A stretch of 64,000 nt of DNA, taken from positions 403,922 to 467,921 of the forward strand of contig NZ_CP029762.1 of assembly GCF_006874585.1 (NCBI RefSeq). The letters are read 5' to 3'. This document shows, in pieces, positions 1-64,000 of the stretch (position 1 is its first letter; each line of letters starts with the position of its first letter). The notes below the pieces were generated by a model. It made no database searches and had not been told where the DNA came from. It saw nothing but the letters and a program-made list of their open reading frames with translations. Source of the stretch: Sphingomonas sp. IC081 (lineage in GTDB: Bacteria; Pseudomonadota; Alphaproteobacteria; Sphingomonadales; Sphingomonadaceae). Both the position numbers and the translations under genes were made by a program.

Positions 1-962
1 GTCTCGAAACGAAGCGGGCGCGGGGCGAGGGCGGCGCCCTGGGGGCCGAGGTAGCGGCGCAAGGTCGCCTCCGCATCCTCGTCCGAGCAGTGGCGGCTGG
101 AATAGACATAGCCGATGCCGCGTCGCTCGCTGAGGCCGATGTCCCAGGTCCAGCCCGCGTCATGCGCGGTCGCCAGCGTATAGGGGCGCACGGGGGCGTC
201 CGGGCAATCGTAGGGCAGCTGCAGGGCCAGTGCCCGGTCGTTGAACAGGTGGTCCGCGCAGGAGGTGAACCCGGCGCCGAGCGTCTTGCCGATGAGCAGG
301 GCGGAAAAGCCGGAGCAATCGAGGAAGAACCCGCCTGCGACGCGGCGGCCGTCCGTCAGCATCAGCGCCGCGATGTCGCCATCGGGCGCGCGTTCGGCGC
401 TAGCCACCGTGCCTTCGATCCGGGTGACGCCGGCGGCGATGGAAATGTCGCGCAGATAGTCGGCAAAGCGGGCCGCGTCGAAGTGGTAGGCGTAGTTCAT
501 CGGCCCCGAGAAATCGGGATCGCCGGGCCGCTTTGGCGCACGGCCCGCGCGGATCAGCCGTTCCTGCACGGTCACCGCATCGGCCCATGACGGGCGGGCG
601 GGGTCCTCGGCGGCGGCGATCCAGTGCGGCAGCAGCGCCTCGTCCTCGCCGCCCACCGGCATGTTGAAGGGGTGGAAGTAGCTGTCGGCACCCGTGGCCC
701 AGCCTTCGAACAGCACGCCCTGCTTGAAGGTGGCATCGGCGCGGGTGAGGAATTCCGCCTCGCCGATGCCAAGGCCCGCCAGCGTGGTGCGGATGGTGGG
801 AAACGTGCCCTCGCCCACGCCGATGATGCCGATCCGGCTGGATTCCACCAGCACGACGTCGCGCATCCCCAGCGTGCGGGCAAGGTAGGCGGCGGCCAGC
901 CATCCGGCCGTGCCGCCGCCCAGGATGACGATGCGACCGGAAGAGGGATCGTCGCTCGTCAT
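1..962 (-). CDS. Tryptophan halogenase-like flavoprotein (partial, C-terminus beyond window)
   Basis: About 320 N-terminal residues are visible. An FAD-binding GGGTAGW motif lies near residues 15-21, and TFKQGVLFEGW near residues 78-88 carries the lysine (K80) at the place of the catalytic lysine of flavin-dependent tryptophan halogenases. The usual WxWxIP motif reads GWTWDIGL, so the proline is replaced by glycine. The ATG at 962 follows AGGAC and begins 23 bp after the TonB-dependent receptor gene, so the two are probably cotranscribed. Genes of this family recur in receptor-linked sugar loci of sphingomonads and Caulobacter, where halogenation of free tryptophan has not been shown. I therefore infer a role in glycan or oligosaccharide metabolism rather than antibiotic synthesis. 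The family call is firm; substrate and reaction are unknown. Confidence 0.85.
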   Translation of the reverse strand, partial: MTSDDPSSGRIVILGGGTAGWLAAAYLARTLGMRDVVLVESSRIGIIGVGEGTFPTIRTTLAGLGIGEAEFLTRADATFKQGVLFEGWATGADSYFHPFNMPVGGEDEALLPHWIAAAEDPARPSWADAVTVQERLIRAGRAPKRPGDPDFSGPMNYAYHFDAARFADYLRDISIAAGVTRIEGTVASAERAPDGDIAALMLTDGRRVAGGFFLDCSGFSALLIGKTLGAGFTSCADHLFNDRALALQLPYDCPDAPVRPYTLATAHDAGWTWDIGLSERRGIGYVYSSRHCSDEDAEATLRRYLGPQGAALAPRPLRFE

Positions 963-985
963 GGTCCTGTCCTTTCAGTGGCCGG

Positions 986-3451
986 TCAGAAGCTGGCGCG
1001 GGCGCGCAGGCCCCAGGTCCGCGGCGGCTGCAGGTTCGAGAGGAACACCGGATCGTAGCGCGGCGCGCCAAAGGCGCCGGCACCGGTGCGGATGTGCCCG
1101 TTCTCGATGTTCTGGACAAAGGCCTCGACCGTGTACTTGTCGTCCGCCGTGGTGAAGCGGATCGAGGCGTCGGAGCGGAAGTAGGCCTTCTGCTTGTCCC
1201 ACGAGGTGCCGTTGGTGCCGCGATCGGGCATGTTGTCGTCCGGATCGTTGGCATTCACGAAGGGATTGGCATCGCCGTTGAAGTAGCTCAGCCAGCTGCG
1301 TGTCTCGTAGTGGGTGGTGACGCGCGGGGTGATCCGGGCGCCGCTCGCCAGCACGAAGTCATGCTCGTAGCTTGCCGTTGCCGAGAAGCGCGGGGCATGG
1401 GCCAGTTCGTTGCCCCTCAGCTGCACGATCGAGGACTGCTTGCTGCCGTCGTAGAGGCGGCCGTCGACGCTTTCGAGATCCTCCAGCCGGGTCTTCTGCA
1501 GGGTGGCGGAAAGGTTCAGGCGGTCGTTGCCAGTCAGCGCCGCGCTCATTTCCGCTTCCAGGCCGTAAGCCTTCGCGCCCTTGGCGTTCTGGGTGATCAT
1601 CTGGCTGCGGATGACGTTGCCTTCATCGTCGCGGAAGGTGACCGCCTGGTTCACCTGGTATCCCTTGAAGTCGGAATAGTAGGCGGCCAGGTTCAGCGTC
1701 AGGCGGCGGTCGAACATGCGGGTCTTGAGGCCGACTTCGTAGTTGGTCAGCGTTTCCGGATCGGTGAGGCCCGCATTGTCCTGGATGTTGCCCGACTTGA
1801 AGCCGGTCGAGATGCTGGCGTAGCCCAGCGTGTCGGCGGCGATGTCGGCATCGACGCGGGCAAGGTAGGTCAGCTTGTCCCACTTGCCTTTCACATCGTT
1901 GCTGGAGATCGCGTAGCCGGGCAGCAGGTCGACCAGTTCGGCGGCCGTCGCACCCGGATAGGCGCCGAAGATCCCGCCCTGGCAGGCGTCGGCGGGCAGG
2001 GTGTCGGGGCAATGGTCGAACATGACGTTGCGGCCGCCGACGTCCTTCTTCTTGTCCGAAGTGTAGCGCAGGCCGCCGGTCACGCGCAGCCAGTCGGCGG
2101 CGTGCCACACGGCCTGGCCGAAGGCGGCGCGGCTGTCGATCTGGCGATCGGCCTGGATGAAGCTGCCCGCCCAGCTGAAGGTGCCGTCGCGGTAGCCGTT
2201 GCGCTGGTCGATATCGAAGCGGATCTTGTTCTTTTCGTGGCTGTAGTAGGCGCCCAGGATCCAGTCGATGGCGTTGTCGCCCGAGGACTTGAGCTGGAGC
2301 TCGTGGCTCTGGAAGTCGTAGCGCGACCAGACCGTGGCGTTCTCGTTGAAGGCGCCGAGCGGCAGGTCGTTGCCGCTGGCGTCCACTTCCCCGGTTGGCG
2401 GGAGCGCGCCGGCGTCGGCATCGGTGCGGGTGCTGCCGCCGATGCGGGACCAGCCGGCGATGTAGCTGAGCTGGATGCCGTCGGTGACGTCATAGTTCAT
2501 GGTACTGCGGACCGCCACCGAGTAACGGTCGGTATCGGGCGCGGTATCGCTGAGCGTCGACCAGCGCCTGGTGCCCGCGCGCGGGGTCTGGAGCAGGCCG
2601 ATCACCGGGGCCCCGTCGTCCCAGAAGGCTTCGCCGGAGAGGTTCCAGGAAAAGCGCTCGCCCGGCTGCCAGAGCATCGAGACGCGGCCCGAGCGCTGGT
2701 CGGCGGCGTAGTACTTCTTGCCCGAGGTGACAAAGGCGGACTTGTTGATGCCGGCGACATCGGGCGCGGGCTGATAGTCGGCATAACCGTCATGCCGGTC
2801 GCTGACGAAGGCAACGCGGAAGGCCAGCGTGTCGGTGACCGGGATGTTGATCGCGCCGCGCACGCCGAACCGGTCGTAATTGCCCGCGGTGACTTCGACA
2901 TTGCCCTCGAACACGCCGAGCCTGGGCTTGGCGGAGATCAGGCTGAGCGCGCCGACGGTGGCGTTGCGGCCGAACAGCGTGCCCTGCGGCCCGCGCAGCA
3001 CTTCGACGCGTTCCATGTCGTACATCAGCACCGAGGCGCCCTGCGAACGCGGGGAGTAGATGCCGTCGACATAGATGGCGACTTCCGGGTCGGCCACTTC
3101 GGTATAGGCGCTGTCGTTGCCGATGCCGCGCAGCGTCAGCAGCACGGCGGACTGGTCACCCTGCTGGTTGAACTGGAGCGAGGGCACGAAACGCGCAAGG
3201 TCGGTCACGTCCTTCACGCCGTTCTTGGTCAGGGTGTCCTGGCTGAAGGCCGAGATGGCGATCGGTGTGGACTGCAGGGTGGTTTCGCGGCGCGTGGCGG
3301 TGACGATGATGTCGCCGTCGGAAACGGTCACCGGCGCGGCGGCCGGCAGTGCGGCTGCCTGCGGTACAGCTGCCTCTTGGGCGTGCGCTGCGGATACGGA
3401 AAAAAGACAAGCCGCGAGCGCCGTGCCCGCGACGAGATCGTGCCTCGTCAT
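986..3451 (-). CDS. TonB-dependent outer membrane receptor, probably for pectin oligosaccharides
   Basis: The protein has 821 residues: a signal peptide ending at AHAQ (about residue 25), a plug domain (roughly residues 50-165, with DIIVTATRRE and the VEVLRGPQGTLFGRNA signature), and a beta-barrel ending in the aromatic residue of RARASF. It would take up a large ligand across the outer membrane using TonB energy. The ATG at 3451 was chosen because GGGAGGA stands just upstream and the signal peptide starts there; longer in-frame extensions would read through the promoter and operators. The halogenase-like gene follows, and the transporter, LacI regulator and PL11 lyase lie on the other side. 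Context points to rhamnogalacturonan fragments as ligand, which is inference. Confidence 0.9.
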   Translation of the reverse strand: MTRHDLVAGTALAACLFSVSAAHAQEAAVPQAAALPAAAPVTVSDGDIIVTATRRETTLQSTPIAISAFSQDTLTKNGVKDVTDLARFVPSLQFNQQGDQSAVLLTLRGIGNDSAYTEVADPEVAIYVDGIYSPRSQGASVLMYDMERVEVLRGPQGTLFGRNATVGALSLISAKPRLGVFEGNVEVTAGNYDRFGVRGAINIPVTDTLAFRVAFVSDRHDGYADYQPAPDVAGINKSAFVTSGKKYYAADQRSGRVSMLWQPGERFSWNLSGEAFWDDGAPVIGLLQTPRAGTRRWSTLSDTAPDTDRYSVAVRSTMNYDVTDGIQLSYIAGWSRIGGSTRTDADAGALPPTGEVDASGNDLPLGAFNENATVWSRYDFQSHELQLKSSGDNAIDWILGAYYSHEKNKIRFDIDQRNGYRDGTFSWAGSFIQADRQIDSRAAFGQAVWHAADWLRVTGGLRYTSDKKKDVGGRNVMFDHCPDTLPADACQGGIFGAYPGATAAELVDLLPGYAISSNDVKGKWDKLTYLARVDADIAADTLGYASISTGFKSGNIQDNAGLTDPETLTNYEVGLKTRMFDRRLTLNLAAYYSDFKGYQVNQAVTFRDDEGNVIRSQMITQNAKGAKAYGLEAEMSAALTGNDRLNLSATLQKTRLEDLESVDGRLYDGSKQSSIVQLRGNELAHAPRFSATASYEHDFVLASGARITPRVTTHYETRSWLSYFNGDANPFVNANDPDDNMPDRGTNGTSWDKQKAYFRSDASIRFTTADDKYTVEAFVQNIENGHIRTGAGAFGAPRYDPVFLSNLQPPRTWGLRARASF

Positions 3452-3500
3452 GAAATCCTCCCAATGTGTTTCTACTTTGTGAGGCTGCAATGACCCGATC

Positions 3501-3540
3501 CTGACAACGATGTCAACCGTCATTCTGACATCGTTGTCAG
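3501..3540. promoter_or_regulatory. Doublet of LacI-family operators in divergent promoter
   Basis: CTGACAACGATGTCA (3501-3515) and its exact reverse complement TGACATCGTTGTCAG (3526-3540) flank a 10-bp spacer. Each arm is itself a near-perfect 14-bp dyad, TGACAWCGWTGTCA, with the central CG typical of LacI-family operators. The two dyad centres are 24 bp apart. The site lies 50 bp upstream of the receptor start and 75 bp upstream of the transporter start, and the LacI gene is 1.3 kb away. A -35-like TTGACA lies within one copy in the receptor direction. Confidence 0.75.
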
Positions 3541-3614
3541 TTTGGCGGCCGTCCGTGTCGATTTTGTCGATCTTGCGATTTGCCATCTCTGGAGCGGTGC
3601 CATAGGTCTGCACG

Positions 3615-4880
3615 ATGTCTTGTGCCGCCTCTTCCAGCACGATCCCGGCGACGGCTTCGGACCCCGCCGAATCCGTGGTCCGGCGGCTGCTGGCGCTCTC
3701 GGTCGGGGTGTTTTTCATCGGCGGTTTCCTGAGCGCCTCGGTCAGCCTGCTGGTGCCGCAGCTCAAGTCGGTTCTGGCGCTGGACTACGGCAAGGTGCTG
3801 CTGGTCCAGTTCGCGTTTCATGCCAGCTACCTGCTCTTTGCGCTGCCCGCCGCGCTCGCCGTCGTGCGAATCGGCTACATGCGGGCGATCGCCTCGGGGC
3901 TGGCGGTGATGGCGGCGGGCTGCCTGGCCTTGGCGGCGGCGCAGGGCCTGCGGGACTTCGCGCTCATTCTCGGCGCCCTGTTGCTGCTGTCCTCGGGGCA
4001 GACGGTGTTGCAGATCGCGTCGAATACTGTCGTCACCGTGATCGGGCCGTCGCGCCGCTCCGCGTTCCGGCTCAATCTGCTGCAAGGTTTCAATTCGCTG
4101 GGAACGGTGCTCGGCCCGCTGGTGAGCGCGCCGTTCCTGCTCGCCGACGTTTACCGGGGAGAGGGGCGGGACACGGCCGCGGCCTTGCCGTTCGTGGCGA
4201 CCGGCGCGGTTCTGGCGGTTCTCGCGGTAGTCTACCTGCGTCATCGCCGCTTGCTGGCGCGGGAGGACGCTGGGGGCGGGACGCGGGCCGATAACCGCCT
4301 CCGGCAGATCCTTGCGGTGCTGCGGGACCGCCAGCTGTGCTGGGGCATCTTTGCCATCTTTGTCTACGTCGGCGCGGAAGTGACGGTCGGCACACTGATG
4401 ACCAACGTGCTGATGCTGCCAGAACGACTGGGCCTGTCGCCGGTGAGCGCCGGGCGGCTGGTCAGCTTCTACTGGGCGGGCGCCATGGCCGGGCGTTTTG
4501 CCGGAGCCTGGCTGATGACACGGATCGCCGAGGCGCGGCTGCTGCTTGTTGCGGCGGTGGCGGCGGGCGTTCTGGCAGCGGCGGCGGCAGGACTTCCCGG
4601 CGCGGCGGGGGCTGCGGCGCTCATCGCCATCGGCCTGTGCAACGCGATCATGTATCCCACGATCTACGCCCTGGCGATGCCCGCCGATGCGGCCGACGCG
4701 CCGCTCGCGTCGATGTGGCTGTGCATGGCCGTGGTGGGAGGCGCGATCGTGCCGTTGTTGACCGGGGCGGCGGCGGATGCCATCGGCCTCCTGCCGGCCT
4801 TGCTGCTGCCCGCGCTCTGCTATGCCGGGGTCGCGCTGTTTGCGGCGATGTGTCTGCGGCCAGGAAAGATGTCGGCATGA
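3615..4880 (+). CDS. MFS sugar transporter, FHS (FucP-like) family
   Basis: The protein has 421 residues and about twelve hydrophobic segments, the length expected for a major facilitator. The first half reads like the fucose/glucose/galactose:H+ symporter family: a long first helix (GGFLSASVSLLVPQLK), QFAFHASYLLFALPAA, and the block around residues 135-170 with RLNLLQGFNSLGTVLGP. It probably imports a monosaccharide or small uronide released from pectin by proton symport across the inner membrane. The stop codon overlaps the start of the LacI gene as ATGA, so the two are translationally coupled. The start is the first ATG of the frame after the operators; only a weak AGG precedes it. The substrate cannot be told from sequence. 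Confidence 0.85.
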   Translation: MSCAASSSTIPATASDPAESVVRRLLALSVGVFFIGGFLSASVSLLVPQLKSVLALDYGKVLLVQFAFHASYLLFALPAALAVVRIGYMRAIASGLAVMAAGCLALAAAQGLRDFALILGALLLLSSGQTVLQIASNTVVTVIGPSRRSAFRLNLLQGFNSLGTVLGPLVSAPFLLADVYRGEGRDTAAALPFVATGAVLAVLAVVYLRHRRLLAREDAGGGTRADNRLRQILAVLRDRQLCWGIFAIFVYVGAEVTVGTLMTNVLMLPERLGLSPVSAGRLVSFYWAGAMAGRFAGAWLMTRIAEARLLLVAAVAAGVLAAAAAGLPGAAGAAALIAIGLCNAIMYPTIYALAMPADAADAPLASMWLCMAVVGGAIVPLLTGAAADAIGLLPALLLPALCYAGVALFAAMCLRPGKMSA

Positions 4881-5932
4881 GTGTTGTCACGATCAAGGAT
4901 GTCGCGGCCCGCGCCGGTGTCTCGCCCAAGACGGTGTCGCGTGTCATCAATGGCGAGGCGCACGTGCGCGCGGAACTGCGCGAGGCGGTGCAGCGGGTGG
5001 TTGCCGAGCTGGACTATCGCCCCAACGCCTTTGCCCGCAGCCTGTCGAGTTCGCGGTCCTATCTGCTCGGGCTGTTCATCGACGATCCGGTGTCGGGGTA
5101 TGCGGCGGATATCCAGCACGGGGCGCTGATCGGCTGCCGTTCGCGCAGCTATCACCTGGTGGTGGAACCGGTCGACCTGTCCGTCCGGGGCTGGGCGGAC
5201 GAAGTGCGGGCCGCCATCGCGGCGCTGCGGCTGGACGGCGCGATCGTGGCGCCGCCGATCTGCGACGATCCCGAATTGATGGCGATCTTTGCCGAGGCAG
5301 CCGTGCCGACCGTGCTGGTGGCGCCGAGCGCGGCGCCGCCCGGGGTGGGGACGGTGCGCATGGACGACCGCCTCGCGGCGCGGGAGATGACGGAGCACCT
5401 GCTGGGCCTGGGGCACCGCGCCATCGCGTTTATCCAGGGGCCGGTGACGCACAGTGCCTCGGCCCGGCGCGAGGAGGGGTTCCGGGCGGCGATGGCCGGA
5501 GCGGGGGCCGGAGCGGGGGCCGGAGCGGGGGGCGCGGTCGACGAGCGGCTGGTCGTGCGCGGCGATTTCACCTCGCGCGCGGGGATGGAGCTTGGCGAAA
5601 GCCTGGTGACCCTGCCCGAGCCGCCGAGCGCGATCTTTGCCTCGAACGACGACATGGCGCTTGGAGTCCTGATTGCGGCGATGAAATGCGGGATTCCGGT
5701 GCCCGAGCGCCTCTCGGTCTGCGGGTTCGACGATGCCCCCTCGTCGCGCACCGCCTGGCCGCAGATCACGACCGTGCGGCAACCCAAGGCGGAGATGGCC
5801 AAGGCGGCGGTGGACATCCTGGCCGATCCGCGTTTCCGCCGCGAGGGAAGTGCGGCCGGGGCGGACTTCCAGTTCAGGCTCGCGCATGAACTGGTGCTGC
5901 GGGGAAGCACCGGCCCGTTGTTTCCCCGCTGA
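4877..5932 (+). CDS. LacI-family transcriptional regulator of the pectin locus
   Basis: The protein has 351 residues. The N-terminal LacI helix-turn-helix (residues 4-24, IKDVAARAGVSPKTVSRVIN) is followed by a hinge helix (YRPNAFARSLSS) and a periplasmic-binding-protein-like effector domain with ASNDDMALGVL and a C-terminal LAHELVLRGST. It starts at the ATG overlapping the transporter stop codon. By neighbourhood it should bind the two TGACAWCGWTGTCA sites at 3501-3540 and repress the receptor-halogenase and transporter-LacI units until a pectin-derived sugar binds. A run of three 12-bp repeats adds a glycine-alanine stretch (about residues 206-218) inside the effector domain. Confidence 0.9.
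   Translation: MSVVTIKDVAARAGVSPKTVSRVINGEAHVRAELREAVQRVVAELDYRPNAFARSLSSSRSYLLGLFIDDPVSGYAADIQHGALIGCRSRSYHLVVEPVDLSVRGWADEVRAAIAALRLDGAIVAPPICDDPELMAIFAEAAVPTVLVAPSAAPPGVGTVRMDDRLAAREMTEHLLGLGHRAIAFIQGPVTHSASARREEGFRAAMAGAGAGAGAGAGGAVDERLVVRGDFTSRAGMELGESLVTLPEPPSAIFASNDDMALGVLIAAMKCGIPVPERLSVCGFDDAPSSRTAWPQITTVRQPKAEMAKAAVDILADPRFRREGSAAGADFQFRLAHELVLRGSTGPLFPR
5494..5529 (+). repeat. Three tandem copies of a 12-bp unit inside the LacI gene
   Basis: GGCCGGAGCGGG is repeated exactly three times (5494-5505, 5506-5517, 5518-5529). It encodes Ala-Gly-Ala-Gly repeats. The unit length is a multiple of three, so slippage would change protein length without a frameshift. Confidence 0.9.
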
Positions 5933-6020
5933 GCGTCTGTTCGGAAAATGTCCGAAAGGGCGCTGTGAGAGCGGCGCCAGCCCGATGATCCGGGCGCAGC
6001 CATTGCTGCGGCGGTCAGGC

Positions 6021-7964
6021 TCACTTGCCGCCGGGCGGCGGCGCGCCGAGGTAGAAGCCGGTGTGCGGCGGCTGGTTGTAGGCGGTGTTCTGCCAGGCCA
6101 CGCCCGCGCGGTAGACCGGGTCCTGCATCAGCGAGACGAAACGATGCGCGGTCGGGTAGGGCGTGGTGTAGATGCGCAGTTCCCGGTTGTCGGCGCGGCG
6201 CCAGATCACTTCCTCGCGCCAGTCGCCGATAAGGTCGGCCTGGAGCGCGGGTGTCGCCTTGGTGCCGTTGTTCGCGGCGAGTCCTTCCGGGGCCAGCAGC
6301 GGCGTCGCGACGCCGCGCTCCCAGTCCCACTTGGAGATCGTCGTACCGTCCAGCAATTCGCGCAGCAGGTCGCCGTCCCACCAGATCGCGAAGTTGGTCT
6401 GGCGCGGACGCGGGCCGATCGGCTGGCCCCGGGTGTCCAGCAGGCGGTCGGAATTGGAGGCCCAGAACTCCTCGCCGTAATGGCGCGGATCGATATCGGC
6501 GGAGAGGCCGCGCCCGGTGTCTTCGCGGGCGGGGGTGGTCCACAGCACGTCGCCGCTGCGCGCATCGAGCAGCGCCGAACCGATTCCGCCGTTGCGGCGG
6601 ATATCCTCGAAGACGCCGAACTTTTCGAGGCCGGGGCGGGCGGGGTCAAGCTCGCCCACATGCATGGTGTCGCCGTGGAACAGCGGCCGGGTCCACAGGC
6701 CCTTGCCGTCGTCGTCGAGCGCCATCGAGCCGTAGATCACCTCGTCACGGCCATCGCCGTCGACATCGGCGACCGATAGCTGGTGGTTGCCGCGACCGGC
6801 ATAGTCGGCGTTGCCGGGGCTGGAACTGTCGAACAGCCACCGGCGGGTCAGCTTGCCGCCGCGCCAGTCCCACGCGGCGACGGCGGTGCGGGCGTAGTAG
6901 CCGCGTCCGAAGACCATGCTGGGCAAGCGCCCGTCGAGGTAGGCGACCCCGGCGAGATAGCGGTCGGAGCGATTGGCGTAGCCGTCCCCCCATGCGGCGG
7001 CGAGTTGTTCGGGTGTGGGATTGCCGCCGGGATAGCGCGGCGGATCATACGGTGCGGTGGCGAGCGCCTTGCCGGTCAGGCCCTCGAAGACCGTGAGGTA
7101 CTCCGGCCCCTTGACGATGCGTCCCTGCATCGGGGCGACCTTGGTGCCGTCGGCGAGGACCTTGGCGCCGGTGCGGTCCTGCTGCGGCACTTCACCGCCG
7201 CTGCTGCGCCAGTCCGCCGCGGGATCGCCGATCACTTTGCCGGTGCCGTCGAGTGTGCCATCGGCGGTTTTCATTGCGACTTCGGCGCGGCCGTCGCCGT
7301 CGAAATCGAAGACGAGGAACTGCGTATAGTGGGCGCCCGCGCGGATGTTGCGCCCCAGGTCGATGCGCCAGAGCCTTGTGCCGTCAAGCTTGTACGCGTC
7401 GAGGAAGACGTCGCCGGTATAGCCGGTGTGGGCATTGTCGTGGCTGTTGGTGGGATCCCACTTGAGCACGATCTCGTACTGCCCGTCGCCGTCGAGATCG
7501 CCTGCGCCGGCATCGTTGGCGGTGTAGGAATAGGCTTCGCCTGCCGGCGTCACGCCGTCGGCGGGCGGAACCAGCGGGATCGAGAGGTAACCCCTGGTCC
7601 ACGACATCGCAGGCTGCGGACCGGCACGATCGCCGATGCGTTCCACCGCATAAGTGCTTTGCGGTGTGCCCTTCACATCCACGAACGCCGTCGCCGCGCC
7701 GGGGCGGGTGACATGGACCGGCTTGCCGTCGCGCAGCACGCGGAAACGCGCATCTTTCGGATCGCTGGCAAGCAGCCGCCAGTCCACGAGGATGCCGGAG
7801 GTCTGGGCCGGAACGGCGACCGCGCCGCGATCCAGCCGTTCCGCCGGGCTGCGCTCATCGGCAACGCGCGCGAGGGCGGGCTGTGCGCTTGCGGCTTGCG
7901 GGAGGATCGGCTGGATGGCCACAAGGCCGAGCAGGGGCGCAAACGTGCGGATCGGTGCCGCCAT
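6021..7964 (-). CDS. Rhamnogalacturonan endolyase, polysaccharide lyase family 11
   Basis: The protein has about 647 residues with a signal peptide ending near ASAQP. The N-terminal domain (RLLASDPKDARFRVLRDG) is followed by the PL11 beta-propeller rich in Ca2+-binding DxDxDG repeats: AGDLDGDGQYEIVLKWDPTNS, VFDFDGDGRAEVAMKTADGT and VADVDGDGRDEVIYGSMALDD. This is the layout of the YesW/YesX rhamnogalacturonan lyases, which cleave the rhamnose-galacturonate backbone by beta-elimination. It should act in the periplasm or outside the cell and supply oligomers to the nearby receptor. I prefer the ATG at 7964, nine bases after GGAGG, over the ATG at 7973 that abuts the ribosome site. The gene runs towards the LacI gene and has its own promoter region. 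Confidence 0.93.
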   Translation of the reverse strand: MAAPIRTFAPLLGLVAIQPILPQAASAQPALARVADERSPAERLDRGAVAVPAQTSGILVDWRLLASDPKDARFRVLRDGKPVHVTRPGAATAFVDVKGTPQSTYAVERIGDRAGPQPAMSWTRGYLSIPLVPPADGVTPAGEAYSYTANDAGAGDLDGDGQYEIVLKWDPTNSHDNAHTGYTGDVFLDAYKLDGTRLWRIDLGRNIRAGAHYTQFLVFDFDGDGRAEVAMKTADGTLDGTGKVIGDPAADWRSSGGEVPQQDRTGAKVLADGTKVAPMQGRIVKGPEYLTVFEGLTGKALATAPYDPPRYPGGNPTPEQLAAAWGDGYANRSDRYLAGVAYLDGRLPSMVFGRGYYARTAVAAWDWRGGKLTRRWLFDSSSPGNADYAGRGNHQLSVADVDGDGRDEVIYGSMALDDDGKGLWTRPLFHGDTMHVGELDPARPGLEKFGVFEDIRRNGGIGSALLDARSGDVLWTTPAREDTGRGLSADIDPRHYGEEFWASNSDRLLDTRGQPIGPRPRQTNFAIWWDGDLLRELLDGTTISKWDWERGVATPLLAPEGLAANNGTKATPALQADLIGDWREEVIWRRADNRELRIYTTPYPTAHRFVSLMQDPVYRAGVAWQNTAYNQPPHTGFYLGAPPPGGK

Positions 7965-7983
7965 TTCGTACATCCTCCGGGCG

Positions 7984-8008
7984 TTGGATCGCCATGATCC
8001 AAATTATA
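7984..8008 (-). promoter_or_regulatory. Candidate promoter and operator of the PL11 lyase gene
   Basis: On the minus strand a perfect -10-like TATAAT (8003-8008) is followed at the expected start of transcription by the inverted repeat TTGGATC-GCCAT-GATCCAA (7984-8002). No convincing -35 box is seen. The dyad differs from the LacI sites of the same locus, so another regulator or an RNA hairpin may be involved. Confidence 0.5.
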
Positions 8009-8456
8009 ATATTGCATCCCACATATCGGTTTGGCAGGCGGGCGTCTAGGCTAACCATGCCGCTGCGATCGCGCTGGACATCGCCGGGCGGCCGGATGCG
8101 GCACCGACATGACAATGTGTCCACGGCGTGGAATGGCGGGGAAGACCTGCTATCGGTATGGACAAGGGGAGCGGCTGCGTGTCATTGCCCCGTGCCGACG
8201 GCGGCTCACCGGCAACGGACCGCGTCAGGATGATGGGTTTCGATCGTTGATGCCTTGCCAAACGTTTGCTCTTGCAATCGAAACAGTAAGGCCTAGCGAT
8301 GGTGCCGGTATCTCTGCGGGCGAGCTTTCGCGGGGGCACTTCCCGCAGTCGCCGCGTTGCACCGCGGTGAACGGCTGGTGGCGCGGCTGGTCTTTGCCCG
8401 CGAAAGAAACCGGGTCTCCGGCTTGAACTCGATGCGTTTGGCGGAATTATAGCTTC
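8009..8456. other. Intergenic region without a recognised gene
   Basis: About 450 bases separate the lyase promoter from the HWE kinase. Short open frames occur on both strands, but none has a ribosome site or recognisable protein features. It probably holds the kinase promoter; I see no clear box. Confidence 0.4.
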
Positions 8457-9881
8457 ATGGATTTCGAAACGCTCCTGTCCCGTTCACCGAATCCCTACAT
8501 CGTGGTGGACCGCGATCTGACGATCGCCTGGATGAATGATGCCTACCTGCGCGCGACGATGCGGGAGCGGACGGATCTGGTCGGCCGCTATCTGTTCGAT
8601 GCCTTCCCGAGCGAGGAATCCTCCGACAGCTACAAGTTGCTGCGCTCGTCGCTGGACCGGGTGCTGCACACCGGCAGCCTCGATGAGATTGCCCATATCC
8701 GCTACGACATCGCGCGGCCGGACGGCGTGATGGAACAGCGCTACTGGAGCGCGACCCATACCCCGCAGCTCGGCAGCGACGGCGAGGTGGAATTCATCCT
8801 CCAGCACACCGTCGACGTGACCGAGTTGCATGGCCTGCGCAAGCTGCGTGACGAGGCCGGTCTGGTCGGCCGCGCCAAGGCGGTGCAGGCGAGGTACTTC
8901 GATCTTGCCCGCGAGGCGGAGTGGCTCAAGGAAGTCTTCGACCAGGCGCCCGGTTTCATTGCCATCCTCGACGGGCGGGACCATCGTTTCATCGTCGCGA
9001 ACCAGGCCTTTCGCGAAATGTTCGGCATCGCCAATCCGGTCGGCCAGCGATTGTCGGACGTCCTGCCCGCTGACGCGGCGACGCCGTTCGCGGGGCAGAT
9101 CGACGAGGTCCTGCGCACCCGGCTTCCCTACATCGGCGAGAACATTCCCTTCGATCTTCACGCCGATCCGCAGGCCGCGGACGCGCAGCGCCGCGTGGAC
9201 GTCATCTGCCAGCCCATTCTCGCCCCGGACGGCACCTCGTCGGGCGTCTTCGTGCAGGGGCATGACGTTTCCCTGCAAGCCAGGGCGCGCGAACGTCAGC
9301 GGGAGCTGATCGAAGAGCTGAACCACCGGGTCAAGAACAACCTGGCCGTGATCCAGGGCATTGCCCGGCAGACATTCCGGTCGCTGCCGGGGGCCGGCAA
9401 GGCGAGCACGGCCTTTGTCGGGCGGTTGCACGCGATGGCGGCCGCGCACGAAATCCTTGCGAGCCAGGACTGGGAGCCGGTGGCGCTGGGGCAACTGGCG
9501 GAGAAGGTGATCGCCCGCTCTTCGGCACGAGACGAGACTTCCCGCATCGCGCTCGACGGGCCGGATGTTTTCATTCCAGCCCAGATGACCGGCTCGCTGG
9601 CCCTGATCCTCAACGAACTGGCGACCAATGCCGTGCTTCACGGCGCCCTCGGCCGCGAGGGGCAGGTGACGCTGACATGGTCGCCGGACACCGCAGGCGG
9701 CGCGTCGAGGCTGTTGTTCGAGTGGATGGAGACCGGTTGCCGACCCACCGACACGCCCGTCGGCCCCGCCGGCGTCGGCACGATGCTGCTGCGCAACCTG
9801 CTCCCTTCCGGCGCCGAACCGCCGGAACTCGACTTTCGCCCCGACGGGTTCCGCTACCGCGCGGCATTCCTGATCGGCTAA
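8457..9881 (+). CDS. PAS-domain HWE-family sensor histidine kinase
   Basis: The protein has 474 residues and no membrane segments, so it is a cytosolic sensor. Two PAS-like domains (about residues 5-125 and 155-275) precede the kinase core. The phosphoacceptor box reads EELNHRVKNNLAVIQGIARQ with H290; the N-box is LILNELATNAVLHGAL; W423-M-E425 gives the WxE that, with the extra histidine, defines the HWE family. Such kinases often respond to light or redox through PAS ligands or feed the general stress response, but no LOV cysteine motif was seen, so the signal is unknown. No response regulator gene adjoins it, so it is an orphan kinase. Confidence 0.88.
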   Translation: MDFETLLSRSPNPYIVVDRDLTIAWMNDAYLRATMRERTDLVGRYLFDAFPSEESSDSYKLLRSSLDRVLHTGSLDEIAHIRYDIARPDGVMEQRYWSATHTPQLGSDGEVEFILQHTVDVTELHGLRKLRDEAGLVGRAKAVQARYFDLAREAEWLKEVFDQAPGFIAILDGRDHRFIVANQAFREMFGIANPVGQRLSDVLPADAATPFAGQIDEVLRTRLPYIGENIPFDLHADPQAADAQRRVDVICQPILAPDGTSSGVFVQGHDVSLQARARERQRELIEELNHRVKNNLAVIQGIARQTFRSLPGAGKASTAFVGRLHAMAAAHEILASQDWEPVALGQLAEKVIARSSARDETSRIALDGPDVFIPAQMTGSLALILNELATNAVLHGALGREGQVTLTWSPDTAGGASRLLFEWMETGCRPTDTPVGPAGVGTMLLRNLLPSGAEPPELDFRPDGFRYRAAFLIG

Positions 9882-9994
9882 GAAGCAGTCTGGAAATTCG
9901 TGAAACGCGAATTTCGCGGCACCCGCCCACTTCCCCTCGACCATTCACAAGGATGCTGCCGATGGGCGGCCGGGTGATCGTTGATCTGGATGAG

Positions 9995-10190
9995 GCGGTC
10001 CCGGCCGTGTCACGCGCTCGCGGTCCTGTTCATGGACAAGCACCAGGAGCCGGTCGATATGCAGGTCGTCGCTATCGGGAAGACCGAACAGCTTGCGTTC
10101 GCGCTCGTCGAAGAGCATGCGGCCTTTCCAGCTCGAGCGCCTTGGATATGTCGGTGTAGATCAGCGCCGCCCCGTCGTCCGGACCTCACG
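9995..10190 (-). pseudogene. Decayed PAS-domain sensor fragment
   Basis: Read on the minus strand, one frame gives ALIYTDISKALELE and another gives GRMLFDERERKLFGLPDSD followed by VHEQDRERV. The second resembles the end of a PAS core (LFGL, then HPDDRxxV). No single frame links the pieces and no start or end is recognisable. I read it as the remnant of a sensor protein. The rest of 9882-10336 holds no gene; it probably contains the promoter of the lipoprotein gene. Confidence 0.35.
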
Positions 10191-10336
10191 AAATGCTGCC
10201 ATGAGCGGCGATGCAGAGTACCTGCCGTCAAAAGAACCCACTGCATTGTAACGCTATTTTTACAATCGCACTGAATAGGTCGTGGCCCTCTGGGGCATTT
10301 CAGACATGCGCCTGAGACTTTTCAATAGGGGGTTCC

Positions 10337-11029
10337 ATGAAGTCGATTTCGGGCGCAGCGGCGACTGCTGCGGCCATCATTCTGCTTTCGGCCTGCAGTG
10401 GCGGGAAGCCGGCACCTGAAGCATCCGCAACCAGCGAAGCGGCGTCCGAGGCGGTCGATACCACGGCCAGCGTGGATAGCCCTCAGGTGCCAGATGAGCA
10501 GCCGGTAGACGGCGCGCAGTACGCTGCCAACGAGCCTGATGACGGCTTCCTCGACAGCTGCGTTCTCTCTGCCTTTCCCACCGGTGGCCTCGTGCTGAAT
10601 GGATATGCCCGTGTCGGCGATTTCACGACGCTCATGGCCAACGGGGGACAAGACTTCGGTTGGGAAGCCGACGGCCCCAATCGCTTTGTGTTCCACGCGA
10701 ACAGGAGCGACAAGCTGACTGGCAAATCAGCGACTGTCTCTGCACGTCTGCGCCTGGTGGATGGCAAGCCGATCGAAGGCCAGGCTTGCGGTCCTCAGGT
10801 CGTCGTCGTTGAAGGCTTTGCGATCGGCGATCAAGCACTGCCGCCGATCCAGATCTACGCAACGACCAAGCAAGGCGTTACCCGCGCGGCGCGCATGCGA
10901 GACAACGGCGACTTCGGCGTGATGCCGTATCATGATCCGGCACCTGTCCGTCCCGGTCCGTACAGCGAGACATATGGCAGCGAGCAAGGCGCTACCATGA
11001 ACGGCGTTGCTCGAGAGATGGGGCGCTGA
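10337..11029 (+). CDS. Predicted lipoprotein of unknown function
   Basis: The protein has 230 residues. A signal peptide ends in the lipobox LSAC (about residues 17-20), so the cysteine should be lipidated. A low-complexity Ala/Ser/Glu linker (residues 25-60) is followed by a globular part with several aromatic and cysteine residues (DSCVLSAFPTGG, GQACGPQVVVVEGF). I do not recognise a family. The gene ends two bases before the next gene, which is also exported, so they probably form one operon. Both sit in the accessory stretch beside the insertion sequences. Confidence 0.7.
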   Translation: MKSISGAAATAAAIILLSACSGGKPAPEASATSEAASEAVDTTASVDSPQVPDEQPVDGAQYAANEPDDGFLDSCVLSAFPTGGLVLNGYARVGDFTTLMANGGQDFGWEADGPNRFVFHANRSDKLTGKSATVSARLRLVDGKPIEGQACGPQVVVVEGFAIGDQALPPIQIYATTKQGVTRAARMRDNGDFGVMPYHDPAPVRPGPYSETYGSEQGATMNGVAREMGR

Positions 11030-11031
11030 CG

Positions 11032-11814
11032 ATGGGCATACGGATGAAGTCCGTCGTCGCGACCACTGCGCTTGCCATGGTTGCACCGTCGCAGTCCGCA
11101 CTCGCGCAATCCGCGTCCGATGCCGCAAATGCCCTCGGGGCGATCATCGGCGCCTTTGGCGAGGCATCAGTTCAAAGCCGCCTCAGGAAAGACGTCGCGT
11201 CGATGTCCGCGCCATTGGTGTTCGAGACGGCAAATGGCCCCCTCGATCCCGCCGATGTGTCTGACCCTCGTAATTTCGACATTGCGGGAGTCCGGCTGGG
11301 CATGACGCCGGACCAGGCCAAGAAGGCGATCGCGGCCGGCGGCTACACGATCAAGAACGTTGGCGAGCAGAACAGCTTCGATACCGAGGTCAGGAGGATG
11401 GTTTCGATGGGACCGAACCTCACCCGGATCAACGTTCCCCTCTACATCAACGCCAGTGGCAAGAATCAGCAAGAGCTCTCCGTTGAGTTCCTCGCGCTCC
11501 CGGAGGGGCCGAGAGTTCATCGCATCGAATATCAGATGAACAGCATGGATATGACGCAAGACGCGTTTCGTGCCCAGATCCTTCGGAAGTACGGGGATAC
11601 CGCCAGCATCGATGAAGGCTCATCCCTCAAGTGGTGCACGGCGAACAACTCCGAGTGCCACCCGCTGACGGAGCAGGCGAACATGGAGGTCGACCTGGAG
11701 CGCAAGTTCATCCGTCTTGAGGACGAGGATGAGGCGCGCCAAACGGCGCTTGATGAGCGGCTGCAGTTCGAGATCGATAAGCGCAAGCCGAAAGTCGAGG
11801 AAGCTCAGTTCTGA
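11032..11814 (+). CDS. Exported protein of unknown function
   Basis: The protein has 260 residues with a signal peptide cut near SALAQS (about residue 24). After the start at 11032 a second ATG at 11044 would give a more typical signal sequence, and either could be used. The segment FDIAGVRLGMTPDQAKKAIAAGGY (about residues 83-106) resembles the short motif found in BamE-like and other envelope proteins where a helix follows LGMT; this is weak evidence. The C-terminus is strongly charged and probably helical (ERKFIRLEDEDEARQ). It follows the lipoprotein gene at a two-base distance, so the two products may act together in the envelope. Confidence 0.65.
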   Translation: MGIRMKSVVATTALAMVAPSQSALAQSASDAANALGAIIGAFGEASVQSRLRKDVASMSAPLVFETANGPLDPADVSDPRNFDIAGVRLGMTPDQAKKAIAAGGYTIKNVGEQNSFDTEVRRMVSMGPNLTRINVPLYINASGKNQQELSVEFLALPEGPRVHRIEYQMNSMDMTQDAFRAQILRKYGDTASIDEGSSLKWCTANNSECHPLTEQANMEVDLERKFIRLEDEDEARQTALDERLQFEIDKRKPKVEEAQF

Positions 11815-11819
11815 ACTGG

Positions 11820-11861
11820 TTGGTTGGAGGTCCGCGGCGTGAGACGCCGGCCTCCAACCAA
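11820..11861. terminator. Strong stem-loop after the exported-protein gene
   Basis: TTGGTTGGAGG (11820-11830) pairs perfectly with CCTCCAACCAA (11851-11861), and a second GC-rich stem lies inside. It starts six bases after the stop codon. No T-tract follows, so termination is likely but not certain. I see no gene from 11862 to the insertion sequence at 12028. Confidence 0.55.
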
Positions 11862-12069
11862 TCCACTGCCGCCTTGGGTTGATCTTCCTTCGGACCAACC
11901 GTCAAACGGTGTTCAGACGGATGGGGCCACGTCTCTGGGATCTTTCGCTCGGTCCGCTTCGGAGTACACAACTCAAGAATCCAGACGCTCCCAGCGTTTC
12001 GCTTGCTATCAGTTTTATGAAGGCAACTGGAGTGAACCCCACAAGCTGGACCACGAGACATCCATCGAA

Positions 12070-12403
12070 CTAAGCCGCTTTCTGGGCGATTAGCGCTTCG
12101 AATTCCTCGGGCGGGCGGTATCCGAGCGCCGAGTGCAGTCGCTTGGCATTGTAGACGCGTTCGATGAAGACCGGCAACCGCTCAGCGACATCGGCAAAGG
12201 TCTCGTAGCCGCCGATGTAAACCTCCTCAACTTTCAGCGTCTTCATAAAGCTTTCGGCTTGAGCATTATGGTAAGGATTGCCCACGCTGCTCATGGATCC
12301 GCGCAAACCGGCAGCGTCCAGAGCATCGCGGTAGAGCTGGGATGCGTATTGGCAGCCTCTGTCCGTATGATGAATGCATCCCGGCGGTGGTTTTCTGCTG
12401 GTT
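12070..12403 (-). pseudogene. IS3-family transposase OrfB, C-terminal part
   Basis: This piece reads from [21 protein letters not shown] through [12 protein letters not shown] to the end [12 protein letters not shown]. It holds the second aspartate (HHTD) and the glutamate (QAES) of the DDE integrase core. Removing 12404-13459 joins it in frame to the N-terminal part at 13460. Confidence 0.88.
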
Positions 12404-12412
12404 ACGGCGGAG

Positions 12413-13459
12413 GGCTTTGTTGCATAACGCGTGACAGGCGTAAAATTATGATTACTTGTAATTATTATGCGACCCGTACGGTGTTGGGCGTTCCGATTTG
12501 CGAGAAGCGATTGAGGATTGCAGCACGGACTTTGAGCTCGGTTATCTGACGCTCAAAGGTGCGCGCGGCGACGCGCGGACCGAGCAACTTGAAGCAGTGC
12601 ATCTTGGTCTCGACCAGGCTGCGTCGATGGTAGCCGCTCCATTTCTTCCAAATTGCCCTGCCCAGGCGTTTCATCGCGCGCAACGTCTCGTTGCGGGCCT
12701 CGACGCCGGGGCCGTCCTCGGTCCATGCCTTGCCGTTGCGGCGAACCGGGATGACCGGGTCGGCACCGCGCGCATCGATGGCCGCGTGGCAACCTCTGGT
12801 GTCATAGGCACCGTCGCCGCCGACGGTGACAATGGTCTCATCCTCGGGGATCTGCGCCAACAGATCGGGCAGCGTCTGGCCATCGCCGACGGCATTGCTT
12901 GTGACCTCGATCGCTCGGATATCGAAGGTTTCCGCGTCGATGCCGATGTGCACCTTGCGCCACTGGCGGCGGTAAGAAACGCCGTGTTTCCTCGCTTTCC
13001 ATTCCCCCTCACCGATCATCTTGATCCCGGTGCTGTCGACCAGCAGGTGCAGGCCTCCCGCGCTGGCGCGCGCGCCCAGATCAACCGACAAACTCTTCTG
13101 GCGCCGGCACAGCGTCGTATAATCCGGTGCCGGCCAGTCCAGACCCGCCATCCTTAGCAGGCTCTCGACCAGACCCGTCACCTGCCGCAGCGGGAGTTGG
13201 AACAACCCTTTCAGCGTCAGGCAGAACTCGATCGCCCGGTCCGAAAACCGCAGCGGCCGACCAGGCCGACCATCGGGCGCCGCAAACCAGTCCATCCCTG
13301 GGTCGAACCACACATCCAGCGAGCCTCGCCGCCGGAGCGCTGCATTATATTCGGGCCAATTGGTCGTGCGATACTTCGGCGGGGTCGGTCTGGGCATCCG
13401 GCCCATCTATGACATCCGATTCCTCAAGGGAATCCATCACCTTGTTATGCAACAAAGCC
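12413..13459 (-). mobile_element. IS5-family element of the IS903 type, complete, with 9-bp target duplication
   Basis: The 1047-bp element has inverted ends GGCTTTGTTGCATAAC at 12413 and 13459, close to IS903 ends. ACGGCGGAG is repeated at 12404-12412 and 13460-13468, giving the 9-bp duplication expected for this group. It carries one transposase gene and appears intact. It inserted into orfB of the older IS3-family element. Confidence 0.93.
12465..13406 (-). CDS. IS5-family transposase
   Basis: The protein has 313 residues, a normal length for the IS903 group. DDE residues are visible: aspartate in [10 protein letters not shown], aspartate in [13 protein letters not shown], and the glutamate in [15 protein letters not shown], which matches the Y-(2)-R-(3)-E-(6)-K signature of the family. 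The N-terminal region ([19 protein letters not shown]) is typical of the group. The frame is uninterrupted from end to end and the element has intact ends and target duplication, so this copy may still be mobile. Confidence 0.93.
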
Positions 13460-14015
13460 ACGGCGGAGTGCAGAGCGGCCAGTGCAAGCGGCGTGTCGAG
13501 GCGCTGCGACAGTGCATATCCGACGACCTTGCGACTGCAGGCGTCCAGGATGATGGCCAGATAGCAGAAGCCTTGGGCGACACGGATATACGTAAAATTG
13601 GCGACCCAGACCTGGTCGGGCTGATCCGGGATGCAGTTCTGGTAGAGGTTCGGATGGATCGGCTGATCATGTCGGCTGTCGGTCGTGCGAACGAAGCGTC
13701 GCCGCGGCCTGATCCCCAATTCGCCCAAGCGCATAATCCGCGCCACTTTCTTGTGGTTCACGAGCAGCCCGCGACGCCGAAGCTCGTGCGTGACACGCCG
13801 GTAGCCGTAGCGAGGAAATTCATCCTGAATGTCTTCAATCAAGGCGATGACTTCAGCATCGGTCGGTCTACTCTCCGACGATACCGAGTGATAGTAAAAG
13901 GTGCTGCGCGGCAGGTTCATGGCTTTGCACCCCCGTCTGACCGAGCAGTCTCGGGGCCGGTGACGATGAAGGATCTCCCGCTGTCGGTCCCGGTCGGCGG
14001 GCGCGGCGTTTTTTT
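13460..14015 (-). pseudogene. IS3-family transposase OrfB, N-terminal part
   Basis: The frame runs from the A7 slip site of orfA through MNLPRSTFYYH, the helix EFPRYGYRRVTHELRRRG and the start of the integrase core to ALAALHSAV, where the IS5-family element enters. At the first catalytic position the protein reads VWVANFTYI instead of the usual W-x-x-D-x-T-Y-I (codon AAT at 13597-13599 on the complementary strand), so a catalytic aspartate is lost as well as the gene being split. Confidence 0.85.
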
Positions 14016-14282
14016 GACAAGGTCGAGTTCCAGTGTCAGTTGCCCGACCTTGCGCTCGAGCGCGGCGATCCTGGTCTCATACTCGGCGATCACGCTCGCC
14101 TCGGCTTCCTCGTTGGTGAGTTCGCCCCGATCGAATTGCGTCAGCCACAGCTGGATGAGGTTGGCGGAGATAGCGTATTTCCGCTGCGCATCCCTTCGGC
14201 CGATCACTCCCGCTCGGATATCCTGGCAGAGCTGAAGCTTGAACGGCGTCGAATGCCGCCTGTAGGGTCCTCGTGATGACAT
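13917..14282 (-). CDS. IS3-family OrfA (helix-turn-helix protein) with frameshift site
   Basis: The protein has about 121 residues: an N-terminal helix-turn-helix (FKLQLCQDIRAGVIGRRDAQRKYAI) and a C-terminal leucine-zipper-like coiled coil (ETRIAALERKVGQLTLELDLVKK). The ATG at 14282 follows GGAGAAGG; an upstream in-frame ATG at 14306 has no ribosome site. Seven consecutive A residues on the coding strand (14009-14015) form the slip site at which IS3 elements shift to -1 to make the OrfAB transposase; after the shift the orfB frame is open without a stop. Confidence 0.85.
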   Translation of the reverse strand: MSSRGPYRRHSTPFKLQLCQDIRAGVIGRRDAQRKYAISANLIQLWLTQFDRGELTNEEAEASVIAEYETRIAALERKVGQLTLELDLVKKTPRPPTGTDSGRSFIVTGPETARSDGGAKP

Positions 14283-14359
14283 GAGCCTTCTCCAAACAAG
14301 GCCCATTCAGCGTATCAGTTTTTCAGGTTCCCGTGGTCCAGCTTGTGGGGTTCACTCCA

Positions 14360-14648
14360 CTGCTCGCGACCGCTAAAGCCTCGTCAGATATGGGCGATCC
14401 GTTTCTTTCTCGACCAGCATGGGCGGATCCGGGACCGTGCCCTCTTTGATTTGGCCATCGGTTCGCCCTGCGAGGATTATGGCACCCATTCTCTGCGCCG
14501 AACCATGGCATCGATCATCTACAAGGCGACTGGAAATCTCCGTGCGGTCCAAATCTTGCTGGGGCACACGAAGATCGAAAGCACGGTCAGATACCTCGGA
14601 GTGGATGTGGAGGATGCCCCGACGTTGGCAGAGGGCACCGAAATCTGA
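14360..14648 (+). pseudogene. Tyrosine recombinase (phage-type integrase) remnant with internal deletion
   Basis: The frame reads LKPRQIWAIRFFLDQHGRIR and RDRALFDLAIGS, then jumps to YGTHSLRRTMASIIYKATG and the C-terminal LLGHTKIESTVRYLG. The last part holds the HxxR, GH and tyrosine of the catalytic domain. In intact relatives roughly 95 residues, including the first catalytic arginine, lie between DLAI-S and YGTHS; here they are absent. The start is cut off by the IS3-family element. It is therefore truncated at the front and deleted in the middle. It suggests that this area was once part of an integrating element. Confidence 0.8.
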
Positions 14649-14653
14649 GATTA

Positions 14654-14682
14654 CCTGGCTCCTGCCGGCGCGAGGAGCCAGG
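14654..14682. terminator. Hairpin between convergent integrase remnant and dnaE2
   Basis: CCTGGCTCCT (14654-14663) and AGGAGCCAGG (14673-14682) form a perfect 10-bp stem with a 9-base loop between two converging genes. No T-tract follows on either strand. Confidence 0.5.
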
Positions 14683-14725
14683 CTCCGGTAACTGCTATTC
14701 ACTACCATGCGGCCTTTGCCCGGCC

Positions 14726-17700
14726 TCAATGGAAATTCCGCGACTTTGGGAGGATGCGGACATCGCGCGGGTGCTTGCGAAGTTCGCGAGGGGCTTGCAG
14801 GCGATGGATTTCGTCGCCGGCAGAAGCCGTGATTGCCATAGCTTGCGTGTGATCGTCGAGGGCGTGCAGCATTGCGCTGCGGTCGACGATCCGGCTGGCC
14901 ATGAGGTGGACAACGCCTTCCTTGCTGTGCTGGATTTCCCCCTCGATCACCATCAGCCTTGCCGCCATCACGGCGCGGCGCTGCTTTTCCATCTCGCGCG
15001 ACCACAGCAGCGCGTTGACGATACCGGTCTCGTCCTCGATGGTGATGAACACCGCATTGCCCTTGCCGGGGCGCTGGCGGATCAGCACCACGCCCGCCAC
15101 GCGCAGCTTGCGACCGTCTTTGGCGCGGTTCGCCTCCGCGCAGCGTGTCACGCCTTCGCGGTCAAGTGCTTCGCGCAGGAACTGCATCGGATGGCCCTTC
15201 AAGGAGAGCCGGGTGGTCTGATAATCGGCCACGATCTCCTCGGCATGGGTCATAGCGGGCAGGTCCGCATCCGCCTCTTTGCCCAGTTCAGGCGCCTGTG
15301 TGGCGGCGAAGAGCGGAAGCTGTGCAGGCGGCGTGCGCCGCGCGTCCCACAAGGCCTCGCGCCGGGTGAGGCCGAGCGAACCCAAGGCATCCGCGTCTGC
15401 CAGTTTGCGCAGGGCGGCTGGAGGAAGATCGCCGCGCGCCGCCAGATCTTCCATCGAGACGAAGCGGCAGGATTGCCGCGCCGCCACGATCGCCTCCGCC
15501 CACTGTGGACGAAATCCGTCGAGGCGGGAAAAGCCGAGGCGCAGCGACAGCTTTCCATCTTGGCCCTCACTGCGTTCGAGCGTGCAGTCCCATTCGCTGG
15601 CGTTGACATCGATGGAGCGCACCTCGACCCCGTGATCGCGGGCATCGCGCACGAGTTGCGCCGGGGCGTAGAAACCCATGGGCTGGCTGTTGAGCAGGGC
15701 AGCGACGAACACCGCCGGGTGATGGCACTTGAGCCATGAGGAGACATAAGCCAGCCAGGCAAAGGCCTGCGCATGGCTTTCGGGAAAGCCATATTCGCCG
15801 AAGCCGCGGATCTGCTCGAAGCAGCGTTCGGCGAAGTCCTGCGTATAGCCGCGCCTTGTCATGCCGCCGACCAACAGGTCGCGATAATGATCGACCGTGC
15901 CGCGATTGCGGAAGGTTGCCATGGCCCGGCGCAGGCCATCGGCCTGCGCCGGGGTGAACCCGGCGGCAACGATGGCCAGTTTCATCGCCTGCTCCTGAAA
16001 CAGCGGGACGCCCAGCGTCTTGCCCAGCACCTCGCGCAGTTCATCGGGATCGTGCGGCGGTGCGGGGCGAGGGAAGATGACTTTCTCCTCCCCGTTGCGG
16101 CGGCGCAGGTAGGGATGGACCATCCCGCCCTGGATCGGCCCCGGTCGCACGATCGCCACCTGGATCACCAGATCGTAGAGTTCTTTCGGCTGCATGCGCG
16201 GCAGCATGGCCATCTGTGCGCGGCTTTCGACCTGAAAGGTGCCGATGCTGTCCGCGCGTTGCAGCATCCGGTAGGTTTGGGCGTCTTCAAGCGGAACCGT
16301 GGCGAGGGCCAGATCGCCGAGGCCATGCTGCCGCATCAGATCGAAGCTCTTGCGGATGCAGGTCAGCATGCCGAGCGCGAGCACGTCGACCTTCATCAAA
16401 CCAAGCGCGTCGATATCGTCCTTGTCCCACTCGATGAAGGTACGGTCCGGCATGGCGGCATTGTGGATCGGCACCAGTTCGTCGAGCCGCCCTTCAGTGA
16501 GCACGAAACCGCCGACATGTTGCGACAGGTGCCGGGGAAAACCCAGCAGCCGGTCGACCAGCGTCTTGAGGCGCGCGATCTGCGGATTGCCGATATCGAA
16601 CCCGGCCTCCGCCACGCGGCTTTCGGGGACGTCATCGCCCCAGTTCCCCCAGATCGTGGAAGATAACCGTGCCGTCACATCTTCGCTCAGCCCCAGCGCC
16701 TTGCCCACTTCGCGCAAGGTGCTGCGCGGGCGGTAGTGGATGACGGTGGCAGCGATGCCCGCACGCTCACGCCCATAGCGGGCATAGACGTACTGCATGA
16801 TTTCCTCGCGCCGCTCATGCTCGAAATCGACGTCGATGTCGGGGGGCTCGTCGCGCTCTTCGGACAGGAAGCGCGAAAACAGGAGCTTCTCGCGCACCGG
16901 ATCGACCGAGGTGATACCCAGGAAAAAGCAGACCAGCGAATTGGCCGCGCTGCCGCGCCCCTGGCACAGGATCGGCGGATCGAGGCTGCGGGCATGGCGC
17001 ACGATGTCATGTACGGTGAGGAAATAGCAGGCATAGCCGCGCTGGCGGATCAGCCTGAACTCCTCGGCCAGCACGGTGCGGTAGCTTTCGGGCAGACCGC
17101 CGGGAAACAAGGCACGCCCACCTTCTTGGGCGAGCTGCTCCAGCCAGCCTTGAGGCTCCCATCCTTCCGGCACGGGTTCATGCGGATATTCATAGCGCAG
17201 GTCGTCGAGCGTGAAGGAAATCCGGCTGAGGAGGTCTGCCGTGGCAGCGATGGCCTCCGGGCAGGCGCGGAACAGGCGCGCCATTTCGGCAGGTGGCTTA
17301 AGGTGCCTTTCGGCATTGGCGGCCAGACGCCTGCCTGCCGTATTGATGGTCGCGGCCTCACGGATACAAGTGAGGATGTCCTGCAAGGGGCGGGCGTCGG
17401 CATCGGCATAAAGCGCATCGTTGGTGGCGATCAGCGGCACCTTGAGTGCGGCGGAGATGGCTCGCAGCTCGGCCAGCCTGCGCGCGTCGGCACCGGCGCG
17501 CGGCATTGTCGCCGCCAGCCAGACCCGCCCCGGACACGCATCGCGCAGGGCGCGCAGCGTCACCCGGTCCGGATGGGTGACGATCAGGGCAAGATCTTGC
17601 GCGTGATCCAGCAGGTCGTGCAAGTGGAGCGTGCATTCACCCTTGCTGGCGCGCCGGTTGCCAAGCGTGAGCAGGCGGGTCAGTCGCCCCCAGCCATGCC

Positions 17701-18010
17701 GCGTCATCGGATAGGCGACGATGTCGGGCGGCGTATGTCCATCGTCGGGATCGGGCGAGAACACCAGTCTTGCCCCCACGACCAGCCTGAAGCCGCTCGC
17801 GGCATCGCCGATCTCGCGCCAGGCGACATGCGCACGAACCACTCCTGCCACGGTATTGCGATCGGCAATGCCGATGCCGGCCATCCCGAGTTTCCACGCC
17901 CGCACCAGCATTTCCCCCGGATGCGAAGCACCGCGCAGAAAGCTGTAGTTGCTGGCAGCCAGCAGCTCCGCGAAAGGCAAGCCGCCCTGAGCGGAAGCAG
18001 TTCCCCTCAT
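14726..18010 (-). CDS. dnaE2: Error-prone DNA polymerase III alpha-like subunit DnaE2 (ImuC)
   Basis: The protein has 1094 residues. An N-terminal PHP domain (FAELLAASNYSFLRGASHPGE onward) is followed by the C-family polymerase palm with GRGSAANSLVCF and the catalytic aspartates in PPDIDVDFEHERREEI, then helix-hairpin-helix and OB-fold parts (RKLRVAGVVLIRQRPGKGNA, FITIEDETG). This is the mutagenic polymerase that, with ImuA and ImuB, copies across damaged DNA in many alphaproteobacteria lacking UmuDC. The start at 18010 overlaps the imuB stop as ATGA; the much longer open frame upstream would overlap imuB and is not credible. It should be induced through the LexA box at 20275-20289. Confidence 0.95.
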   Translation of the reverse strand: MRGTASAQGGLPFAELLAASNYSFLRGASHPGEMLVRAWKLGMAGIGIADRNTVAGVVRAHVAWREIGDAASGFRLVVGARLVFSPDPDDGHTPPDIVAYPMTRHGWGRLTRLLTLGNRRASKGECTLHLHDLLDHAQDLALIVTHPDRVTLRALRDACPGRVWLAATMPRAGADARRLAELRAISAALKVPLIATNDALYADADARPLQDILTCIREAATINTAGRRLAANAERHLKPPAEMARLFRACPEAIAATADLLSRISFTLDDLRYEYPHEPVPEGWEPQGWLEQLAQEGGRALFPGGLPESYRTVLAEEFRLIRQRGYACYFLTVHDIVRHARSLDPPILCQGRGSAANSLVCFFLGITSVDPVREKLLFSRFLSEERDEPPDIDVDFEHERREEIMQYVYARYGRERAGIAATVIHYRPRSTLREVGKALGLSEDVTARLSSTIWGNWGDDVPESRVAEAGFDIGNPQIARLKTLVDRLLGFPRHLSQHVGGFVLTEGRLDELVPIHNAAMPDRTFIEWDKDDIDALGLMKVDVLALGMLTCIRKSFDLMRQHGLGDLALATVPLEDAQTYRMLQRADSIGTFQVESRAQMAMLPRMQPKELYDLVIQVAIVRPGPIQGGMVHPYLRRRNGEEKVIFPRPAPPHDPDELREVLGKTLGVPLFQEQAMKLAIVAAGFTPAQADGLRRAMATFRNRGTVDHYRDLLVGGMTRRGYTQDFAERCFEQIRGFGEYGFPESHAQAFAWLAYVSSWLKCHHPAVFVAALLNSQPMGFYAPAQLVRDARDHGVEVRSIDVNASEWDCTLERSEGQDGKLSLRLGFSRLDGFRPQWAEAIVAARQSCRFVSMEDLAARGDLPPAALRKLADADALGSLGLTRREALWDARRTPPAQLPLFAATQAPELGKEADADLPAMTHAEEIVADYQTTRLSLKGHPMQFLREALDREGVTRCAEANRAKDGRKLRVAGVVLIRQRPGKGNAVFITIEDETGIVNALLWSREMEKQRRAVMAARLMVIEGEIQHSKEGVVHLMASRIVDRSAMLHALDDHTQAMAITASAGDEIHRLQAPRELRKHPRDVRILPKSRNFH

Positions 18011-19608
18011 GCGAACAGCCCATGCATGTACCACTGCGGATCGGGCTTCTCGTCGTAGAGCCCGTGCCGGAATATCCAGTACCGTCGTCCCTGAACATCC
18101 TCGACCCGGTAATAATCGCGGGTCAGGCCACCCTGGCCTGCACATTCCCCGCCCTTGTGGCGCCACCATTCGTTGGCGATCCGCTCTGGCCCTTCATAAA
18201 GCCGCACCTCGTGCAGCTTGCGCCGCCAGCGAAAGCGGTGGGGTGGACCATCGGGCACTTCGGCCAGCACTTCGACGCGCTGGGGCGGGGCGAACAGGAA
18301 CAGCGGACGCATCGGCGGCTCGCCCTCGGGCGGGCGCGGCCAGGGAACCGGCGCGCGTGCATCCATCGCCGGCAGGGCCAGCTGCGCCTGTTCCGGCAAA
18401 TGGCTATCCCGCGGAATAAGGCGCTGCAGACAGTCCGACCCCAGTCGCGTGCTGAGCCGCTCGATCAACTCTGCCAGCTCCGCCTCATCCTTTTCCCTGC
18501 CTTCAAGGCTCGGCTGGCTGGCTGGTAAAGGGTCGGTCGCGGGCAGAAAGAGCCCGATGCGATCATAGCCAAAGCCGGGATCGAGCGGGTCGGCAAGGCT
18601 GGCGATCCGCTCGTCGAGCAGACGCAGCACCAGCGTGGGATCACGGGTTGCTCTCCCCGTCTCGATAGCCAGACGATGGCGGGCTCCATCGCTGCGATAC
18701 AGCGTCAGCACGAAACGGCGCCCCCCCAGATCGCGTTCGGCCAAGACGGTTGCGGCCTCCTGCAATAACGCCATGAACACCGCCGCGATCGTGGCCTGCA
18801 ACGCGATGGGTTCGGCAAAACGGCGCTCGAAATGCAGCGGCTCGGGATCTCGCAGCACATCGATCGGAGCCTGTTCCTCTCCGGTCAGGCGGTAAAGTGC
18901 GCTCATCGCACCTGCGCCGAAACGGGCTGCGATGGTGGCTGACGGTCGTGCTGCCAGATCGCCGATCTGCCTCAGCCCCGCGCGGTTGAGCGCCAGCGTG
19001 GAGTTGGCATCGAGCCCCAGCGCCAGCACTGGAAGCGCACGGATCGCCGCGCGCTCGTCACGGATGGGCAGAGCGCCATGACGCGCCAGCGCCTGTGCCG
19101 CTTGCGGGGTAGAGGCAATGGCATGGCGCAGCGTCATGCCGATGGCCGCCATCGCCGCCTCGATCTGCGCGCACAGCCCGTTTTCCCCACCGAAGAGGTG
19201 ATCCACGCCCGCGATATCGAGCGTGATCCCATCCGGGGCCGCCAATGTGACACGCGGCGACCAGTCAAGGCAATCGCGTGCCAGGCGGTCAAGCCATTGG
19301 CGATCCGCACCTTCATCCATTTCGGTGATGACAAGTTCCGGCTCCAGGGCGCGGGCGTCGGCCAAGGTCATGCCCGGGGCAACCCCCAGCGCCTGTGCCC
19401 TGGCATCCACCGCCGCAAGCCTGAGCGCGCCTCCGGCCTTGGCGACCATCGCCAGCGGCGGCAGCGACACATCGCTCGCCCTCTCAGGCTGCGTGACGCC
19501 CCCCACCAGTCCACTGCGGCGCATTTTCCTGATCCGCCAGCGGTCGGTCGAGAGGAACGGAAACCACAGCGCCAGATAGCGGCGCTTCACGGAAATTGTG
19601 TCGATCAC
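18007..19608 (-). CDS. imuB: Y-family polymerase-like mutasome protein ImuB
   Basis: The protein has 533 residues. The N-terminus (RRYLALWFPFLSTDRW) and the block AVDARAQALGVAPGMTLADARAL are characteristic of ImuB, a Y-family relative that lacks catalytic residues and serves as the hub linking ImuA, DnaE2 and the beta clamp. A stretch QAQLALPA in the C-terminal half is a candidate clamp-binding motif, which is inference. A GTG at 19608 preceded by GGAG seven bases upstream is the chosen start. The gene overlaps imuA by 125 bases and dnaE2 by four, so translation of the operon is tightly coupled. Confidence 0.92.
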   Translation of the reverse strand: MIDTISVKRRYLALWFPFLSTDRWRIRKMRRSGLVGGVTQPERASDVSLPPLAMVAKAGGALRLAAVDARAQALGVAPGMTLADARALEPELVITEMDEGADRQWLDRLARDCLDWSPRVTLAAPDGITLDIAGVDHLFGGENGLCAQIEAAMAAIGMTLRHAIASTPQAAQALARHGALPIRDERAAIRALPVLALGLDANSTLALNRAGLRQIGDLAARPSATIAARFGAGAMSALYRLTGEEQAPIDVLRDPEPLHFERRFAEPIALQATIAAVFMALLQEAATVLAERDLGGRRFVLTLYRSDGARHRLAIETGRATRDPTLVLRLLDERIASLADPLDPGFGYDRIGLFLPATDPLPASQPSLEGREKDEAELAELIERLSTRLGSDCLQRLIPRDSHLPEQAQLALPAMDARAPVPWPRPPEGEPPMRPLFLFAPPQRVEVLAEVPDGPPHRFRWRRKLHEVRLYEGPERIANEWWRHKGGECAGQGGLTRDYYRVEDVQGRRYWIFRHGLYDEKPDPQWYMHGLFA

Positions 19609-20272
19609 GGTCCCACTCCAGACGCCAGTGCAGGCCGGAAGGGCCGGAGCGCTGGCGTAACAGGGTCAAGTCGAATGTCGGCAGGCCCGGGGCATGGCCC
19701 GGAAGGGCGCGCGAAGGCGCGGACGCCACCTGCCAACGCGTTCGCGCGGCACTGGCCGAAGGCGTCGCATCGATACGCAGCAGGAGCAGGGGCACGCCCG
19801 ATTTCTCCGCCGCCAGCACCAGCCTGCGACTGGCCGTCAGGTCAAGCGCGGGCATTTTCCCCCAGCCTTCGAGGACAACGGCCCCCAGCCTGCCGCAATG
19901 CAGAGCCTCGGCTGCGGCGCGCAGCAGCGAAAGCGTATCGGGAACGACACCCACCAGCCCCTGCTCGGGCGCACCACCCAGTTCGGCCCAGCCATTGGCC
20001 TGTAGAAAACCCGCAGACTTGAGCCAGCGCCGCTCCCGCAACCAGAGCACCGACTGTTTCGGCCGGTCCGCTCGCATACACATGCCCATGGCGACGGCCA
20101 TCGCGAACCCCGCGGTTGAACTGGCATCGTCCGGCTCGGCTGCGTAGATTTCGTGGACCTGCCCATAGCCAAGCCCTCCCCCCAACGCCTCGTCCAACGA
20201 GGCTATGCGACTCGCCCAAGGCTTAACCTCGCCCAAGGCTGCAGACATAGAGAGGGCATCGACGATTCGCAT
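19484..20272 (-). CDS. imuA: Mutasome accessory protein ImuA
   Basis: The protein has up to 262 residues and resembles a RecA/SulA-type fold: SLDEALGGGLGYGQVHEIYAAEPDD is the typical ImuA opening, and a Walker-B-like segment (LGAVVLEGWG) follows. ImuA acts with ImuB and DnaE2 in damage-induced mutagenesis, probably by contacting RecA and ImuB. The ATG at 20272 lies only two bases from the LexA box; with transcription starting inside or just after that box the message would be almost leaderless, so the internal ATG at 20248 (MSAALGEV) may be the true start. The last 125 bases are shared with imuB in another frame. Confidence 0.9.
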   Translation of the reverse strand: MRIVDALSMSAALGEVKPWASRIASLDEALGGGLGYGQVHEIYAAEPDDASSTAGFAMAVAMGMCMRADRPKQSVLWLRERRWLKSAGFLQANGWAELGGAPEQGLVGVVPDTLSLLRAAAEALHCGRLGAVVLEGWGKMPALDLTASRRLVLAAEKSGVPLLLLRIDATPSASAARTRWQVASAPSRALPGHAPGLPTFDLTLLRQRSGPSGLHWRLEWDRDRHNFREAPLSGAVVSVPLDRPLADQENAPQWTGGGRHAA

Positions 20273-20274
20273 TC

Positions 20275-20289
20275 GTTCTTATTATGTTC
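20275..20289 (-). promoter_or_regulatory. LexA (SOS) box of the imuA-imuB-dnaE2 operon
   Basis: The sequence GTTC-TTATTAT-GTTC matches the alphaproteobacterial LexA direct repeat GTTC-N7-GTTC exactly. On the coding strand a -35-like TTGATG lies upstream and the -10-like CATAAT overlaps the box, so LexA binding would block RNA polymerase. DNA damage should relieve this. Confidence 0.9.
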
Positions 20290-20349
20290 TATTCTCGATG
20301 CCATCAAGAGCATAGGGAGCTTGCTCCAGTCCAGCCCGATTCCTGATGT

Positions 20350-20634
20350 CGCGAGACTAGGCGGCGTGGGCAAATTCCTCGAGGTCACGATAGCCCCCAT
20401 TTGCCCCCCCTGCAGCGCCGGCAGAAGGGCCCCCGCGCGTATTCCTCCATGCTCGAGGTGAGCACCACGAGCATGGAGGATACGAGCCGTCCTGGCGAGC
20501 ATGAGCGCGTTGCGCTTCATTTCCTCGATAGGAAGCGAGCTCACCCATTTCATCGTGCCGACCTGGTGATCGATCAGCAGCATGGCGGCATTGGCGCCGG
20601 TGAAACGTTCGAGCGCCACGATCCATGCAGGCAT
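20350..20634 (-). pseudogene. Isochorismatase-family hydrolase, truncated and frameshifted
   Basis: The start reads MPAWIVALERFTG then NAAMLLIDHQVGTMKWVSSL, the aspartate-containing first strand of YcaC-like cysteine hydrolases. The expected next block appears in a different frame as MLVVLTSSMEEYARGP, and LLPALQGG returns to the first frame, so two compensating indels are present. The remaining two thirds, including the catalytic cysteine, are missing. It lies just upstream of the imuA promoter and may be debris from an old rearrangement. Confidence 0.6.
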
Positions 20635-20744
20635 GATAGACCCCGATGAAGGACGCGATCCTCGCCGCACAACACCTCAGCGCGAAAGTGCTGGCCATGT
20701 TTGAAGTGTTGCACGGCAAGGGGCGCAGGCATCGCGAGCCTCCC

Positions 20745-21803
20745 TCAGGCGATAAGTGCCGGATAATCGGTGTAGCCCGTCTCGGTGCCGCCAAAGTAGC
20801 TCATCCGATCAGCCTTGTTGAAAGGAGCGTCGGCCTCGAGGCGAGCCACGAAGTCGGGATTGGCGAGCACCATCTGTCCATAGGATTCAAGGTCCGCAAG
20901 GCCGGTCGCCAGATCCCCGCCGATCTCGGCGCGCGGGCGCCCCGGGCGGTTGACGATCAGGATGCCGCTCCACAGCTTGCGGATATCGACGAGAAGCGCC
21001 TCGTCACCCTGGTCCATGATGTGGAGATAGGCGAGCCCCAGATTGTCGAGCTCGGCGACGAGATGACGATAGAGGTCCGGCCCCTCAGGCCCCTCTACGA
21101 TGCCCCAGAGCGGAGTGCCGGGCGACAGGCGGATGCCGGTGCGGTCGGCGCCGATCGCATCGGAAATGGCGCGCGCCACCTCGATGGCAAAGCGCGCCCG
21201 GTTCTCGAGCGAGCCGCCGTAGCGGTCGGTGCGCTGGTTGGCGCTGGGGGCGAGGAACTGCTGGATAAGATAGGCATTGGCGCCATGAATCTCCACCCCG
21301 TCGGCCCCTGCCTCGATCGCAGAGCGCGCCGCGTGCGCGAAGTCAGTAACCGTTGTGGCCACTTCATCGGTCGAAAGCGCGCGCGGTGTCGGCGCGTCCT
21401 GAAGGCCCGTCGGCGTGAACATCTGCGCGCCCGGCGCGATCGCGGACGGGGCGACACCCTGGCGGTGGTGCGTGTTGTCCGGATGCGACATGCGGCCAGC
21501 GTGCATCAGCTGGATGAAGATGTGCCCCCCCTTGGCGTGGACGGCTTCGGTGGTCGCGCGCCAGGCCGCGACATGTCCGTCCGTGTAGATGCCGGGGGTC
21601 GTCATGTAGCCCTGCCCGTCGTCGGAGGGCTGGGTGCCTTCGGTCACGATGAGGCCGATGCTGGCCCGCTGCGCATAGTAGTCGGCGGCAAGTGGACCTG
21701 GGGTTCCGTCGAGGTTGGCGCGGCTGCGCGTCATCGGAGCCATGACGAGGCGGTTGGGCAGGGCATAGCGGCCGACACGGACGGGTTCGAAGAGGGTGCT
21801 CAC
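20745..21803 (-). CDS. Old yellow enzyme family alkene reductase (NADH:flavin oxidoreductase)
   Basis: The protein has 352 residues, an FMN-binding TIM barrel of the NemA/OYE type. LVMAPMTRSRA near the start, HIFIQLMHAGR, the substrate-binding histidine-asparagine pair in VEIHGANAYLIQQFL, and NQRTDRYGGSLENRARF are all present. Such enzymes reduce the C=C bond of enals, enones and nitro-compounds with NAD(P)H. The GTG at 21803 follows GGAG at seven bases and gives the normal N-terminus STLFEPVRVG; longer readings extend into the promoter. A LysR gene is transcribed divergently from 21912, the usual arrangement for an electrophile-induced OYE. Confidence 0.93.
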   Translation of the reverse strand: MSTLFEPVRVGRYALPNRLVMAPMTRSRANLDGTPGPLAADYYAQRASIGLIVTEGTQPSDDGQGYMTTPGIYTDGHVAAWRATTEAVHAKGGHIFIQLMHAGRMSHPDNTHHRQGVAPSAIAPGAQMFTPTGLQDAPTPRALSTDEVATTVTDFAHAARSAIEAGADGVEIHGANAYLIQQFLAPSANQRTDRYGGSLENRARFAIEVARAISDAIGADRTGIRLSPGTPLWGIVEGPEGPDLYRHLVAELDNLGLAYLHIMDQGDEALLVDIRKLWSGILIVNRPGRPRAEIGGDLATGLADLESYGQMVLANPDFVARLEADAPFNKADRMSYFGGTETGYTDYPALIA

Positions 21804-21911
21804 GGGGTTTCTCCGTTGGGGGGATTGCTTGAGCGCACTATCGCCCTGCGAACGATCGGGATAAAGACGGCAAACTGGAGAAGATTGATCCACTGATGGA
21901 GCAATTGGGTG

Positions 21912-22787
21912 ATGCATCTCGACGACATGGCGCTCTTCGTCGAAGTGGTGAAGGCAAGGAGCTTTCGCGGCGCTGCCGAAGTGTTAGGCATGCCCAACTC
22001 GACGGTCTCGCGTCGCATCGGCATGTTGGAAAAGGCTCTCGGCCTCAGGCTCCTCCACCGCACGACGCGTCGGATCGAGCTCACCGAGGCGGGCCAGGTC
22101 TACTTCGAGCGCAGCAAGCGCATCGTCGAGGAAGCGCGTCTCGCGCATCTCGAACTGGGCGAGATGCTGGCACAGCCCACAGGGGTGCTGCGCGCTTCGC
22201 TGCCGGTGGACTTCGCGGTGACATACCTGGCGCCGCTCATCGCAGAATTCTCGCAGCTATACCCCGGTATCAGCTTTGACATCGACCTGACACCGCGCCG
22301 CATCGACCTCGTAAGCGAACGCTTCGACATCGCCATCCGCATGGGAGAGCCTGCGGATTCCCACCTCATCGCACGGCCGCTGGCCCGGCTGGTGTCGCAC
22401 CTCTATGCCGCACCGTCGTATCTCGCGCAGCGCGGGGTGCCGACCAGTCCGGAAGACCTCGAGCAGCACGATTGCATGGGCATGATCCGCGAGGGGCGCT
22501 GGACGCTCACCCGTGGCGACAGCCGATGCGAGGTTCCCGTGGGCGGACGCTTTCACCTCAACAATGTCGGCATGATCAAGCGGCTGAGCACCCTGGGCCT
22601 CGGCGTCATCCTTGTTCCCGAGGAAATCGTGGCGGACGAGCTTGGCTCCGGCCAACTGCGACGCATCCTGCCTGAATGGCAGGGCAAACCCATGTCCGTC
22701 TACGCCCTGACCGAGACCCGTCTGCTTCCAGCCAAAACTCAGCGTTTCATCGAATTCCTGAGGGAAAAGCTGGCCTCGAAGCGCTGA
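21912..22787 (+). CDS. LysR-family regulator, divergent from the old yellow enzyme gene
   Basis: The protein has 291 residues. The winged helix-turn-helix (residues 1-60, FVEVVKARSFRGAAEVLGMPNSTVSRRIGMLE) and the effector domain (from about residue 88, GVLRASLPVDFAVTYLAPLI) are complete; the sequence resembles the DsdC/CrgA-like group that commonly regulates reductases. Of GTG 21909 and ATG 21912 I chose the ATG. The 108-bp space to the OYE gene should hold shared operators. The natural inference is that it activates the OYE gene in response to an electrophile and represses itself. Confidence 0.9.
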   Translation: MHLDDMALFVEVVKARSFRGAAEVLGMPNSTVSRRIGMLEKALGLRLLHRTTRRIELTEAGQVYFERSKRIVEEARLAHLELGEMLAQPTGVLRASLPVDFAVTYLAPLIAEFSQLYPGISFDIDLTPRRIDLVSERFDIAIRMGEPADSHLIARPLARLVSHLYAAPSYLAQRGVPTSPEDLEQHDCMGMIREGRWTLTRGDSRCEVPVGGRFHLNNVGMIKRLSTLGLGVILVPEEIVADELGSGQLRRILPEWQGKPMSVYALTETRLLPAKTQRFIEFLREKLASKR

Positions 22788-23123
22788 CCCGGTCGCGCCC
22801 CGAAATGGGCACGAGACCCGGGCCGCATACCATGACGGACCGGCCGGACCTGTGATGCAGAAGTCGACTGCTGAACGCCAGCGATGGGTCGGTTCTTCAT
22901 ATGGCGCCCCCGAATAGTTAATGGGGAATGAGCAGGGAAATCTACAATGCAGCTCCGCCGCGTCGTAGCTTGCTGATGCCTGGCTTGGTTTCACGATGCA
23001 GTGGTTGTCACTGCCGGCCAGCACGGAGGTATAGGAAATTACTATGGGATTGCAAAATATGCCTATTTGACCCTTTACGTTTGTAGATGTCATTCACCTT
23101 CCCAACAACAGGGGAGATGGTGG
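22788..23123. other. Intergenic region without a recognised gene
   Basis: These 336 bases between the LysR and esterase genes contain only very short open frames. The last 100 bases are more AT-rich and probably contain the esterase promoter; no clear -35/-10 pair or hairpin was found. Confidence 0.4.
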
Positions 23124-24068
23124 ATGGCAACTGGTAAATCCGCATATTTTGTTATGGCAACAGCATGCGTAGCAGCAGCAGGGAGTGCTGCTGCGCAGCC
23201 TGCCGACTATCCTGCACCCGCTCCGGCAAGCGCGCCGGTCGAGACGGGCGCCCTCCCGCTCTATGGCGCCCAGACGCCAGGATCTGCCGACAACGAGAAC
23301 TGGGCCCGATACTTCGGTAAGGACTATGCGGTTCGCAATGTCACGCGGCCCACCTTGACCCCGATTCTTCCCGATCCCGCCAAAGCGACCGGCGCCGCTG
23401 TGATCGTGGCGCCCGGCGGCGCTTTCATGGCGCTTTCCATGTCGCACGAGGGCTGGGATGTAGCTCAGGCCCTTGCAGATCGCGGTATTGCCGCGTTCGT
23501 TCTGAAATATCGCCTGTTGCCAACCCCCAAGGATGAAGCCGAAGCCGGGAAATATGTTTGGACCAAGATGATGGAGGGCATTCCCGATCCGACCAAGCAA
23601 CCGGTGCTCACCAATCCGCAAGCGACTGAAGATGGCCTTGCCGCTCTGAAGATGGTGCGCGAACATGCCGCCAAATGGGGCGTCGACCCCGCCCGCGTCG
23701 GCATGATCGGTTTTTCGGCAGGCGCCATGACCTCGCTCCAGACCGTCCTTGCCGCGAAGTCGGGCGAACGCCCTGCTTTCTTCGGGTACATCTATGGCCC
23801 GCAGGCAAAGATCGACGTTCCGGCAGACGCATCGCCGATGTTCGATGCAATCGCTCTCGACGACCCCCTGTTTCCCTCGATGGGCTTTCCAATTGCGCAG
23901 GCCTGGCTCGCAGCCAAGCGGCCTGTCGAAATTCATGGCTACCAGCAGGGAGGCCATGGTTTCGGGCTCGGAAAGCCAAACACCACGACAACGCTCGTGC
24001 TAGACGAATTCACCGCGTGGCTTTCTATGCAGGGATTCCTGACCAGAAAGACAGCCCCTGACCAGTGA
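23124..24068 (+). CDS. Secreted alpha/beta hydrolase (acetyl-esterase-like)
   Basis: The protein has 314 residues with a signal peptide ending in AAAQP. The oxyanion region VIVAPGGAFMALSMSHEGWD, the nucleophile motif GFSAG, and the late histidine in GGHGFGLG mark a BD-FAE/esterase-lipase type alpha/beta hydrolase. Relatives remove acetyl groups from xylan or other glycans or hydrolyse small esters. GGGGAG stands before the ATG at 23124, which also gives the proper signal peptide. It probably acts in the periplasm. No partner gene adjoins it. The substrate is unknown. Confidence 0.85.
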   Translation: MATGKSAYFVMATACVAAAGSAAAQPADYPAPAPASAPVETGALPLYGAQTPGSADNENWARYFGKDYAVRNVTRPTLTPILPDPAKATGAAVIVAPGGAFMALSMSHEGWDVAQALADRGIAAFVLKYRLLPTPKDEAEAGKYVWTKMMEGIPDPTKQPVLTNPQATEDGLAALKMVREHAAKWGVDPARVGMIGFSAGAMTSLQTVLAAKSGERPAFFGYIYGPQAKIDVPADASPMFDAIALDDPLFPSMGFPIAQAWLAAKRPVEIHGYQQGGHGFGLGKPNTTTTLVLDEFTAWLSMQGFLTRKTAPDQ

Positions 24069-24197
24069 AGTGCCCGAGACCGGGAAGTCTCTTCACGGCA
24101 TCCTCTCGGAAGGGCGATGGGAAAGCTGCCGGTCCGTTGCTGGGGAGCGAAACTGGAGCGCTGAGTGACCGGGAGGGGTCGTACTCAGCGTCAAGAT

Positions 24198-25041
24198 CTA
24201 GTTGTCGCCTGCGCTTTTTACGCTCTTCGCTAGCTGCTGGCGCAGCCAGGCCATTGCGGAATCGTGGTGGGTCCGTTCGTGCCAGACCAGAATCTTCGTA
24301 AAGCCGGGTACCGGCAAAGGGGGCTCCTGAAGATGCAGACCTTTCTGACCTTTTACCAAGCGGGCGGGAAGTAATGCACAGGCGTTGGATGTGCGTACCA
24401 GATCGAGGACCAGACCAAAGTTGGGGGCCGTCATGATGACCCGCCTCGTGCGGTTGAGGGCCGCCAAGGCATGATCGGTCGCACCCTGGAACCGAGTGCC
24501 GTCGTGCGACATCAGGGCGTGGTCCAAGGCACAGAACGTATCGAGGTCCATAGCCTGCCCCGCTGCCGGATGATCACGGCGCAGGACGCAGGTATAGTGT
24601 TCCTCGAACAGGTGGCGCGCACGCAGGTTCTCGGGCGCCATCTGCGGGGTGACGAGCGCGAGGTCGGTCTTGCCCTGCTCCATATCGAGCGCCAGCGTCT
24701 CCATCGCAACGTGCCGGATTGCAATCCGGATGCCCGGCGCGCTCGTGCGCAAGGCGCTCAGGAATGGGAGAAGTACGACCTGCTGTGCGTAATCGGTCGC
24801 GGCGATGCCGATGGTCCGCTCCGCCGTCGCGGGATCGAAGGCATCGGGTTGCAGCAAGGCCTCGATTTCGCCGAGCGCGCGCCGAAGCGGTTCCGCGAGA
24901 GCTTCGGCTCGAGGTGTGGGCAGAACCCCGCGCTGGGCGCGAACGAACAGCGGATCATCGAACGTCTCGCGAAGCCGGTTGAGCATGCCGCTTACGGCCG
25001 GTTGGGTCAGGCCAAGCCGCTCGCCCGCCTGTGGAGCGGCG
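24198..25041 (-). pseudogene. LysR-family regulator lacking its N-terminus (cut by IS21-family element)
   Basis: The frame starts inside the helix-turn-helix (AGERLGLTQPAVSGMLNRLRETF) and continues through a complete LysR effector domain to KSVKSAGDN. About 28 N-terminal residues, including the first helices of the DNA-binding domain, are missing because the IS21-family element abuts at 25042. Without them the protein cannot be expected to bind DNA. The remainder shows no stop codon, so the break is recent. Confidence 0.85.
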
Positions 25042-25145
25042 TGCAAAATTGACCCCCTTAGCGGGGTGATCGGCGTCTAAAATTGACCCCCTTCATCTCA
25101 TTGTGAGAAGCGCCGCCGTTTCGGTTCCGGACGGCGGGTACAGGG

Positions 25146-26660
25146 ATGTTGGTTGTGGAGACGATTACGAGGATCCGTCGGGAGCACCGGGACGGTAAGC
25201 CGATCAAGGCGATAGCGCGGGATTTGCGGCTGTCGCGCAACACGGTGCGCAAGGCGATCCGGGCGCCGAACGCGGATGCCAGTTACGAGCGCAAGGAACA
25301 GCATCGGCCGCAGACCGGCCCTTTCAGCACTCGCCTGGAAGAACTGCTTGAAGAGAACGAAGGGCTGCCCCGGCGTGACCGGCTTCGCATGACGCGGATC
25401 CATGATCTGCTTCAGCGCGAAGGGTTTGGCGGCTCTTATGACGCTGTGCGGCGCTATGCTGCACGCTGGAAGCGTGAGCGTCGCGTTGACGCCGGCGATA
25501 TGACCAAGGCGTTCATCCCGTTGATGTACCGGCCCGGCGAGGCTTACCAGTTCGACTGGAGCCATGAGGACGTCGAGATCGCCGGCAAGCCAATGCGCGT
25601 GAAGGTCGCGCATATGCGGTTTTGCTGGTCACGGGCACCATTTGTCCGTGCCTATCCTCGCGAGACGCAAGAGATGGTGTTCGACGCACATGCCCGCGCC
25701 TTTGCCTTCTTCGGTGGGATTCCGACGCGCGGCATCTACGACAATATGAAGACGGCGGTGACGACGGTGTTCACCGGCAAGGAACGCCTGTTCAACCGGC
25801 GGTTTCTGATCATGACGGACCACTATCGCGTTGAGCCGGTGGCCTGTAGTCCTGCCGCAGGGTGGGAGAAGGGTCAGGTCGAGAACCAGGTTCAGACCAG
25901 TAGGGAGCGCCTGTTCAAGCCGCGCCTGCGCTTTGCCAGCCTCGAGGAACTGAACATCTGGCTGGAAGCCGAGTGCCGGCGCTGGGCGGAACGCAACCAG
26001 CATCCTGACCAGGAAGGCATGACGATCGCGCAGGCGCTGGAGGTGGAGCGGCCGATGCTGCAACCGCTACCGGTTCCCTTCGACGGGTTCTTCGAGAGCG
26101 AACACGTAGCCAGTTCGACGTGCCTCGTGAGCTTCGATCGCAATCGGTACTCGGTGATGGCAAAGGCGGCCCATCAGGCTGTGCAGGTGCGGGCCTATGC
26201 AACGCGCATCGTGATCCGCTGCGACGGCGCTGTCGTGGCCGAACACGAACGGGTCTTCGGCCGGAACCAGACAATCTTCGATCCATGGCACTACCTGCCC
26301 ATCCTCGCCCGCAAGCCCGGTGCGTTGCGCAATGGTGCTCCCTTCCAGGACTGGGCTCTCCCACCTGCACTGGCCCAATTGCGGCGTAAGTTGGGCAAGG
26401 GCGACGATGCCGACCGGCGCTTTGTACGCGTCCTCGCCGCTGTCCCCGAAGATGGCCTGGAGGCTGTCGAGGCCGCAGTGCGCGAGGCACTCAGCGCCGG
26501 TACTATCAGCGACGAGATCATCCTCAACATCCTGTCCCGTCGCCGCGAGCCTCATGATGCCCAGGCTATGGACGTCGTCGTCAACCTGAAGCTCAAGCAT
26601 CCGCCAGAGGCGAACTGCGGCCGCTACGATACCGTGCGAGACCTCGATGCAGCGGCATGA
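25146..26660 (+). CDS. istA: IS21-family transposase IstA
   Basis: The protein has 504 residues. An N-terminal helix-turn-helix ([19 protein letters not shown]) precedes the integrase core, whose DDE residues appear in [23 protein letters not shown] and [11 protein letters not shown]. The frame is intact. IstA cuts and joins the ends with help from the IstB ATPase, whose gene overlaps it by 14 bases. Everything needed for transposition seems present. Confidence 0.95.
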
Positions 26661-27375
26661 GATCATGGCCGCCCTCAAGGGGCTGGGGCTCAAGGGCATG
26701 GTGGCGGCCTTCGATGATGCCGTCACCAACGGCATCCGCCGAGACAGAACGGTCATGGAGATGTTGGGCGACCTGTTGCGTGCGGAGACGGCGCACCGGG
26801 ATGCGGCATCGATCCGTTATCGCATGACCGCAGCCAAGCTTCCGGCGATCAAGGACCTGGATGGGTTCATGTTCGATGGCACGCCGATCAACGAAGGACT
26901 GATCCGCTCGCTTCATACGGGCTCGTTCCTGCCGGAACGGCGCAATATCGTGCTGATCGGCGGAACAGGCACGGGCAAGACTCATCTGGCTCTCGCCATC
27001 ACCGCCGCAGTGGTGCGCGCCGGTGCCAGAGGCCGATACTTCAATACGGTCGATCTGGTGAACCGGCTTGAGGAAGAGGCTCGCCTGGGCAAGGCCGGCA
27101 GCCTTGCCACCCAACTCTCGCGGCTTGATCTCGTGGTGCTTGACGAGCTCGGCTACCTGCCGTTCGCCCGGTCCGGTGGCCAGATGCTCTTCCACCTGAT
27201 CAGCAAGCTCTACGAAAAGACCTCGGTCATTATCACGACCAATCTCGCCTTCGGCGAATGGCCGAGCGTCTTCCACGACCCCAAGATGACCACCGCTCTT
27301 CTCGATCGCATCACGCACCACTGCGACATCATCGAGACGGGCAATGACAGCTGGCGGTTCAAAAACCGGAACTGA
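26647..27375 (+). CDS. istB: IS21-family helper ATPase IstB
   Basis: The protein has 242 residues. A DnaC/DnaA-like AAA+ core shows Walker [12 protein letters not shown] (about residues 105-115) and Walker [13 protein letters not shown]. IstB multimerises on target DNA and directs IstA. It starts inside the end of istA (ATG at 26647, overlap 14 bases), the standard IS21 coupling. From 27376 to the end of the element about 200 bases hold no gene beyond terminal repeats. Confidence 0.95.
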
Positions 27376-27575
27376 GCCGAAAACCCCTTCCCCCGGACCC
27401 CCATCCCCGGCGGTTAACCCGGTGGGTCAACAGGGACCTCCCACGGACGCCGCCGCCAGCACACCTGACGGTGCGCGTCGTCGTCCGTGGGCCCCTCCTA
27501 TCGACTACCGGGATAACCGCCAGACTACCGAAAGGTGGGGTCAATATTGGGCGCCGATAGGGGGTCAGTTTTGCG

Positions 27576-27674
27576 CGCCGGTTGACAGCGCTGGGCGATG
27601 GCAAGGCCGATACCGGCCGTCGATCCGGTGACGAGGGCGGTCTTTCCGGTGAGTTTGAGGTCCATCTGGGGCAT
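27576..27674 (-). pseudogene. Short-chain dehydrogenase/reductase, N-terminal stub
   Basis: The first 30 or so residues read MDLKLTGKTALVTGSTAGIG and then LAIAQRC, the TGxxxGIG cofactor motif of SDR enzymes. The rest is missing because the IS21-family element abuts at about 27575. AAGGA lies nine bases before the ATG at 27665. The LysR gene at 27783 is divergent and was probably its regulator. Confidence 0.8.
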
Positions 27675-27782
27675 TCCTTTACGTCGGGGGGAGAGGGATG
27701 ACCGGAAGATAGGCGAAGTCGGCATTGATGATTAGATCGAGGCAATGCATCTTAGAAGTGCATTGGAATCACGAGTAAGGCC

Positions 27783-28676
27783 ATGGACAACCGCTTAGGC
27801 GACATGCAGATTTTCCTCGCCGTGGCGCAGTCGGGCAGCTTTGCCGGTGCCGCTCGGGCCCTTCGGCTGACGCCGTCCGCGGTCAGCCGGGCGATCTCCC
27901 GGCTGGAACTCCGCCTCGGCGTGCAGATGGTGAGCCGGACCACGCGTGCCTTGTCGCTGACCGCCGAAGGCGAAGTCTATCGTGAGCGCGTCTCCGGGCT
28001 CATCGCCGAAGTTGACGAAGTGGAGCGCGGCTTCATGGCAAACGAGGAAGCCCCGAGGGGGCCGCTGCGCGTCAACGCCTCGGTGCCGTTCGGGACCCAG
28101 TGCCTGCTGCCGATCCTGCCGCGCTTTCTGGCCCGCTATCCGGCAGTGCGGGTGGAACTGGCGCTGGCCGATGAACTGGTCGACCTGGTCGAGGCGCGCG
28201 CGGACATCGCGATCCGCATCGGCCCGCTGCGGGACACCGGGCTGAAGGCCAAGAAGCTGGCTCGCAGCGCCATGGCGCTGGTGGCCAGTCCCGCCTACCT
28301 TGAGGCGCGGGGCATGCCGGGCCACCCGCGCGACCTCGCCCGGCACGCCTGCCTCCAGTTCAGCTTCCGTCGCTCGCTCGACAGCTGGCCGTTCCGCATC
28401 GATGGTGCGCTTGTCCAGCGGTCGGTCGAGGCCGCGTTCCTCGGCAATTCGGGGGAGGTGGTACGGCTCATGGCGGTCGCCGGCGGCGGGATCGCCCGGC
28501 TCGGGCAGTTCCACGTCGCCGCCGATCTGGCGGCGGGGCGACTGGTGGAAGTTCTCGGCGCCTTCAATCCCGGTGATCACGAGGAGATCCACGCGCTCTA
28601 CGTTGGTCATCGGCGCATGGCCTCGCGCATCCGCGCCTTCCTGGATTTTCTCGACGCGGAGCTGCGGTTCATCTAA
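27783..28676 (+). CDS. LysR-family transcriptional regulator
   Basis: The protein has 297 residues. The helix-turn-helix (FLAVAQSGSFAGAARALRLTPSAVSRAISRLE, about residues 11-42) and effector domain (from RGPLRVNASVPFGTQCLLPIL) are complete. It is divergent from the SDR stub, so its original target has been destroyed by the IS21-family event. In the promoter space AATGCA (27744-27749) and TGCATT (27759-27764) form an inverted repeat that might be its operator. It is also the nearest complete regulator to the three promoters with the shared 29-bp motif; a link is possible but untested. Confidence 0.9.
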   Translation: MDNRLGDMQIFLAVAQSGSFAGAARALRLTPSAVSRAISRLELRLGVQMVSRTTRALSLTAEGEVYRERVSGLIAEVDEVERGFMANEEAPRGPLRVNASVPFGTQCLLPILPRFLARYPAVRVELALADELVDLVEARADIAIRIGPLRDTGLKAKKLARSAMALVASPAYLEARGMPGHPRDLARHACLQFSFRRSLDSWPFRIDGALVQRSVEAAFLGNSGEVVRLMAVAGGGIARLGQFHVAADLAAGRLVEVLGAFNPGDHEEIHALYVGHRRMASRIRAFLDFLDAELRFI

Positions 28677-28809
28677 CGCTTTTCGATATTATCGAACATT
28701 TGGATTTATATTATCGCGATTTCGCGAAAACCTGAAAAGGCGCATCTGCATCTGCGAGCCGGACGTCCGATGAGGCGCAGCCTCCGGTACCCCATGCAGG
28801 AGCAGTGCC

Positions 28810-28986
28810 ATGACCCGGATGATCGAGAACCTTCATGAACGCGCCCGGCCTTATGCCAATATGGCCCAGCCGGTGATCATCGCGCTGAGCACGGCGGGTC
28901 TGACCGGCGGGACGATGGCCGCACTGGGCCTGATTGCCGATCACGCCTGGCGCCGCCGCAAGGCCGGAAGCGCGCTCGTCAACTGA
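28810..28986 (+). CDS. Small membrane protein, 58 residues
   Basis: The ATG at 28810 is preceded by AGGAG at seven bases. The product has a charged N-terminus (MTRMIENLHERARP), one hydrophobic segment (about residues 22-43, with GLTGGTMAALGLIA) and a basic tail (WRRRKAG), the pattern of a single-pass inner membrane protein. I do not recognise a family. A factor-independent terminator follows at 29053. Upstream, 28684-28693 carries CGATATTATC, the core of the motif shared by three neighbouring operons. Confidence 0.6.
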   Translation: MTRMIENLHERARPYANMAQPVIIALSTAGLTGGTMAALGLIADHAWRRRKAGSALVN

Positions 28987-29052
28987 ATAGCTCCTCCGCC
29001 GGGCTCGTCAGGCGCGGGACCACGACCCCAATCACGACACGCCATTGTCACC

Positions 29053-29085
29053 CCGTCGGCACGGTATGCCGGCGGGTGTTTTTTT
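29053..29085 (+). terminator. Factor-independent terminator
   Basis: CCGTCGGCA (29053-29061) and TGCCGGCGG (29067-29075) form a 9-bp stem with one G-T pair, followed by GTG and seven T residues. It terminates plus-strand transcription from the LysR/small-protein side. Confidence 0.8.
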
Positions 29086-29126
29086 GCCCGGCGCACCGCC
29101 GGGCATAAACAGGGTGCGGCCCGGGT

Positions 29127-29155
29127 GGGTGCGGGCGCCAGGCCCGCACCCTTTT
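29127..29155. terminator. Hairpin between convergent units
   Basis: GGGTGCGGGC (29127-29136) and GCCCGCACCC (29142-29151) form a perfect 10-bp stem, with TTTT on the plus strand. It directly follows the stop codon of the minus-strand DUF1275 gene and may serve both directions. Confidence 0.65.
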
Positions 29156-29859
29156 CATACCTTGTGAGGCAAGGCCGAGACCGGATCGCGGGCGAACAGC
29201 GCCGTGCTGCCGACCACCAAGATGCTGGCCACGACCAGCGGTACCGCGAGGTTGAAGCGCAGCAATGCCGCGCCAAGGGCCGCGCCAAGGAAGATCGACA
29301 GCACCGCCGCAAAACGCCGCGCGAAGTTGGGAGAGGCCGAACGGCCGGTCTGGTCGGCGGCGATGCCGGTAATTGTCAAGGTCAGCACGGTGGTGGTGAG
29401 ATCCGGAACCTTCAGGGCACGGATCGTGGCGTTGCGCAGGCCCATTGCGAAGCCCGTCAGCACGATCACCGTCAGCACGGCCGCTTCCGGCGCCTGGGCT
29501 GCGACGTCGATGGTCAGCGCGACCAGCGCGGCAGCGAGAAGCAGGCTGCCTTCGACAACCGCAGCGCGCAGAAGCCAGCGCCGCAGCGGCAAGGCGGCAT
29601 GGGCGCGGGCTAGCTTGCCCGCCCCCCATGCGCCGCCCATGAAGGCCAGCAGCGCCATGACCGCAGGCAGAACCTTGAAGCCGGGCGTGCCGACCGCGGC
29701 GAATCCGAGGAACACGACATTGCCGGTCATGTTGGCGGTGAAGACCTTGCCGAGCCCCAGCACCGACGCGGCGTCGACGAGGCCGGTGGTGGCGGACAGC
29801 AGCAACAGCAGCCGTGGGAGCGAAGAGGATGAGCTTGGTGGAGGCGGTGTTGCTGTCAT
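29155..29859 (-). CDS. DUF1275 (YoaK-like) integral membrane protein
   Basis: The protein has 234 residues and about six hydrophobic helices. ATTGLVDAASVLGLGKVFTA and ANMTGNVVFLGFA near the N-terminus, GFAMGLRNATIRAL, and LTLTITGIAADQTG are the conserved blocks of DUF1275. The function of this inner membrane family is not established; a transport role has been supposed. An ATG with GGAG nearby gives a Pro/Ser-rich cytosolic lead. Its promoter contains one copy of the 29-bp motif (29924-29952), also found before the two operons downstream in the window, so it probably shares their regulator. Confidence 0.88.
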   Translation of the reverse strand: MTATPPPPSSSSSLPRLLLLLSATTGLVDAASVLGLGKVFTANMTGNVVFLGFAAVGTPGFKVLPAVMALLAFMGGAWGAGKLARAHAALPLRRWLLRAAVVEGSLLLAAALVALTIDVAAQAPEAAVLTVIVLTGFAMGLRNATIRALKVPDLTTTVLTLTITGIAADQTGRSASPNFARRFAAVLSIFLGAALGAALLRFNLAVPLVVASILVVGSTALFARDPVSALPHKV

Positions 29860-29923
29860 GGCGATCTCCGGGGGGGAAAGAGAGGTAGTGCCGCAGGTCT
29901 AGGTCCATGCCGCAATGGCCGGT

Positions 29924-29952
29924 ATCCGCATAAGATCGTTCGTTTCGTTCGA
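29924..29952 (-). promoter_or_regulatory. Shared 29-bp motif, copy 1 (before DUF1275 gene)
   Basis: Plus-strand order is ATCCG, one base, ATAA, one base, ATCG, nine bases, TTCGA. All 18 fixed positions match those at 32809 and 36835. An 18-bp palindrome, TCGTTTCG-TT-CGAAACGA (29940-29957), overlaps it. The motif ends 64 bp from the start codon. Confidence 0.75.
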
Positions 29953-29968
29953 AACGATGGAATGCCGA

Positions 29969-31342
29969 TCAGAACCGGAAGTTGCTTTCGAGACCAAGCA
30001 TGCGGATCGTTTTGGCGGAGCCGGTCTCGCGGATGAAGCGGCCGGGGGCAAAGGCGGAAAGCGATGCGGAAAGTTCGAGTTCGGCCGTCGCCTGCCAGGC
30101 GAGCGTCGCTTCCACTTCCTTGCCGACGAATTTCGCGCGGCTGTTGCCGGCATCGCGGATCAGGTTGCCGGGGATGTCGTATATCCCGTCTTCCCGCGAA
30201 TAGCGCCAATAGGCCATGGCGGCGAAGCTGGCCGAGACATCCGGCGCCAGCTGCATGCCAAGCGAGGAATAGACATTGACGATGTTGTAGGGGCCGACCG
30301 GCGAGAGTTCGCCGAAATACTTACCCTTGGGGAATAGCGCATTGAACGTGCCGAGCCGGTTGTCTGACCGGTTCCTGTCGCCGCTGACGACATTGACGCG
30401 CAGCGTGAGATCGGGCGTCAGCGGGGCGTCCGGGAAGGCACGGCCGAGTTCGGTGCCGAGCGTCCAGGCCGAGATGGGCCCGTCCGCAAAGCGGCCGAAC
30501 TGGTAGACGCCCTCGACGTTCCAGTGCCAGTCATCCTGCTTGCCGTGCCAGCGTGCGCCAAGGCTGTGGCGGGTTTCGGTGCCGGTGCGGGTGCCCCAGT
30601 GCGCCGCATCGTTGCGGTAGCCGAGATAGTAGAGGTCGAGCGTCGGCAGCGTGGCATAGGCGCCCCAGAGCGACTTGTCAGGCGAGGTGCGGTCGTTGAA
30701 ATCACCCTTGCGTGCCTGAACGGGCTTGACCGCGAGCAGGCTGACGGTGGCCGCGCCCAGCGTGACATTCGTGCGCAGGCCATCGAAGGCGAGCGGCACG
30801 TTGGGGCCGTAGCGGGTGCCGATCAGCCGCTCGGTGCCGAGCGAGAGCATCTGCCGCCCGGCGCGCAGGGTGATCGCGCCGAGGTCGGCCTCGACGAAAC
30901 CTTGCAGCAGGTCGACGCCGGTGCCGTCCACCGGGCCCGGCGAGGGCGCGACGCTGGCCGATGTCGAGGCGATCGGCTGAACGAAGGCCCGCAGCTTGCC
31001 GACATGGAGATCGGCATAAGGCAAGGCGCGAAACCAGACGTAGCTGTCGTTCGGCGCCTCAGCGCCGCCCCAGAGGTTGTTCTCCAGATTTTCGTTGCGC
31101 ACACGCAGTTCGATGCCGGTGGAAAGCCAGACGTCATCGCTGATGGGGATGTACTTGAATTGCCCGGTCCAGTGGTGCGCGCGCTTTTCGGTATCGGCGA
31201 GGTCCGACCAGTCTTCGTCGTAGCGGGTGATCGAGAGGGTAGGCGCCTGCCATGCCTCGGTGGGTTCGGCCTGCGCGGCCGTTGGTGCCATACCCGGCAG
31301 GACTGTGGCCGCGAGCAATGCCAGCGGAAGAAACCTAGGCAC
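29969..31342 (-). CDS. Alginate-export-type outer membrane porin
   Basis: The protein has 457 residues with a signal peptide ending at AAQAEP and a beta-rich body ending in phenylalanine (LESNFRF), as in outer membrane barrels. Blocks such as STGIELRVRNENLENN, AFVQPIAS, QGFVEADLG, RAGRQMLSLGTERLIGTRYGPN and FNALFPKGKYFGELSPVGPYN are characteristic of the alginate-export (PF13372-like) family; many members outside Pseudomonas are channels for organic acids or aromatic compounds rather than alginate exporters. A GTG at 31342 overlaps the end of the DoxX gene by eight bases. It is the last gene of a three-gene operon. Confidence 0.85.
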   Translation of the reverse strand: MPRFLPLALLAATVLPGMAPTAAQAEPTEAWQAPTLSITRYDEDWSDLADTEKRAHHWTGQFKYIPISDDVWLSTGIELRVRNENLENNLWGGAEAPNDSYVWFRALPYADLHVGKLRAFVQPIASTSASVAPSPGPVDGTGVDLLQGFVEADLGAITLRAGRQMLSLGTERLIGTRYGPNVPLAFDGLRTNVTLGAATVSLLAVKPVQARKGDFNDRTSPDKSLWGAYATLPTLDLYYLGYRNDAAHWGTRTGTETRHSLGARWHGKQDDWHWNVEGVYQFGRFADGPISAWTLGTELGRAFPDAPLTPDLTLRVNVVSGDRNRSDNRLGTFNALFPKGKYFGELSPVGPYNIVNVYSSLGMQLAPDVSASFAAMAYWRYSREDGIYDIPGNLIRDAGNSRAKFVGKEVEATLAWQATAELELSASLSAFAPGRFIRETGSAKTIRMLGLESNFRF

Positions 31343-31763
31343 TGCGCTGCGCCCGGTAAGCAAGGATCGCGACCAGAATGAACCCGCCGACAAGGCCCAT
31401 ATGCTCGAAGAAGGCGTTGGTGGCGCCGAAGCGCTCGGGACCGGCGGGCATGGCCCAGAAGGCATTGGCGACCAGCGCGGCGAAGAAAGTGAATACGCCG
31501 AGCATGCCTGCGCCCAGCCAGACGAGACGGCCCGTCAGGATCAGCAGGGGGGCGATCAGTTCCACCGCGATGGTGAGCGCCGCCCAGAGCGCGGGAGGCG
31601 TCAGGCCGAAGTGGGCCTGTTCCGCCACGGCGCCGGGCCAGTCGGTCAGCTTGGTAAGTCCGCCGACGAGGTAAGCGCCCACCAGCAGGAGGCGGGCGAG
31701 GAACCCCGTCGGTGCGAAGTCCAGCACCGATGCAACGAATTTGGGAGTACCGGTGCCGGACAT
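31335..31763 (-). CDS. DoxX-family membrane protein
   Basis: The protein has 142 residues and four hydrophobic segments. FLARLLLVGAYLVGGLTKLTDWPG and the helix VELIAPLLILTGRLVWLGAGML fit the DoxX family. Members occur with redox enzymes or quinone-linked systems, and their exact role varies. The gene starts four bases after the VOC gene stop and overlaps the porin gene, so all three are made together. Confidence 0.85.
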   Translation of the reverse strand: MSGTGTPKFVASVLDFAPTGFLARLLLVGAYLVGGLTKLTDWPGAVAEQAHFGLTPPALWAALTIAVELIAPLLILTGRLVWLGAGMLGVFTFFAALVANAFWAMPAGPERFGATNAFFEHMGLVGGFILVAILAYRAQRSA

Positions 31764-31766
31764 GGC

Positions 31767-32672
31767 TCAGTTCACCTCGCCGGAATGAATCTCGGCGATG
31801 TAGCCGCCGGGGAAGCGGACGATGGCAGCTTGACGCTTGCCCGTCGTGTAGGGCGCGACCAGCGTTTCCACGCCGGCTGCCGAAGCCTTGGCAAGCGTTG
31901 CGTTGAGGTCACCGACCGCATAGCCGGTCATGTCGCGGCCATAGGGCCAGGGCAATTGGCCGTCCGAGACGTAGACCACCATCTTGCCGTAGCCGCTGGT
32001 GATCGCGACGCGGCGGATGGTCTTGCCGGGTTCGCCGATCTCGGCGCCATTGGCGGCCTTGTCGTCGGCGGTGATCTTGGCCTGGGCGAAGCCGGTCCAG
32101 CTCTTGATGAAGGTATCGGCGGCATCGACGGTCAGGTAGATGCGGTTTTCCGGCACGGTTTCGAGCGGGGTGTAGCTCGGCTTGGCGGTGTGCCAGTAAA
32201 GCTGCATGTTCACGCCGCCCGGCCATTGGATCACGGAATCCCGGCCGATCGGATCGGGGAAGGTTTCCAGACGGCGCACGGCGCCATGGCTGACTGCGGA
32301 CTTCACCGCGGCGTCGAGGTCGGTGACCAGATAGCCGGTGCGCTCATCGCCGAAGGGGTAGGGGATCGGCGTCTTGAAGCCGAAAACCGAGACGGTGCCC
32401 GCCGGCGTCAGCACCAGCTGCGACTTGGTGAGGCTCTTGGTCGGCGTCACCTGGAATTCGCCCTGCTTGCTGGTGGTGCCGCCGAATGTGGCGACGAAGC
32501 TGGAAACGAACGTGTCGAACTGATCCTGCGGGACGTAGACGTGGGTGGTGTCGTACTGCGCGCCGACCGAATAGTCGGCCGAGGCGGCGGCAGGCTTGGC
32601 GATAGCGGCGGGAACTGCGATCGGGCTGGTGGCGATCACGGCAGCGGCGAAGAGGAAGGCAAAGCGCTTCAT
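31767..32672 (-). CDS. Exported two-domain VOC (glyoxalase/bleomycin-resistance fold) protein
   Basis: The protein has 301 residues with a signal peptide cut near AIAKPA. Two paired VOC-like modules are visible: residues about 35-160 (YDTTHVYVPQDQFDTFVSSFVATFGG, GYLVTDLDAAVKSAVSHGA) and 165-300 (RIYLTVDAADTFIKSWTGF, GYAVGDLNATLAKASAAGVE, ending FPGGYIAEIHSG). Export is unusual for this mostly cytosolic metal-enzyme fold; the periplasm is its likely site. The reaction is unknown. It leads the operon VOC-DoxX-porin. GGAG precedes the ATG, and the shared 29-bp motif lies 137 bp upstream. Confidence 0.82.
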   Translation of the reverse strand: MKRFAFLFAAAVIATSPIAVPAAIAKPAAASADYSVGAQYDTTHVYVPQDQFDTFVSSFVATFGGTTSKQGEFQVTPTKSLTKSQLVLTPAGTVSVFGFKTPIPYPFGDERTGYLVTDLDAAVKSAVSHGAVRRLETFPDPIGRDSVIQWPGGVNMQLYWHTAKPSYTPLETVPENRIYLTVDAADTFIKSWTGFAQAKITADDKAANGAEIGEPGKTIRRVAITSGYGKMVVYVSDGQLPWPYGRDMTGYAVGDLNATLAKASAAGVETLVAPYTTGKRQAAIVRFPGGYIAEIHSGEVN

Positions 32673-32808
32673 CGAAGGTCTCCTGAGGGGCGTTTCTCGG
32701 GGGCGAGTTTCATCGTCGTCTCGGACTGCTCCTCCCTGTTCTGGCCCCATATTCTGGGGATGGGCGGAGCTTCCGGGATCGGTGTAGGGCGCAGACGAGC
32801 GGCTATCG

Positions 32809-32837
32809 ATCCGAATAATATCGTTCGATATGTTCGA
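32809..32837 (-). promoter_or_regulatory. Shared 29-bp motif, copy 2 (before VOC-DoxX-porin operon)
   Basis: It has the same fixed positions as the copies at 29924 and 36835: ATCCG, one base, ATAA, one base, ATCG, nine bases, TTCGA. The palindrome ATATCG-TT-CGATAT (32818-32831) lies within it. Confidence 0.75.
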
Positions 32838-32855
32838 GATTATGGAAATGTAGCT

Positions 32856-32889
32856 GATGTGGCCCCTCCTCGCCCGGAGGGGCCGCATC
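32856..32889 (-). terminator. Stem-loop just after the amidohydrolase gene
   Basis: GATGTGGCCCCTCC (32856-32869) and GGAGGGGCCGCATC (32876-32889) form a 14-bp stem with one G-T pair and a six-base loop. It starts three bases past the stop codon of the minus-strand gene. No T-run follows. Confidence 0.6.
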
Positions 32890-32892
32890 GGA

Positions 32893-34836
32893 TCAGACGG
32901 CCCAGCAGCCGCAGCCGAGCGAACCCCAGAAGGTCTGGACATCGGCTGCGGGAACATTGGCGCCCAGCGCAGCGGCATGGTCGTGGCCGTGGACGCCGCA
33001 GGAACTGGCACAGCCGCAGGCCGAGGCCAGCTTCTGCTTGGCTTCGGGCGTCTGGTAATAGCCGCCGAACGTGGCGACCGGCGACCAGTCCGGCATCGGG
33101 CGCGGCAGTTCCGGCGCGAGCGGGCGATAGTCGCCCTCGCCATGCACCACCTTGCCGCCCAGCAGCGTCAGGATCGAGCGGATGTGGACGATCTCATTGT
33201 CGGGCACGCTGAAGTAATCGTCGGACAGCAGTGCGAGGTCGGCCAGCTGGCCCGCCTTGATCTGGCCCTTCTTGCCCACTTCGTTGGAGAACCAGGTGTT
33301 CTCGTGCGTCCACATGCGCAGCGCCTTCTCGCGGCTGACGCGGTTGTCGCCGCGATAGAGCGAGAGGCCGCCCACGGTGCGCCCGGTGACCAGCCACGAG
33401 AGCGAGACCCAGGGGTTGTAGCTGGCGACGCGGGTAGCGTCGGTGCCGCCGCCCACGGGGATGCCGGCAGCCAGCATCCGGGCGATCGGCGGCGTGCGTT
33501 CGGCCGCCTTGGCGCCGTAGCGCTCGAAGAAGTATTCGCCCTGATAGGCCATGCGGTGCTGCACCGCGATGCCGCCGCCGAGCGCGGCGATGCGGTCGAT
33601 ATTGCGGTCCGAAATGGTCTCGGCGTGGTCGAAGAACCAGTTGATGCCCTGTAGCGGGATGTCGCGGTTGACCTTCTCGTAGACGTCGAGCGCGCGGCCG
33701 ATGGTTTCGTCATAAGTGGCGTGAAGGCGCCAGGGCCAGCGATGCTCGGCGAGCAGGCGGATGACGGGTTCCAGATCGCCTTCCATGCTGGGCGGCATGT
33801 CCGGGCGTTCGACGCGGAAATCCTCGAAGTCGGCAGCGGAATAGACCAGCATCTCGCCCGCGCCGTTTTGGCGATAGGTGTCGTCGCCCTGTCCGGGGCT
33901 GACTTGCTTCACCCAGTCCGAGAAGTCCGCGAGTTCCTCCTTCGGCTTCTGCGTGAAGAGGTTGTAGCTGATGCGCACGGTCAGCTGGTCTTCGGCGTGG
34001 AGCTTCTCGATGATGTCGTAATCGTCGGGATAGTTCTGGAAGCCGCCGCCCGCGTCGATCACCCCGGTGACGCCCAGTGCGTTGACTTCGCGCATGAAGT
34101 GGCGGGTGGAGTTGAGCTGGTACTCGGGCGGTAGTTTGGGGCCCTTGGCGAGCGTCGAATAGAGGATCGTCGCATTGGGCTGGGCGAGCAGCAGGCCGGT
34201 GGGGTTGCCGGCGGCATCACGCACGATCTCACCGCCCGGCGGGTTCGGCGTGTCCTTGGTATAGCCGACGACGCGCAGCGCGGCAGCGTTCAGCAGCGCG
34301 CGGTCGTAGAGGTGCAGGATGAAGACCGGTGTATCGGGGGCGACGGCGTTCAGTTCCGCGATGGTCGGCAGGCGCTTCTCGGCGAACTGGTGCTCGGTAA
34401 AGCCGCCGACGACGCGGACCCACTGCGGGGCGGGGGTGTTGTCGACCTGCCTCTTCAGCATTGCCATCGCCTCTGCCAGCGAGGTCACGCCGTCCCAGCG
34501 CAGCTCCATGTTGAAGTTCAGGCCGCCGCGGATGATGTGCATGTGGCTGTCGATGAGGCCGGGGATCAGGCGGTGGCCCTTGGCGTCGATCACGACGGCG
34601 CCTGGCGCGGCGGCTTCGCGTGCTTCCTGCTCGCTGCCCACGGTCAGGAACTTGCCGTCACGGATGACTACCGCTTCGGCTTGCGGGTTCTCGCGGTCGA
34701 GAGTGGTCACTTTGGCGTTGACGATGATCGTATCGGTCATGGGGGCTTCCTTGGATCGGACGGTCTGGCTGGTGAGCATGGAGGGCAGCAGGGAGGTGGC
34801 CGCCGCTCCGAGGAATGTATGGCGGCGGGTGATCAC
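32893..34836 (-). CDS. Amidohydrolase (YtcJ-like metal-dependent hydrolase) with Cys/His-rich tail
   Basis: The protein has 647 residues. The metal-binding HxH is in GLIDSHMHIIRGG (H98, H100), further histidines lie in WRLHATYDE and INWFFDHAETI, and the late aspartate is in VGGGTDATRVASYNPW, so this is an amidohydrolase-3 enzyme. A GTG at 34836 overlaps the XapX stop as GTGA and gives an RRHTFLG twin-arginine-like leader; the ATG at 34740 with AAGGA is a cytosolic alternative. The last 45 residues contain five cysteines and a VHGHDH cluster (ACGCASSC, GCGC), which may bind a metal. The substrate is unknown. It is the last gene of its operon. Confidence 0.85.
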   Translation of the reverse strand: MITRRHTFLGAAATSLLPSMLTSQTVRSKEAPMTDTIIVNAKVTTLDRENPQAEAVVIRDGKFLTVGSEQEAREAAAPGAVVIDAKGHRLIPGLIDSHMHIIRGGLNFNMELRWDGVTSLAEAMAMLKRQVDNTPAPQWVRVVGGFTEHQFAEKRLPTIAELNAVAPDTPVFILHLYDRALLNAAALRVVGYTKDTPNPPGGEIVRDAAGNPTGLLLAQPNATILYSTLAKGPKLPPEYQLNSTRHFMREVNALGVTGVIDAGGGFQNYPDDYDIIEKLHAEDQLTVRISYNLFTQKPKEELADFSDWVKQVSPGQGDDTYRQNGAGEMLVYSAADFEDFRVERPDMPPSMEGDLEPVIRLLAEHRWPWRLHATYDETIGRALDVYEKVNRDIPLQGINWFFDHAETISDRNIDRIAALGGGIAVQHRMAYQGEYFFERYGAKAAERTPPIARMLAAGIPVGGGTDATRVASYNPWVSLSWLVTGRTVGGLSLYRGDNRVSREKALRMWTHENTWFSNEVGKKGQIKAGQLADLALLSDDYFSVPDNEIVHIRSILTLLGGKVVHGEGDYRPLAPELPRPMPDWSPVATFGGYYQTPEAKQKLASACGCASSCGVHGHDHAAALGANVPAADVQTFWGSLGCGCWAV

Positions 34837-35105
34837 GCCTCGCCCTTGTGGTCGGAGGTGCGGCAGGGGAACTTGTCGCCCGGCAAGCGGCCGAGAACGT
34901 GCTTGCGGCAGTCGGTCTGGACGAACTGGGCGACTTCCTCGTGCGCCCAGATCTTTTTCGCCAGCGGCACGATCTGCTCGCCGAGCAGGATACCGAGAAG
35001 CCCGATCAGGGCAATCATCGGCGGGGCCGGCGAACGGACACCGAGGAGACTGTAGACCACGCCCACCAGCAGCCCGGCAGCAATCGAGAGAAGGTAGGGT
35101 TTCAT
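34833..35105 (-). CDS. XapX (DUF1427) domain small membrane protein
   Basis: The protein has 90 residues. The first 45, with AAGLLVGVVYSLLGVRSPAPP and ALIGLLGILLGEQ, are the two-helix XapX domain. The rest is a soluble tail with two cysteines (TDCRKH, FPCRT). The family has no settled function and commonly sits beside amidohydrolase and hydrolase genes like those here. It is cotranscribed with both neighbours and overlaps the amidohydrolase start by four bases. Confidence 0.85.
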   Translation of the reverse strand: MKPYLLSIAAGLLVGVVYSLLGVRSPAPPMIALIGLLGILLGEQIVPLAKKIWAHEEVAQFVQTDCRKHVLGRLPGDKFPCRTSDHKGEA

Positions 35106-35131
35106 GGCTCGGTCTCCCCGGTGGCTCTGGG

Positions 35132-35968
35132 TCAGGCCTGCACGAAGGCGAGCAGGTCGGGATTGATGATGTCGGCGTTGACGGTCAGCATGCCGTGCGA
35201 GAAGCCCTCGTAGATCTTGAGCGTCGCGTTCGGCAGGATCTCGGCCTGGAGCACGCCGGCGTTCTTGTAGGGGACGACCTGATCGTCATCGCCGTGGAGG
35301 ACGAGGGTGGGGACCGTGATCGCCGCCAAATCGTCGGTCTGGTCGGTTTCCGAGAAGGCCTTGATGCCTTCGTAGTGGGCCTTGGCGCTGCCGGTCATGC
35401 CCTGGCGCCACCAGTTGTCGATCACGGCGGGCAGCACGTTCGCGCCTTCGCGGTTGAAGCCGTAGAACGGGCCCGAGGCGACATCGCGGAAGAACTGCGA
35501 GCGGTTGGCGGCAAGGCCTTCGCGCAGGCCGTCGAACACTTCGATCGGCAGGCCGCCGGGGTAACGCTCGGTCTTGAGCATGATCGGCGGCACGGCGCTG
35601 ACCAGCACGGCCTTGGCGACGCGGCCCTGCGGGATGCCGTAGCGGGCGACATAGGCGGCCACTTCACCGCCGCCGGTCGAGTGGCCGATGTGGACCGCGT
35701 TCCTGAGGTCGAGGTGTTCGATCACCGCCGCGGCATCGGCGGCGTAGTGGTCCATGTCATGACCCTCGCTCACCTGTTCCGAGCGGCCATGACCCCGGCG
35801 GTCATGGGCGACGACGCGGTAGCCCTTGGAGAGGAAGAACAGCATCTGCGCATCCCAGTCTTCCGACGAGAGCGGCCAGCCGTGGTGGAAGACGATCGGC
35901 TGGGCGTCCTTCGGGCCCCAGTCCTTGTAGAAGATTTGGGTGTCGTCCTTGGTGGTTACGTATGCCAT
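35132..35968 (-). CDS. Alpha/beta hydrolase of the cofactor-free haloperoxidase (arylesterase) family
   Basis: The protein has 278 residues. HHGWPLSSEDWDAQM, HDRRGHGRS, the nucleophile S97 in IGHSTGGGE, the aspartate in LHGDDDQVVP (about residue 228) and the histidine in GFSHGML (about 257) complete the triad. Proteins of this family hydrolyse esters or lactones and can make peracids; halogenation by them is a side reaction in vitro. No signal peptide is present. The gene lies between the isochorismatase-like gene and XapX on the same strand, so it belongs to one operon of four. Confidence 0.9.
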   Translation of the reverse strand: MAYVTTKDDTQIFYKDWGPKDAQPIVFHHGWPLSSEDWDAQMLFFLSKGYRVVAHDRRGHGRSEQVSEGHDMDHYAADAAAVIEHLDLRNAVHIGHSTGGGEVAAYVARYGIPQGRVAKAVLVSAVPPIMLKTERYPGGLPIEVFDGLREGLAANRSQFFRDVASGPFYGFNREGANVLPAVIDNWWRQGMTGSAKAHYEGIKAFSETDQTDDLAAITVPTLVLHGDDDQVVPYKNAGVLQAEILPNATLKIYEGFSHGMLTVNADIINPDLLAFVQA

Positions 35969-36081
35969 GATGCTGATCCTTGGGTGGGTTGGGAGAGGGA
36001 TTTTGGGGAGGGAAGGGTGGGGACCGGCGACCTTCGGTGAGGGCCGGATGGGGGGATCGGCCGCCAGTCCCGAGCTTTAAA

Positions 36082-36753
36082 TCAGTGCGCGCCTTCCGAA
36101 GCGCCGAACATGGTCTTGGCGTAGTTGATGCCGATGCCGTAAGCGCCGCCCCACTTCTTCGCGATGCCGGTGGTGCTGTCGTAGGTTTCGGTGCGGGCCC
36201 AGTCGCGCTGCAGTTCGAGCAGGTACTGGAGCGAGGTCATCGGCACGGCGCCGAGCTGGATCATGCGCTCCACCGCACGCTCATGTGCTTCGGTCGAGAT
36301 GTCGCCGCAGGCGTCGGTGATGACGTAGGCTTCGAAGCCCTGGTCGATGGCCGAGGCAACCGGGCCGACGATGCAGACCGAGGTCCACAGACCGGCGAAG
36401 ACGATGCGGGGCTTGGCGATGCGGTTGATCTCTTCGATCACGCCTTCGTCTTCCCAGGTGTTCATGCTCGTGCGGTCGAGCATCTTCTGGCCGTCGAAGG
36501 CTTCGGTGATCTCGTCGAACATCGGGCCGGAGAAGCTCTTTTCGGCAACCGTGGTGAGGATGGTGGGGACGCCGAACGACTTGGCGCCGCGCGAAATCAG
36601 GGCTGCGTTGTTGCGGAGGAGTTCGGCCGAAATGGACTTGGTGGCAAACGCCATCTGCGACTGGAAGTCGATCAGGACAAGCGCATGATTGTCAGGCGAG
36701 ATCAGCGACTTGCCGGGGGTTGCGATAGCGGTCGGGGTTGCGGTGACGGTCAT
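36082..36753 (-). CDS. Isochorismatase-like (YcaC-type) cysteine hydrolase
   Basis: The protein has 223 residues. The catalytic aspartate is in ALVLIDFQSQMAF, the lysine region is FDGQKMLDRTSMNTWED, and the cysteine is in AGLWTSVCIVGPVASAI, all typical of the cysteine hydrolase superfamily that cleaves amide or vinyl-ether bonds. The C-terminal extension (RDWARTETYDSTTGIAKKWGGAYG) marks the YcaC-like branch. It is first in the operon isochorismatase-haloperoxidase-XapX-amidohydrolase, led by the shared 29-bp motif 82 bp upstream. Three hydrolases in a row suggest stepwise breakdown of an amide or ester compound. Confidence 0.9.
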   Translation of the reverse strand: MTVTATPTAIATPGKSLISPDNHALVLIDFQSQMAFATKSISAELLRNNAALISRGAKSFGVPTILTTVAEKSFSGPMFDEITEAFDGQKMLDRTSMNTWEDEGVIEEINRIAKPRIVFAGLWTSVCIVGPVASAIDQGFEAYVITDACGDISTEAHERAVERMIQLGAVPMTSLQYLLELQRDWARTETYDSTTGIAKKWGGAYGIGINYAKTMFGASEGAH

Positions 36754-36834
36754 TGGTAAGCTCCTGTCCTCAAAGTGTCAGTGCCGGGGCGGCGTCTGGT
36801 GAAGCCTTTGTTGCCCGGTTTCGCCGAATGGAAA

Positions 36835-36863
36835 ATCCGGATAAAATCGCTAAAAACATTCGA
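36835..36863 (-). promoter_or_regulatory. Shared 29-bp motif, copy 3 (before isochorismatase-like operon)
   Basis: It has the fixed positions ATCCG, one base, ATAA, one base, ATCG, nine bases, TTCGA, identical to the two other copies, while the spacer bases differ. This is what is expected of a protein-binding site kept by selection. Confidence 0.75.
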
Positions 36864-37091
36864 TGAAATTGAAATGTCGTCGAACGCCGCGATTGTGCCC
36901 CCAAGAGCGTCCGCTGGGTATCAACCGTTGGTAGGGGCAACCTTGGTATGGGGGCGCTCATCCAACAGGACAGGTTTGGGTTATACCACGCGGTCAGCAG
37001 TGCGGAAATGTAATGGCGCCTGCGAAAAATGGGCGAGGCAAGGCCCGGTCGCGGTGCTAGGCGGCGTGGACGGTTTCACAGGAGAGAATGC
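36864..37091. other. Intergenic region without a recognised gene
   Basis: These 228 bases between the motif and the small membrane protein gene contain short open frames only. They probably hold the promoter of the gene at 37092. Confidence 0.4.
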
Positions 37092-37268
37092 GTGGTCGCC
37101 ATCGGATGCCTTGCCCTTGTTGTCCTGCCGCTGATCGGGCTGGCGCTTGGCGGGTTTCTAGGCGGGCCGACCGGGGCCAGATGGGGTGCGGGGAGTGGTT
37201 TCGTGCTCGCGCTCGGGCTGTGCGCGATCAGCAGCTACGCCTTGCTCAAGGCGGCCCGCCGGAGATGA
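37092..37268 (+). CDS. Small membrane protein, 58 residues
   Basis: A GTG at 37092 with AGGAGA about seven bases upstream opens a frame encoding two hydrophobic helices (CLALVVLPLIGLALGGFLGG and GSGFVLALGLCAISSYALL) and a basic end (KAARRR). The glycine-rich first helix resembles small inner membrane proteins of unknown role. I do not recognise a family. It stands alone between the isochorismatase-like operon and the DUF2188 gene. Confidence 0.5.
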   Translation: MVAIGCLALVVLPLIGLALGGFLGGPTGARWGAGSGFVLALGLCAISSYALLKAARRR

Positions 37269-37426
37269 GGTCTGGGCCGCCGGATGTTCGGCAGGGCCTG
37301 GATACAAACAGGGCGCCGTTTCTTGCCGCGTTCCCTTCGATGCGGGATGTGCGGACAAGAAGCAGGCGCCCATGGTCCCGGCGGCGAGGCGGTCGCGGAA
37401 GGCAGCCTCGCCGTCGGTAGCCGGAA

Positions 37427-37660
37427 TTACGCGGTGGGCGGATAGGGATGGAGCCCGAAGATCCATTTGGTGCGCGGATCCTGTGCCGGATCGGCAATCA
37501 GCACCTGGGCATCGTGTCCGGCCATGCCGGCCTGGTGGGCGGCATCGATCGCGCGGTTGAGCGCGGCCTTCATGTCCGCGAAAACGGCCAGGGCAACGCC
37601 GTGGAGCGTGACCGTCCAGTGGTCACCCTGCGGGATCACATGATAATCGTTCCGAGCCAT
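37427..37660 (-). CDS. DUF2188 domain protein
   Basis: The protein has 77 residues. YHVIPQGDHWTVTLHGVALAVFADMKAALNRAI is the short beta-beta-alpha fold of DUF2188, seen in many small proteins of unknown function in which a query residue pair WxV is kept. The ATG at 37660 follows GGAGA. It is divergent from the macA efflux operon, whose regulatory repeats lie 250 bp away. Confidence 0.75.
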   Translation of the reverse strand: MARNDYHVIPQGDHWTVTLHGVALAVFADMKAALNRAIDAAHQAGMAGHDAQVLIADPAQDPRTKWIFGLHPYPPTA

Positions 37661-37913
37661 TTGCGTCTCTCCTCTTGCGATACTTCCTCGTTCTGCCGCA
37701 GCCCGAAAGTCGGACGGGACAGTGGGAAGCGCGGAACGCTGGCGGGCGGTAATGCGCCTGCCGACGCTTCTTCGCTTCATTCTCAACTTTAATGGTAGAG
37801 AATTTAAAGTCAACGGAAAGCCCGGGCTCTGTCGCGGTCTCGTCGCGTCAAAGGCACCGTTGGACGCCAAGCTTGGCCAGTCGCCGCGAAGTCCATGTTT
37901 CAGTGCGATAAAA

Positions 37914-37950
37914 TTTACACAATCCTTACATTCCTGCGCAAACTCTTAAC
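37914..37950 (+). promoter_or_regulatory. CpxR-like direct repeats before the macAB efflux operon
   Basis: TTTAC (37914), CTTAC (37925) and TTAAC (37946) are spaced 11 and 21 bp, close to whole helix turns. On the other strand these read as GTAAA-type half-sites like those bound by CpxR. TCTTAACCCACAA is nearly repeated before the response regulator gene. The rest of 37661-37985 holds no gene. Confidence 0.6.
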
Positions 37951-37985
37951 CCACAAGACAGGGTTCTGCCGCCATACCGGCGTCC

Positions 37986-39182
37986 ATGTCGACCAAGCGC
38001 CGTCTCGTGATCGGTGGCATCGCCGTTGCCGCCGCCCTTGCCCTGTTCCTTGCGTGGAAGCTGTTCTCCGGCCCCGCCGAGCCCGTTGTCGCGACGGCGA
38101 AAGTCACGCGCGGAGAAATGGAGCAGACGGTCGAGGCCACCGGCACGCTGGAACCGAAGGAGTTGGTCAGCGTGGGCGCGCAGGTGTCCGGGCGGCTGGA
38201 GCAACTGCATGTGGCGGTCGGCGATGTTGTCCATCAGGGGGACCTGATCGGCATGATCGACCAGCGGACCCAGACCAACAGCCTGGAAACCGCCAAGGCC
38301 GATCTGGCCAACATGCAGGCGCAACTGGCCGGGGCCAAGGCCACTTTGGCCAAGGCACAGCTTGCCTATCGCCGCCAGCAGGCACTGGGTTCGGGCGAGG
38401 CGACCTCGCAGGCCGATTTCGAGGCTGCCCGCGCCGAACTGCAGTCCGCGCAGGCCAGCTACGATGCTTTGCAGGCGCAGATCCGTGCGGCAACCGTCAG
38501 TGTCGATACTGCCGAAGTTCAACTGGGCTACACCAAGATCACCGCGCCGATGGACGGCGTGGTCGTCTCGGTCGTCACCAAGCAGGGCCAGACCGTCAAC
38601 GCCAACCAGTCGGCGCCGACGATCGTCATCCTTGCCAAGCTGGACGTCATGACGGTGAAGGCCGAAGTGTCCGAGGCCGACGTCATCAACGTAAAGCCTG
38701 ACCTGCCGGTCTACTTCACGATCCTCGGCGATCCCGACAAGCGCTATCAGGCGAAGCTTCGGCTGATCGAACCTGCCCCTGAATCGATCGTCAACGAGGT
38801 CGATTCCAGCACTTCGACTTCGTCCAGCAGCAGCACGTCGGATTCGGCGATCTACTACAACGCGCTGTTCGAGGTTCCCAACGAGGACGGCCGCCTGCGC
38901 GCGTTGATGACCGCCAAGGTCAGCATTGTTCTCGCCAGGCGTGCCAATGCACTGATGATCCCCTCGACCGCGCTTGGCACCAAGGGCAAGGACGGGACTT
39001 ATACGGTGCGCGTGAAGGGTGATGACGGCAAGATCGCGGCCCGCAAGGTGCGCATCGGCATCGACAACAACATCAGTGCCGAAGTTCTTTCCGGCCTGAA
39101 GGAAGGCGAATCCGTGGTTGTCGGCGAGGCGAGCACGGCGACCAAGAGCAACCAGGGGCCGATGGGCCCGCCCCCGGTCTGA
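37986..39182 (+). CDS. macA: MacA-like periplasmic adaptor of a tripartite ABC efflux pump
   Basis: The protein has 398 residues with one N-terminal membrane anchor (residues 6-26). The lipoyl half-motifs ([22 protein letters not shown] and [29 protein letters not shown]), the coiled-coil hairpin between them, and the beta-barrel are those of HlyD/MacA adaptors. It links MacB to the outer membrane factor for export of macrolides, peptides or other toxic compounds. An unusual run rich in Ser and Thr (about residues 276-290, [15 protein letters not shown]) lies in the barrel region. First gene of macA-macB-OMF; 22 bases separate it from macB. Confidence 0.9.
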
Positions 39183-39204
39183 GCGGCGGGTCGAGAGATC
39201 GTCG

Positions 39205-41154
39205 ATGACCGGTACCCCACTCATTTCCCTCTCGCACGTGCGGCGCGAGTATCCCTCGGGCGACGGCGTCTTTGCCGCGCTCAAGGACATCGACCTGTCG
39301 ATCGAGGCGGGCGAGATGGTGGCCATCGTCGGCCAGTCCGGTTCGGGCAAGTCGACGCTGATGAACATCCTCGGCTGCCTCGACCGGCCGACTTCCGGTT
39401 CCTACAGGATCAACGGCCGCGACACCGGCGATCTCGAACCGGACGAACTGGCGGCGCTGCGGCGAGAGCATTTCGGCTTCATCTTCCAGCGCTACCACCT
39501 TCTGACCGACCTTCCCGCGCTCGGGAACGTCGAAGTGCCGGCGGTCTATGCCGGCCGCGCGCGCGGCGAGCGGGCAGGGCGTGCGCGCGAAATCCTCGCC
39601 CGGCTTGGCCTGGGCGAGCGCACCGGGCACCGGCCGGGGCAGCTTTCCGGCGGCCAGCAGCAGCGCGTCTCGATCGCGCGCGCGCTGATGAACGGCGGCG
39701 AGGTGATCTTCGCTGACGAGCCGACCGGCGCGCTCGATTCCGCGAGCGGCGTCGAAGTGATGCGCATTCTCGGCGAGCTTCACGCCGAGGGGCATACGGT
39801 CATCCTCGTCACCCACGACATGAAAGTGGCCGAGCACGCCGACCGCATCATCGAGATCCGCGACGGCGAGATCATCGACGATCGCCGCACGCGCGAAAGC
39901 GGCGTTCGCCCGGCGGTGCAGAAAGCCGCGCCGGTCGCCAGCGGCCTGCAGCAGGTGGTCGACCGATTCCGCGAGGCATTCCGGATGGCGGTGCTGGCGA
40001 TGTCGGCGCACAAGCTGCGCACGTTCCTGACGATGCTGGGCATCATCATCGGCATCGCCTCGGTTGTCTCGGTGGTGGCGCTTGGCGGCGGTGCGCAGGA
40101 AAAGATCCTCTCCGACATCAGCAGCCTGGGCACCAATACGCTGACGATCTACCCCGGCAAGAGCTTCGGCGACATGCGCTCGGCCAAGATCGAGACGCTG
40201 AAGGACGCCGATGCCGATGCCCTGGCCCAGCTTCCCTATGTCGACAGTGTTACGCCCAGTGTCTCGACCAGCGTGACCGCGCGTTACCGCAACGTGGCGG
40301 CCACCGCGAACGTCAACGGGGTAGGCGCGGACTACTTCCGTGTGCGAGGCCTAGAACTGGTGTCCGGCGGCCTGTTCGATGCCCAGAGCGTCCATGAACT
40401 GTCGCAGGACGTGGTGATCGACGAGAACTCGCGCGACACCCTGTTCCCCAGTGGCGAGGATCCGCTCGGCAAAGTCGTGCTGCTCGGCAAGGTGCCCGCG
40501 CGCATCGTCGGCGTGGTCGGCACCCAGCAACAGGGTTTCGGCGGCAGCGACAGCCTGACGGCCTATGTGCCCTACACCACGGCGATGAGCCGTATGCTGG
40601 GGCAGACCTATCTCTCCAGCATCACCGTGCGCGTCAGCGACGATACCTCGACGGCAGCGGCGGAAACGGCGGTCACGCAGTTGCTAGCCAAGCGCCACGG
40701 CACCACCGACTTCTTCATCAGCAACTCCGACGACATTCGCCAGACCATCACCAATGCCACCAACACGATGACGCTGCTGATCGCCGCCATCGCAGTGATC
40801 GCGCTGATCGTTGGCGGCATAGGGGTGATGAACATCATGCTGGTGTCCGTCACCGAGCGCACGGCGGAGATCGGCGTGCGCATGGCCGTTGGTGCGCGCC
40901 AGTCTGACATTCTTCAGCAGTTCCTGATCGAAGCGGTGCTGGTCTGCCTCATCGGCGGCGTGATCGGCGTCGGCCTGTCGCTGGCGGTGGGCGTGGCCGT
41001 CTCGTTCACGCCGATCGACTTCCGGATGGCCTATTCGGTGACCTCGATCGTGGCCGCGTTTGCCTGTTCCACCCTCATCGGCGTCGTCTTCGGCTTCCTG
41101 CCTGCCCGCCGCGCGGCCCGGCTCGACCCGGTCGATGCCCTTTCGAGAGACTGA
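39205..41154 (+). CDS. macB: MacB-like ABC transporter ATPase-permease
   Basis: The protein has 649 residues. The ATPase domain comes first: Walker [10 protein letters not shown] (residues 43-51), signature LSGGQQQR, Walker [11 protein letters not shown] four-helix MacB permease follows: one helix near residue 270 ([23 protein letters not shown]), a large periplasmic domain, and three C-terminal helices ([22 protein letters not shown] onward). It drives substrate from the periplasm through MacA and the outer membrane factor by mechanotransmission. The ATG at 39205 begins the normal N-terminus. It ends four bases before the outer membrane factor start. Confidence 0.95.
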
Positions 41155-41158
41155 TCCC

Positions 41159-42562
41159 GTGTCCGAGCCGAAGATCCTGCTCTTTCGCCCCGCGCTGCTG
41201 ACCGCGCTGGCACTTGTACTAGGCACCGCGGGCTGTGCGAGCGTGACGCGCTCGCAATATGCCGCGCCGGAACTGCCTGTGGCGGCGACCTGGGATCAGG
41301 CCGCGCAGGGCTTGCCAAGGACCGCGGGCGCGCCGTGGTGGAATGCGTTTGGCGATCCCGGGCTGACCACGCTGGTCGACCAGGTGCTGGCCGCCAATGC
41401 CGATCTTGCGGCAGCGGGGCTCAGGCTGAAGCAGGCGCATCTTTCGGCCGAACAGGCACGGCAGGGCCTGTTCCCGAGCGGCGCGGCGAGCCTGTCCACG
41501 GATGCCTCCAAGGCGCTACAGGGCGGTTCGGCGTGGAGCAAGAGCAGTGCCGCTTCGCTTGGCGTATCCTGGGAACTGGACTTGTTCGGCCGGCTCGGCG
41601 CAGCGGCAGATGCCGCGCAATGGGAAGCCCGGGCGAGCGCGCAGGATCTGGCGGAAACCCGCCTTTCGCTGATCGCGACGACCGCAGAGGCATGGTGGCA
41701 GCTCGGCTATGCCAACGAGCAGATCACCATCGGTGAACAAAGCCTGGCCTACGTGCGCCGCGCGCTGGAACTGGTGCAGCGGCAATATGATGCAGGCGCG
41801 GTCTCGCGGCTTGAACTGCGCGATGCCCAGCAATCGGTCGCGGCGCAGGAATCCGCGCAGACGCAGCTGGTGCAGGCGCGTGTCTCGGCGCTCAAGACGA
41901 TCGCCGCACTGCTGGACCAGCAGTCCTATGACGGTACCGAGCTGATGGTGCTGCCCGCGCAGCCATTGCCCGAAATCGCCGCCGGGGTTCCCGCTTCGCT
42001 GCTGTCGCGGCGCCCGGACCTTGCCGCCGCCGACTTGCGCATGCGCAAGACATTGGCGACCAGCGATGCGACGGCGGCGAGCTATTATCCCAGCTTCAGC
42101 CTTACCGGGGCGCTGGGAACCGCGAGTTCCTCGCTGCTCAAGTTCTTCTCCAATCCGGCCGCAAGCCTTGGAGCCGCCCTATCGCTGGCGGAACTCAATC
42201 CGGAGAAAGTGCGCCTCGGCACCGGCATTGCCAGGGCCGATTACGATATTGCCGTTCAGGATTTCCGCCAGACATTCTACGACGCGCTGCGCGACACGCA
42301 GGTTTCCCTTTCTGCGCGCGAGCAATACGTGAAGCAGGGTCGCTTCGCGCAGGCCAACTACGAGGCGGCGCGTGATGCCGAGGCGCTTTATGCGCGGCAG
42401 TACCGCGCCGGGGCTATTCCCCTGCGCGACTGGCTCGATGCCCAGGAACGCCTGCGAACCGCGCGAACCGGCCTCATCCAGAACCGTTACAATCAGCTGG
42501 TGGCGCAAGTCGCGGTCTATCAGGCGCTCGGCGGAGATCCCGCCGACGCTACGGCGCCGTAA
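41159..42562 (+). CDS. NodT-family outer membrane efflux lipoprotein
   Basis: The protein has 467 residues with a signal peptide ending in the lipobox LGTAGC. Two outer-membrane-efflux repeats follow (WWNAFGDPGLTTLVDQVLAANADLAAAG; SLLSRRPDLAAADLRMRKTLATSD), as in TolC/OprM-type trimers. It provides the exit duct for MacAB. A GTG at 41159 was chosen because it lies just after the macB stop and starts a proper signal peptide; upstream extensions overlap macB. Its last 14 bases overlap the end of the convergent histidine kinase gene. Confidence 0.92.
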   Translation: MSEPKILLFRPALLTALALVLGTAGCASVTRSQYAAPELPVAATWDQAAQGLPRTAGAPWWNAFGDPGLTTLVDQVLAANADLAAAGLRLKQAHLSAEQARQGLFPSGAASLSTDASKALQGGSAWSKSSAASLGVSWELDLFGRLGAAADAAQWEARASAQDLAETRLSLIATTAEAWWQLGYANEQITIGEQSLAYVRRALELVQRQYDAGAVSRLELRDAQQSVAAQESAQTQLVQARVSALKTIAALLDQQSYDGTELMVLPAQPLPEIAAGVPASLLSRRPDLAAADLRMRKTLATSDATAASYYPSFSLTGALGTASSSLLKFFSNPAASLGAALSLAELNPEKVRLGTGIARADYDIAVQDFRQTFYDALRDTQVSLSAREQYVKQGRFAQANYEAARDAEALYARQYRAGAIPLRDWLDAQERLRTARTGLIQNRYNQLVAQVAVYQALGGDPADATAP

Positions 42563-43877
42563 CAGGAGCGGGCAGTTCGCCTGCCGGTAGCTCGATCGTC
42601 ACGACCAGACCGCCGGTGTCGCGGTTGGTGGCAAAGATCCGGCCGCGATGGGCCGCGACCGCACGCGAGGCGATGGCCAGTCCGAGTCCGAGATTGCTGC
42701 CTCCGGGCATGCCGCGCACGAAAGGCTCGAACATCGCGCCGGCCAGTTCCGCGCTGACACCGGGGCCTTCGTCGATCACCGAGATACGAAACAGGCGGGA
42801 TTCCGGCAGGTACTCGGCGCGGACCGCGATGTGGCCGTCGCGCGGGGTGAAGCGCAGGGCATTGCGCACGACGTTGTCGACGGCGCGGTGGATCAGTTCG
42901 GCGTTTCCGCGCACGCAGGGCGGATCCTCGGCCAGCTCCGGAGGGAACGCCAGCGAGTCGAAAGAGATCTCGATACCGCGCGGCTCTGCTTCGTAGCGGG
43001 CGTCGGCGACGATGCTCTCGGCGATGCCGGTGATGTCGAAATACTCGTCGCCCGGGTGGTGATCGTTCTCGGCGCGGGCCAGAGTGAGCAGTTCGCCGAC
43101 AAGCCCCTCGAGCCGGTCCACTTCGTGCTCGATCCGGTCCATCGAACTGTCGAAGCGTGATGGCGACTGGCGCGTAAGGGCGATGGCCAGCTGCAGCCGC
43201 GCCAGCGGCGAGCGCAGTTCGTGCGACACGTCGTGGAGCAGCCGGTCGCGGCTTTCGACGAGTTGCTGGAGACGGGCGGCCATGCTGTCGAATTCGTGGG
43301 CAAGGTCGGCCACTTCGTCGCGGCGACTGCCGATCTGGGGAGAGACCCGGGTCGTCAGTTCGCCCCGGGCCAGGCGCTGGAAGCCGCGCCGCAAGTGGTT
43401 GATCGGGCGTACCAGATACCAGGCGAGGAAGGCGCTGAAGATGATCCCGGCGAGCAAGCCGATGACCAGGAGCTCCGGTGGGATGTTGAAACGCCAGGGC
43501 GGTTCGTTCGCGTGATAGCGGAAGCGCAGGACGTAGGCGCGGCCGGCGGGGTCGCTGACCTGCCGGTCGATCACTGCATTCTCGTGGTCGTCTGCCGATG
43601 GTCTGGCCGTGCCCGGATCCAGCAGCAGGATGTGGTCACGCTGGTCGGGCGGCAAATCGGCGACCATGCTGTCGAACCGGGAACGGCCGCCGGCACGAAC
43701 CGCCTGGGTACCCGCCTCCAGCACGGCGGGACCGATCTGGCTGGACATCAGGAACGGAGGGAGCTCACGCTCGCGGTCGTCATGGAGCGCAAAAAGCAGC
43801 CACACCGCCTGCGTCATCAGCAGGAAGGTGAAAATGAAACCCAGCAGGATCTTCCAGAACAGCCGCCGACGGGTCAT
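42549..43877 (-). CDS. CpxA-like envelope sensor histidine kinase
   Basis: The protein has 442 residues. Two membrane helices (about residues 10-30 and 135-155) border a 100-residue periplasmic domain; a HAMP linker (WYLVRPINHLRRGFQRLARGEL), the phosphoacceptor H219 in HDVSHELRSPLARLQLA, and an ATPase domain with GNAELIHRAVDNVVRNAL and NLGLGLAIASRAV follow. This matches CpxA-type kinases that sense envelope stress. It overlaps its response regulator gene by four bases and faces the efflux operon, which I infer is its target. Confidence 0.9.
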   Translation of the reverse strand: MTRRRLFWKILLGFIFTFLLMTQAVWLLFALHDDRERELPPFLMSSQIGPAVLEAGTQAVRAGGRSRFDSMVADLPPDQRDHILLLDPGTARPSADDHENAVIDRQVSDPAGRAYVLRFRYHANEPPWRFNIPPELLVIGLLAGIIFSAFLAWYLVRPINHLRRGFQRLARGELTTRVSPQIGSRRDEVADLAHEFDSMAARLQQLVESRDRLLHDVSHELRSPLARLQLAIALTRQSPSRFDSSMDRIEHEVDRLEGLVGELLTLARAENDHHPGDEYFDITGIAESIVADARYEAEPRGIEISFDSLAFPPELAEDPPCVRGNAELIHRAVDNVVRNALRFTPRDGHIAVRAEYLPESRLFRISVIDEGPGVSAELAGAMFEPFVRGMPGGSNLGLGLAIASRAVAAHRGRIFATNRDTGGLVVTIELPAGELPAPVTAP

Positions 43878-44575
43878 TTCACCTGCAATCTGTAGCCGAC
43901 ACCCCGGATCGTTTCGACCCGCGCGCCGCCCTGCGAAACGGCTTCCAGCTTGATCCTGAGGTTGCTGACATGAACGTCGACACTGCGATCATAACTTTGG
44001 CGAGGTCGGCCAAGGCCGCGCAGCGACAGGTCGTCCTTGGTCGCCACCGCCTCGCCGGCACGCAGCAGCACCAGCAGGATGTTGAACTCGGATGCCGTCA
44101 GCTCGACCGGCTTGCCCTGCCACAATGCCTTGCGTGCGGCGACCTGAACTTCCAGCCGCCCGGCGGTGAGCATGGCAGGGGCCGGGGCGCCGCGTTCCGA
44201 CGGCTGATGGCGACGCAAGTTCGCACGGATACGGGCAACCAGTTCACGCGGATAACAGGGCTTGGCCACGTAATCGTCGGCGCCCAGTTCCAGGCCGATC
44301 ACCTTGTCCACCTCGTCGCCGCGTGCGGAAAGCATGATGACCGGAACTTCATTGGTTTCGCGAAGCTGGCGTAGCAGCTCGATGCCGTTGAGGCGAGGCA
44401 GCATGATATCCAGGACAATAGCGTCGTGTTCGCCGGACACGGCCCGCTGCATCCCGGCCAGTCCGTCTGCCACGATCTCGACGCGAAACCCTTCACTTTC
44501 CAGATACTCGCCGAGCATCGCGCCCAGTTCGAGATCGTCGTCGATCAGCAATATGCGTTTGGCGTCCTCTTCCAC
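43874..44575 (-). CDS. CpxR-like OmpR-family response regulator
   Basis: The protein has about 233 residues. The receiver domain holds D12-D14 and the phosphoacceptor D56 in AIVLDIMLPRLNG, with KP in VAKPCYPREL. The C-terminal winged helix (LTASEFNILLVLLRAGEAVATKDDL, then SVDVHVSNLRIKLE and IRGVGYRLQ) is of the OmpR type. A GTG at 44575 preceded by CAGGA is preferred to a TTG at 44593. GTAAA-like direct repeats upstream (44626-44663) are repeated before macA, which supports autoregulation and control of the efflux operon. Confidence 0.9.
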   Translation of the reverse strand: MEEDAKRILLIDDDLELGAMLGEYLESEGFRVEIVADGLAGMQRAVSGEHDAIVLDIMLPRLNGIELLRQLRETNEVPVIMLSARGDEVDKVIGLELGADDYVAKPCYPRELVARIRANLRRHQPSERGAPAPAMLTAGRLEVQVAARKALWQGKPVELTASEFNILLVLLRAGEAVATKDDLSLRGLGRPRQSYDRSVDVHVSNLRIKLEAVSQGGARVETIRGVGYRLQVK

Positions 44576-44625
44576 GCGATCCTGATGGCGCAATCGGCGC
44601 CGGTTGTCAGCCTGTGTCTGTGCGC

Positions 44626-44663
44626 ATTACGAAAACTTTACGCAGGTCTTGCGAAGTCTTTAC
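44626..44663 (-). promoter_or_regulatory. CpxR-like direct repeats before the response regulator gene
   Basis: On the minus strand GTAAA-like half-sites occur at 44663-44659, 44641-44637 and 44630-44626 with spacings of 22 and 11 bp. The order, orientation and flanking TTGTGGGT match the array at 37914-37950. Confidence 0.6.
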
Positions 44664-44692
44664 CCACAAATCGCGCATTGCCGGTCATATCG

Positions 44693-44709
44693 AATTAGTC
44701 AGACTAATT
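44693..44709. promoter_or_regulatory. 17-bp palindrome upstream of a TonB-dependent receptor gene
   Basis: AATTAGTC-A-GACTAATT is a perfect palindrome with one central base, ending 64 bp before the receptor start. It fits the TNGTNNNACNA pattern of FadR-type GntR regulators. No GntR gene lies in the window. Confidence 0.6.
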
Positions 44710-44772
44710 AAGCGGTCTGCGTCGTCGATATGGGGCATGGTAATCGGCCAGCCCCTCAGGGAGGGTTGATCC

Positions 44773-47568
44773 ATGGCGCTCAAGCCAGTTGCGTTTTGCA
44801 CCGTATCCATTCTGGCACTCGGCCTTGCCGGTGTCGCTCATGCGCAGGACTCTGCACCTGCAAACAGCGGCGATGGCACGGAAAGCGCCGCGCCCAGCGC
44901 CGAGGACATCATCGTCACCGGCGTGCGAGCATCGATTGTCGGCGCGCTCAACGTGCGCAAGGATTCGGTGCAGATCGTCGACTCGATCGTCGCCGAGGAC
45001 GTCGGTAAATTGCCGGACAATAACGTCGTCGAAGCGCTCCAGCGCGTGACCGGCATCCAGATCACCGACCGGGCCGGCGGCGAGGCCGCCACCGTCACCA
45101 TTCGCGGCCTTCCCGACGCGGCCACGACGATGAACGGCCGCAACATCTTCACCTCGACGGGGCAATCGTTCTCGCTTCAGGACATCTCGGCGAACCTCGT
45201 CAAGCAGGTGGACGTCTACAAGACGCGCTCGGCCGATCAGCTCGAGACCGGCCTTGCCGGGCAGATCGACGTCAAGACCCGTCGTCCGTTCGATTTCGAC
45301 GGTTTTGCCGTCTCGGGCCTGGTGCGTGGAACCTACAACGAGATTGCCGACAGCTATAATCCCAACGTGGCGCTGCTGGTCTCTGACCGCTGGGAAACCG
45401 GGATCGGCGACATCGGCATCCTCGTCAACGGCAGCTACAGCAAGACCAAGTACCGCAACGAAACGGTGACGGCCGGCGCGCTGGTGCCGTTCGCGACGGA
45501 AAACCCAACGGATGGATCCGGGCTGTCGCCGCTCGAGCGAATCTTCTCGGGCTGGACGCCCGGGCTCAACGAAGGCTTGCCGACCACGCCGGGTTCGACG
45601 ATCAACTACAACGGCGTCGAGGTGCCTTATTACCTCTCGCGCGACGCGGTGTTCTCGACCGACCAGTACGGTACCCGCAAGCGGCCGTCGTTCAATGTCG
45701 CCTTGCAGTGGGCCCCGAACAGCTCTTCGGTCTATACCGCCGAGATGTATTACACGGGCTTCCGCGGCTCGCTCTACAGCGACATGATGTTCAGCTATGT
45801 CGACTATTGGAGCAATCCCGGTGCATTCGAGACTTATGACGGCACCAACATCATCAAGTCGCGCACGGTGGACGATGTCTACGGGTTCAACAGCGGCGAC
45901 TACACGAAGAACAGTACCGACAGCTACGTCTATGCCCTGAACGGCCAGTGGGACGTCGGTGACGGGCGCGGCAAGATCACTGCGGATCTCGCCTATCAGG
46001 ACAGCGTCTACAAGACCTCGTTCATTGCCATGCGCACCGATCGCACGGCCAGCCAGATCACCGCGGACTTCAATTCCGGCGGCGGCGTCCCCTCCTATCA
46101 CTTCGATGACGATTCCCTGCTGACCCAGGCCTCCACCTGGAACGTCGCGCAGCTTTACGACAACGCCGAGCGCGACAAGGGCAGCGCGGTGACGGCACAG
46201 CTGGACGGCTACTACAGCTGGGACGAAGGCTTCCTGCGCCGCATCAAGGCGGGTCTGCGCTACGACGACCGCAAGGCCTCGAGCTACAGCCGGACCGCCG
46301 ACGCGAACAGCCTCGGAGTCAGCCTGACGACGCTGCCCGAGGCGGCCTATTTCACCAATTCCGGTTTCATGAGCGGCGAGGCCGATGTGCCCCGCAGCTG
46401 GATGACCGTGGACGGTTCATGGCTTTACAATAACGCCGACTATGTTCGTGGTCTCTACGGGCTGACAACGTCCGACCAGCTGACGCTCAACAAGACTTTC
46501 GACATCGACGAGATCACCATGACCGCCTACTTCATGGCCGATGCTCAGGCGACGATCTTCGGACGTCCGCTCGATCTCGAAGCCGGCGTGCGCTACGTCA
46601 ACGTGGCGAGCGATTACAACTTCTTCGACCGTTACAATGACTATGCCCTGACCCGCGCGGGATCGGGTTCGGCGAAGTTCCTGCCCAGCTTCACGGCGCG
46701 TTATGCGATCACCGACAAGCTGCGCCTGCGCTTCAACTATGGCGAGACGCTGCGGCGGCCGAGCTTCACCGACGTCAATCCGACCTATTCGCTGACTGGA
46801 GACCTCACCAGCGTGGGCTATGGCAGCGGATCGGCAGGCAATGCGGACCTCAAGCCGACCCATTCGAAGAACTACGACCTTGCGCTCGAATGGTATTTCG
46901 ACCGCGACAGCGCGATCACCGTTACCGCATTCCGCCGCGAGATCGACGGCCTTGTGGTCAGCCTGCCGGTAATGAGCTATATTCCCGACAACGGCATCGT
47001 TGCCGGGGCGACCGACTATTTCGTGGTGACGAAACCGGTCAACGCGTCCGACGGTGTGCTGAAGGGTGTCGAACTGGGTCTGACCTACTTCCCGCACTAT
47101 CTGCCCAGCGTGCTCGATGGGCTCGGCTTCCAGGGCAGCCTGACGGTGCTGGATTCGAGCCAGACCATCCCCACCTCGGATTCGGCCGGCAACATCACCG
47201 GCTATACCAAGTCGGCTTTCTTCGATGTGTCGAAACTGTCGTACAACGCGACGCTGGCCTATGACCGGGGGCCGTTCAACGCCCGCCTGTCCTATGTCTG
47301 GCGCAAGGGCTTCCTGCACAACAACGAAGCCAGCCTGTTCGCGAACCCGATCGGCATCTGGTACAAGTCCGAGGAAAGCCTCGACTTCCAGCTGACCTGG
47401 AACGTGACGCACGACATCGGGGTGACGTTTGACGCGACCAATCTCACCAAGTCGAAGCAGCAGAGCTACTACAAGTTCGGCGATGCCGGTGGTTCGGCCA
47501 CCGACAATCTTGCCACCACCCTGTTGGCCCGGACCTTCTCGATCGGCGCGCGCTTCACGTTCAAGTGA
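44773..47568 (+). CDS. TonB-dependent receptor of the Xanthomonas-Caulobacter type
   Basis: The protein has 931 residues with a signal peptide ending at VAHAQ, a TonB-box-like segment (AEDIIVTGVRASI), a plug domain (about residues 60-170: DVGKLPDNNVVEALQRVTGIQI, then RGLPDAATTMNGRNIF) and a large barrel ending ARFTFK. These blocks define the receptor subfamily expanded in Caulobacter and sphingomonads, mostly linked to oligosaccharides or other large carbon sources. It stands alone, with a perfect palindrome upstream and a strong hairpin after the stop. The ligand is unknown. Confidence 0.93.
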   Translation: MALKPVAFCTVSILALGLAGVAHAQDSAPANSGDGTESAAPSAEDIIVTGVRASIVGALNVRKDSVQIVDSIVAEDVGKLPDNNVVEALQRVTGIQITDRAGGEAATVTIRGLPDAATTMNGRNIFTSTGQSFSLQDISANLVKQVDVYKTRSADQLETGLAGQIDVKTRRPFDFDGFAVSGLVRGTYNEIADSYNPNVALLVSDRWETGIGDIGILVNGSYSKTKYRNETVTAGALVPFATENPTDGSGLSPLERIFSGWTPGLNEGLPTTPGSTINYNGVEVPYYLSRDAVFSTDQYGTRKRPSFNVALQWAPNSSSVYTAEMYYTGFRGSLYSDMMFSYVDYWSNPGAFETYDGTNIIKSRTVDDVYGFNSGDYTKNSTDSYVYALNGQWDVGDGRGKITADLAYQDSVYKTSFIAMRTDRTASQITADFNSGGGVPSYHFDDDSLLTQASTWNVAQLYDNAERDKGSAVTAQLDGYYSWDEGFLRRIKAGLRYDDRKASSYSRTADANSLGVSLTTLPEAAYFTNSGFMSGEADVPRSWMTVDGSWLYNNADYVRGLYGLTTSDQLTLNKTFDIDEITMTAYFMADAQATIFGRPLDLEAGVRYVNVASDYNFFDRYNDYALTRAGSGSAKFLPSFTARYAITDKLRLRFNYGETLRRPSFTDVNPTYSLTGDLTSVGYGSGSAGNADLKPTHSKNYDLALEWYFDRDSAITVTAFRREIDGLVVSLPVMSYIPDNGIVAGATDYFVVTKPVNASDGVLKGVELGLTYFPHYLPSVLDGLGFQGSLTVLDSSQTIPTSDSAGNITGYTKSAFFDVSKLSYNATLAYDRGPFNARLSYVWRKGFLHNNEASLFANPIGIWYKSEESLDFQLTWNVTHDIGVTFDATNLTKSKQQSYYKFGDAGGSATDNLATTLLARTFSIGARFTFK

Positions 47569-47580
47569 GCGTGAGCAATG

Positions 47581-47615
47581 CCGGACGCCGCGCGATGACA
47601 TCGCGCGGCGTCCGG
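47581..47615. terminator. Long hairpin between convergent receptor and TonB-like genes
   Basis: CCGGACGCCGCGCGAT (47581-47596) and its complement (47600-47615) form a perfect 16-bp stem with a three-base loop, 12 bases after the receptor stop. It has no T-run. It probably blocks transcription from both sides. Confidence 0.65.
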
Positions 47616-47640
47616 TCTGCTGCACGTGGCGGCGGGACGT

Positions 47641-48393
47641 TCAGGCTTCCAGTCGGTAAGTCATCGGCACCAGGAAGCTGAGCGCGGCTTCCGCAGCGCT
47701 GGAAGGTGGTTTCGGGAAGGGAGCTGCCTGCCGCAGTTGCTCAAGCGCGAGGCGATCGAGTTCGCCGAAGCCGCTGCTTCTGGCCAGCGTCAGGCGGTCG
47801 ATCCGTCCTTCACGGGTGAGCGAGAAGCGCGCGAGCACGGTGCCTTCGCAGCCCTTGCCGGCGAGTGCGGCGGGGAACGCCTTGTAGCGGCGGATGTGCC
47901 GAAACACGCGCAGGGCATAGCCGTCGGAAGCGGCCGTGCGGCGAGTTGGAGGGGATTCGGCAGCCGAGGCTGCGGATCCGGTTTGCGGCATGGCGGCGGC
48001 TTTCGTTCCTGTAAGGAGCACGCGGCTGCTGTCGGCGGCATCGTCGGACGGCATCGATCTGTCCAGCGATGGCGGCACGTCGGCCGATCCCGGCATGGCC
48101 AGAGCTGCCGGTGTCTCGGTTCCGGGCAGCACCAGCAGCGGAGGCGGGACGTCCTGTCGCCGCACAAACGGAGAGGCTTCAGCACGCCTTGACACTTGCC
48201 GGGATGCCGCAGCCTGCGTCGGCTCGGCCTCTTGCATTAGCTGCTGCGGCGCGGCTAGCGACATCACTGTCAGGCCGTGCCGGGCGTCCGGGCCGCTCGT
48301 CGGCGCGGCATGCCACGAGAGCAGGAGTGCGGTCAGGAGTGCGGCGTGTACTCCACCGGCCAGCCCTGCGGAAACTGTTCGCGAACCCAACAT
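47641..48393 (-). CDS. TonB-like energy transducer
   Basis: The protein has about 250 residues: an N-terminal anchor (GGVHAALLTALLLSWHAA), a long linker rich in Ala, Pro and Ser, and a C-terminal TonB domain with ALRVFRHIRRYKAFPAALAGKG, GTVLARFSLTREGRIDRLTL and ELDRLALEQLRQAAPFPKPP. It would transmit the proton-motive force to a receptor, most likely the one at 49617 in the same cluster. The ATG at 48393 is preferred, because from the longer start at 48435 the Fur-like box at 48414-48428 would lie within the coding sequence. Confidence 0.85.
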   Translation of the reverse strand: MLGSRTVSAGLAGGVHAALLTALLLSWHAAPTSGPDARHGLTVMSLAAPQQLMQEAEPTQAAASRQVSRRAEASPFVRRQDVPPPLLVLPGTETPAALAMPGSADVPPSLDRSMPSDDAADSSRVLLTGTKAAAMPQTGSAASAAESPPTRRTAASDGYALRVFRHIRRYKAFPAALAGKGCEGTVLARFSLTREGRIDRLTLARSSGFGELDRLALEQLRQAAPFPKPPSSAAEAALSFLVPMTYRLEA

Positions 48394-48413
48394 GGCGCGA
48401 TCGCTAATAGATA

Positions 48414-48428
48414 TGCGAGTGACTCGCA
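48414..48428 (-). promoter_or_regulatory. Fur-like box before the TonB-like gene
   Basis: TGCGAGT-G-ACTCGCA (plus strand) is a perfect 7-1-7 inverted repeat, the spacing of Fur boxes; alphaproteobacterial Fur boxes are commonly of the TGCRAAT-N-ATTYGCA kind. It ends 21 bp before the preferred start codon. Confidence 0.55.
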
Positions 48429-48462
48429 ATAGCATATTGTCTGTGAATACCGCGCATCGCGT

Positions 48463-49608
48463 TCAGAGTGTTTCCAGGAATGCAACTAGCGCGGCGCGTT
48501 CGTCCGCCGTCAGGTTCAGTTTCCTGACCAAGGGATCGGCGCTGGGCACGGGAACGTTCCCGCTGGGTTGCTGGCGGTCCTTGCCGCCACCGCCGTTGTA
48601 GAGCGCGACGACGTTGTCCAGCGTCTGGAACAACCCGTTATGCATGTAAGGGGCGGTCTTGCGCACCCCGAGCAGGGAAGCCGTGCGGAACCTGCCGACA
48701 TCCTCGGGCTTGCCGGTTACCTCGTAGCGGCCAAGGTCCTCCAGACGGCGTCCGTAAAAGCTTATGCCGAGGTTGTGGAAGCGCTGATCGGACAGCAACG
48801 GGCCATTGTGACAGGCCGCGCAGCCAGCCTTGGTGCGAAACAGGTGCAGGCCGAGGAGTTCGCGGTCGGTAAGCACGCCCGTGCCCTTCTCGAAGACCTG
48901 CATCCAGCGCGAACGCGGCGGGCGCAGGGTTCGCTCGTGCGCGGCAAGCGCGGCGGTCACGTCCTTCATGGTGATCGGGCGGTCCTGCCCCAGTGCGGCA
49001 TAGGCGGTGCGATAACCGGTATCGGCATTGAGACGCGGGAGCACCGTCTCGGTCGTTGCGGCCATCTCGGCGCCGTCGGTGATCGGGTGCAGGGCCTGTT
49101 CGGCAAGATCCGGGCTGCGCCCGTCCCAGAACAGCGGTGTCATCCAGGCGGCGGTATAGAGCGACTGGGCGTTGCGCCGCCCGCGTTGCCGGTCATGGCC
49201 GAAGGCGGTGCGCAAGCCGTCGCCCAGCCCCAGTTCCGGACTGTGGCACGAGGCACAGGCGATCTGGCCGGAACCGGAGAGCCGGGGATCGTCGAACAGG
49301 CGTTTGCCGATTGCCGCGAGCGCCTTCTCGCGCTCGCCCGGAGCGGGCAGCGAGGGCAGCGGTGCAAACTCGCGAAATTCGGCGCCGGGACCGAGCAAGG
49401 GGCGAGGCCAGCTTTGCGGCGGTCCGGCGTAGAGACGCCGGAGATCCATCGCCGACAAGTCGCCGGGTGTAGCGTGTGCGGTTTCCGGTCCAGCCGGTTC
49501 CTGCCGTAGCGCCGCCCTTGGCGCCTGACCCTCGCCCGATGCCTGCACGGCCACGAAGACCGCGGACGCCAGTAACAGCGCCCGCGGGACAAGTCGTTGC
49601 AGATTCAT
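48463..49608 (-). CDS. Di-heme cytochrome c peroxidase (MauG/CcpA family)
   Basis: The protein has 381 residues with an N-terminal signal sequence and two c-type heme sites, CASCH (residues 118-122) and CAACH (263-267). FDDPRLSGSGQIACASCH, QSLYTAAWMTPLFWDGRS, LRPPRSRW and RTASLLGVRKTAPYMHNG are hallmarks of bacterial di-heme peroxidases. It reduces peroxide or oxidises a protein side chain or ligand in the periplasm. The start codon lies eight bases after the receptor stop and the TonB-like gene follows, so an uptake function is likely. MbnH-type relatives work beside receptors in copper-chelate handling, but identity with these is unproven. Confidence 0.9.
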   Translation of the reverse strand: MNLQRLVPRALLLASAVFVAVQASGEGQAPRAALRQEPAGPETAHATPGDLSAMDLRRLYAGPPQSWPRPLLGPGAEFREFAPLPSLPAPGEREKALAAIGKRLFDDPRLSGSGQIACASCHSPELGLGDGLRTAFGHDRQRGRRNAQSLYTAAWMTPLFWDGRSPDLAEQALHPITDGAEMAATTETVLPRLNADTGYRTAYAALGQDRPITMKDVTAALAAHERTLRPPRSRWMQVFEKGTGVLTDRELLGLHLFRTKAGCAACHNGPLLSDQRFHNLGISFYGRRLEDLGRYEVTGKPEDVGRFRTASLLGVRKTAPYMHNGLFQTLDNVVALYNGGGGKDRQQPSGNVPVPSADPLVRKLNLTADERAALVAFLETL

Positions 49609-49616
49609 GCGCGCGC

Positions 49617-52142
49617 TCAGAACCGGTAGTTCAGGCCCACCCAGAACGAGCGGCCAAACTGATAGGGCTGGGTGGTCGCGACGCTGTTCGGCGAGGGGAT
49701 GCGGTCGAGCAGGTTGGCGATGCGCGTTTCCGCCGTCAGCACGCCCATGGCCGAACGGATCACTTCGAACTGCGCGTTGAGGTTGACGTCGATCGCCTTG
49801 GGATAATGGATGTAGTCGTAGACGTCGTAAGCGGTGCCATCCACCGTCTGGCTTTCACCGGTATCCTCGATCTGGTCGAAGCCGCTGCGATAGCGCACGT
49901 TGAGGTTCGTGGTCAGCCGGTCGTCCAGCCAGCGGGCGGTCCAGGTGGCATTGATGATGAGCGGCGCGGCCATGTCGTCGCGCTGATTGAGGGCGGAAAG
50001 CTCGGCCAGCGTGGTGACATTGCCCTGGAACAGGACCGGCGTATCGTCGAACAGCTCACTGTCGATGGCGTCGAGATAGTTGTCGTTGCTGGACTTCGTT
50101 TTGGAGAAGTTGGTGTTGATCGCGAAGTCGTGCTTGCCGAAGCGGCGCGTCCATTCCACCGATGCGCCGCGGTAGCTGCTGAAACCGGTGTTGGTGACGA
50201 CATAGCGGGTGACGGTGGAGGTCTTGCCGTTGGGCAGAATGATCGACTCGCGCTCGCCGGCCGCCCGGACGAATTCGTCCTTGCCCTCCCGGTAGATGCC
50301 CTTGACCCGCAGATCGCCGCCAAGAATGCGGGCGGACAGGGCTGCCGACAGTTCGTCGGAGTAGGGGGTCTTGGTCTTGCTTCCCGAGTAGCTGGTGGAA
50401 TAGCTCATCGACGAAAGATACCAGTCCGTACCGGCGTAGGTCGTAAGCCCGCCGCTGCTGGTTCCCGTACGCAGATAGGTGGCGGCGGCCGGGTATTGTT
50501 CACGCAAGGCATAGGCCAGCATCGAGCGGCCGTAATACCGATTGGCGCCCAGGGTCACGCTCCAGCCGTCCCATGGCAGCGCATAGCTGGCCGAAAGGCG
50601 CGGCGAGAAATTGTGGTTGCCGAGAAAACTCTCGTAGTCGTAGCGCAGCCCGGCGCGCAGGGAGAACGCGCCGAACCGCGCGGAATATTCCGCCCAGCCT
50701 GCGACACTGTCGAGCGCAACCTCAGCCCGATAGGCCGAATAGACGGTAAATTGGGTAAGGGCGTATTCTCCGGTCACGCAAGTCAGGCTGTTTCCGTCGG
50801 CGCAGACGATGGAGGAGGCCGCCGATTGCGATGTTCCGCGCGAGTAGGCGCCGCCATCCACGGGACGGCTGCGCATGGCCTCGATGTGCTGGTAATCGAA
50901 GCCCATGGCCAAAGTGCCGGGACCGATGGACCGCGACCAGCGGCCGTTGAGGTTGTAGACGTCCTGTGTCTGGTCGATGTCGCCAAAGCCGCCGATGGTG
51001 CAGTTGGTGTTGCTGCAGACGCTGCCGTTGGTGCTCCACGAGGGCACCGAATAGTTGAAGGGCGAGGCATCGCGGCCGGTGTCGCTGTGCGTGAGGTTGG
51101 CCGAAAGCGACCAGTCGCTGGTGCCGGAGTGCGCCAGCCGTAGCTGGCTGGTGATGCCGCCGCCCCTGGAAACGACCTCATTGTCGACGCCGTTGGCCGA
51201 TGCCGCTTCGCTGCGGTAGGGCGAATAGACGAATTGACCCGAGAGGGTGAGGTCGCCGGTGAGGTCGGCTTCCATCTTGGCCATGAAGTTGTCGCTGGTG
51301 CTGGACTGACCGAACGTGGTCGCGCCATAGGCTGCTCCGCGGGTGTAGACGACGTTGGCGGTCGAGCGATTGTAGGCCAGAAGCAGGCCGATGTTCGGGT
51401 TGACCGGTACGTCGAGGCTGACCCCGTAGCGCCACTTTTCGAAACTCGGCCGCGAGGGCATTTCATCGTCGGCCAGCGCGGCGCGCGAGGCTGGAGACAC
51501 ACGGTAGTGGGTGAGCGCGTCCGAGGTATAGGAAACGTTCGCGCTTGCGCCCCATTCGCGTTTCGGCGCACGGGTCTTGATGTCGAGTGCGCCGCCGGTG
51601 AAGCGTCCGTATTCGGCAGAGACGTTGGAATCGCGCAGCGTCACTTCGCCGACCAGATTGGTATCGACCCAGATGGATTGGGCGGTGGCACCTGCCAGTT
51701 CGTATGCGGCAAGCGCATTGCTGGTCCGGCTGGTACCGGTGATGTCGACGCGAGCGTTGGCATCGATGCCGTCGATGGTGATGAGGTTCTCGTAATAGCG
51801 GCCGCCCGAGATCGAGATGTCGGCGGGGCGAATGTCCTGAATGTTCTCCCGGGTGGCAAGGCCCTCGTCACGGGTGAACTGGACCGTGGGGAGCGCCTTG
51901 AGCAACTGGTTGGCATCGCCCGATCCGGCGGCGCGCGCACGGATTTCCCCGGCGGTGATGCGGGTTGTCCCGGCGTCGGCACCAGTGCCCATGACGTAGG
52001 CGCCGCCGTCCTGCCCGCCTTCGGCGACGACTTCTGGCAGCACTTGCTCGGTGCCGTCGGCGGTGCCGGTTTCCTGTGCAAACGCATTGGCGGGTGCGGC
52101 TAGCGCCGATCCCAGCAACAAAACCCTCATTTTCAAGCGCAT
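49617..52142 (-). CDS. TonB-dependent receptor of a peroxidase-linked uptake cluster
   Basis: The protein has 841 residues with a signal peptide ending AFAQET. The plug (about residues 60-200: ANQLLKALPTVQF, RPADISISGGRYYENLITIDG, LRDSNVSAEYGRFTGGALDIKT) and a barrel ending GLNYRF are complete. Two cysteine pairs in the barrel (VCSNTNCTIGG; IVCADGNSLTCVTG) could be disulfides of surface loops. It is first of three genes on this strand, before the di-heme peroxidase and TonB-like genes. A Fur-like site lies 55 bp upstream, which suggests a metal ligand such as a metallophore complex. Confidence 0.92.
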   Translation of the reverse strand: MRLKMRVLLLGSALAAPANAFAQETGTADGTEQVLPEVVAEGGQDGGAYVMGTGADAGTTRITAGEIRARAAGSGDANQLLKALPTVQFTRDEGLATRENIQDIRPADISISGGRYYENLITIDGIDANARVDITGTSRTSNALAAYELAGATAQSIWVDTNLVGEVTLRDSNVSAEYGRFTGGALDIKTRAPKREWGASANVSYTSDALTHYRVSPASRAALADDEMPSRPSFEKWRYGVSLDVPVNPNIGLLLAYNRSTANVVYTRGAAYGATTFGQSSTSDNFMAKMEADLTGDLTLSGQFVYSPYRSEAASANGVDNEVVSRGGGITSQLRLAHSGTSDWSLSANLTHSDTGRDASPFNYSVPSWSTNGSVCSNTNCTIGGFGDIDQTQDVYNLNGRWSRSIGPGTLAMGFDYQHIEAMRSRPVDGGAYSRGTSQSAASSIVCADGNSLTCVTGEYALTQFTVYSAYRAEVALDSVAGWAEYSARFGAFSLRAGLRYDYESFLGNHNFSPRLSASYALPWDGWSVTLGANRYYGRSMLAYALREQYPAAATYLRTGTSSGGLTTYAGTDWYLSSMSYSTSYSGSKTKTPYSDELSAALSARILGGDLRVKGIYREGKDEFVRAAGERESIILPNGKTSTVTRYVVTNTGFSSYRGASVEWTRRFGKHDFAINTNFSKTKSSNDNYLDAIDSELFDDTPVLFQGNVTTLAELSALNQRDDMAAPLIINATWTARWLDDRLTTNLNVRYRSGFDQIEDTGESQTVDGTAYDVYDYIHYPKAIDVNLNAQFEVIRSAMGVLTAETRIANLLDRIPSPNSVATTQPYQFGRSFWVGLNYRF

Positions 52143-52196
52143 GACGACCCCTGTTTGTCTCTGACGGGGGCGCCGCTAACGCGCTTGCCTATTTAT

Positions 52197-52211
52197 TGCA
52201 AGCGATTCTCA
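52197..52211 (-). promoter_or_regulatory. Fur-like box before the peroxidase-linked receptor gene
   Basis: TGCAAGC-G-ATTCTCA has the 7-1-7 form; one half (TGAGAAT on the minus strand) is a good Fur half-site and the other is imperfect. It is weaker than the site at 48414. Confidence 0.4.
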
Positions 52212-52237
52212 TTAGCACTTCTTTACTAAACAGCGTT

Positions 52238-52450
52238 TCAGCCATGCGCGACCTCGAACCCGGCGTCGCCGATCGCGGCTTCGATGGCTGCCCGGTCGGT
52301 GCTGTCGCTGTCGTAGTGGATCGCGACCTGCTTGAGATCACGCATCACATCGGCATGATGGATGCCGCCGCGGGCTTCCAGCACCCGCTTGAGACGGCTG
52401 GCGCAACCATCGCAGGTCATGCCCAGGACGGTCAGTTGCACGGCACTCAT
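52238..52450 (-). CDS. copZ: CopZ-like copper chaperone (heavy-metal-associated domain)
   Basis: The protein has 70 residues, a single HMA domain. VLGMTCDGCASRLKRVLE carries the CxxC copper site. It delivers Cu(I) to the CopA ATPase. The start overlaps the copA stop by one base (TAATG), so it is the third gene of cueR-copA-copZ. The two genes are probably expressed together under copper stress. Confidence 0.9.
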   Translation of the reverse strand: MSAVQLTVLGMTCDGCASRLKRVLEARGGIHHADVMRDLKQVAIHYDSDSTDRAAIEAAIGDAGFEVAHG

Positions 52451-54897
52451 TACGAATTCTCCGGTTGGGGCTTGGGTTGCCAACGGCTCAGCAGCAAGGA
52501 ATTGCTGACCACCGAGATCGAACTCAGCGCCATCGCGGCGCCGGCGATGACCGGGTTGAGCAGCCCGAAGGCGGCGAGTGGAATACCCAGGACGTTGTAG
52601 ATGAAGGCGAAGAACAGGTTCTGCCGGATCTTGCCCAGCGTCGCGCGCGAGAGTTCCACCGCCGTGAGCACGCCGTGCAGATCGTTGCGTACCAGCACGA
52701 CGTCGGCCGCCTCCACCGCCACGTCGGAACCTGCGCCGATGGCGAAGGAGACATCGGCCTGCGCCAGCGCCGGGGCATCGTTGATGCCGTCCCCGGCCAT
52801 GCCGACGATTTCGCCGCGGTCCTGCAGGCGGCGCACTTCCTCGGCCTTGTTTTGCGGCAGGACTTCCGCGGCGAAACGGGTGATCCCGGCTTGCGTGGCG
52901 ATGGCGGCGGCGGTGTGGTGGTTGTCGCCGGTCAGCATGACGACGGCGATGCCCGCAGCGCGCAGTTCGCGGACCGCCTGAACGGAACTGTCGCGCAGCC
53001 GGTCGGCAATGGCGATGAACCCGATCACGCGCCCCTCTTCGGCAAGGCCGACCACCGTCCGGCCCTGTGCTTGCGCCGCTTCCACCCGTTCGGCGAGGGC
53101 ACGCGGCAGCGGCGCGGCAACTTCGCCGAGCCACAGCGGAGAACCCAGTTGGAGCAGCCGCCCCTCGATCCGGCCCGAGACCCCTTTGCCGGGCAGCGTG
53201 TCGAAGTGGTCGACATCGGGGAGGATGATCTGTTGTTCCTGCGCCTTGTTCGTGATGGCGCGGGCCAGCGGATGCTCGGACCCGCGTTCCAGCGCGGCGG
53301 CAAGGGCCACGAGGCGGGCGCCGTCCTGACCGTCGGCAGGAAGAAGGTCGGTTACCTCGGGCGCGCCGCGGGTCAGCGTTCCGGTCTTGTCGACTGCCAG
53401 GGTCTGCATCGCCCGTGCGCGTTCGAGCACTTCGGCATTGCGGATCAGCACCCCGTTCCTCGCGCCCATACCGGTGCCGACCATGATCGCGGTCGGCGTC
53501 GCGAGGCCCAGCGAGCACGGGCAGGCAATCACCAGGACGGCGACCGCATTGACCATGGCAGTCTGGAAATCGCCGCTCCACAGCCAGTTGCCTGCCAGGG
53601 TCACCACGGCGATGGCGATCACCACCGGCACGAAGATGGCGGTTACCTTGTCGACGAAATACTGGATCGGAGGTTTCGAGCCTTGCGCTTCGTCCACCAT
53701 GCGGATGATCTGCGCCAGCACGGTATCGGCGCCGACACCGGTTGCGCGGGCGCGCAGCATGCCGTTCTGGTTGATGGTCGCGGCATAGATCCTGGCGCCC
53801 GGCTCCTTCATCACCGGCATGCTTTCGCCCGAGAGCATCGCTTCATCGACGCTCGAGCGGCCGGAAATCACTTCGCCGTCGACCGGCACGCTATCGCCTG
53901 CCGCCACCACGAAGACATCGCCGACCAGAAGGGTTCCGGCATCGACTTCGATAATCCGGCCCTCGCGCTCGATCCGTGCCGTCTTCGGGCGCAGCTTGAG
54001 CAGGGCGCGGATGGCCGAGGACGTCTTGCGCTTGGCATTGGCCTCCAGCAGGCGCCCCAGCAGGACCAGCGTGATGATCGCGGCTGATGCCTCGAAATAG
54101 ACGTGCAGGTCCATCCGCCCGACGAGTGTGACGACGACGCTGTAGGCGTAGGCAATGGTGGTGCCCAGCGCCACCAGCACATCCATGTTGGCAGTGCCCG
54201 CCCGCAAGGACTTGAACGCGGCCTTGTAGAAGCGCGCGCCGATCCAGAACTGCACCGGGGAGGCCAGCGCGAACTGCCAGTAGCGCGGCAGCAGTTCGCC
54301 ATGGTGTCCGCCCAGGGCGTGGCTCCACTGCCGCATGTCGAGCATCACCACCATCTGCGCGAAGAGCGGGAGGGTGAGGAGCAGCGCGACCGCAAACAAT
54401 GCCCGTTCGCGGCGCCATTCCTGGCGGGAGGCGGCCTCGCGGTTTGCAACTTCATCCGCAGTCAGGTCACGCGCCTCGGCTGCCTGGTAGCCGCCCCTGG
54501 CGATCGCTGCGGCGAGCGCTGCTGGATCGGTCACGCCGGGAACATAGTCGGCGCGGGCTTTGCCCGAGGCGAAGTTCACGGTGCTGCCAAGAACACCGGG
54601 TACACGGCTGAGCACGGTTTCGATACCCGCGGCGCAAGCGGCGCAGCTCATGCCGCCGATGTCGAAGACCACGGTTTCCGGCGGAACTTCATAGCCCGCC
54701 GTCTCGACGGCCGCGATCATCTCTTGCGGCGATACTTGTGTAGGATCGTAGGCCACGGCGGCGCGTTCGGCCGCGAAGTTGACTTGCGCATCGACCGAGG
54801 GAAGGCGGCGCAGGACTTTCTCCACGGTGGCCGCGCATCCTGCGCAGGTCATCCCCCCGATGGGCAGGGTGAGCGTCACCTCTTGCGTCTTTGCCAT
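52450..54897 (-). CDS. copA: Copper-exporting P1B-type ATPase CopA
   Basis: The protein has 815 residues. Two N-terminal HMA domains carry GMTCAGC (about residues 15-21) and GMSCAAC (about 82-88). The membrane Cu site is CPC in VIACPCSLGLATP, the phosphorylated aspartate is in DKTGTLTRG, and SGESMPVMKEPG, HP in SEHPLARAI and GDGINDAPAL are in place. It pumps Cu(I) to the periplasm. An upstream open stretch of 35 codons overlaps cueR and is not used; the ATG at 54897 shares a base with the cueR stop (TGATG). The gene is controlled by CueR. Confidence 0.95.
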   Translation of the reverse strand: MAKTQEVTLTLPIGGMTCAGCAATVEKVLRRLPSVDAQVNFAAERAAVAYDPTQVSPQEMIAAVETAGYEVPPETVVFDIGGMSCAACAAGIETVLSRVPGVLGSTVNFASGKARADYVPGVTDPAALAAAIARGGYQAAEARDLTADEVANREAASRQEWRRERALFAVALLLTLPLFAQMVVMLDMRQWSHALGGHHGELLPRYWQFALASPVQFWIGARFYKAAFKSLRAGTANMDVLVALGTTIAYAYSVVVTLVGRMDLHVYFEASAAIITLVLLGRLLEANAKRKTSSAIRALLKLRPKTARIEREGRIIEVDAGTLLVGDVFVVAAGDSVPVDGEVISGRSSVDEAMLSGESMPVMKEPGARIYAATINQNGMLRARATGVGADTVLAQIIRMVDEAQGSKPPIQYFVDKVTAIFVPVVIAIAVVTLAGNWLWSGDFQTAMVNAVAVLVIACPCSLGLATPTAIMVGTGMGARNGVLIRNAEVLERARAMQTLAVDKTGTLTRGAPEVTDLLPADGQDGARLVALAAALERGSEHPLARAITNKAQEQQIILPDVDHFDTLPGKGVSGRIEGRLLQLGSPLWLGEVAAPLPRALAERVEAAQAQGRTVVGLAEEGRVIGFIAIADRLRDSSVQAVRELRAAGIAVVMLTGDNHHTAAAIATQAGITRFAAEVLPQNKAEEVRRLQDRGEIVGMAGDGINDAPALAQADVSFAIGAGSDVAVEAADVVLVRNDLHGVLTAVELSRATLGKIRQNLFFAFIYNVLGIPLAAFGLLNPVIAGAAMALSSISVVSNSLLLSRWQPKPQPENS

Positions 54898-55346
54898 CAC
54901 GACGAGGCCTTGCCCGAGCCGCCCTCGCAGCATTCCGGCGCTTCCTCGCCATGCAGGGCGGAGAGAATCGGGCAGGCTTCCGGTTCGCCGCTTCCCGGGC
55001 AAGCATCGGCGAGCGCCTTGAGCGCATCGCGCATGCGGGTCATTTCGGTGATCCGCCGATCAAGATCGGCGATGCGTTCCTGGGCCCGTTGCCGGACACC
55101 TTCGACGCCGTTCTCGCGGTCGGTTTCGAGAGTGAGCAGCCCCTTGATCTCGCCCAGCGTAAAGCCGAGGCTCTTGGCGCGGAGGATGTATTGCAGGCGG
55201 GCTAGCGCGTCTGCGTCGTAATGCCGATAGCCGGATGCGAGCCGGTCGGGACTGCCAAGCAGCCCCTCGCGCTCGTAAAAGCGGATGGTATCGGCGCTGA
55301 CTTCGGCCTGTTTTGCCAATGCGCCGATGGTCAGGAAACGCTTCAC
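54897..55346 (-). CDS. cueR: CueR-like MerR-family copper-responsive activator
   Basis: The protein has 149 residues. The MerR helix-turn-helix (TIGALAKQAEVSADTIRFYEREGLL) and dimer helix are complete. Two cysteines in DACPGSGEPEACPIL form the metal site, spaced by eight residues rather than the seven of E. coli CueR, and the position of Ser77 in CueR is a valine, compatible with monovalent metal sensing. A GTG at 55346 opens the frame. A further Cys pair (ECCEGG) near the C-terminus is extra. It drives its own operon with copA and copZ. Confidence 0.88.
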   Translation of the reverse strand: MKRFLTIGALAKQAEVSADTIRFYEREGLLGSPDRLASGYRHYDADALARLQYILRAKSLGFTLGEIKGLLTLETDRENGVEGVRQRAQERIADLDRRITEMTRMRDALKALADACPGSGEPEACPILSALHGEEAPECCEGGSGKASS

Positions 55347-55376
55347 CGGATCGACCCCGTTGTTGTCTTCGCTGCC

Positions 55377-55408
55377 TGTCTAGCCCTTGGACCATGGTCC
55401 AGAGTCAA
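55377..55408 (-). promoter_or_regulatory. MerR-type promoter of the cueR-copA-copZ operon
   Basis: On the minus strand TTGACT (55408-55403) and TAGACA (55382-55377) are separated by 20 bp, longer than normal, with the palindrome TGGACCATGGTCCA (55388-55401) between them. An overlong spacer with a dyad is the mark of MerR-family activation. Confidence 0.7.
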
Positions 55409-55454
55409 CGGCTTTTTGCGGAACGAACGGAATATCGGGGCCAATCGCCCGGTA

Positions 55455-56780
55455 TCAAGTCAGCGCGGGGCTCGCTGACGGGCTCAGGCCCTCGCGCTTC
55501 GAGACGATCAGCGTGACAAGAAGCTGCCCGGCAACGTTCACCGCCGTGCGCCCCATGTCGAGAATGGGATCGATGGCCAGCAGCAGACCGGCTCCCGCCA
55601 GCGGCAGTCCCAGCGTGGAAAGCGTCAGCGTCAGCATGACGACTGCCCCGGTCATGCCCGCGGTGGCTGCCGAACCGAAGACCGAGACCACGACGATCAG
55701 CAGGTAATCCAGCCCGTGCAGCGGCATGCCGTAGAAATTCGCCACGAAGATTGCCGCGAGCGCCGGATAGATCGAGGCGCAGCCGTCCATCTTGGTGGTC
55801 GCGGCCAGCGGCACGGCAAAGGCGGCATAGGCATTGGGCACGCCGAGACGTTCCGCCGCCAGTTCGGTGACCGGCATCGTGCCGACCGACGAGCGCGAGA
55901 CAAACGCCAGCTGGATCGCCGGCCAGGCCTCGCGGAAGAATGCGCCGGGGCTGATGCCGTTGAGCGTCAGCAGCAGGGGGTAGACGACGCCGATAACCAG
56001 GAACAGGCCAAGATAGACGGCAAAGGCGAAGCCGCCGAGCTGCAGCAGGGTACTCCAGCCATAGGTCGCGATGGCAGCGCCGATCAGCGCCGCCGAACCG
56101 ATCGGGGTCAGCTTGATGATCCAGCCAAGGATGGTGCGGACGACCGCGAGAAGCGAGCGCACGAAGGCGACAAAGGGCTCCGCCCGCGCACCGGCTTTGA
56201 GCGACGCAAATCCGACTGCAAGCGAGATGACGAGGATCTGCAAGGTGTTGAACGAGAGGCCGGTGGTGACCTGCCCGGTATCCGCGACCTTGGAGGATGC
56301 CGCAAGCCCGAGGAAATTGGCGGGGACCAGACCCTTCAGGAAATCGAGCCAGGTACCCACGGTCGCCGGGGCTGTCGCGGTCGCAAGACCCGGATGACTG
56401 CCGGTGCCGGGCTGGACGATGAGGCCGACGCCGATGCCGATCACGACGGCAATAAACGCCGTGATCGCGAACCAGATGAGCGTCTGTCCCGCCAGCCTTG
56501 CGGCATTGTCGAGATCCCTGAGATTGGTGATCGAACTGACGATGGCCGCAAAGATCAGCGGCGGGACGGTTGCACTCAGCAGGCCGATGAAGATGCTGCC
56601 CAGGGTCTTGAGCGCAACTGCCAGCTGGTTGGGGCCGCCCGTTGCGTCCGGGCCGATCCATCGCGCTGCAAAGCCCAGTGCGATGCCGATGGCCATGCCG
56701 ACGAGGACTTGCGCGCCGAAGCTGAGCGTCCCGGCTTTGCCGGTGGGAAGAGATGGTGCGGTTTGAGCGGCGGTCGTCAT
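55455..56780 (-). CDS. Dicarboxylate/amino acid:cation symporter (DAACS family)
   Basis: The protein has 441 residues and eight or more hydrophobic helices. IFIGLLSATVPPLIFAAIVSSI, the re-entrant serine-rich SRSSVGTMPVT (replacing SSSATLP of GltP), and TTKMDGCASIYPALAAIFVA are the key blocks of the glutamate/C4-dicarboxylate transporters. It imports an acidic substrate with Na+ or H+. The altered serine-rich loop suggests a substrate other than plain glutamate. The ATG at 56780 starts the protein MTTAAQ. It stands alone on the minus strand, with dyads at 57031-57074 upstream. Confidence 0.92.
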   Translation of the reverse strand: MTTAAQTAPSLPTGKAGTLSFGAQVLVGMAIGIALGFAARWIGPDATGGPNQLAVALKTLGSIFIGLLSATVPPLIFAAIVSSITNLRDLDNAARLAGQTLIWFAITAFIAVVIGIGVGLIVQPGTGSHPGLATATAPATVGTWLDFLKGLVPANFLGLAASSKVADTGQVTTGLSFNTLQILVISLAVGFASLKAGARAEPFVAFVRSLLAVVRTILGWIIKLTPIGSAALIGAAIATYGWSTLLQLGGFAFAVYLGLFLVIGVVYPLLLTLNGISPGAFFREAWPAIQLAFVSRSSVGTMPVTELAAERLGVPNAYAAFAVPLAATTKMDGCASIYPALAAIFVANFYGMPLHGLDYLLIVVVSVFGSAATAGMTGAVVMLTLTLSTLGLPLAGAGLLLAIDPILDMGRTAVNVAGQLLVTLIVSKREGLSPSASPALT

Positions 56781-57030
56781 GGGGGCACTCTTGAACTGGA
56801 ACGATGCGCAAACGGTCCCGACGAGCCGACGCGCGTAATGGCAGAGATGGTGGCTGGAAAGGCGCTGCATAGGCGTGCGGACCGTCAGGCAGGCACGAGA
56901 ATTCCTTCGTCTACGCCAAGTTCGGCTAGCAACGGGGCGGCCCGCCGCATTTTTGTTGGTGAACCATGCTGCCAGCGGCCGGACCAGGCAGGATGTGGGT
57001 TGCGGTGCTGTCGTGGTCGACCGGCACGCG

Positions 57031-57074
57031 CGTCATGACGATGACGTCATATTGTCGACCATATCAGTGGACAA
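57031..57074. promoter_or_regulatory. Cluster of dyads between the symporter and FAD-protein genes
   Basis: Two abutting 10-bp palindromes, CGTCATGACG (57031-57040) and ATGACGTCAT (57041-57050), are followed by the inverted repeat TTGTCGAC / GTGGACAA (57052-57074, one mismatch). They lie 250 bp upstream of the symporter start. The rest of 56781-57297 contains no gene. Confidence 0.4.
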
Positions 57075-57297
57075 AGTGCTGTCAATGGGGAAGGTAGGGG
57101 GATCGCCGGGATCGCCCTGGCAAGCGGGGATCGGCCCAAAAGGTGTAGCAGCGATGACAAGGCAGCAAACTTGTCTCATCAGCAGCGAATTAAGAACTCC
57201 ATACAAAATATTGACTTTATCGGACTTTATGGGAAGTGCTCATTCTCTACTAATTGAGTTGATAATTGATCCGTAATGCGGTTAGGCTGGAGCTGAC

Positions 57298-58671
57298 ATG
57301 ACACGGATGCCCCCCCAATTCGAAACCGAGGACCTTCCCGTCGCCGTTGTCGGCGCAGGGTTCAGCGGCACTCTCCTGACCATCAACCTCATCCGCCAGG
57401 GCGTGCGGGTGGTGCTGATCGAGCGCAGCCAGGCGCAGCTTGCCAAAGGTCTCGCCTTCGGCACCAAGGGCCCCGAGCACCTGCTGAACGTTCGCGCCGC
57501 AAATATGAGCGCCTTTCCCGACGATCAGGCCAATTTCCTGCGCTGGATCGGACAGGCCGGCGAGGAACAGGCCAATCGCTTCGTGCCGCGCCTCACTTAC
57601 GGGCTCTACTTGCGCGAACTGCTTATCAAGGCACTGTCCGACGCCGGGCCAAAGGCGCAGATCGTCCATGCCGAAGCGCTTTCGGCGCGTTTCGGGGACC
57701 GCACAGTCACCGTCGTGCTGGATGACGGCAGCGAGATCGCCGCCCGTTCACTGGTGCTGGCGCTCGGTAACTTTCCGCCGACGCCGCATCCCGCACTCGC
57801 GGCGCTTCCGCCCGAACGGCGCTTTTCCGATCCGTGGAACCCCGCTGCGGTTGCCGATGCCGCTGCGCTCGATCATGTCCTGCTGATCGGTACCGGGCTG
57901 ACGGCGGCGGACATGATCCTTTCGCTCGACAAGGCGGGGTTCAAGGGCCGCATCACCGCGCTGTCGCGGCGGGGTCTGAAGCCCCATGCCCATGCCGAGA
58001 CCGGTCCCGCCGTGGACCATGTCCCCGCGCCCGATGCGCGCGGCTCGGCGCTGGTCCGCCAGATTCGCGATCGGGCCAAGGCGATCGGCTGGCGCGCGGC
58101 GGTGGACGAGCAGCGCCCGCATACCCAGAACCTCTGGCGCCGGCACGATCTTGCCGGGCAGCGCCGTCTCCTGCGTCATTTGCGCCCCTATTGGGACGTG
58201 CATCGCCACCGCCTCGCTCCCGACGTGGCCCGTCGTCTGGCCGAGCTGGAGGCAGAAGGCAGGCTGGAGTTCGTGGCCGGCAAGCTGGTCGGATCCGATG
58301 TGGCCGGGCGAGGGGTAGCGGTGGACTATCGCCCGCGCGGAGAGGAGGAATTCCGGCGTATCGAAGTGTGCCGGGTCATCAATTGCACCGGGCCGGAAGG
58401 CGATCTTCTGCGCAGCGGCCTGCCGCTGGTGAAAGACCTTGTCGCGCAGGGCAGGGTTCGGCCCGACGCGCATCGCTTGGGGCTGGATGTCGAGCATCTC
58501 GGCCGCGTGCGCGATGCCGATGGCAAGCCGCAGGACACGCTTTTCGCGGTGGGGCCGGTTACCAAGGGCGAGGCGTGGGAGATCGTTGCCGTGCCCGATA
58601 TTCGGCGGCAAGTCTGGAACCTCGCGCGCTATCTGGCCGATGCGCATTGGGTCGGGGGTGAGGGGCTTTAA
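57298..58671 (+). CDS. FAD/NAD(P)-binding protein (YdhS-like, COG4529 type)
   Basis: The protein has 457 residues. The N-terminal Rossmann motif VAVVGAGFSGTLLTINL (about residues 15-31) and a second dinucleotide region LLIGTGLTAADMILSLDKAGF (about 200-220) frame the block HLLNVRAANMSAFPDD. This matches the FAD-dependent urate-hydroxylase-like or YdhS group, whose reaction is mostly unknown. No signal peptide or membrane segment is present. It converges with the aldo/keto reductase gene and stands alone. Confidence 0.82.
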   Translation: MTRMPPQFETEDLPVAVVGAGFSGTLLTINLIRQGVRVVLIERSQAQLAKGLAFGTKGPEHLLNVRAANMSAFPDDQANFLRWIGQAGEEQANRFVPRLTYGLYLRELLIKALSDAGPKAQIVHAEALSARFGDRTVTVVLDDGSEIAARSLVLALGNFPPTPHPALAALPPERRFSDPWNPAAVADAAALDHVLLIGTGLTAADMILSLDKAGFKGRITALSRRGLKPHAHAETGPAVDHVPAPDARGSALVRQIRDRAKAIGWRAAVDEQRPHTQNLWRRHDLAGQRRLLRHLRPYWDVHRHRLAPDVARRLAELEAEGRLEFVAGKLVGSDVAGRGVAVDYRPRGEEEFRRIEVCRVINCTGPEGDLLRSGLPLVKDLVAQGRVRPDAHRLGLDVEHLGRVRDADGKPQDTLFAVGPVTKGEAWEIVAVPDIRRQVWNLARYLADAHWVGGEGL

Positions 58672-58772
58672 GAAGGAGGGAAGGAACAAGGGCTCCGGTG
58701 TTCTTCCGCGCTTCCATCCGATCCGCTTCCATCTTGCCGTGAACCAACTGGCGTCGCAAGGCGATAGCGTCG

Positions 58773-59681
58773 TTACGGCAGGCGTTCCCCGCGCGCGGTT
58801 TCCAGCACCTTGTACCATTCCGAAGCGGTCCACTGGACCTTCAGGGCATCGCGGGAGGAGAGAATGCGTTCGGGCGTCTGCGTGCCGACGATGGGGATCG
58901 GCCGCGAGGGGTGCGCCATGAGCCACGAGAGTGCGGCGGCGGCAGTGTCGGTGCCATAACGCTCGCCCTGCGCAACCAGTAGCTTGGCGACGGGATCTCG
59001 CCAGGCCGAAACCAGACGTCCCCCGCCCAGCGGGGACCACGCCAGCACGGCGGCATCGTGGGCCATCGCCTGGTCGAGGGTGCCGTCGTAAAGCGGGGCA
59101 TAATGCATCGCCGAGAATTCGGGCTGGGTAGAAACGATCGGGAAGGGCAGGAAGGCCTGCAGCGCTGCGAATTCCGCGGGGCTGTAGTTGGAAACGCCGA
59201 TGGCCTTGACCTTGCCGCTTTCGACCATGGCGGCGAGGGTTTCGGCCACATCGCGCGGATGGGCCAGGAAGTCGCGGCGGTGGATCTGGTAGAGTTCGAC
59301 CGAAGGCAGGCCCAGGCGTTCGAGAGAGGCGTCGAGCGCCTTGTGCAGATAGTCCGGGCTCGAATCGTAAGGCACGCCCGGCACGATGCCGCCTTTGGTT
59401 GCGATCACCATCCGTTGGCGCAGGTCTGGACGACCGGCGAGCGCCTTGCCCAGCAGCCGTTCCGCGCCGCCAAAGCCCAGTGCCGCGTCGCAGCCGTAGA
59501 TGTCCGCTGTGTCGAACAGGGTGATCCCCGCCTCAAGCGCCGCCTCGATACGCGCGACGATGGCGCCGATATCGTCATCGCCGTCCGCGCGGGCGAGCCG
59601 CCACATGCCCCAGGCTATCGGAAAAACGGAAATTCCACTCTTGCCGAGCGGAACGGATTGGGTCGACAGGGGGAGGGTCAT
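58773..59681 (-). CDS. Aldo/keto reductase (YdhF-like)
   Basis: The protein has 302 residues, a TIM barrel. Catalytic residues are visible as FDTADIYG (Asp, Tyr), IATKGG (Lys) and YQIHRRD (His). The C-terminal cofactor region IPIVGTQTPERI fits the AKR family that uses NADPH to reduce aldehydes and ketones. The ATG at 59681 begins MTLPLSTQ; longer frames upstream overlap the MarR gene. It lies 55 bases after the MarR gene on the same strand, so it is probably its target and operon partner. Confidence 0.9.
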   Translation of the reverse strand: MTLPLSTQSVPLGKSGISVFPIAWGMWRLARADGDDDIGAIVARIEAALEAGITLFDTADIYGCDAALGFGGAERLLGKALAGRPDLRQRMVIATKGGIVPGVPYDSSPDYLHKALDASLERLGLPSVELYQIHRRDFLAHPRDVAETLAAMVESGKVKAIGVSNYSPAEFAALQAFLPFPIVSTQPEFSAMHYAPLYDGTLDQAMAHDAAVLAWSPLGGGRLVSAWRDPVAKLLVAQGERYGTDTAAAALSWLMAHPSRPIPIVGTQTPERILSSRDALKVQWTASEWYKVLETARGERLP

Positions 59682-59736
59682 GTTCTCAACCAGTGCGATA
59701 GAGGTTGCTGAAATAAAGGACGCTTTGCGCGACGGC

Positions 59737-60207
59737 CTAGCCAGCCGCCTTGCTGCGGCGCAACGGAGCGCGGCTGAGTTCGTTACCACTTGCCGTGACC
59801 CGCGACAGCAGCGCGACAAAGGTCGCCTGCTCTGCCGCGGACAGCGCGCCGAGAATTTCTCCTTGAACCCCTTCGACCAGGGGGACCGCTTCACCCAGCA
59901 GGTCTTTTCCCTGGTCGGTCAGCGCCAGCACGCGGGCACGCCGGTCTGTCGGGCTGGTTTCACGCAGGACAAGCCCTTTGAGCACGAGCCGGTCGACCAC
60001 ACCGCCGATGGTCACCCGGTCATAGGCGATCATGCCGGCCAGGGTCTGCTGGTCGATGCCAGGGTGCTGGCGGAGCGTCACGAGTGCGGCAAATTGCACC
60101 GGAGTGAGGTCGATCTCCGCTTCGCCCATCCGGTGCGTAAAAAGCGCGACGCAAATCTGCTGCAGGCGGCGGATCAGGTGTCCAGGCATGGTTTCGAGAT
60201 CGCTCAT
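59737..60207 (-). CDS. MarR-family transcriptional regulator
   Basis: The protein has 156 residues. The winged helix-turn-helix (LTPVQFAALVTLRQHPGIDQQTLAGMIAYDRVTIGGVVDRL and TDRRARVLALTDQG) is complete. It probably represses itself and the aldo/keto reductase gene, and may respond to a reactive aldehyde or phenolic compound. It is divergent from the antiporter gene at 60363. Confidence 0.9.
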   Translation of the reverse strand: MSDLETMPGHLIRRLQQICVALFTHRMGEAEIDLTPVQFAALVTLRQHPGIDQQTLAGMIAYDRVTIGGVVDRLVLKGLVLRETSPTDRRARVLALTDQGKDLLGEAVPLVEGVQGEILGALSAAEQATFVALLSRVTASGNELSRAPLRRSKAAG

Positions 60208-60362
60208 TGCGCTACCTAGCGTGATGTTTGACCGCCGCTCAAGCCCGGCAGATAGAAATGTGCGGGCAAGGGCTGGCCTGAATTCGATTGTGACCGAAAT
60301 CCGAAAAATGCAAAAAATCTCGGACTTCGGCGGTTACCTTAAGCGCCATCGATGGTTATGCC

Positions 60363-62207
60363 ATGCCTATGGAGACGCAAGCCCTTGTCTTTGCATTGAT
60401 CGGAATTCTCGGGATCGGTGCACAATGGATCGCCTGGCGCACCGGATGGCCCGCCATTGCCCTCATGCTGGCGGCAGGCGTGCTCGCCGGCCCGGTGACC
60501 GGCCTGATCGTGCCCGAACATACATTTGGCGAACTGCTGGAACCGATGGTTTCGGTAGCGGTGGCGCTGATCCTCTTCGAAGGCGGCCTCAGCCTCAATT
60601 TCCGGGAGCTGCGCAAGACCGAAGGCGCTGTGACGCGGCTGATGTTCCTGGGCATTCCACTGGGGTGGGTGCTGGGATCGCTCGCCTGTTATTACGTCGC
60701 CGGGCTGGTCTGGCCAGTGGCGATCCTGTTTGCGGGCATCCTGGTCGTGACCGGACCAACCGTCGTGATCCCGCTCCTGCGCCAGAGCAACGTGGCTCCG
60801 CGTCCGCGTGCGATCCTGAAGTGGGAAGCCATCGTCAACGACCCGTTCGGCGCCCTGTGTGCCGTCATCACCTATGAGTATCTGCGCAGGGTGGACGAAG
60901 GCGGCACACTGCTTTCGGTGGTGGCGGCGCTGCTCGGCGCGGCGGTGGTGGCCGGGCTGATCGGCTATGCGGTCGCACGGGCGGTCGCCTGGGCATTCCC
61001 GCGCGGCCATGTGCCGGAATACCTCAAGGCGCCGGTCCTGCTGGTGGCCGTGATCGGCACGTTCGTGTTGTCCAACCTGATCCAGCAGGAGACCGGCCTT
61101 TTGGCGGTGACGGTCATGGGCGTGGCACTGGCCAACATGCGGCTGGATTCACTGCGCGACATCCATCCGTTCAAGGAGAACATCACCGTTCTGCTGATTT
61201 CCGGCGTGTTCGTGCTGCTTTCCGCCTCGCTCGACCTTGCGGTGCTGCGCCAGTTCGAATGGCGGTTCCTGGCCTTCCTGCTGGCACTGCTGTTCCTGGT
61301 GCGCCCGGCGACGGTGCTGGTAAGCCTGGCTTTCAGCAAGATCCCGTGGAACGAACGCCTGCTGGTGGCGTGGATCGCGCCGCGCGGCGTGGTGGCAGTA
61401 GCGGTGTCGGGCCTGTTCGCATTGCGGCTCGACCAGCTTGGTTATGGCGACGGCAGCATTCTGGTGACGCTGTCGTTCTCGGTCGTCATCGCGACGATCA
61501 TCGCACATGGTTTCAGCATCCGCCACGTTGCGCGCTGGCTCAAGGTCACCGGCGCGCGGAAGAAGGGCCTGCTGATCGTCGGCAGCACCCCCTGGAGCCT
61601 GTCGCTGGCCGAGCAGATGCGCCAGCTCGAAGTGCCGGTGATGATCTCCGACACCAGCTGGCAGCGGCTGTCGTCGCCGCGGCAGTCTGGCGTTGCTACC
61701 TACCACGGTGAGATTCTGGCCGAGTCCACCGAGGAGCGGCTCGACCTGACGCAGTTTCAGGTGCTGGTCGCAACGACCGACAACGAGGCCTACAACGCGC
61801 TCGTCTGCAGTGAGTTTGCGCCCGATATTGGCCGGGATTCCGTATACCAACTGGGCGGCATGGGCGATGACGAGGATCACCGCAGCCTGCCGGAAGCCTT
61901 GCGCGGGCGTGCGATGTTCGCCTCCGGCGTTGGCGTCTCGGAAATCGCCGAGCGCGAACGGGCCGGCTGGAGCTTTCGCAAGACCCGCATCTCCGAGCAG
62001 TTCGACTTTGCCGATGCCCAGGCCTCGCTCCCGGACGAGGCGGACATGCTGTTCCTGCTGCGCAAGGACGGCAAGATCCGCTTCTTCACCCATGCCTCGC
62101 GGCCGACGCCGCAGCCGGGTGATACCATCGTTTCCTACGGCCCCTCGCGCCATGGCGAGGTTCCGGAAAGCCCCGAGAGTTCCAACAAGAAGGAGGCAGC
62201 GACATGA
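60363..62207 (+). CDS. CPA1 family cation:proton antiporter with regulatory C-terminal domain
   Basis: The protein has 614 residues. About twelve helices in the first 400 residues include the ion-binding region ALILFEGGLSLNFRELRKTEG, VTGPTVVIPLLRQ and ILKWEAIVNDPFGAL (ND pair). From about residue 400 a TrkA-N-like cytosolic domain begins (KGLLIVGSTPWSLSLAEQM), followed by a C-terminal part (MLFLLRKDGKIRFFTH). It exchanges Na+ or K+ for H+. The stop codon overlaps the start of the OmpA-like gene (ATGA). Ion choice cannot be told. Confidence 0.9.
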   Translation: MPMETQALVFALIGILGIGAQWIAWRTGWPAIALMLAAGVLAGPVTGLIVPEHTFGELLEPMVSVAVALILFEGGLSLNFRELRKTEGAVTRLMFLGIPLGWVLGSLACYYVAGLVWPVAILFAGILVVTGPTVVIPLLRQSNVAPRPRAILKWEAIVNDPFGALCAVITYEYLRRVDEGGTLLSVVAALLGAAVVAGLIGYAVARAVAWAFPRGHVPEYLKAPVLLVAVIGTFVLSNLIQQETGLLAVTVMGVALANMRLDSLRDIHPFKENITVLLISGVFVLLSASLDLAVLRQFEWRFLAFLLALLFLVRPATVLVSLAFSKIPWNERLLVAWIAPRGVVAVAVSGLFALRLDQLGYGDGSILVTLSFSVVIATIIAHGFSIRHVARWLKVTGARKKGLLIVGSTPWSLSLAEQMRQLEVPVMISDTSWQRLSSPRQSGVATYHGEILAESTEERLDLTQFQVLVATTDNEAYNALVCSEFAPDIGRDSVYQLGGMGDDEDHRSLPEALRGRAMFASGVGVSEIAERERAGWSFRKTRISEQFDFADAQASLPDEADMLFLLRKDGKIRFFTHASRPTPQPGDTIVSYGPSRHGEVPESPESSNKKEAAT

Positions 62208-62848
62208 AGAACGCGCCCGTCATCGCCGGATCGCTGTTGGTTGCGGTGCTAGCCGGATGCCAGCAGGGCCCGGGCAAGGGAGAAGCCGGTGCCGGGAGCG
62301 GATCGCCCGCCGCACAGAACAGCATCATGGACGATGGCGATGCCAGCGAGGCGGCTGTGGATGAGCCGAAGAAGTCCATCATCCGCCCGGAAATCGACAC
62401 CGCGCCGCCGCCGGCACCGATGATCGAGGCGGTCGACCTGACCGTGCCTTATCCCGCGCGCGGCAGCAGCCCCGACGCGGCGGGGCGTGCCCTGCTCGAC
62501 GGGTTGCTCGACGAGCCGGTGGTCAAGGCAGGCGGCAAGGTGACGATCTGGGGCCACAGCGACTCCCGCGGGTCCGATGCCGAAAACCTGGCGGCATCGC
62601 GCCGCCGGGCGGACGCGGCGCGCAGCTACCTCGAAGGCAAGGGCATCGCCAGGTCGCGCATCACCGTCATTCCATTGGGCGAGGCGCGGCCGATCGCACC
62701 CAACCGCAAGCTGGACGGCAGCGACGATCCCGAAGGACGGGCGCGGAACCGCCGTGTCGAGATCCGGGTCGATATTCCGGTGGCTGGGCCGGATCCTGCA
62801 GCTGCTCCGGCTCCTGCACCATCATCGAAGGCGCCGGGCGGAACCTGA
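62204..62848 (+). CDS. OmpA-family peptidoglycan-associated lipoprotein
   Basis: The protein has 214 residues. The lipobox LAGC (about residues 15-18) is followed by a Gly/Pro-rich linker and an OmpA-like domain with VTIWGHSDSRGSDAENLAASRRRADAARSYL and RARNRRVEIRV, which carries the conserved Asp and Arg that bind diaminopimelate. It anchors the outer membrane to peptidoglycan. It is translationally coupled to the antiporter gene, an unusual pairing. Confidence 0.88.
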   Translation: MKNAPVIAGSLLVAVLAGCQQGPGKGEAGAGSGSPAAQNSIMDDGDASEAAVDEPKKSIIRPEIDTAPPPAPMIEAVDLTVPYPARGSSPDAAGRALLDGLLDEPVVKAGGKVTIWGHSDSRGSDAENLAASRRRADAARSYLEGKGIARSRITVIPLGEARPIAPNRKLDGSDDPEGRARNRRVEIRVDIPVAGPDPAAAPAPAPSSKAPGGT

Positions 62849-62859
62849 GCGCGTCAGGC

Positions 62860-62896
62860 AAAAAATACCGGGTCGGGCAGTGACGCCCAACCCGGT
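62860..62896 (-). terminator. Factor-independent terminator of the NodT-type efflux gene
   Basis: On the minus strand ACCGGGT-x-GGGC and its complement (62867-62896) form a stem with the loop TCACT, followed by A and six T residues. It lies 95 bases after the stop of the gene at 62992. Confidence 0.75.
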
Positions 62897-62991
62897 CCCA
62901 CAGCATCATCCAGCCTCTCGGTGGCATGTCGGATGCGCTGGTGGGGTTTTCGGAGGATCGGGGGGACGATCGTTCCGAATTCTCGAAAAGC

Positions 62992-64000
62992 CTACTTGAG
63001 ACCACCGCCAATCGCGCGGTAGATCTCCACCATGTTGCTGGCGCGGGTCAGGCGCGTGGCAACAAGCGTCTGTTCCGCGTTGTAGAGCGTGCGCTGCGAG
63101 TCAAGCGCGGTCAGGAAGTCGTCCACACCGGCCTTGAAGCGCGCATCGGAAAGCTGGTAGCTCTTGCGCGCCGCATTGCGCAGCGAGGTCTGTGCTTCCA
63201 GCTGTGCCGTCATCGTCGAGCGGCGGGCGAGCGCGTCGGCGACTTCGCGGAAGCCGGTCTGCACGCTCTTCTCGTAGGTCGCGACCATGGCGTCGTACGT
63301 GGCCCGGGCATAGCGCAGGTTGCCCTGGTTCTTGCCGAAATCGAAGATCGGCAGGCTGGCCGAAGGGGCCACCGACCAGTAATCGCTGCCGGACTTGAAC
63401 AGGTTCGACAGCCCCAGGCTCATCGTCCCGAACGCGGCGGTCAGCGAGATGGTCGGGAAGAAGGCCGCGCGCGCCGCGCCGATATTGGCATTGGCGCCGA
63501 TCAACTGGTGCTCGGCGGCGGCAATGTCAGGCCGGCGCAGCAGCAGCGAGGAGGGCAGTTCGGCGGGCAGGTTGGCCAGCGTCACGTCGCTTTCGGGCAG
63601 GGCACCCGGCAGGTCCTCGGCGCCCAGGCTGGTACCAGCCAAGAGGTCGAGCGCGTTCTTGTCCTGCGCGACTTGCGTGGTCGCGGCGGCGATGTCCGAA
63701 CGGGCCTGATCGTAGCTGGTCTGTGCCTGGCGCACTTCCAGTTCCGAGGCCACGCCCTTCGAGAAGCGTGCCTTGGTCAGATCGAGAGTCTGGCCAAAGG
63801 CCTTTTCCAGATTGCGCGCGATCTGGAGGCGCTCCTGGTCGGCGGCCATCGTCAGCCACGCGGTCGCCGTTTCGGCGATCAGCGCGGTCTGCGCCGCGTT
63901 GCGGTTCTCGACCGAGGCGAAGTAGCTTTCCTGTGCTGCCTTGGTGAGATTGCGGACGCGGCCGAACAGGTCGACCTCCCAGGCCGAGACGCCGACCGAG
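62992..64000 (-). CDS. NodT-family outer membrane efflux protein (partial, N-terminus beyond window)
   Basis: About 336 C-terminal residues are visible. VSAWEVDLFGRVRNLTKAAQESYFASVENR at the edge, LLLRRPDIAAAEHQLIGANANIGAARAAFFPTISL, and SLPIFDFGKNQGNLRYARATYDAMVATYE are the second-half motifs of TolC/OprM-type channels. The reading frame enters from the window end without a start codon. It resembles the efflux gene at 41159 in fold but not closely in sequence. Its inner membrane pump is probably encoded outside the window on the same strand. Confidence 0.92.
   Translation of the reverse strand, partial: SVGVSAWEVDLFGRVRNLTKAAQESYFASVENRNAAQTALIAETATAWLTMAADQERLQIARNLEKAFGQTLDLTKARFSKGVASELEVRQAQTSYDQARSDIAAATTQVAQDKNALDLLAGTSLGAEDLPGALPESDVTLANLPAELPSSLLLRRPDIAAAEHQLIGANANIGAARAAFFPTISLTAAFGTMSLGLSNLFKSGSDYWSVAPSASLPIFDFGKNQGNLRYARATYDAMVATYEKSVQTGFREVADALARRSTMTAQLEAQTSLRNAARKSYQLSDARFKAGVDDFLTALDSQRTLYNAEQTLVATRLTRASNMVEIYRAIGGGLK

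Follow-up and report, generated by a model that had tools for sequence, protein, structure and literature searches.

Classical LysR-type activators, such as BenM, CatR and CbnR, act through two elements, a T-N11-A box centred near -66 and another near -40, and have a divergent regulator gene. The described system that most resembles the one presented here is the regulon of the LysR-type regulator YhaJ of E. coli (yqjF, yhaK, yhhW, ygiD, ybiJ and yceP). According to the report on its targets (PMC5031710), YhaJ is needed for the induction of yqjF, which codes for a DoxX protein, by DNT, hydroquinone or catechol, hydroquinone induction of yhaK, yhhW, ygiD and ybiJ requires it as well, and YhaJ activates pirin and DoxX genes upon hydroquinone; the same report states that aromatic-responsive LysRs other than YhaJ control at most three promoters. 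A LysR-type box reportedly mediates the action of E. coli YhaJ, and a 2025 paper (PMC11739112) states that the YhaJ promoter has no definitively assigned recognition and activation sites. In E. coli, yhaJ is divergent from a bicupin (pirin-like) gene and a DoxX gene is close by.

The window (the whole stretch of DNA analyzed, 64,000 nucleotides of Sphingomonas sp. IC081) contains three copies of a gapped 29-bp motif, at 29924-29952, 32809-32837 and 36835-36863, identical at all 18 fixed positions and each located in the gap ahead of a minus-strand gene. Both the copies and their place before the named genes had been described in a sequence-only reading of this DNA and were confirmed. When up to 3 mismatches are allowed these are the only copies in the window, against a mean of 0.01 in shuffled sequence, and no other exact copy is present in the whole 5.5-Mb genome. 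The genome scan gave one additional match with 3 mismatches, which is at chance level because the reversed pattern also yields one at 3 mismatches. A fourth, degenerate copy is located at 28682-28720, ahead of a small protein, with spacing identical to that of the other three; its 29-mer (28692-28720) has 4 mismatches to the 18 fixed positions. The sequence-only reading had noted a half-match at 28684-28693 there, but its register was wrong: CGATATTATC at 28684 belongs to the left box TTCGATATTATCGAA (28682-28696) and was rejected as the equivalent of the proximal element. We propose, with a probability of roughly 0.85, that a YhaJ-type LysR activator controls these genes as a regulon, with the motif serving as operator and promoter core. 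The sites and genes of the window are the following (-10 positions are inferred and targets are predicted):

27783-28676, plus strand: LysR gene named by the sequence-only reading, a candidate regulator that was rejected
28682-28696, plus strand: site 4 recognition box TTCGATATTATCGAA, before the 58-aa ORF (alignment and model)
28706-28720, plus strand: site 4 proximal element, degenerate, TTATATTATCGCGAT (alignment)
28743-28748, plus strand: site 4 -10 position, CATCTG
28810-28986, plus strand: probable target of site 4, a 58-aa protein with, by appearance, a hydrophobic stretch and no matching Pfam family
29896-29901, minus strand: site 1 -10-like TAGACC, 22 bp downstream of the proximal element
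29924-29938, minus strand: site 1 proximal element CGATCTTATGCGGAT (motif scan)
29948-29962, minus strand: site 1 recognition box TTC-N9-GAA, before the DUF1275 gene (alignment)
29155-29859, minus strand: target of site 1, DUF1275 membrane protein
32781-32786, minus strand: site 2 -10-like TACACC
32809-32823, minus strand: site 2 proximal element CGATATTATTCGGAT (motif scan)
32833-32847, minus strand: site 2 recognition box TTC-N9-GAA, before the VOC-DoxX-porin unit (alignment)
31767-32672, minus strand: target of site 2, VOC-like protein (name from the sequence-only reading; no Pfam match at E 1e-3) with an apparent signal peptide
31335-31763, minus strand: site 2 operon gene 2, DoxX family
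29969-31342, minus strand: site 2 operon gene 3, alginate-export-type outer-membrane porin, start codon uncertain
36807-36812, minus strand: site 3 -10 position, AACAAA, weak
36835-36849, minus strand: site 3 proximal element CGATTTTATCCGGAT (motif scan)
36859-36873, minus strand: site 3 recognition box TTC-N9-GAA, before the isochorismatase operon (alignment)
36082-36753, minus strand: target of site 3, isochorismatase-like hydrolase
35132-35968, minus strand: site 3 operon gene 2, alpha/beta hydrolase (haloperoxidase-like in the sequence-only reading)
34833-35105, minus strand: site 3 operon gene 3, XapX/DUF1427
32893-34836, minus strand: site 3 operon gene 4, amidohydrolase (Amidohydro_3)

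The weak spots among these sites are the degenerate proximal element of site 4 and the poor -10 of site 3.

In relatives, the full operator reads, in gene orientation, TTC-N9-GAA, N9, CGATnTTATnCGGmT, N22, (T/C)A. The 29-bp motif is thus real but too short, since the upstream TTC and the (T/C)A located 22 bp downstream are also conserved. TTC-N9-GAA is a T-N11-A LysR box with a partial dyad. The alignment (A1) comprises 31 sites: 26 from 20 regions (which hold 23 of the 83 places found and were chosen as the most motif-like), the 4 window sites and one of the 4 in locus L034. Positions that were not used in site picking are near-invariant in it (T10 in 30/31, C11 and A71 in 31/31); GAA was part of the search pattern, T10 and C11 were not. 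The (T/C)A probably marks the start of a -10, whose last T is not conserved (4/31 sites), and a box near -65 with a second site near -40 would hold if this -10-like element is real. The motif, its fixed geometry and its upstream position are established here; we infer that the site is bound, that binding activates rather than represses, where exactly the -10 lies and what the inducer is. The proposed regulator, encoded outside the window, would sit as dimers on the recognition box, centred near -66, and also on the proximal element, at about -49 to -35 and beside a poor -35 region; bound to its co-inducer, it would recruit RNA polymerase to the -10-like element.

The candidate is a YhaJ-type LysR encoded elsewhere in the genome (G000:C1:1030420-1031343, minus strand). 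It is divergently transcribed from a pirin-pirin-OsmC operon, and the gap between the two contains the same operator. A sequence model made from 21 sites of other genomes, leaving out the window, N. clariflavum and the operon types of the window (its training alignment, A2, retains one site from the genus of the window, G319), recovers all 4 window sites and 2 others in this genome with E values of at most 5.4e-4. These two are on another contig, on either side of a LysR gene, the first in the gap that separates it from the divergent pirin gene and the second before DoxX, so that in this genome the regulon also covers pirin-pirin-OsmC and DoxX. The next matches have E values of 0.107 and 0.309; the former precedes, with full operator geometry, a nitroreductase on another contig that is probably a further regulon member. 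The C1 LysR is by a wide margin the best match of YhaJ in this genome (E 1.7e-25 vs 2.8e-11 for the next; only 29% identity over 286 aa), which establishes its relation to YhaJ, with one-sided orthology, as the search ran in one direction, from YhaJ to this genome.

The likeness to the E. coli system extends to gene order and targets: both have a LysR-type regulator with a divergent pirin-like gene and DoxX nearby, and both count pirin and DoxX among their targets. In 5 of the 6 reported YhaJ targets, NTC-N9-GA(A/T) is followed 45-46 bp on by a -10-like element (those of ybiJ and yhhW were aligned by eye), so the T-N11-A box is shared and its distance to the -10-like element agrees within 1 bp; at yceP, the sixth target examined, no site of this type was found. 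The sphingomonad regulon differs in adding isochorismatase-haloperoxidase-XapX-amidohydrolase, VOC-DoxX-porin, DUF1275, WrbA and nitroreductase, in its strongly conserved proximal element and in having N46 instead of N45. With BenM, CatR and CbnR it shares the T-N11-A box and the divergent regulator gene and, if the -10-like element is real, also the placement of box and second element, but here one regulator is predicted for six to seven promoters of one genome.

Searching the genome and the relatives for the gapped pattern, as had been suggested, gave matches that precede genes and that turn up again in relatives, ahead of the same genes and of genes with kindred functions. Among 397 family genomes, 134 of which carry a YhaJ-type LysR, this regulator is present in 64 of the 66 with the motif and in 70 of the 331 others (Fisher p 2e-33, with genomes that are not independent). 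Co-occurrence and adjacency of the LysR are both established: 54 sites lie at the start of the LysR gene, all of them divergent; the distance to the start of the LysR protein match is at most 22 bp for 53 of them and 89 bp for one, and 44 are in genomes without training sites. At E 0.001, no motif was found in 15 of the 73 genomes whose LysR is close (63% identity or more to P0001), nor in 55 of the 61 with only a more distant one; the operator may therefore drift, or sites were missed, the large family scan having used stricter filters that lose weak sites. Isochorismatase orthologues have the motif upstream in 20 of 27 cases with the LysR and in 0 of 5 (four genomes) without it (p 0.004); the remaining 7 of the 27 fall below the control cut-off, and the one in G335 resembles the site by eye. 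Sites are thus rare where the regulator is absent (2/66 motif genomes, 0/5 isochorismatase genes), and the shared regulon itself is strongly supported. The proposal of the sequence-only reading is thereby supported, with the amendment that the regulon extends beyond this locus: it reaches another contig and recurs across the family.

The genes that follow the motif are also recurrent. In 59 chosen loci (40 regions were taken from 125 model matches, mostly away from the LysR), 67 of 78 sites are followed first by a gene from one of 13 reference families, 4 of these genes being a reference protein matching itself, and 11 sites have no assigned first gene; for non-training sites the figure is 48/57. 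Target families elsewhere include pirin, DoxX, WrbA, isochorismatase, haloperoxidase, VOC, DUF1275 and nitroreductase, with pirin/DoxX targets at 33 of the 78 sites. The VOC-like gene follows the motif in G287 (L057) and G193 (L135), the DUF1275 gene follows it in G193 (L135), and no separate site was seen before the DUF1275 gene in G287 (L057). Two of the chosen regions, L160 and L166, have no site scoring at least 30.

The sequence-only reading had pointed to the nearby LysR gene at 27783-28676, which is of the right type, adjoins site 4 and has close orthologues (at least 64% identity) in 12 genomes, 8 of which also contain the motif. These orthologues occur in just 8 of the 66 motif genomes, and any match at E 1e-60 in 23 of them, against 64 for the YhaJ-type LysR. 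Moreover, the retrieved flanks show no motif (at up to 4 mismatches) at 9/9 orthologue loci besides that of N. clariflavum, a close relative set apart from these, the gene has a conserved upstream sequence of its own (GATTAGA...GCATC..AGAAGTGCAT, by eye), with a divergent SDR gene next to it in 6/10 loci, and its recognition helix has S-R where YhaJ and the motif-adjacent LysRs have S-Y. The loci, its own upstream sequence and its rarity among motif genomes led us to reject this LysR, which is highly unlikely to be the regulator. An origin of the three copies as recent duplications of a promoter in mobile or recombined DNA, with no shared regulator, would fit their lying within 7 kb and agreeing at 18/18 fixed positions, but it is scarcely credible and was rejected, because their 9-bp spacers and flanks differ; in addition, these genes are preceded by sites in other genera as well (L057, L135), and two more copies are on another contig.

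Fixed spacing and a position ahead of genes are also compatible with the promoter of an alternative (ECF-type) sigma factor, with TCGAA as -35 and TTATnCGG as -10, a reading we consider quite improbable and rejected because the conserved TTC forms an inverted repeat with GAA, a separate (T/C)A is conserved 22 bp downstream (its A in 31/31 sites), and the motif tracks a LysR gene and sits at its start. The operator could instead be real but bound by another transcription factor, encoded in or near the pirin loci, to which the LysR is linked as a passenger: co-occurrence by itself does not tell linked genes apart, the counts include shared ancestry, and in the present genome LysR and DoxX have an AraC-type gene (L098:4739-5203) between them. 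This is very unlikely, given the 54 sites at the LysR start and a site with the form of a LysR box, through which YhaJ is reported to act; the AraC-type gene, found in 1 of 59 motif loci (of limited length) against 19 for the YhaJ-type LysR, was rejected as a general partner.

If a YhaJ-type LysR drives these promoters, comparison with E. coli YhaJ suggests a quinol/quinone-like compound, or a related reactive aromatic one, as the probable signal. The controlled genes look like a detoxification set. A resembling group of families (alpha/beta hydrolase, hydrolase, quercetinase/pirin, FMN azoreductase and DoxX) is reported to be co-induced by Rhizoctonia solani in Pseudomonas fluorescens In5, a member of another bacterial class (PMC5557065), and the passages of that report describing these genes name no regulator for them. 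Among the matches listed from a search of titles and abstract openings of the open-licence literature, no description of the sphingomonad version of the regulon was found. A broader proposal, which we regard as evenly balanced, is that of a Sphingomonadaceae-wide electrophile/quinone-sensing regulon run in trans by one YhaJ-type LysR, in which DUF1275, XapX/DUF1427, the isochorismatase-like and haloperoxidase-like hydrolases, the VOC-DoxX-porin unit and the 58-aa protein would be dedicated parts of one detoxification programme, and the proximal element would be the activation-binding site unassigned for YhaJ promoters.

The motif thereby gains a named candidate regulator and a precise promoter anatomy open to test, and several proteins of obscure role are placed in one response. 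YhaJ is a LysR employed in explosive-detecting biosensors, and for its sphingomonad relative the conservation described here proposes both recognition and activation sites in the promoters of this family.

The three motif copies proposed by the sequence-only reading (plus strand, ATCCG-N-ATAA-N-ATCG-N9-TTCGA) were all confirmed in place, each in an intergenic gap preceding minus-strand genes; in gene direction the motif reads TCGAA-N9-CGATnTTATnCGGAT. They are the only copies in the window at up to three mismatches (shuffled sequences give 0.01), and the 5.52-Mb genome contains the same three exact copies and a single three-mismatch match elsewhere, the backward pattern likewise giving one match at equal stringency. 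Pfam bears out the downstream DUF1275, DoxX, isochorismatase, XapX (DUF1427) and amidohydrolase genes, together with an alginate-export-type porin and an alpha/beta hydrolase; the VOC-like protein had no Pfam match at 1e-3. A fourth copy with identical spacing, detected using a pattern with fewer fixed positions, lies at 28692-28720 (four mismatches to the full pattern) and precedes a 58-aa ORF at 28810. The half-match CGATATTATC noticed at 28684 belongs to the left box of this copy and not to its right element.

LysR relatives and the fetched loci suggest that the window's genome is a Novosphingobium. The motif is present at up to two mismatches in 61 of 397 genomes of the same family (Sphingomonadaceae), with summed totals of 83 places versus nine for the backward pattern. 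Twenty regions, together holding 23 of the 83 places, were fetched and contributed 26 sites to an alignment of 31, completed by the four window sites and one from N. clariflavum. Bases that were not used in site choice are conserved in it: there is an upstream TTC (T10 in 30/31, C11 in 31/31), and column 71 is A in 31/31, preceded by T or C in 28/31. The full order is TTC-N9-GAA, N9, CGATnTTATnCGGmT, N22 and (T/C)A. Judged by its sequence, TTC-N9-GAA is a T-N11-A LysR box, and (T/C)A is read as the start of a predicted -10 element, the putative hexamer having A as fourth base in 20/31 sites and its last T in only 4/31. On this reading the box would be centred near -66 and the second element would span roughly -49 to -35, where LysR recognition and activation sites are usually found. 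The first readable start codon (starts picked mechanically) comes at most 74 bp further downstream in 64/67 assigned cases.

To avoid circularity, a sequence-only site model (R2) was trained on 21 sites from other genomes, with the window, N. clariflavum, two same-genus loci and any loci sharing the window's operons excluded. Applied to the own genome, it gave six sites with E values no higher than 5.4e-4, all four window sites plus a pair on contig C1, followed by weaker matches at E 0.107 and 0.309, the former of which precedes a nitroreductase gene and has the complete geometry. One C1 site is located between a LysR gene (1030420-1031343, minus strand) and a divergent pirin-pirin-OsmC operon, and the other before a DoxX gene that lies beyond LysR and is separated from it by an AraC-type gene. 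This LysR, the candidate regulator, is encoded on a different contig (C1, 3.91 Mb) from the window (C2, 1.04 Mb). Just upstream of the DoxX site there is a twelve-G run within an inverted repeat (L098:4601-4612; G000:C1 near 1029600).

Across the 397 genomes, R2 at E 0.001 found 125 sites in 66 genomes, under stricter filters that missed some weak sites. With P0001 (from G171) as query, LysR was detected at E 1e-60 in 134/397 genomes, 64 of the 66 with motif versus 70 of the 331 others (Fisher p 2e-33, ignoring relatedness). Its start carries 54 sites in 51 genomes, all in divergent orientation, 53 within 22 bp of the protein-match start and one at 89 bp; 44 belong to genomes that gave no training sites. 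In the same scan no site was found in 15/73 genomes with a close LysR, nor in 55/61 whose best YhaJ-type LysR is less than 63% identical to P0001, which suggests a drifted operator in that branch. The regulon is apparently expanded in G046 (L051, L052, L053, L130, L131), which has nine motif copies and two genes for YhaJ-type LysR proteins.

Motif loss in relatives with the same operons, proposed as evidence against a regulon, was analyzed for isochorismatase, whose orthologues at E 1e-70 comprise 33 genes in 30 genomes. The training sites of R2 include no isochorismatase site, and the cut-off for the 32 genes outside the own genome was the highest reversed-sequence control (10.9). The motif scored above it upstream of 20/27 genes with LysR (lowest score 15.2) and of none of the five without it (four genomes; Fisher p 0.004). 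Shuffle controls score at most 3.8 and the antisense strand at best 12.4, setting aside a genuine divergent site in G011. Seven genes with LysR fall below the cut-off, those from G335 (8.0, by eye a probable site), G262, G380 (one of two genes), G171, G294, G043 (one of two) and G317.

In 59 fetched loci (the 20 first regions and 39 later ones, duplicate removed), 78 sites score at least 30, and the gene just after them codes for pirin A (17), DoxX (10), isochorismatase (9), WrbA (8), pirin B (6), haloperoxidase (5), a 100-aa protein (5), VOC (2) or, once each, OsmC, DUF1275, nitroreductase, azoreductase and cytochrome b561, no family being assigned in 11; outside training, it was assigned at 48/57 sites. 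This tally describes the sites and does not test for enrichment, because the loci were chosen, the azoreductase, 100-aa protein and cytochrome b561 references were added after inspecting them, and four sites are a reference protein matching itself. In G171 and G287 a pirin gene follows that of the 100-aa protein (L055:3897-4199), which has no Pfam family. In G287 sites were found for VOC and isochorismatase, whereas DUF1275 showed none of its own.

Two other regulators have to be considered. The AraC-type gene adjoins the C1 LysR, and was found in 1/59 motif loci versus 19/59 for LysR. The LysR gene at 27783-28676, noted as nearby, does not fit, since close orthologues exist in only 8/66 motif genomes, the fetched flanks of all nine orthologue loci besides N. 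clariflavum lack the motif, and it has its own conserved upstream sequence, beside a divergent SDR in 6/10 loci. That sequence, GATTAGA...GCATC..AGAAGTGCAT (by eye; near 27727-27775 in the window and ahead of the match in L034-L043), is likely the predicted operator of this LysR type itself. The SDR is intact in N. clariflavum (L034:9085-9891); in the window a remnant with the first codons only (about 27583-27672) adjoins an IS21-like pair, named by appearance:

25146-26660, IS21-like transposase-like ORF
26647-27375, IS21-like ATP-binding helper

The usual divergent partner has thus probably been lost.

The C1 LysR is the best match of E. coli YhaJ in the own genome (E 1.7e-25, next 2.8e-11; 29% identity over 286 aa), the 27783 LysR being 16th of 24 (E 5.6e-5). 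A PDB search with LysR gave 8j4n (LysR family protein) at the top and the YhaJ domains 9irz and 8h58 at 13th and 14th among the 20 listed. YhaJ and the LysRs of 20 motif loci in which the helix was found (L154 repeats L065) share R-x-x-S-x-x-S-Y in the recognition helix, whereas the 27783 LysR has S-R instead of S-Y. In MG1655, yhaJ and the bicupin gene yhaK are transcribed divergently, and yqjF (DoxX) and yqjG (glutathionyl-hydroquinone reductase) lie a few kb off. YhaJ is reported to be required for yqjF to respond to DNT and hydroquinone, and for hydroquinone induction of yhaK, ybiJ, ygiD, yhhW and, in part, yceP; it binds all six promoters in EMSA, and mutation of the T-N11-A box abolishes DNT induction of yqjF (PMC5031710). 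A ChIP study of YhaJ covering four E. coli strains refers to partial-dyadic T-N11-A sites (PMC7315121), and another paper states that the YhaJ promoter's recognition and activation sites are not definitively assigned (PMC11739112). In the MG1655 promoters (L170, L203-L205), TAnnnT lies exactly 45 bp after the box in yqjF, yhaK and ygiD (offsets 42-49 scanned) and, by eye, GATACT at 45 bp in ybiJ and CACACT at 46 bp in yhhW; no fitting box/-10-like layout was seen in yceP. The layouts are close, with 46 bp from box to -10-like element in sphingomonads versus 45-46 bp in E. coli.

By analogy, the inducer could be a quinol/quinone-like compound. Three of the target families, WrbA, nitroreductase and azoreductase, are flavin reductases; pirins resemble quercetinases. 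Published evidence on the signal concerns E. coli and Pseudomonas, not the sphingomonad protein: in P. fluorescens In5, alpha/beta hydrolase, hydrolase, quercetinase/pirin, azoreductase, LigB and DoxX genes were reported up when facing R. solani but not when facing P. aphanidermatum (PMC5557065), and Pseudomonas BJa5 yhaJ was mutated in 6/6 replicates evolved on furfural and HMF (PMC11840610). No earlier assignment of this sphingomonad regulon was found in the literature searched. The mechanism would belong to an ordinary class, a LysR activator with its operator, in which the regulon is clear, the regulator is a named candidate and the promoter anatomy is detailed.
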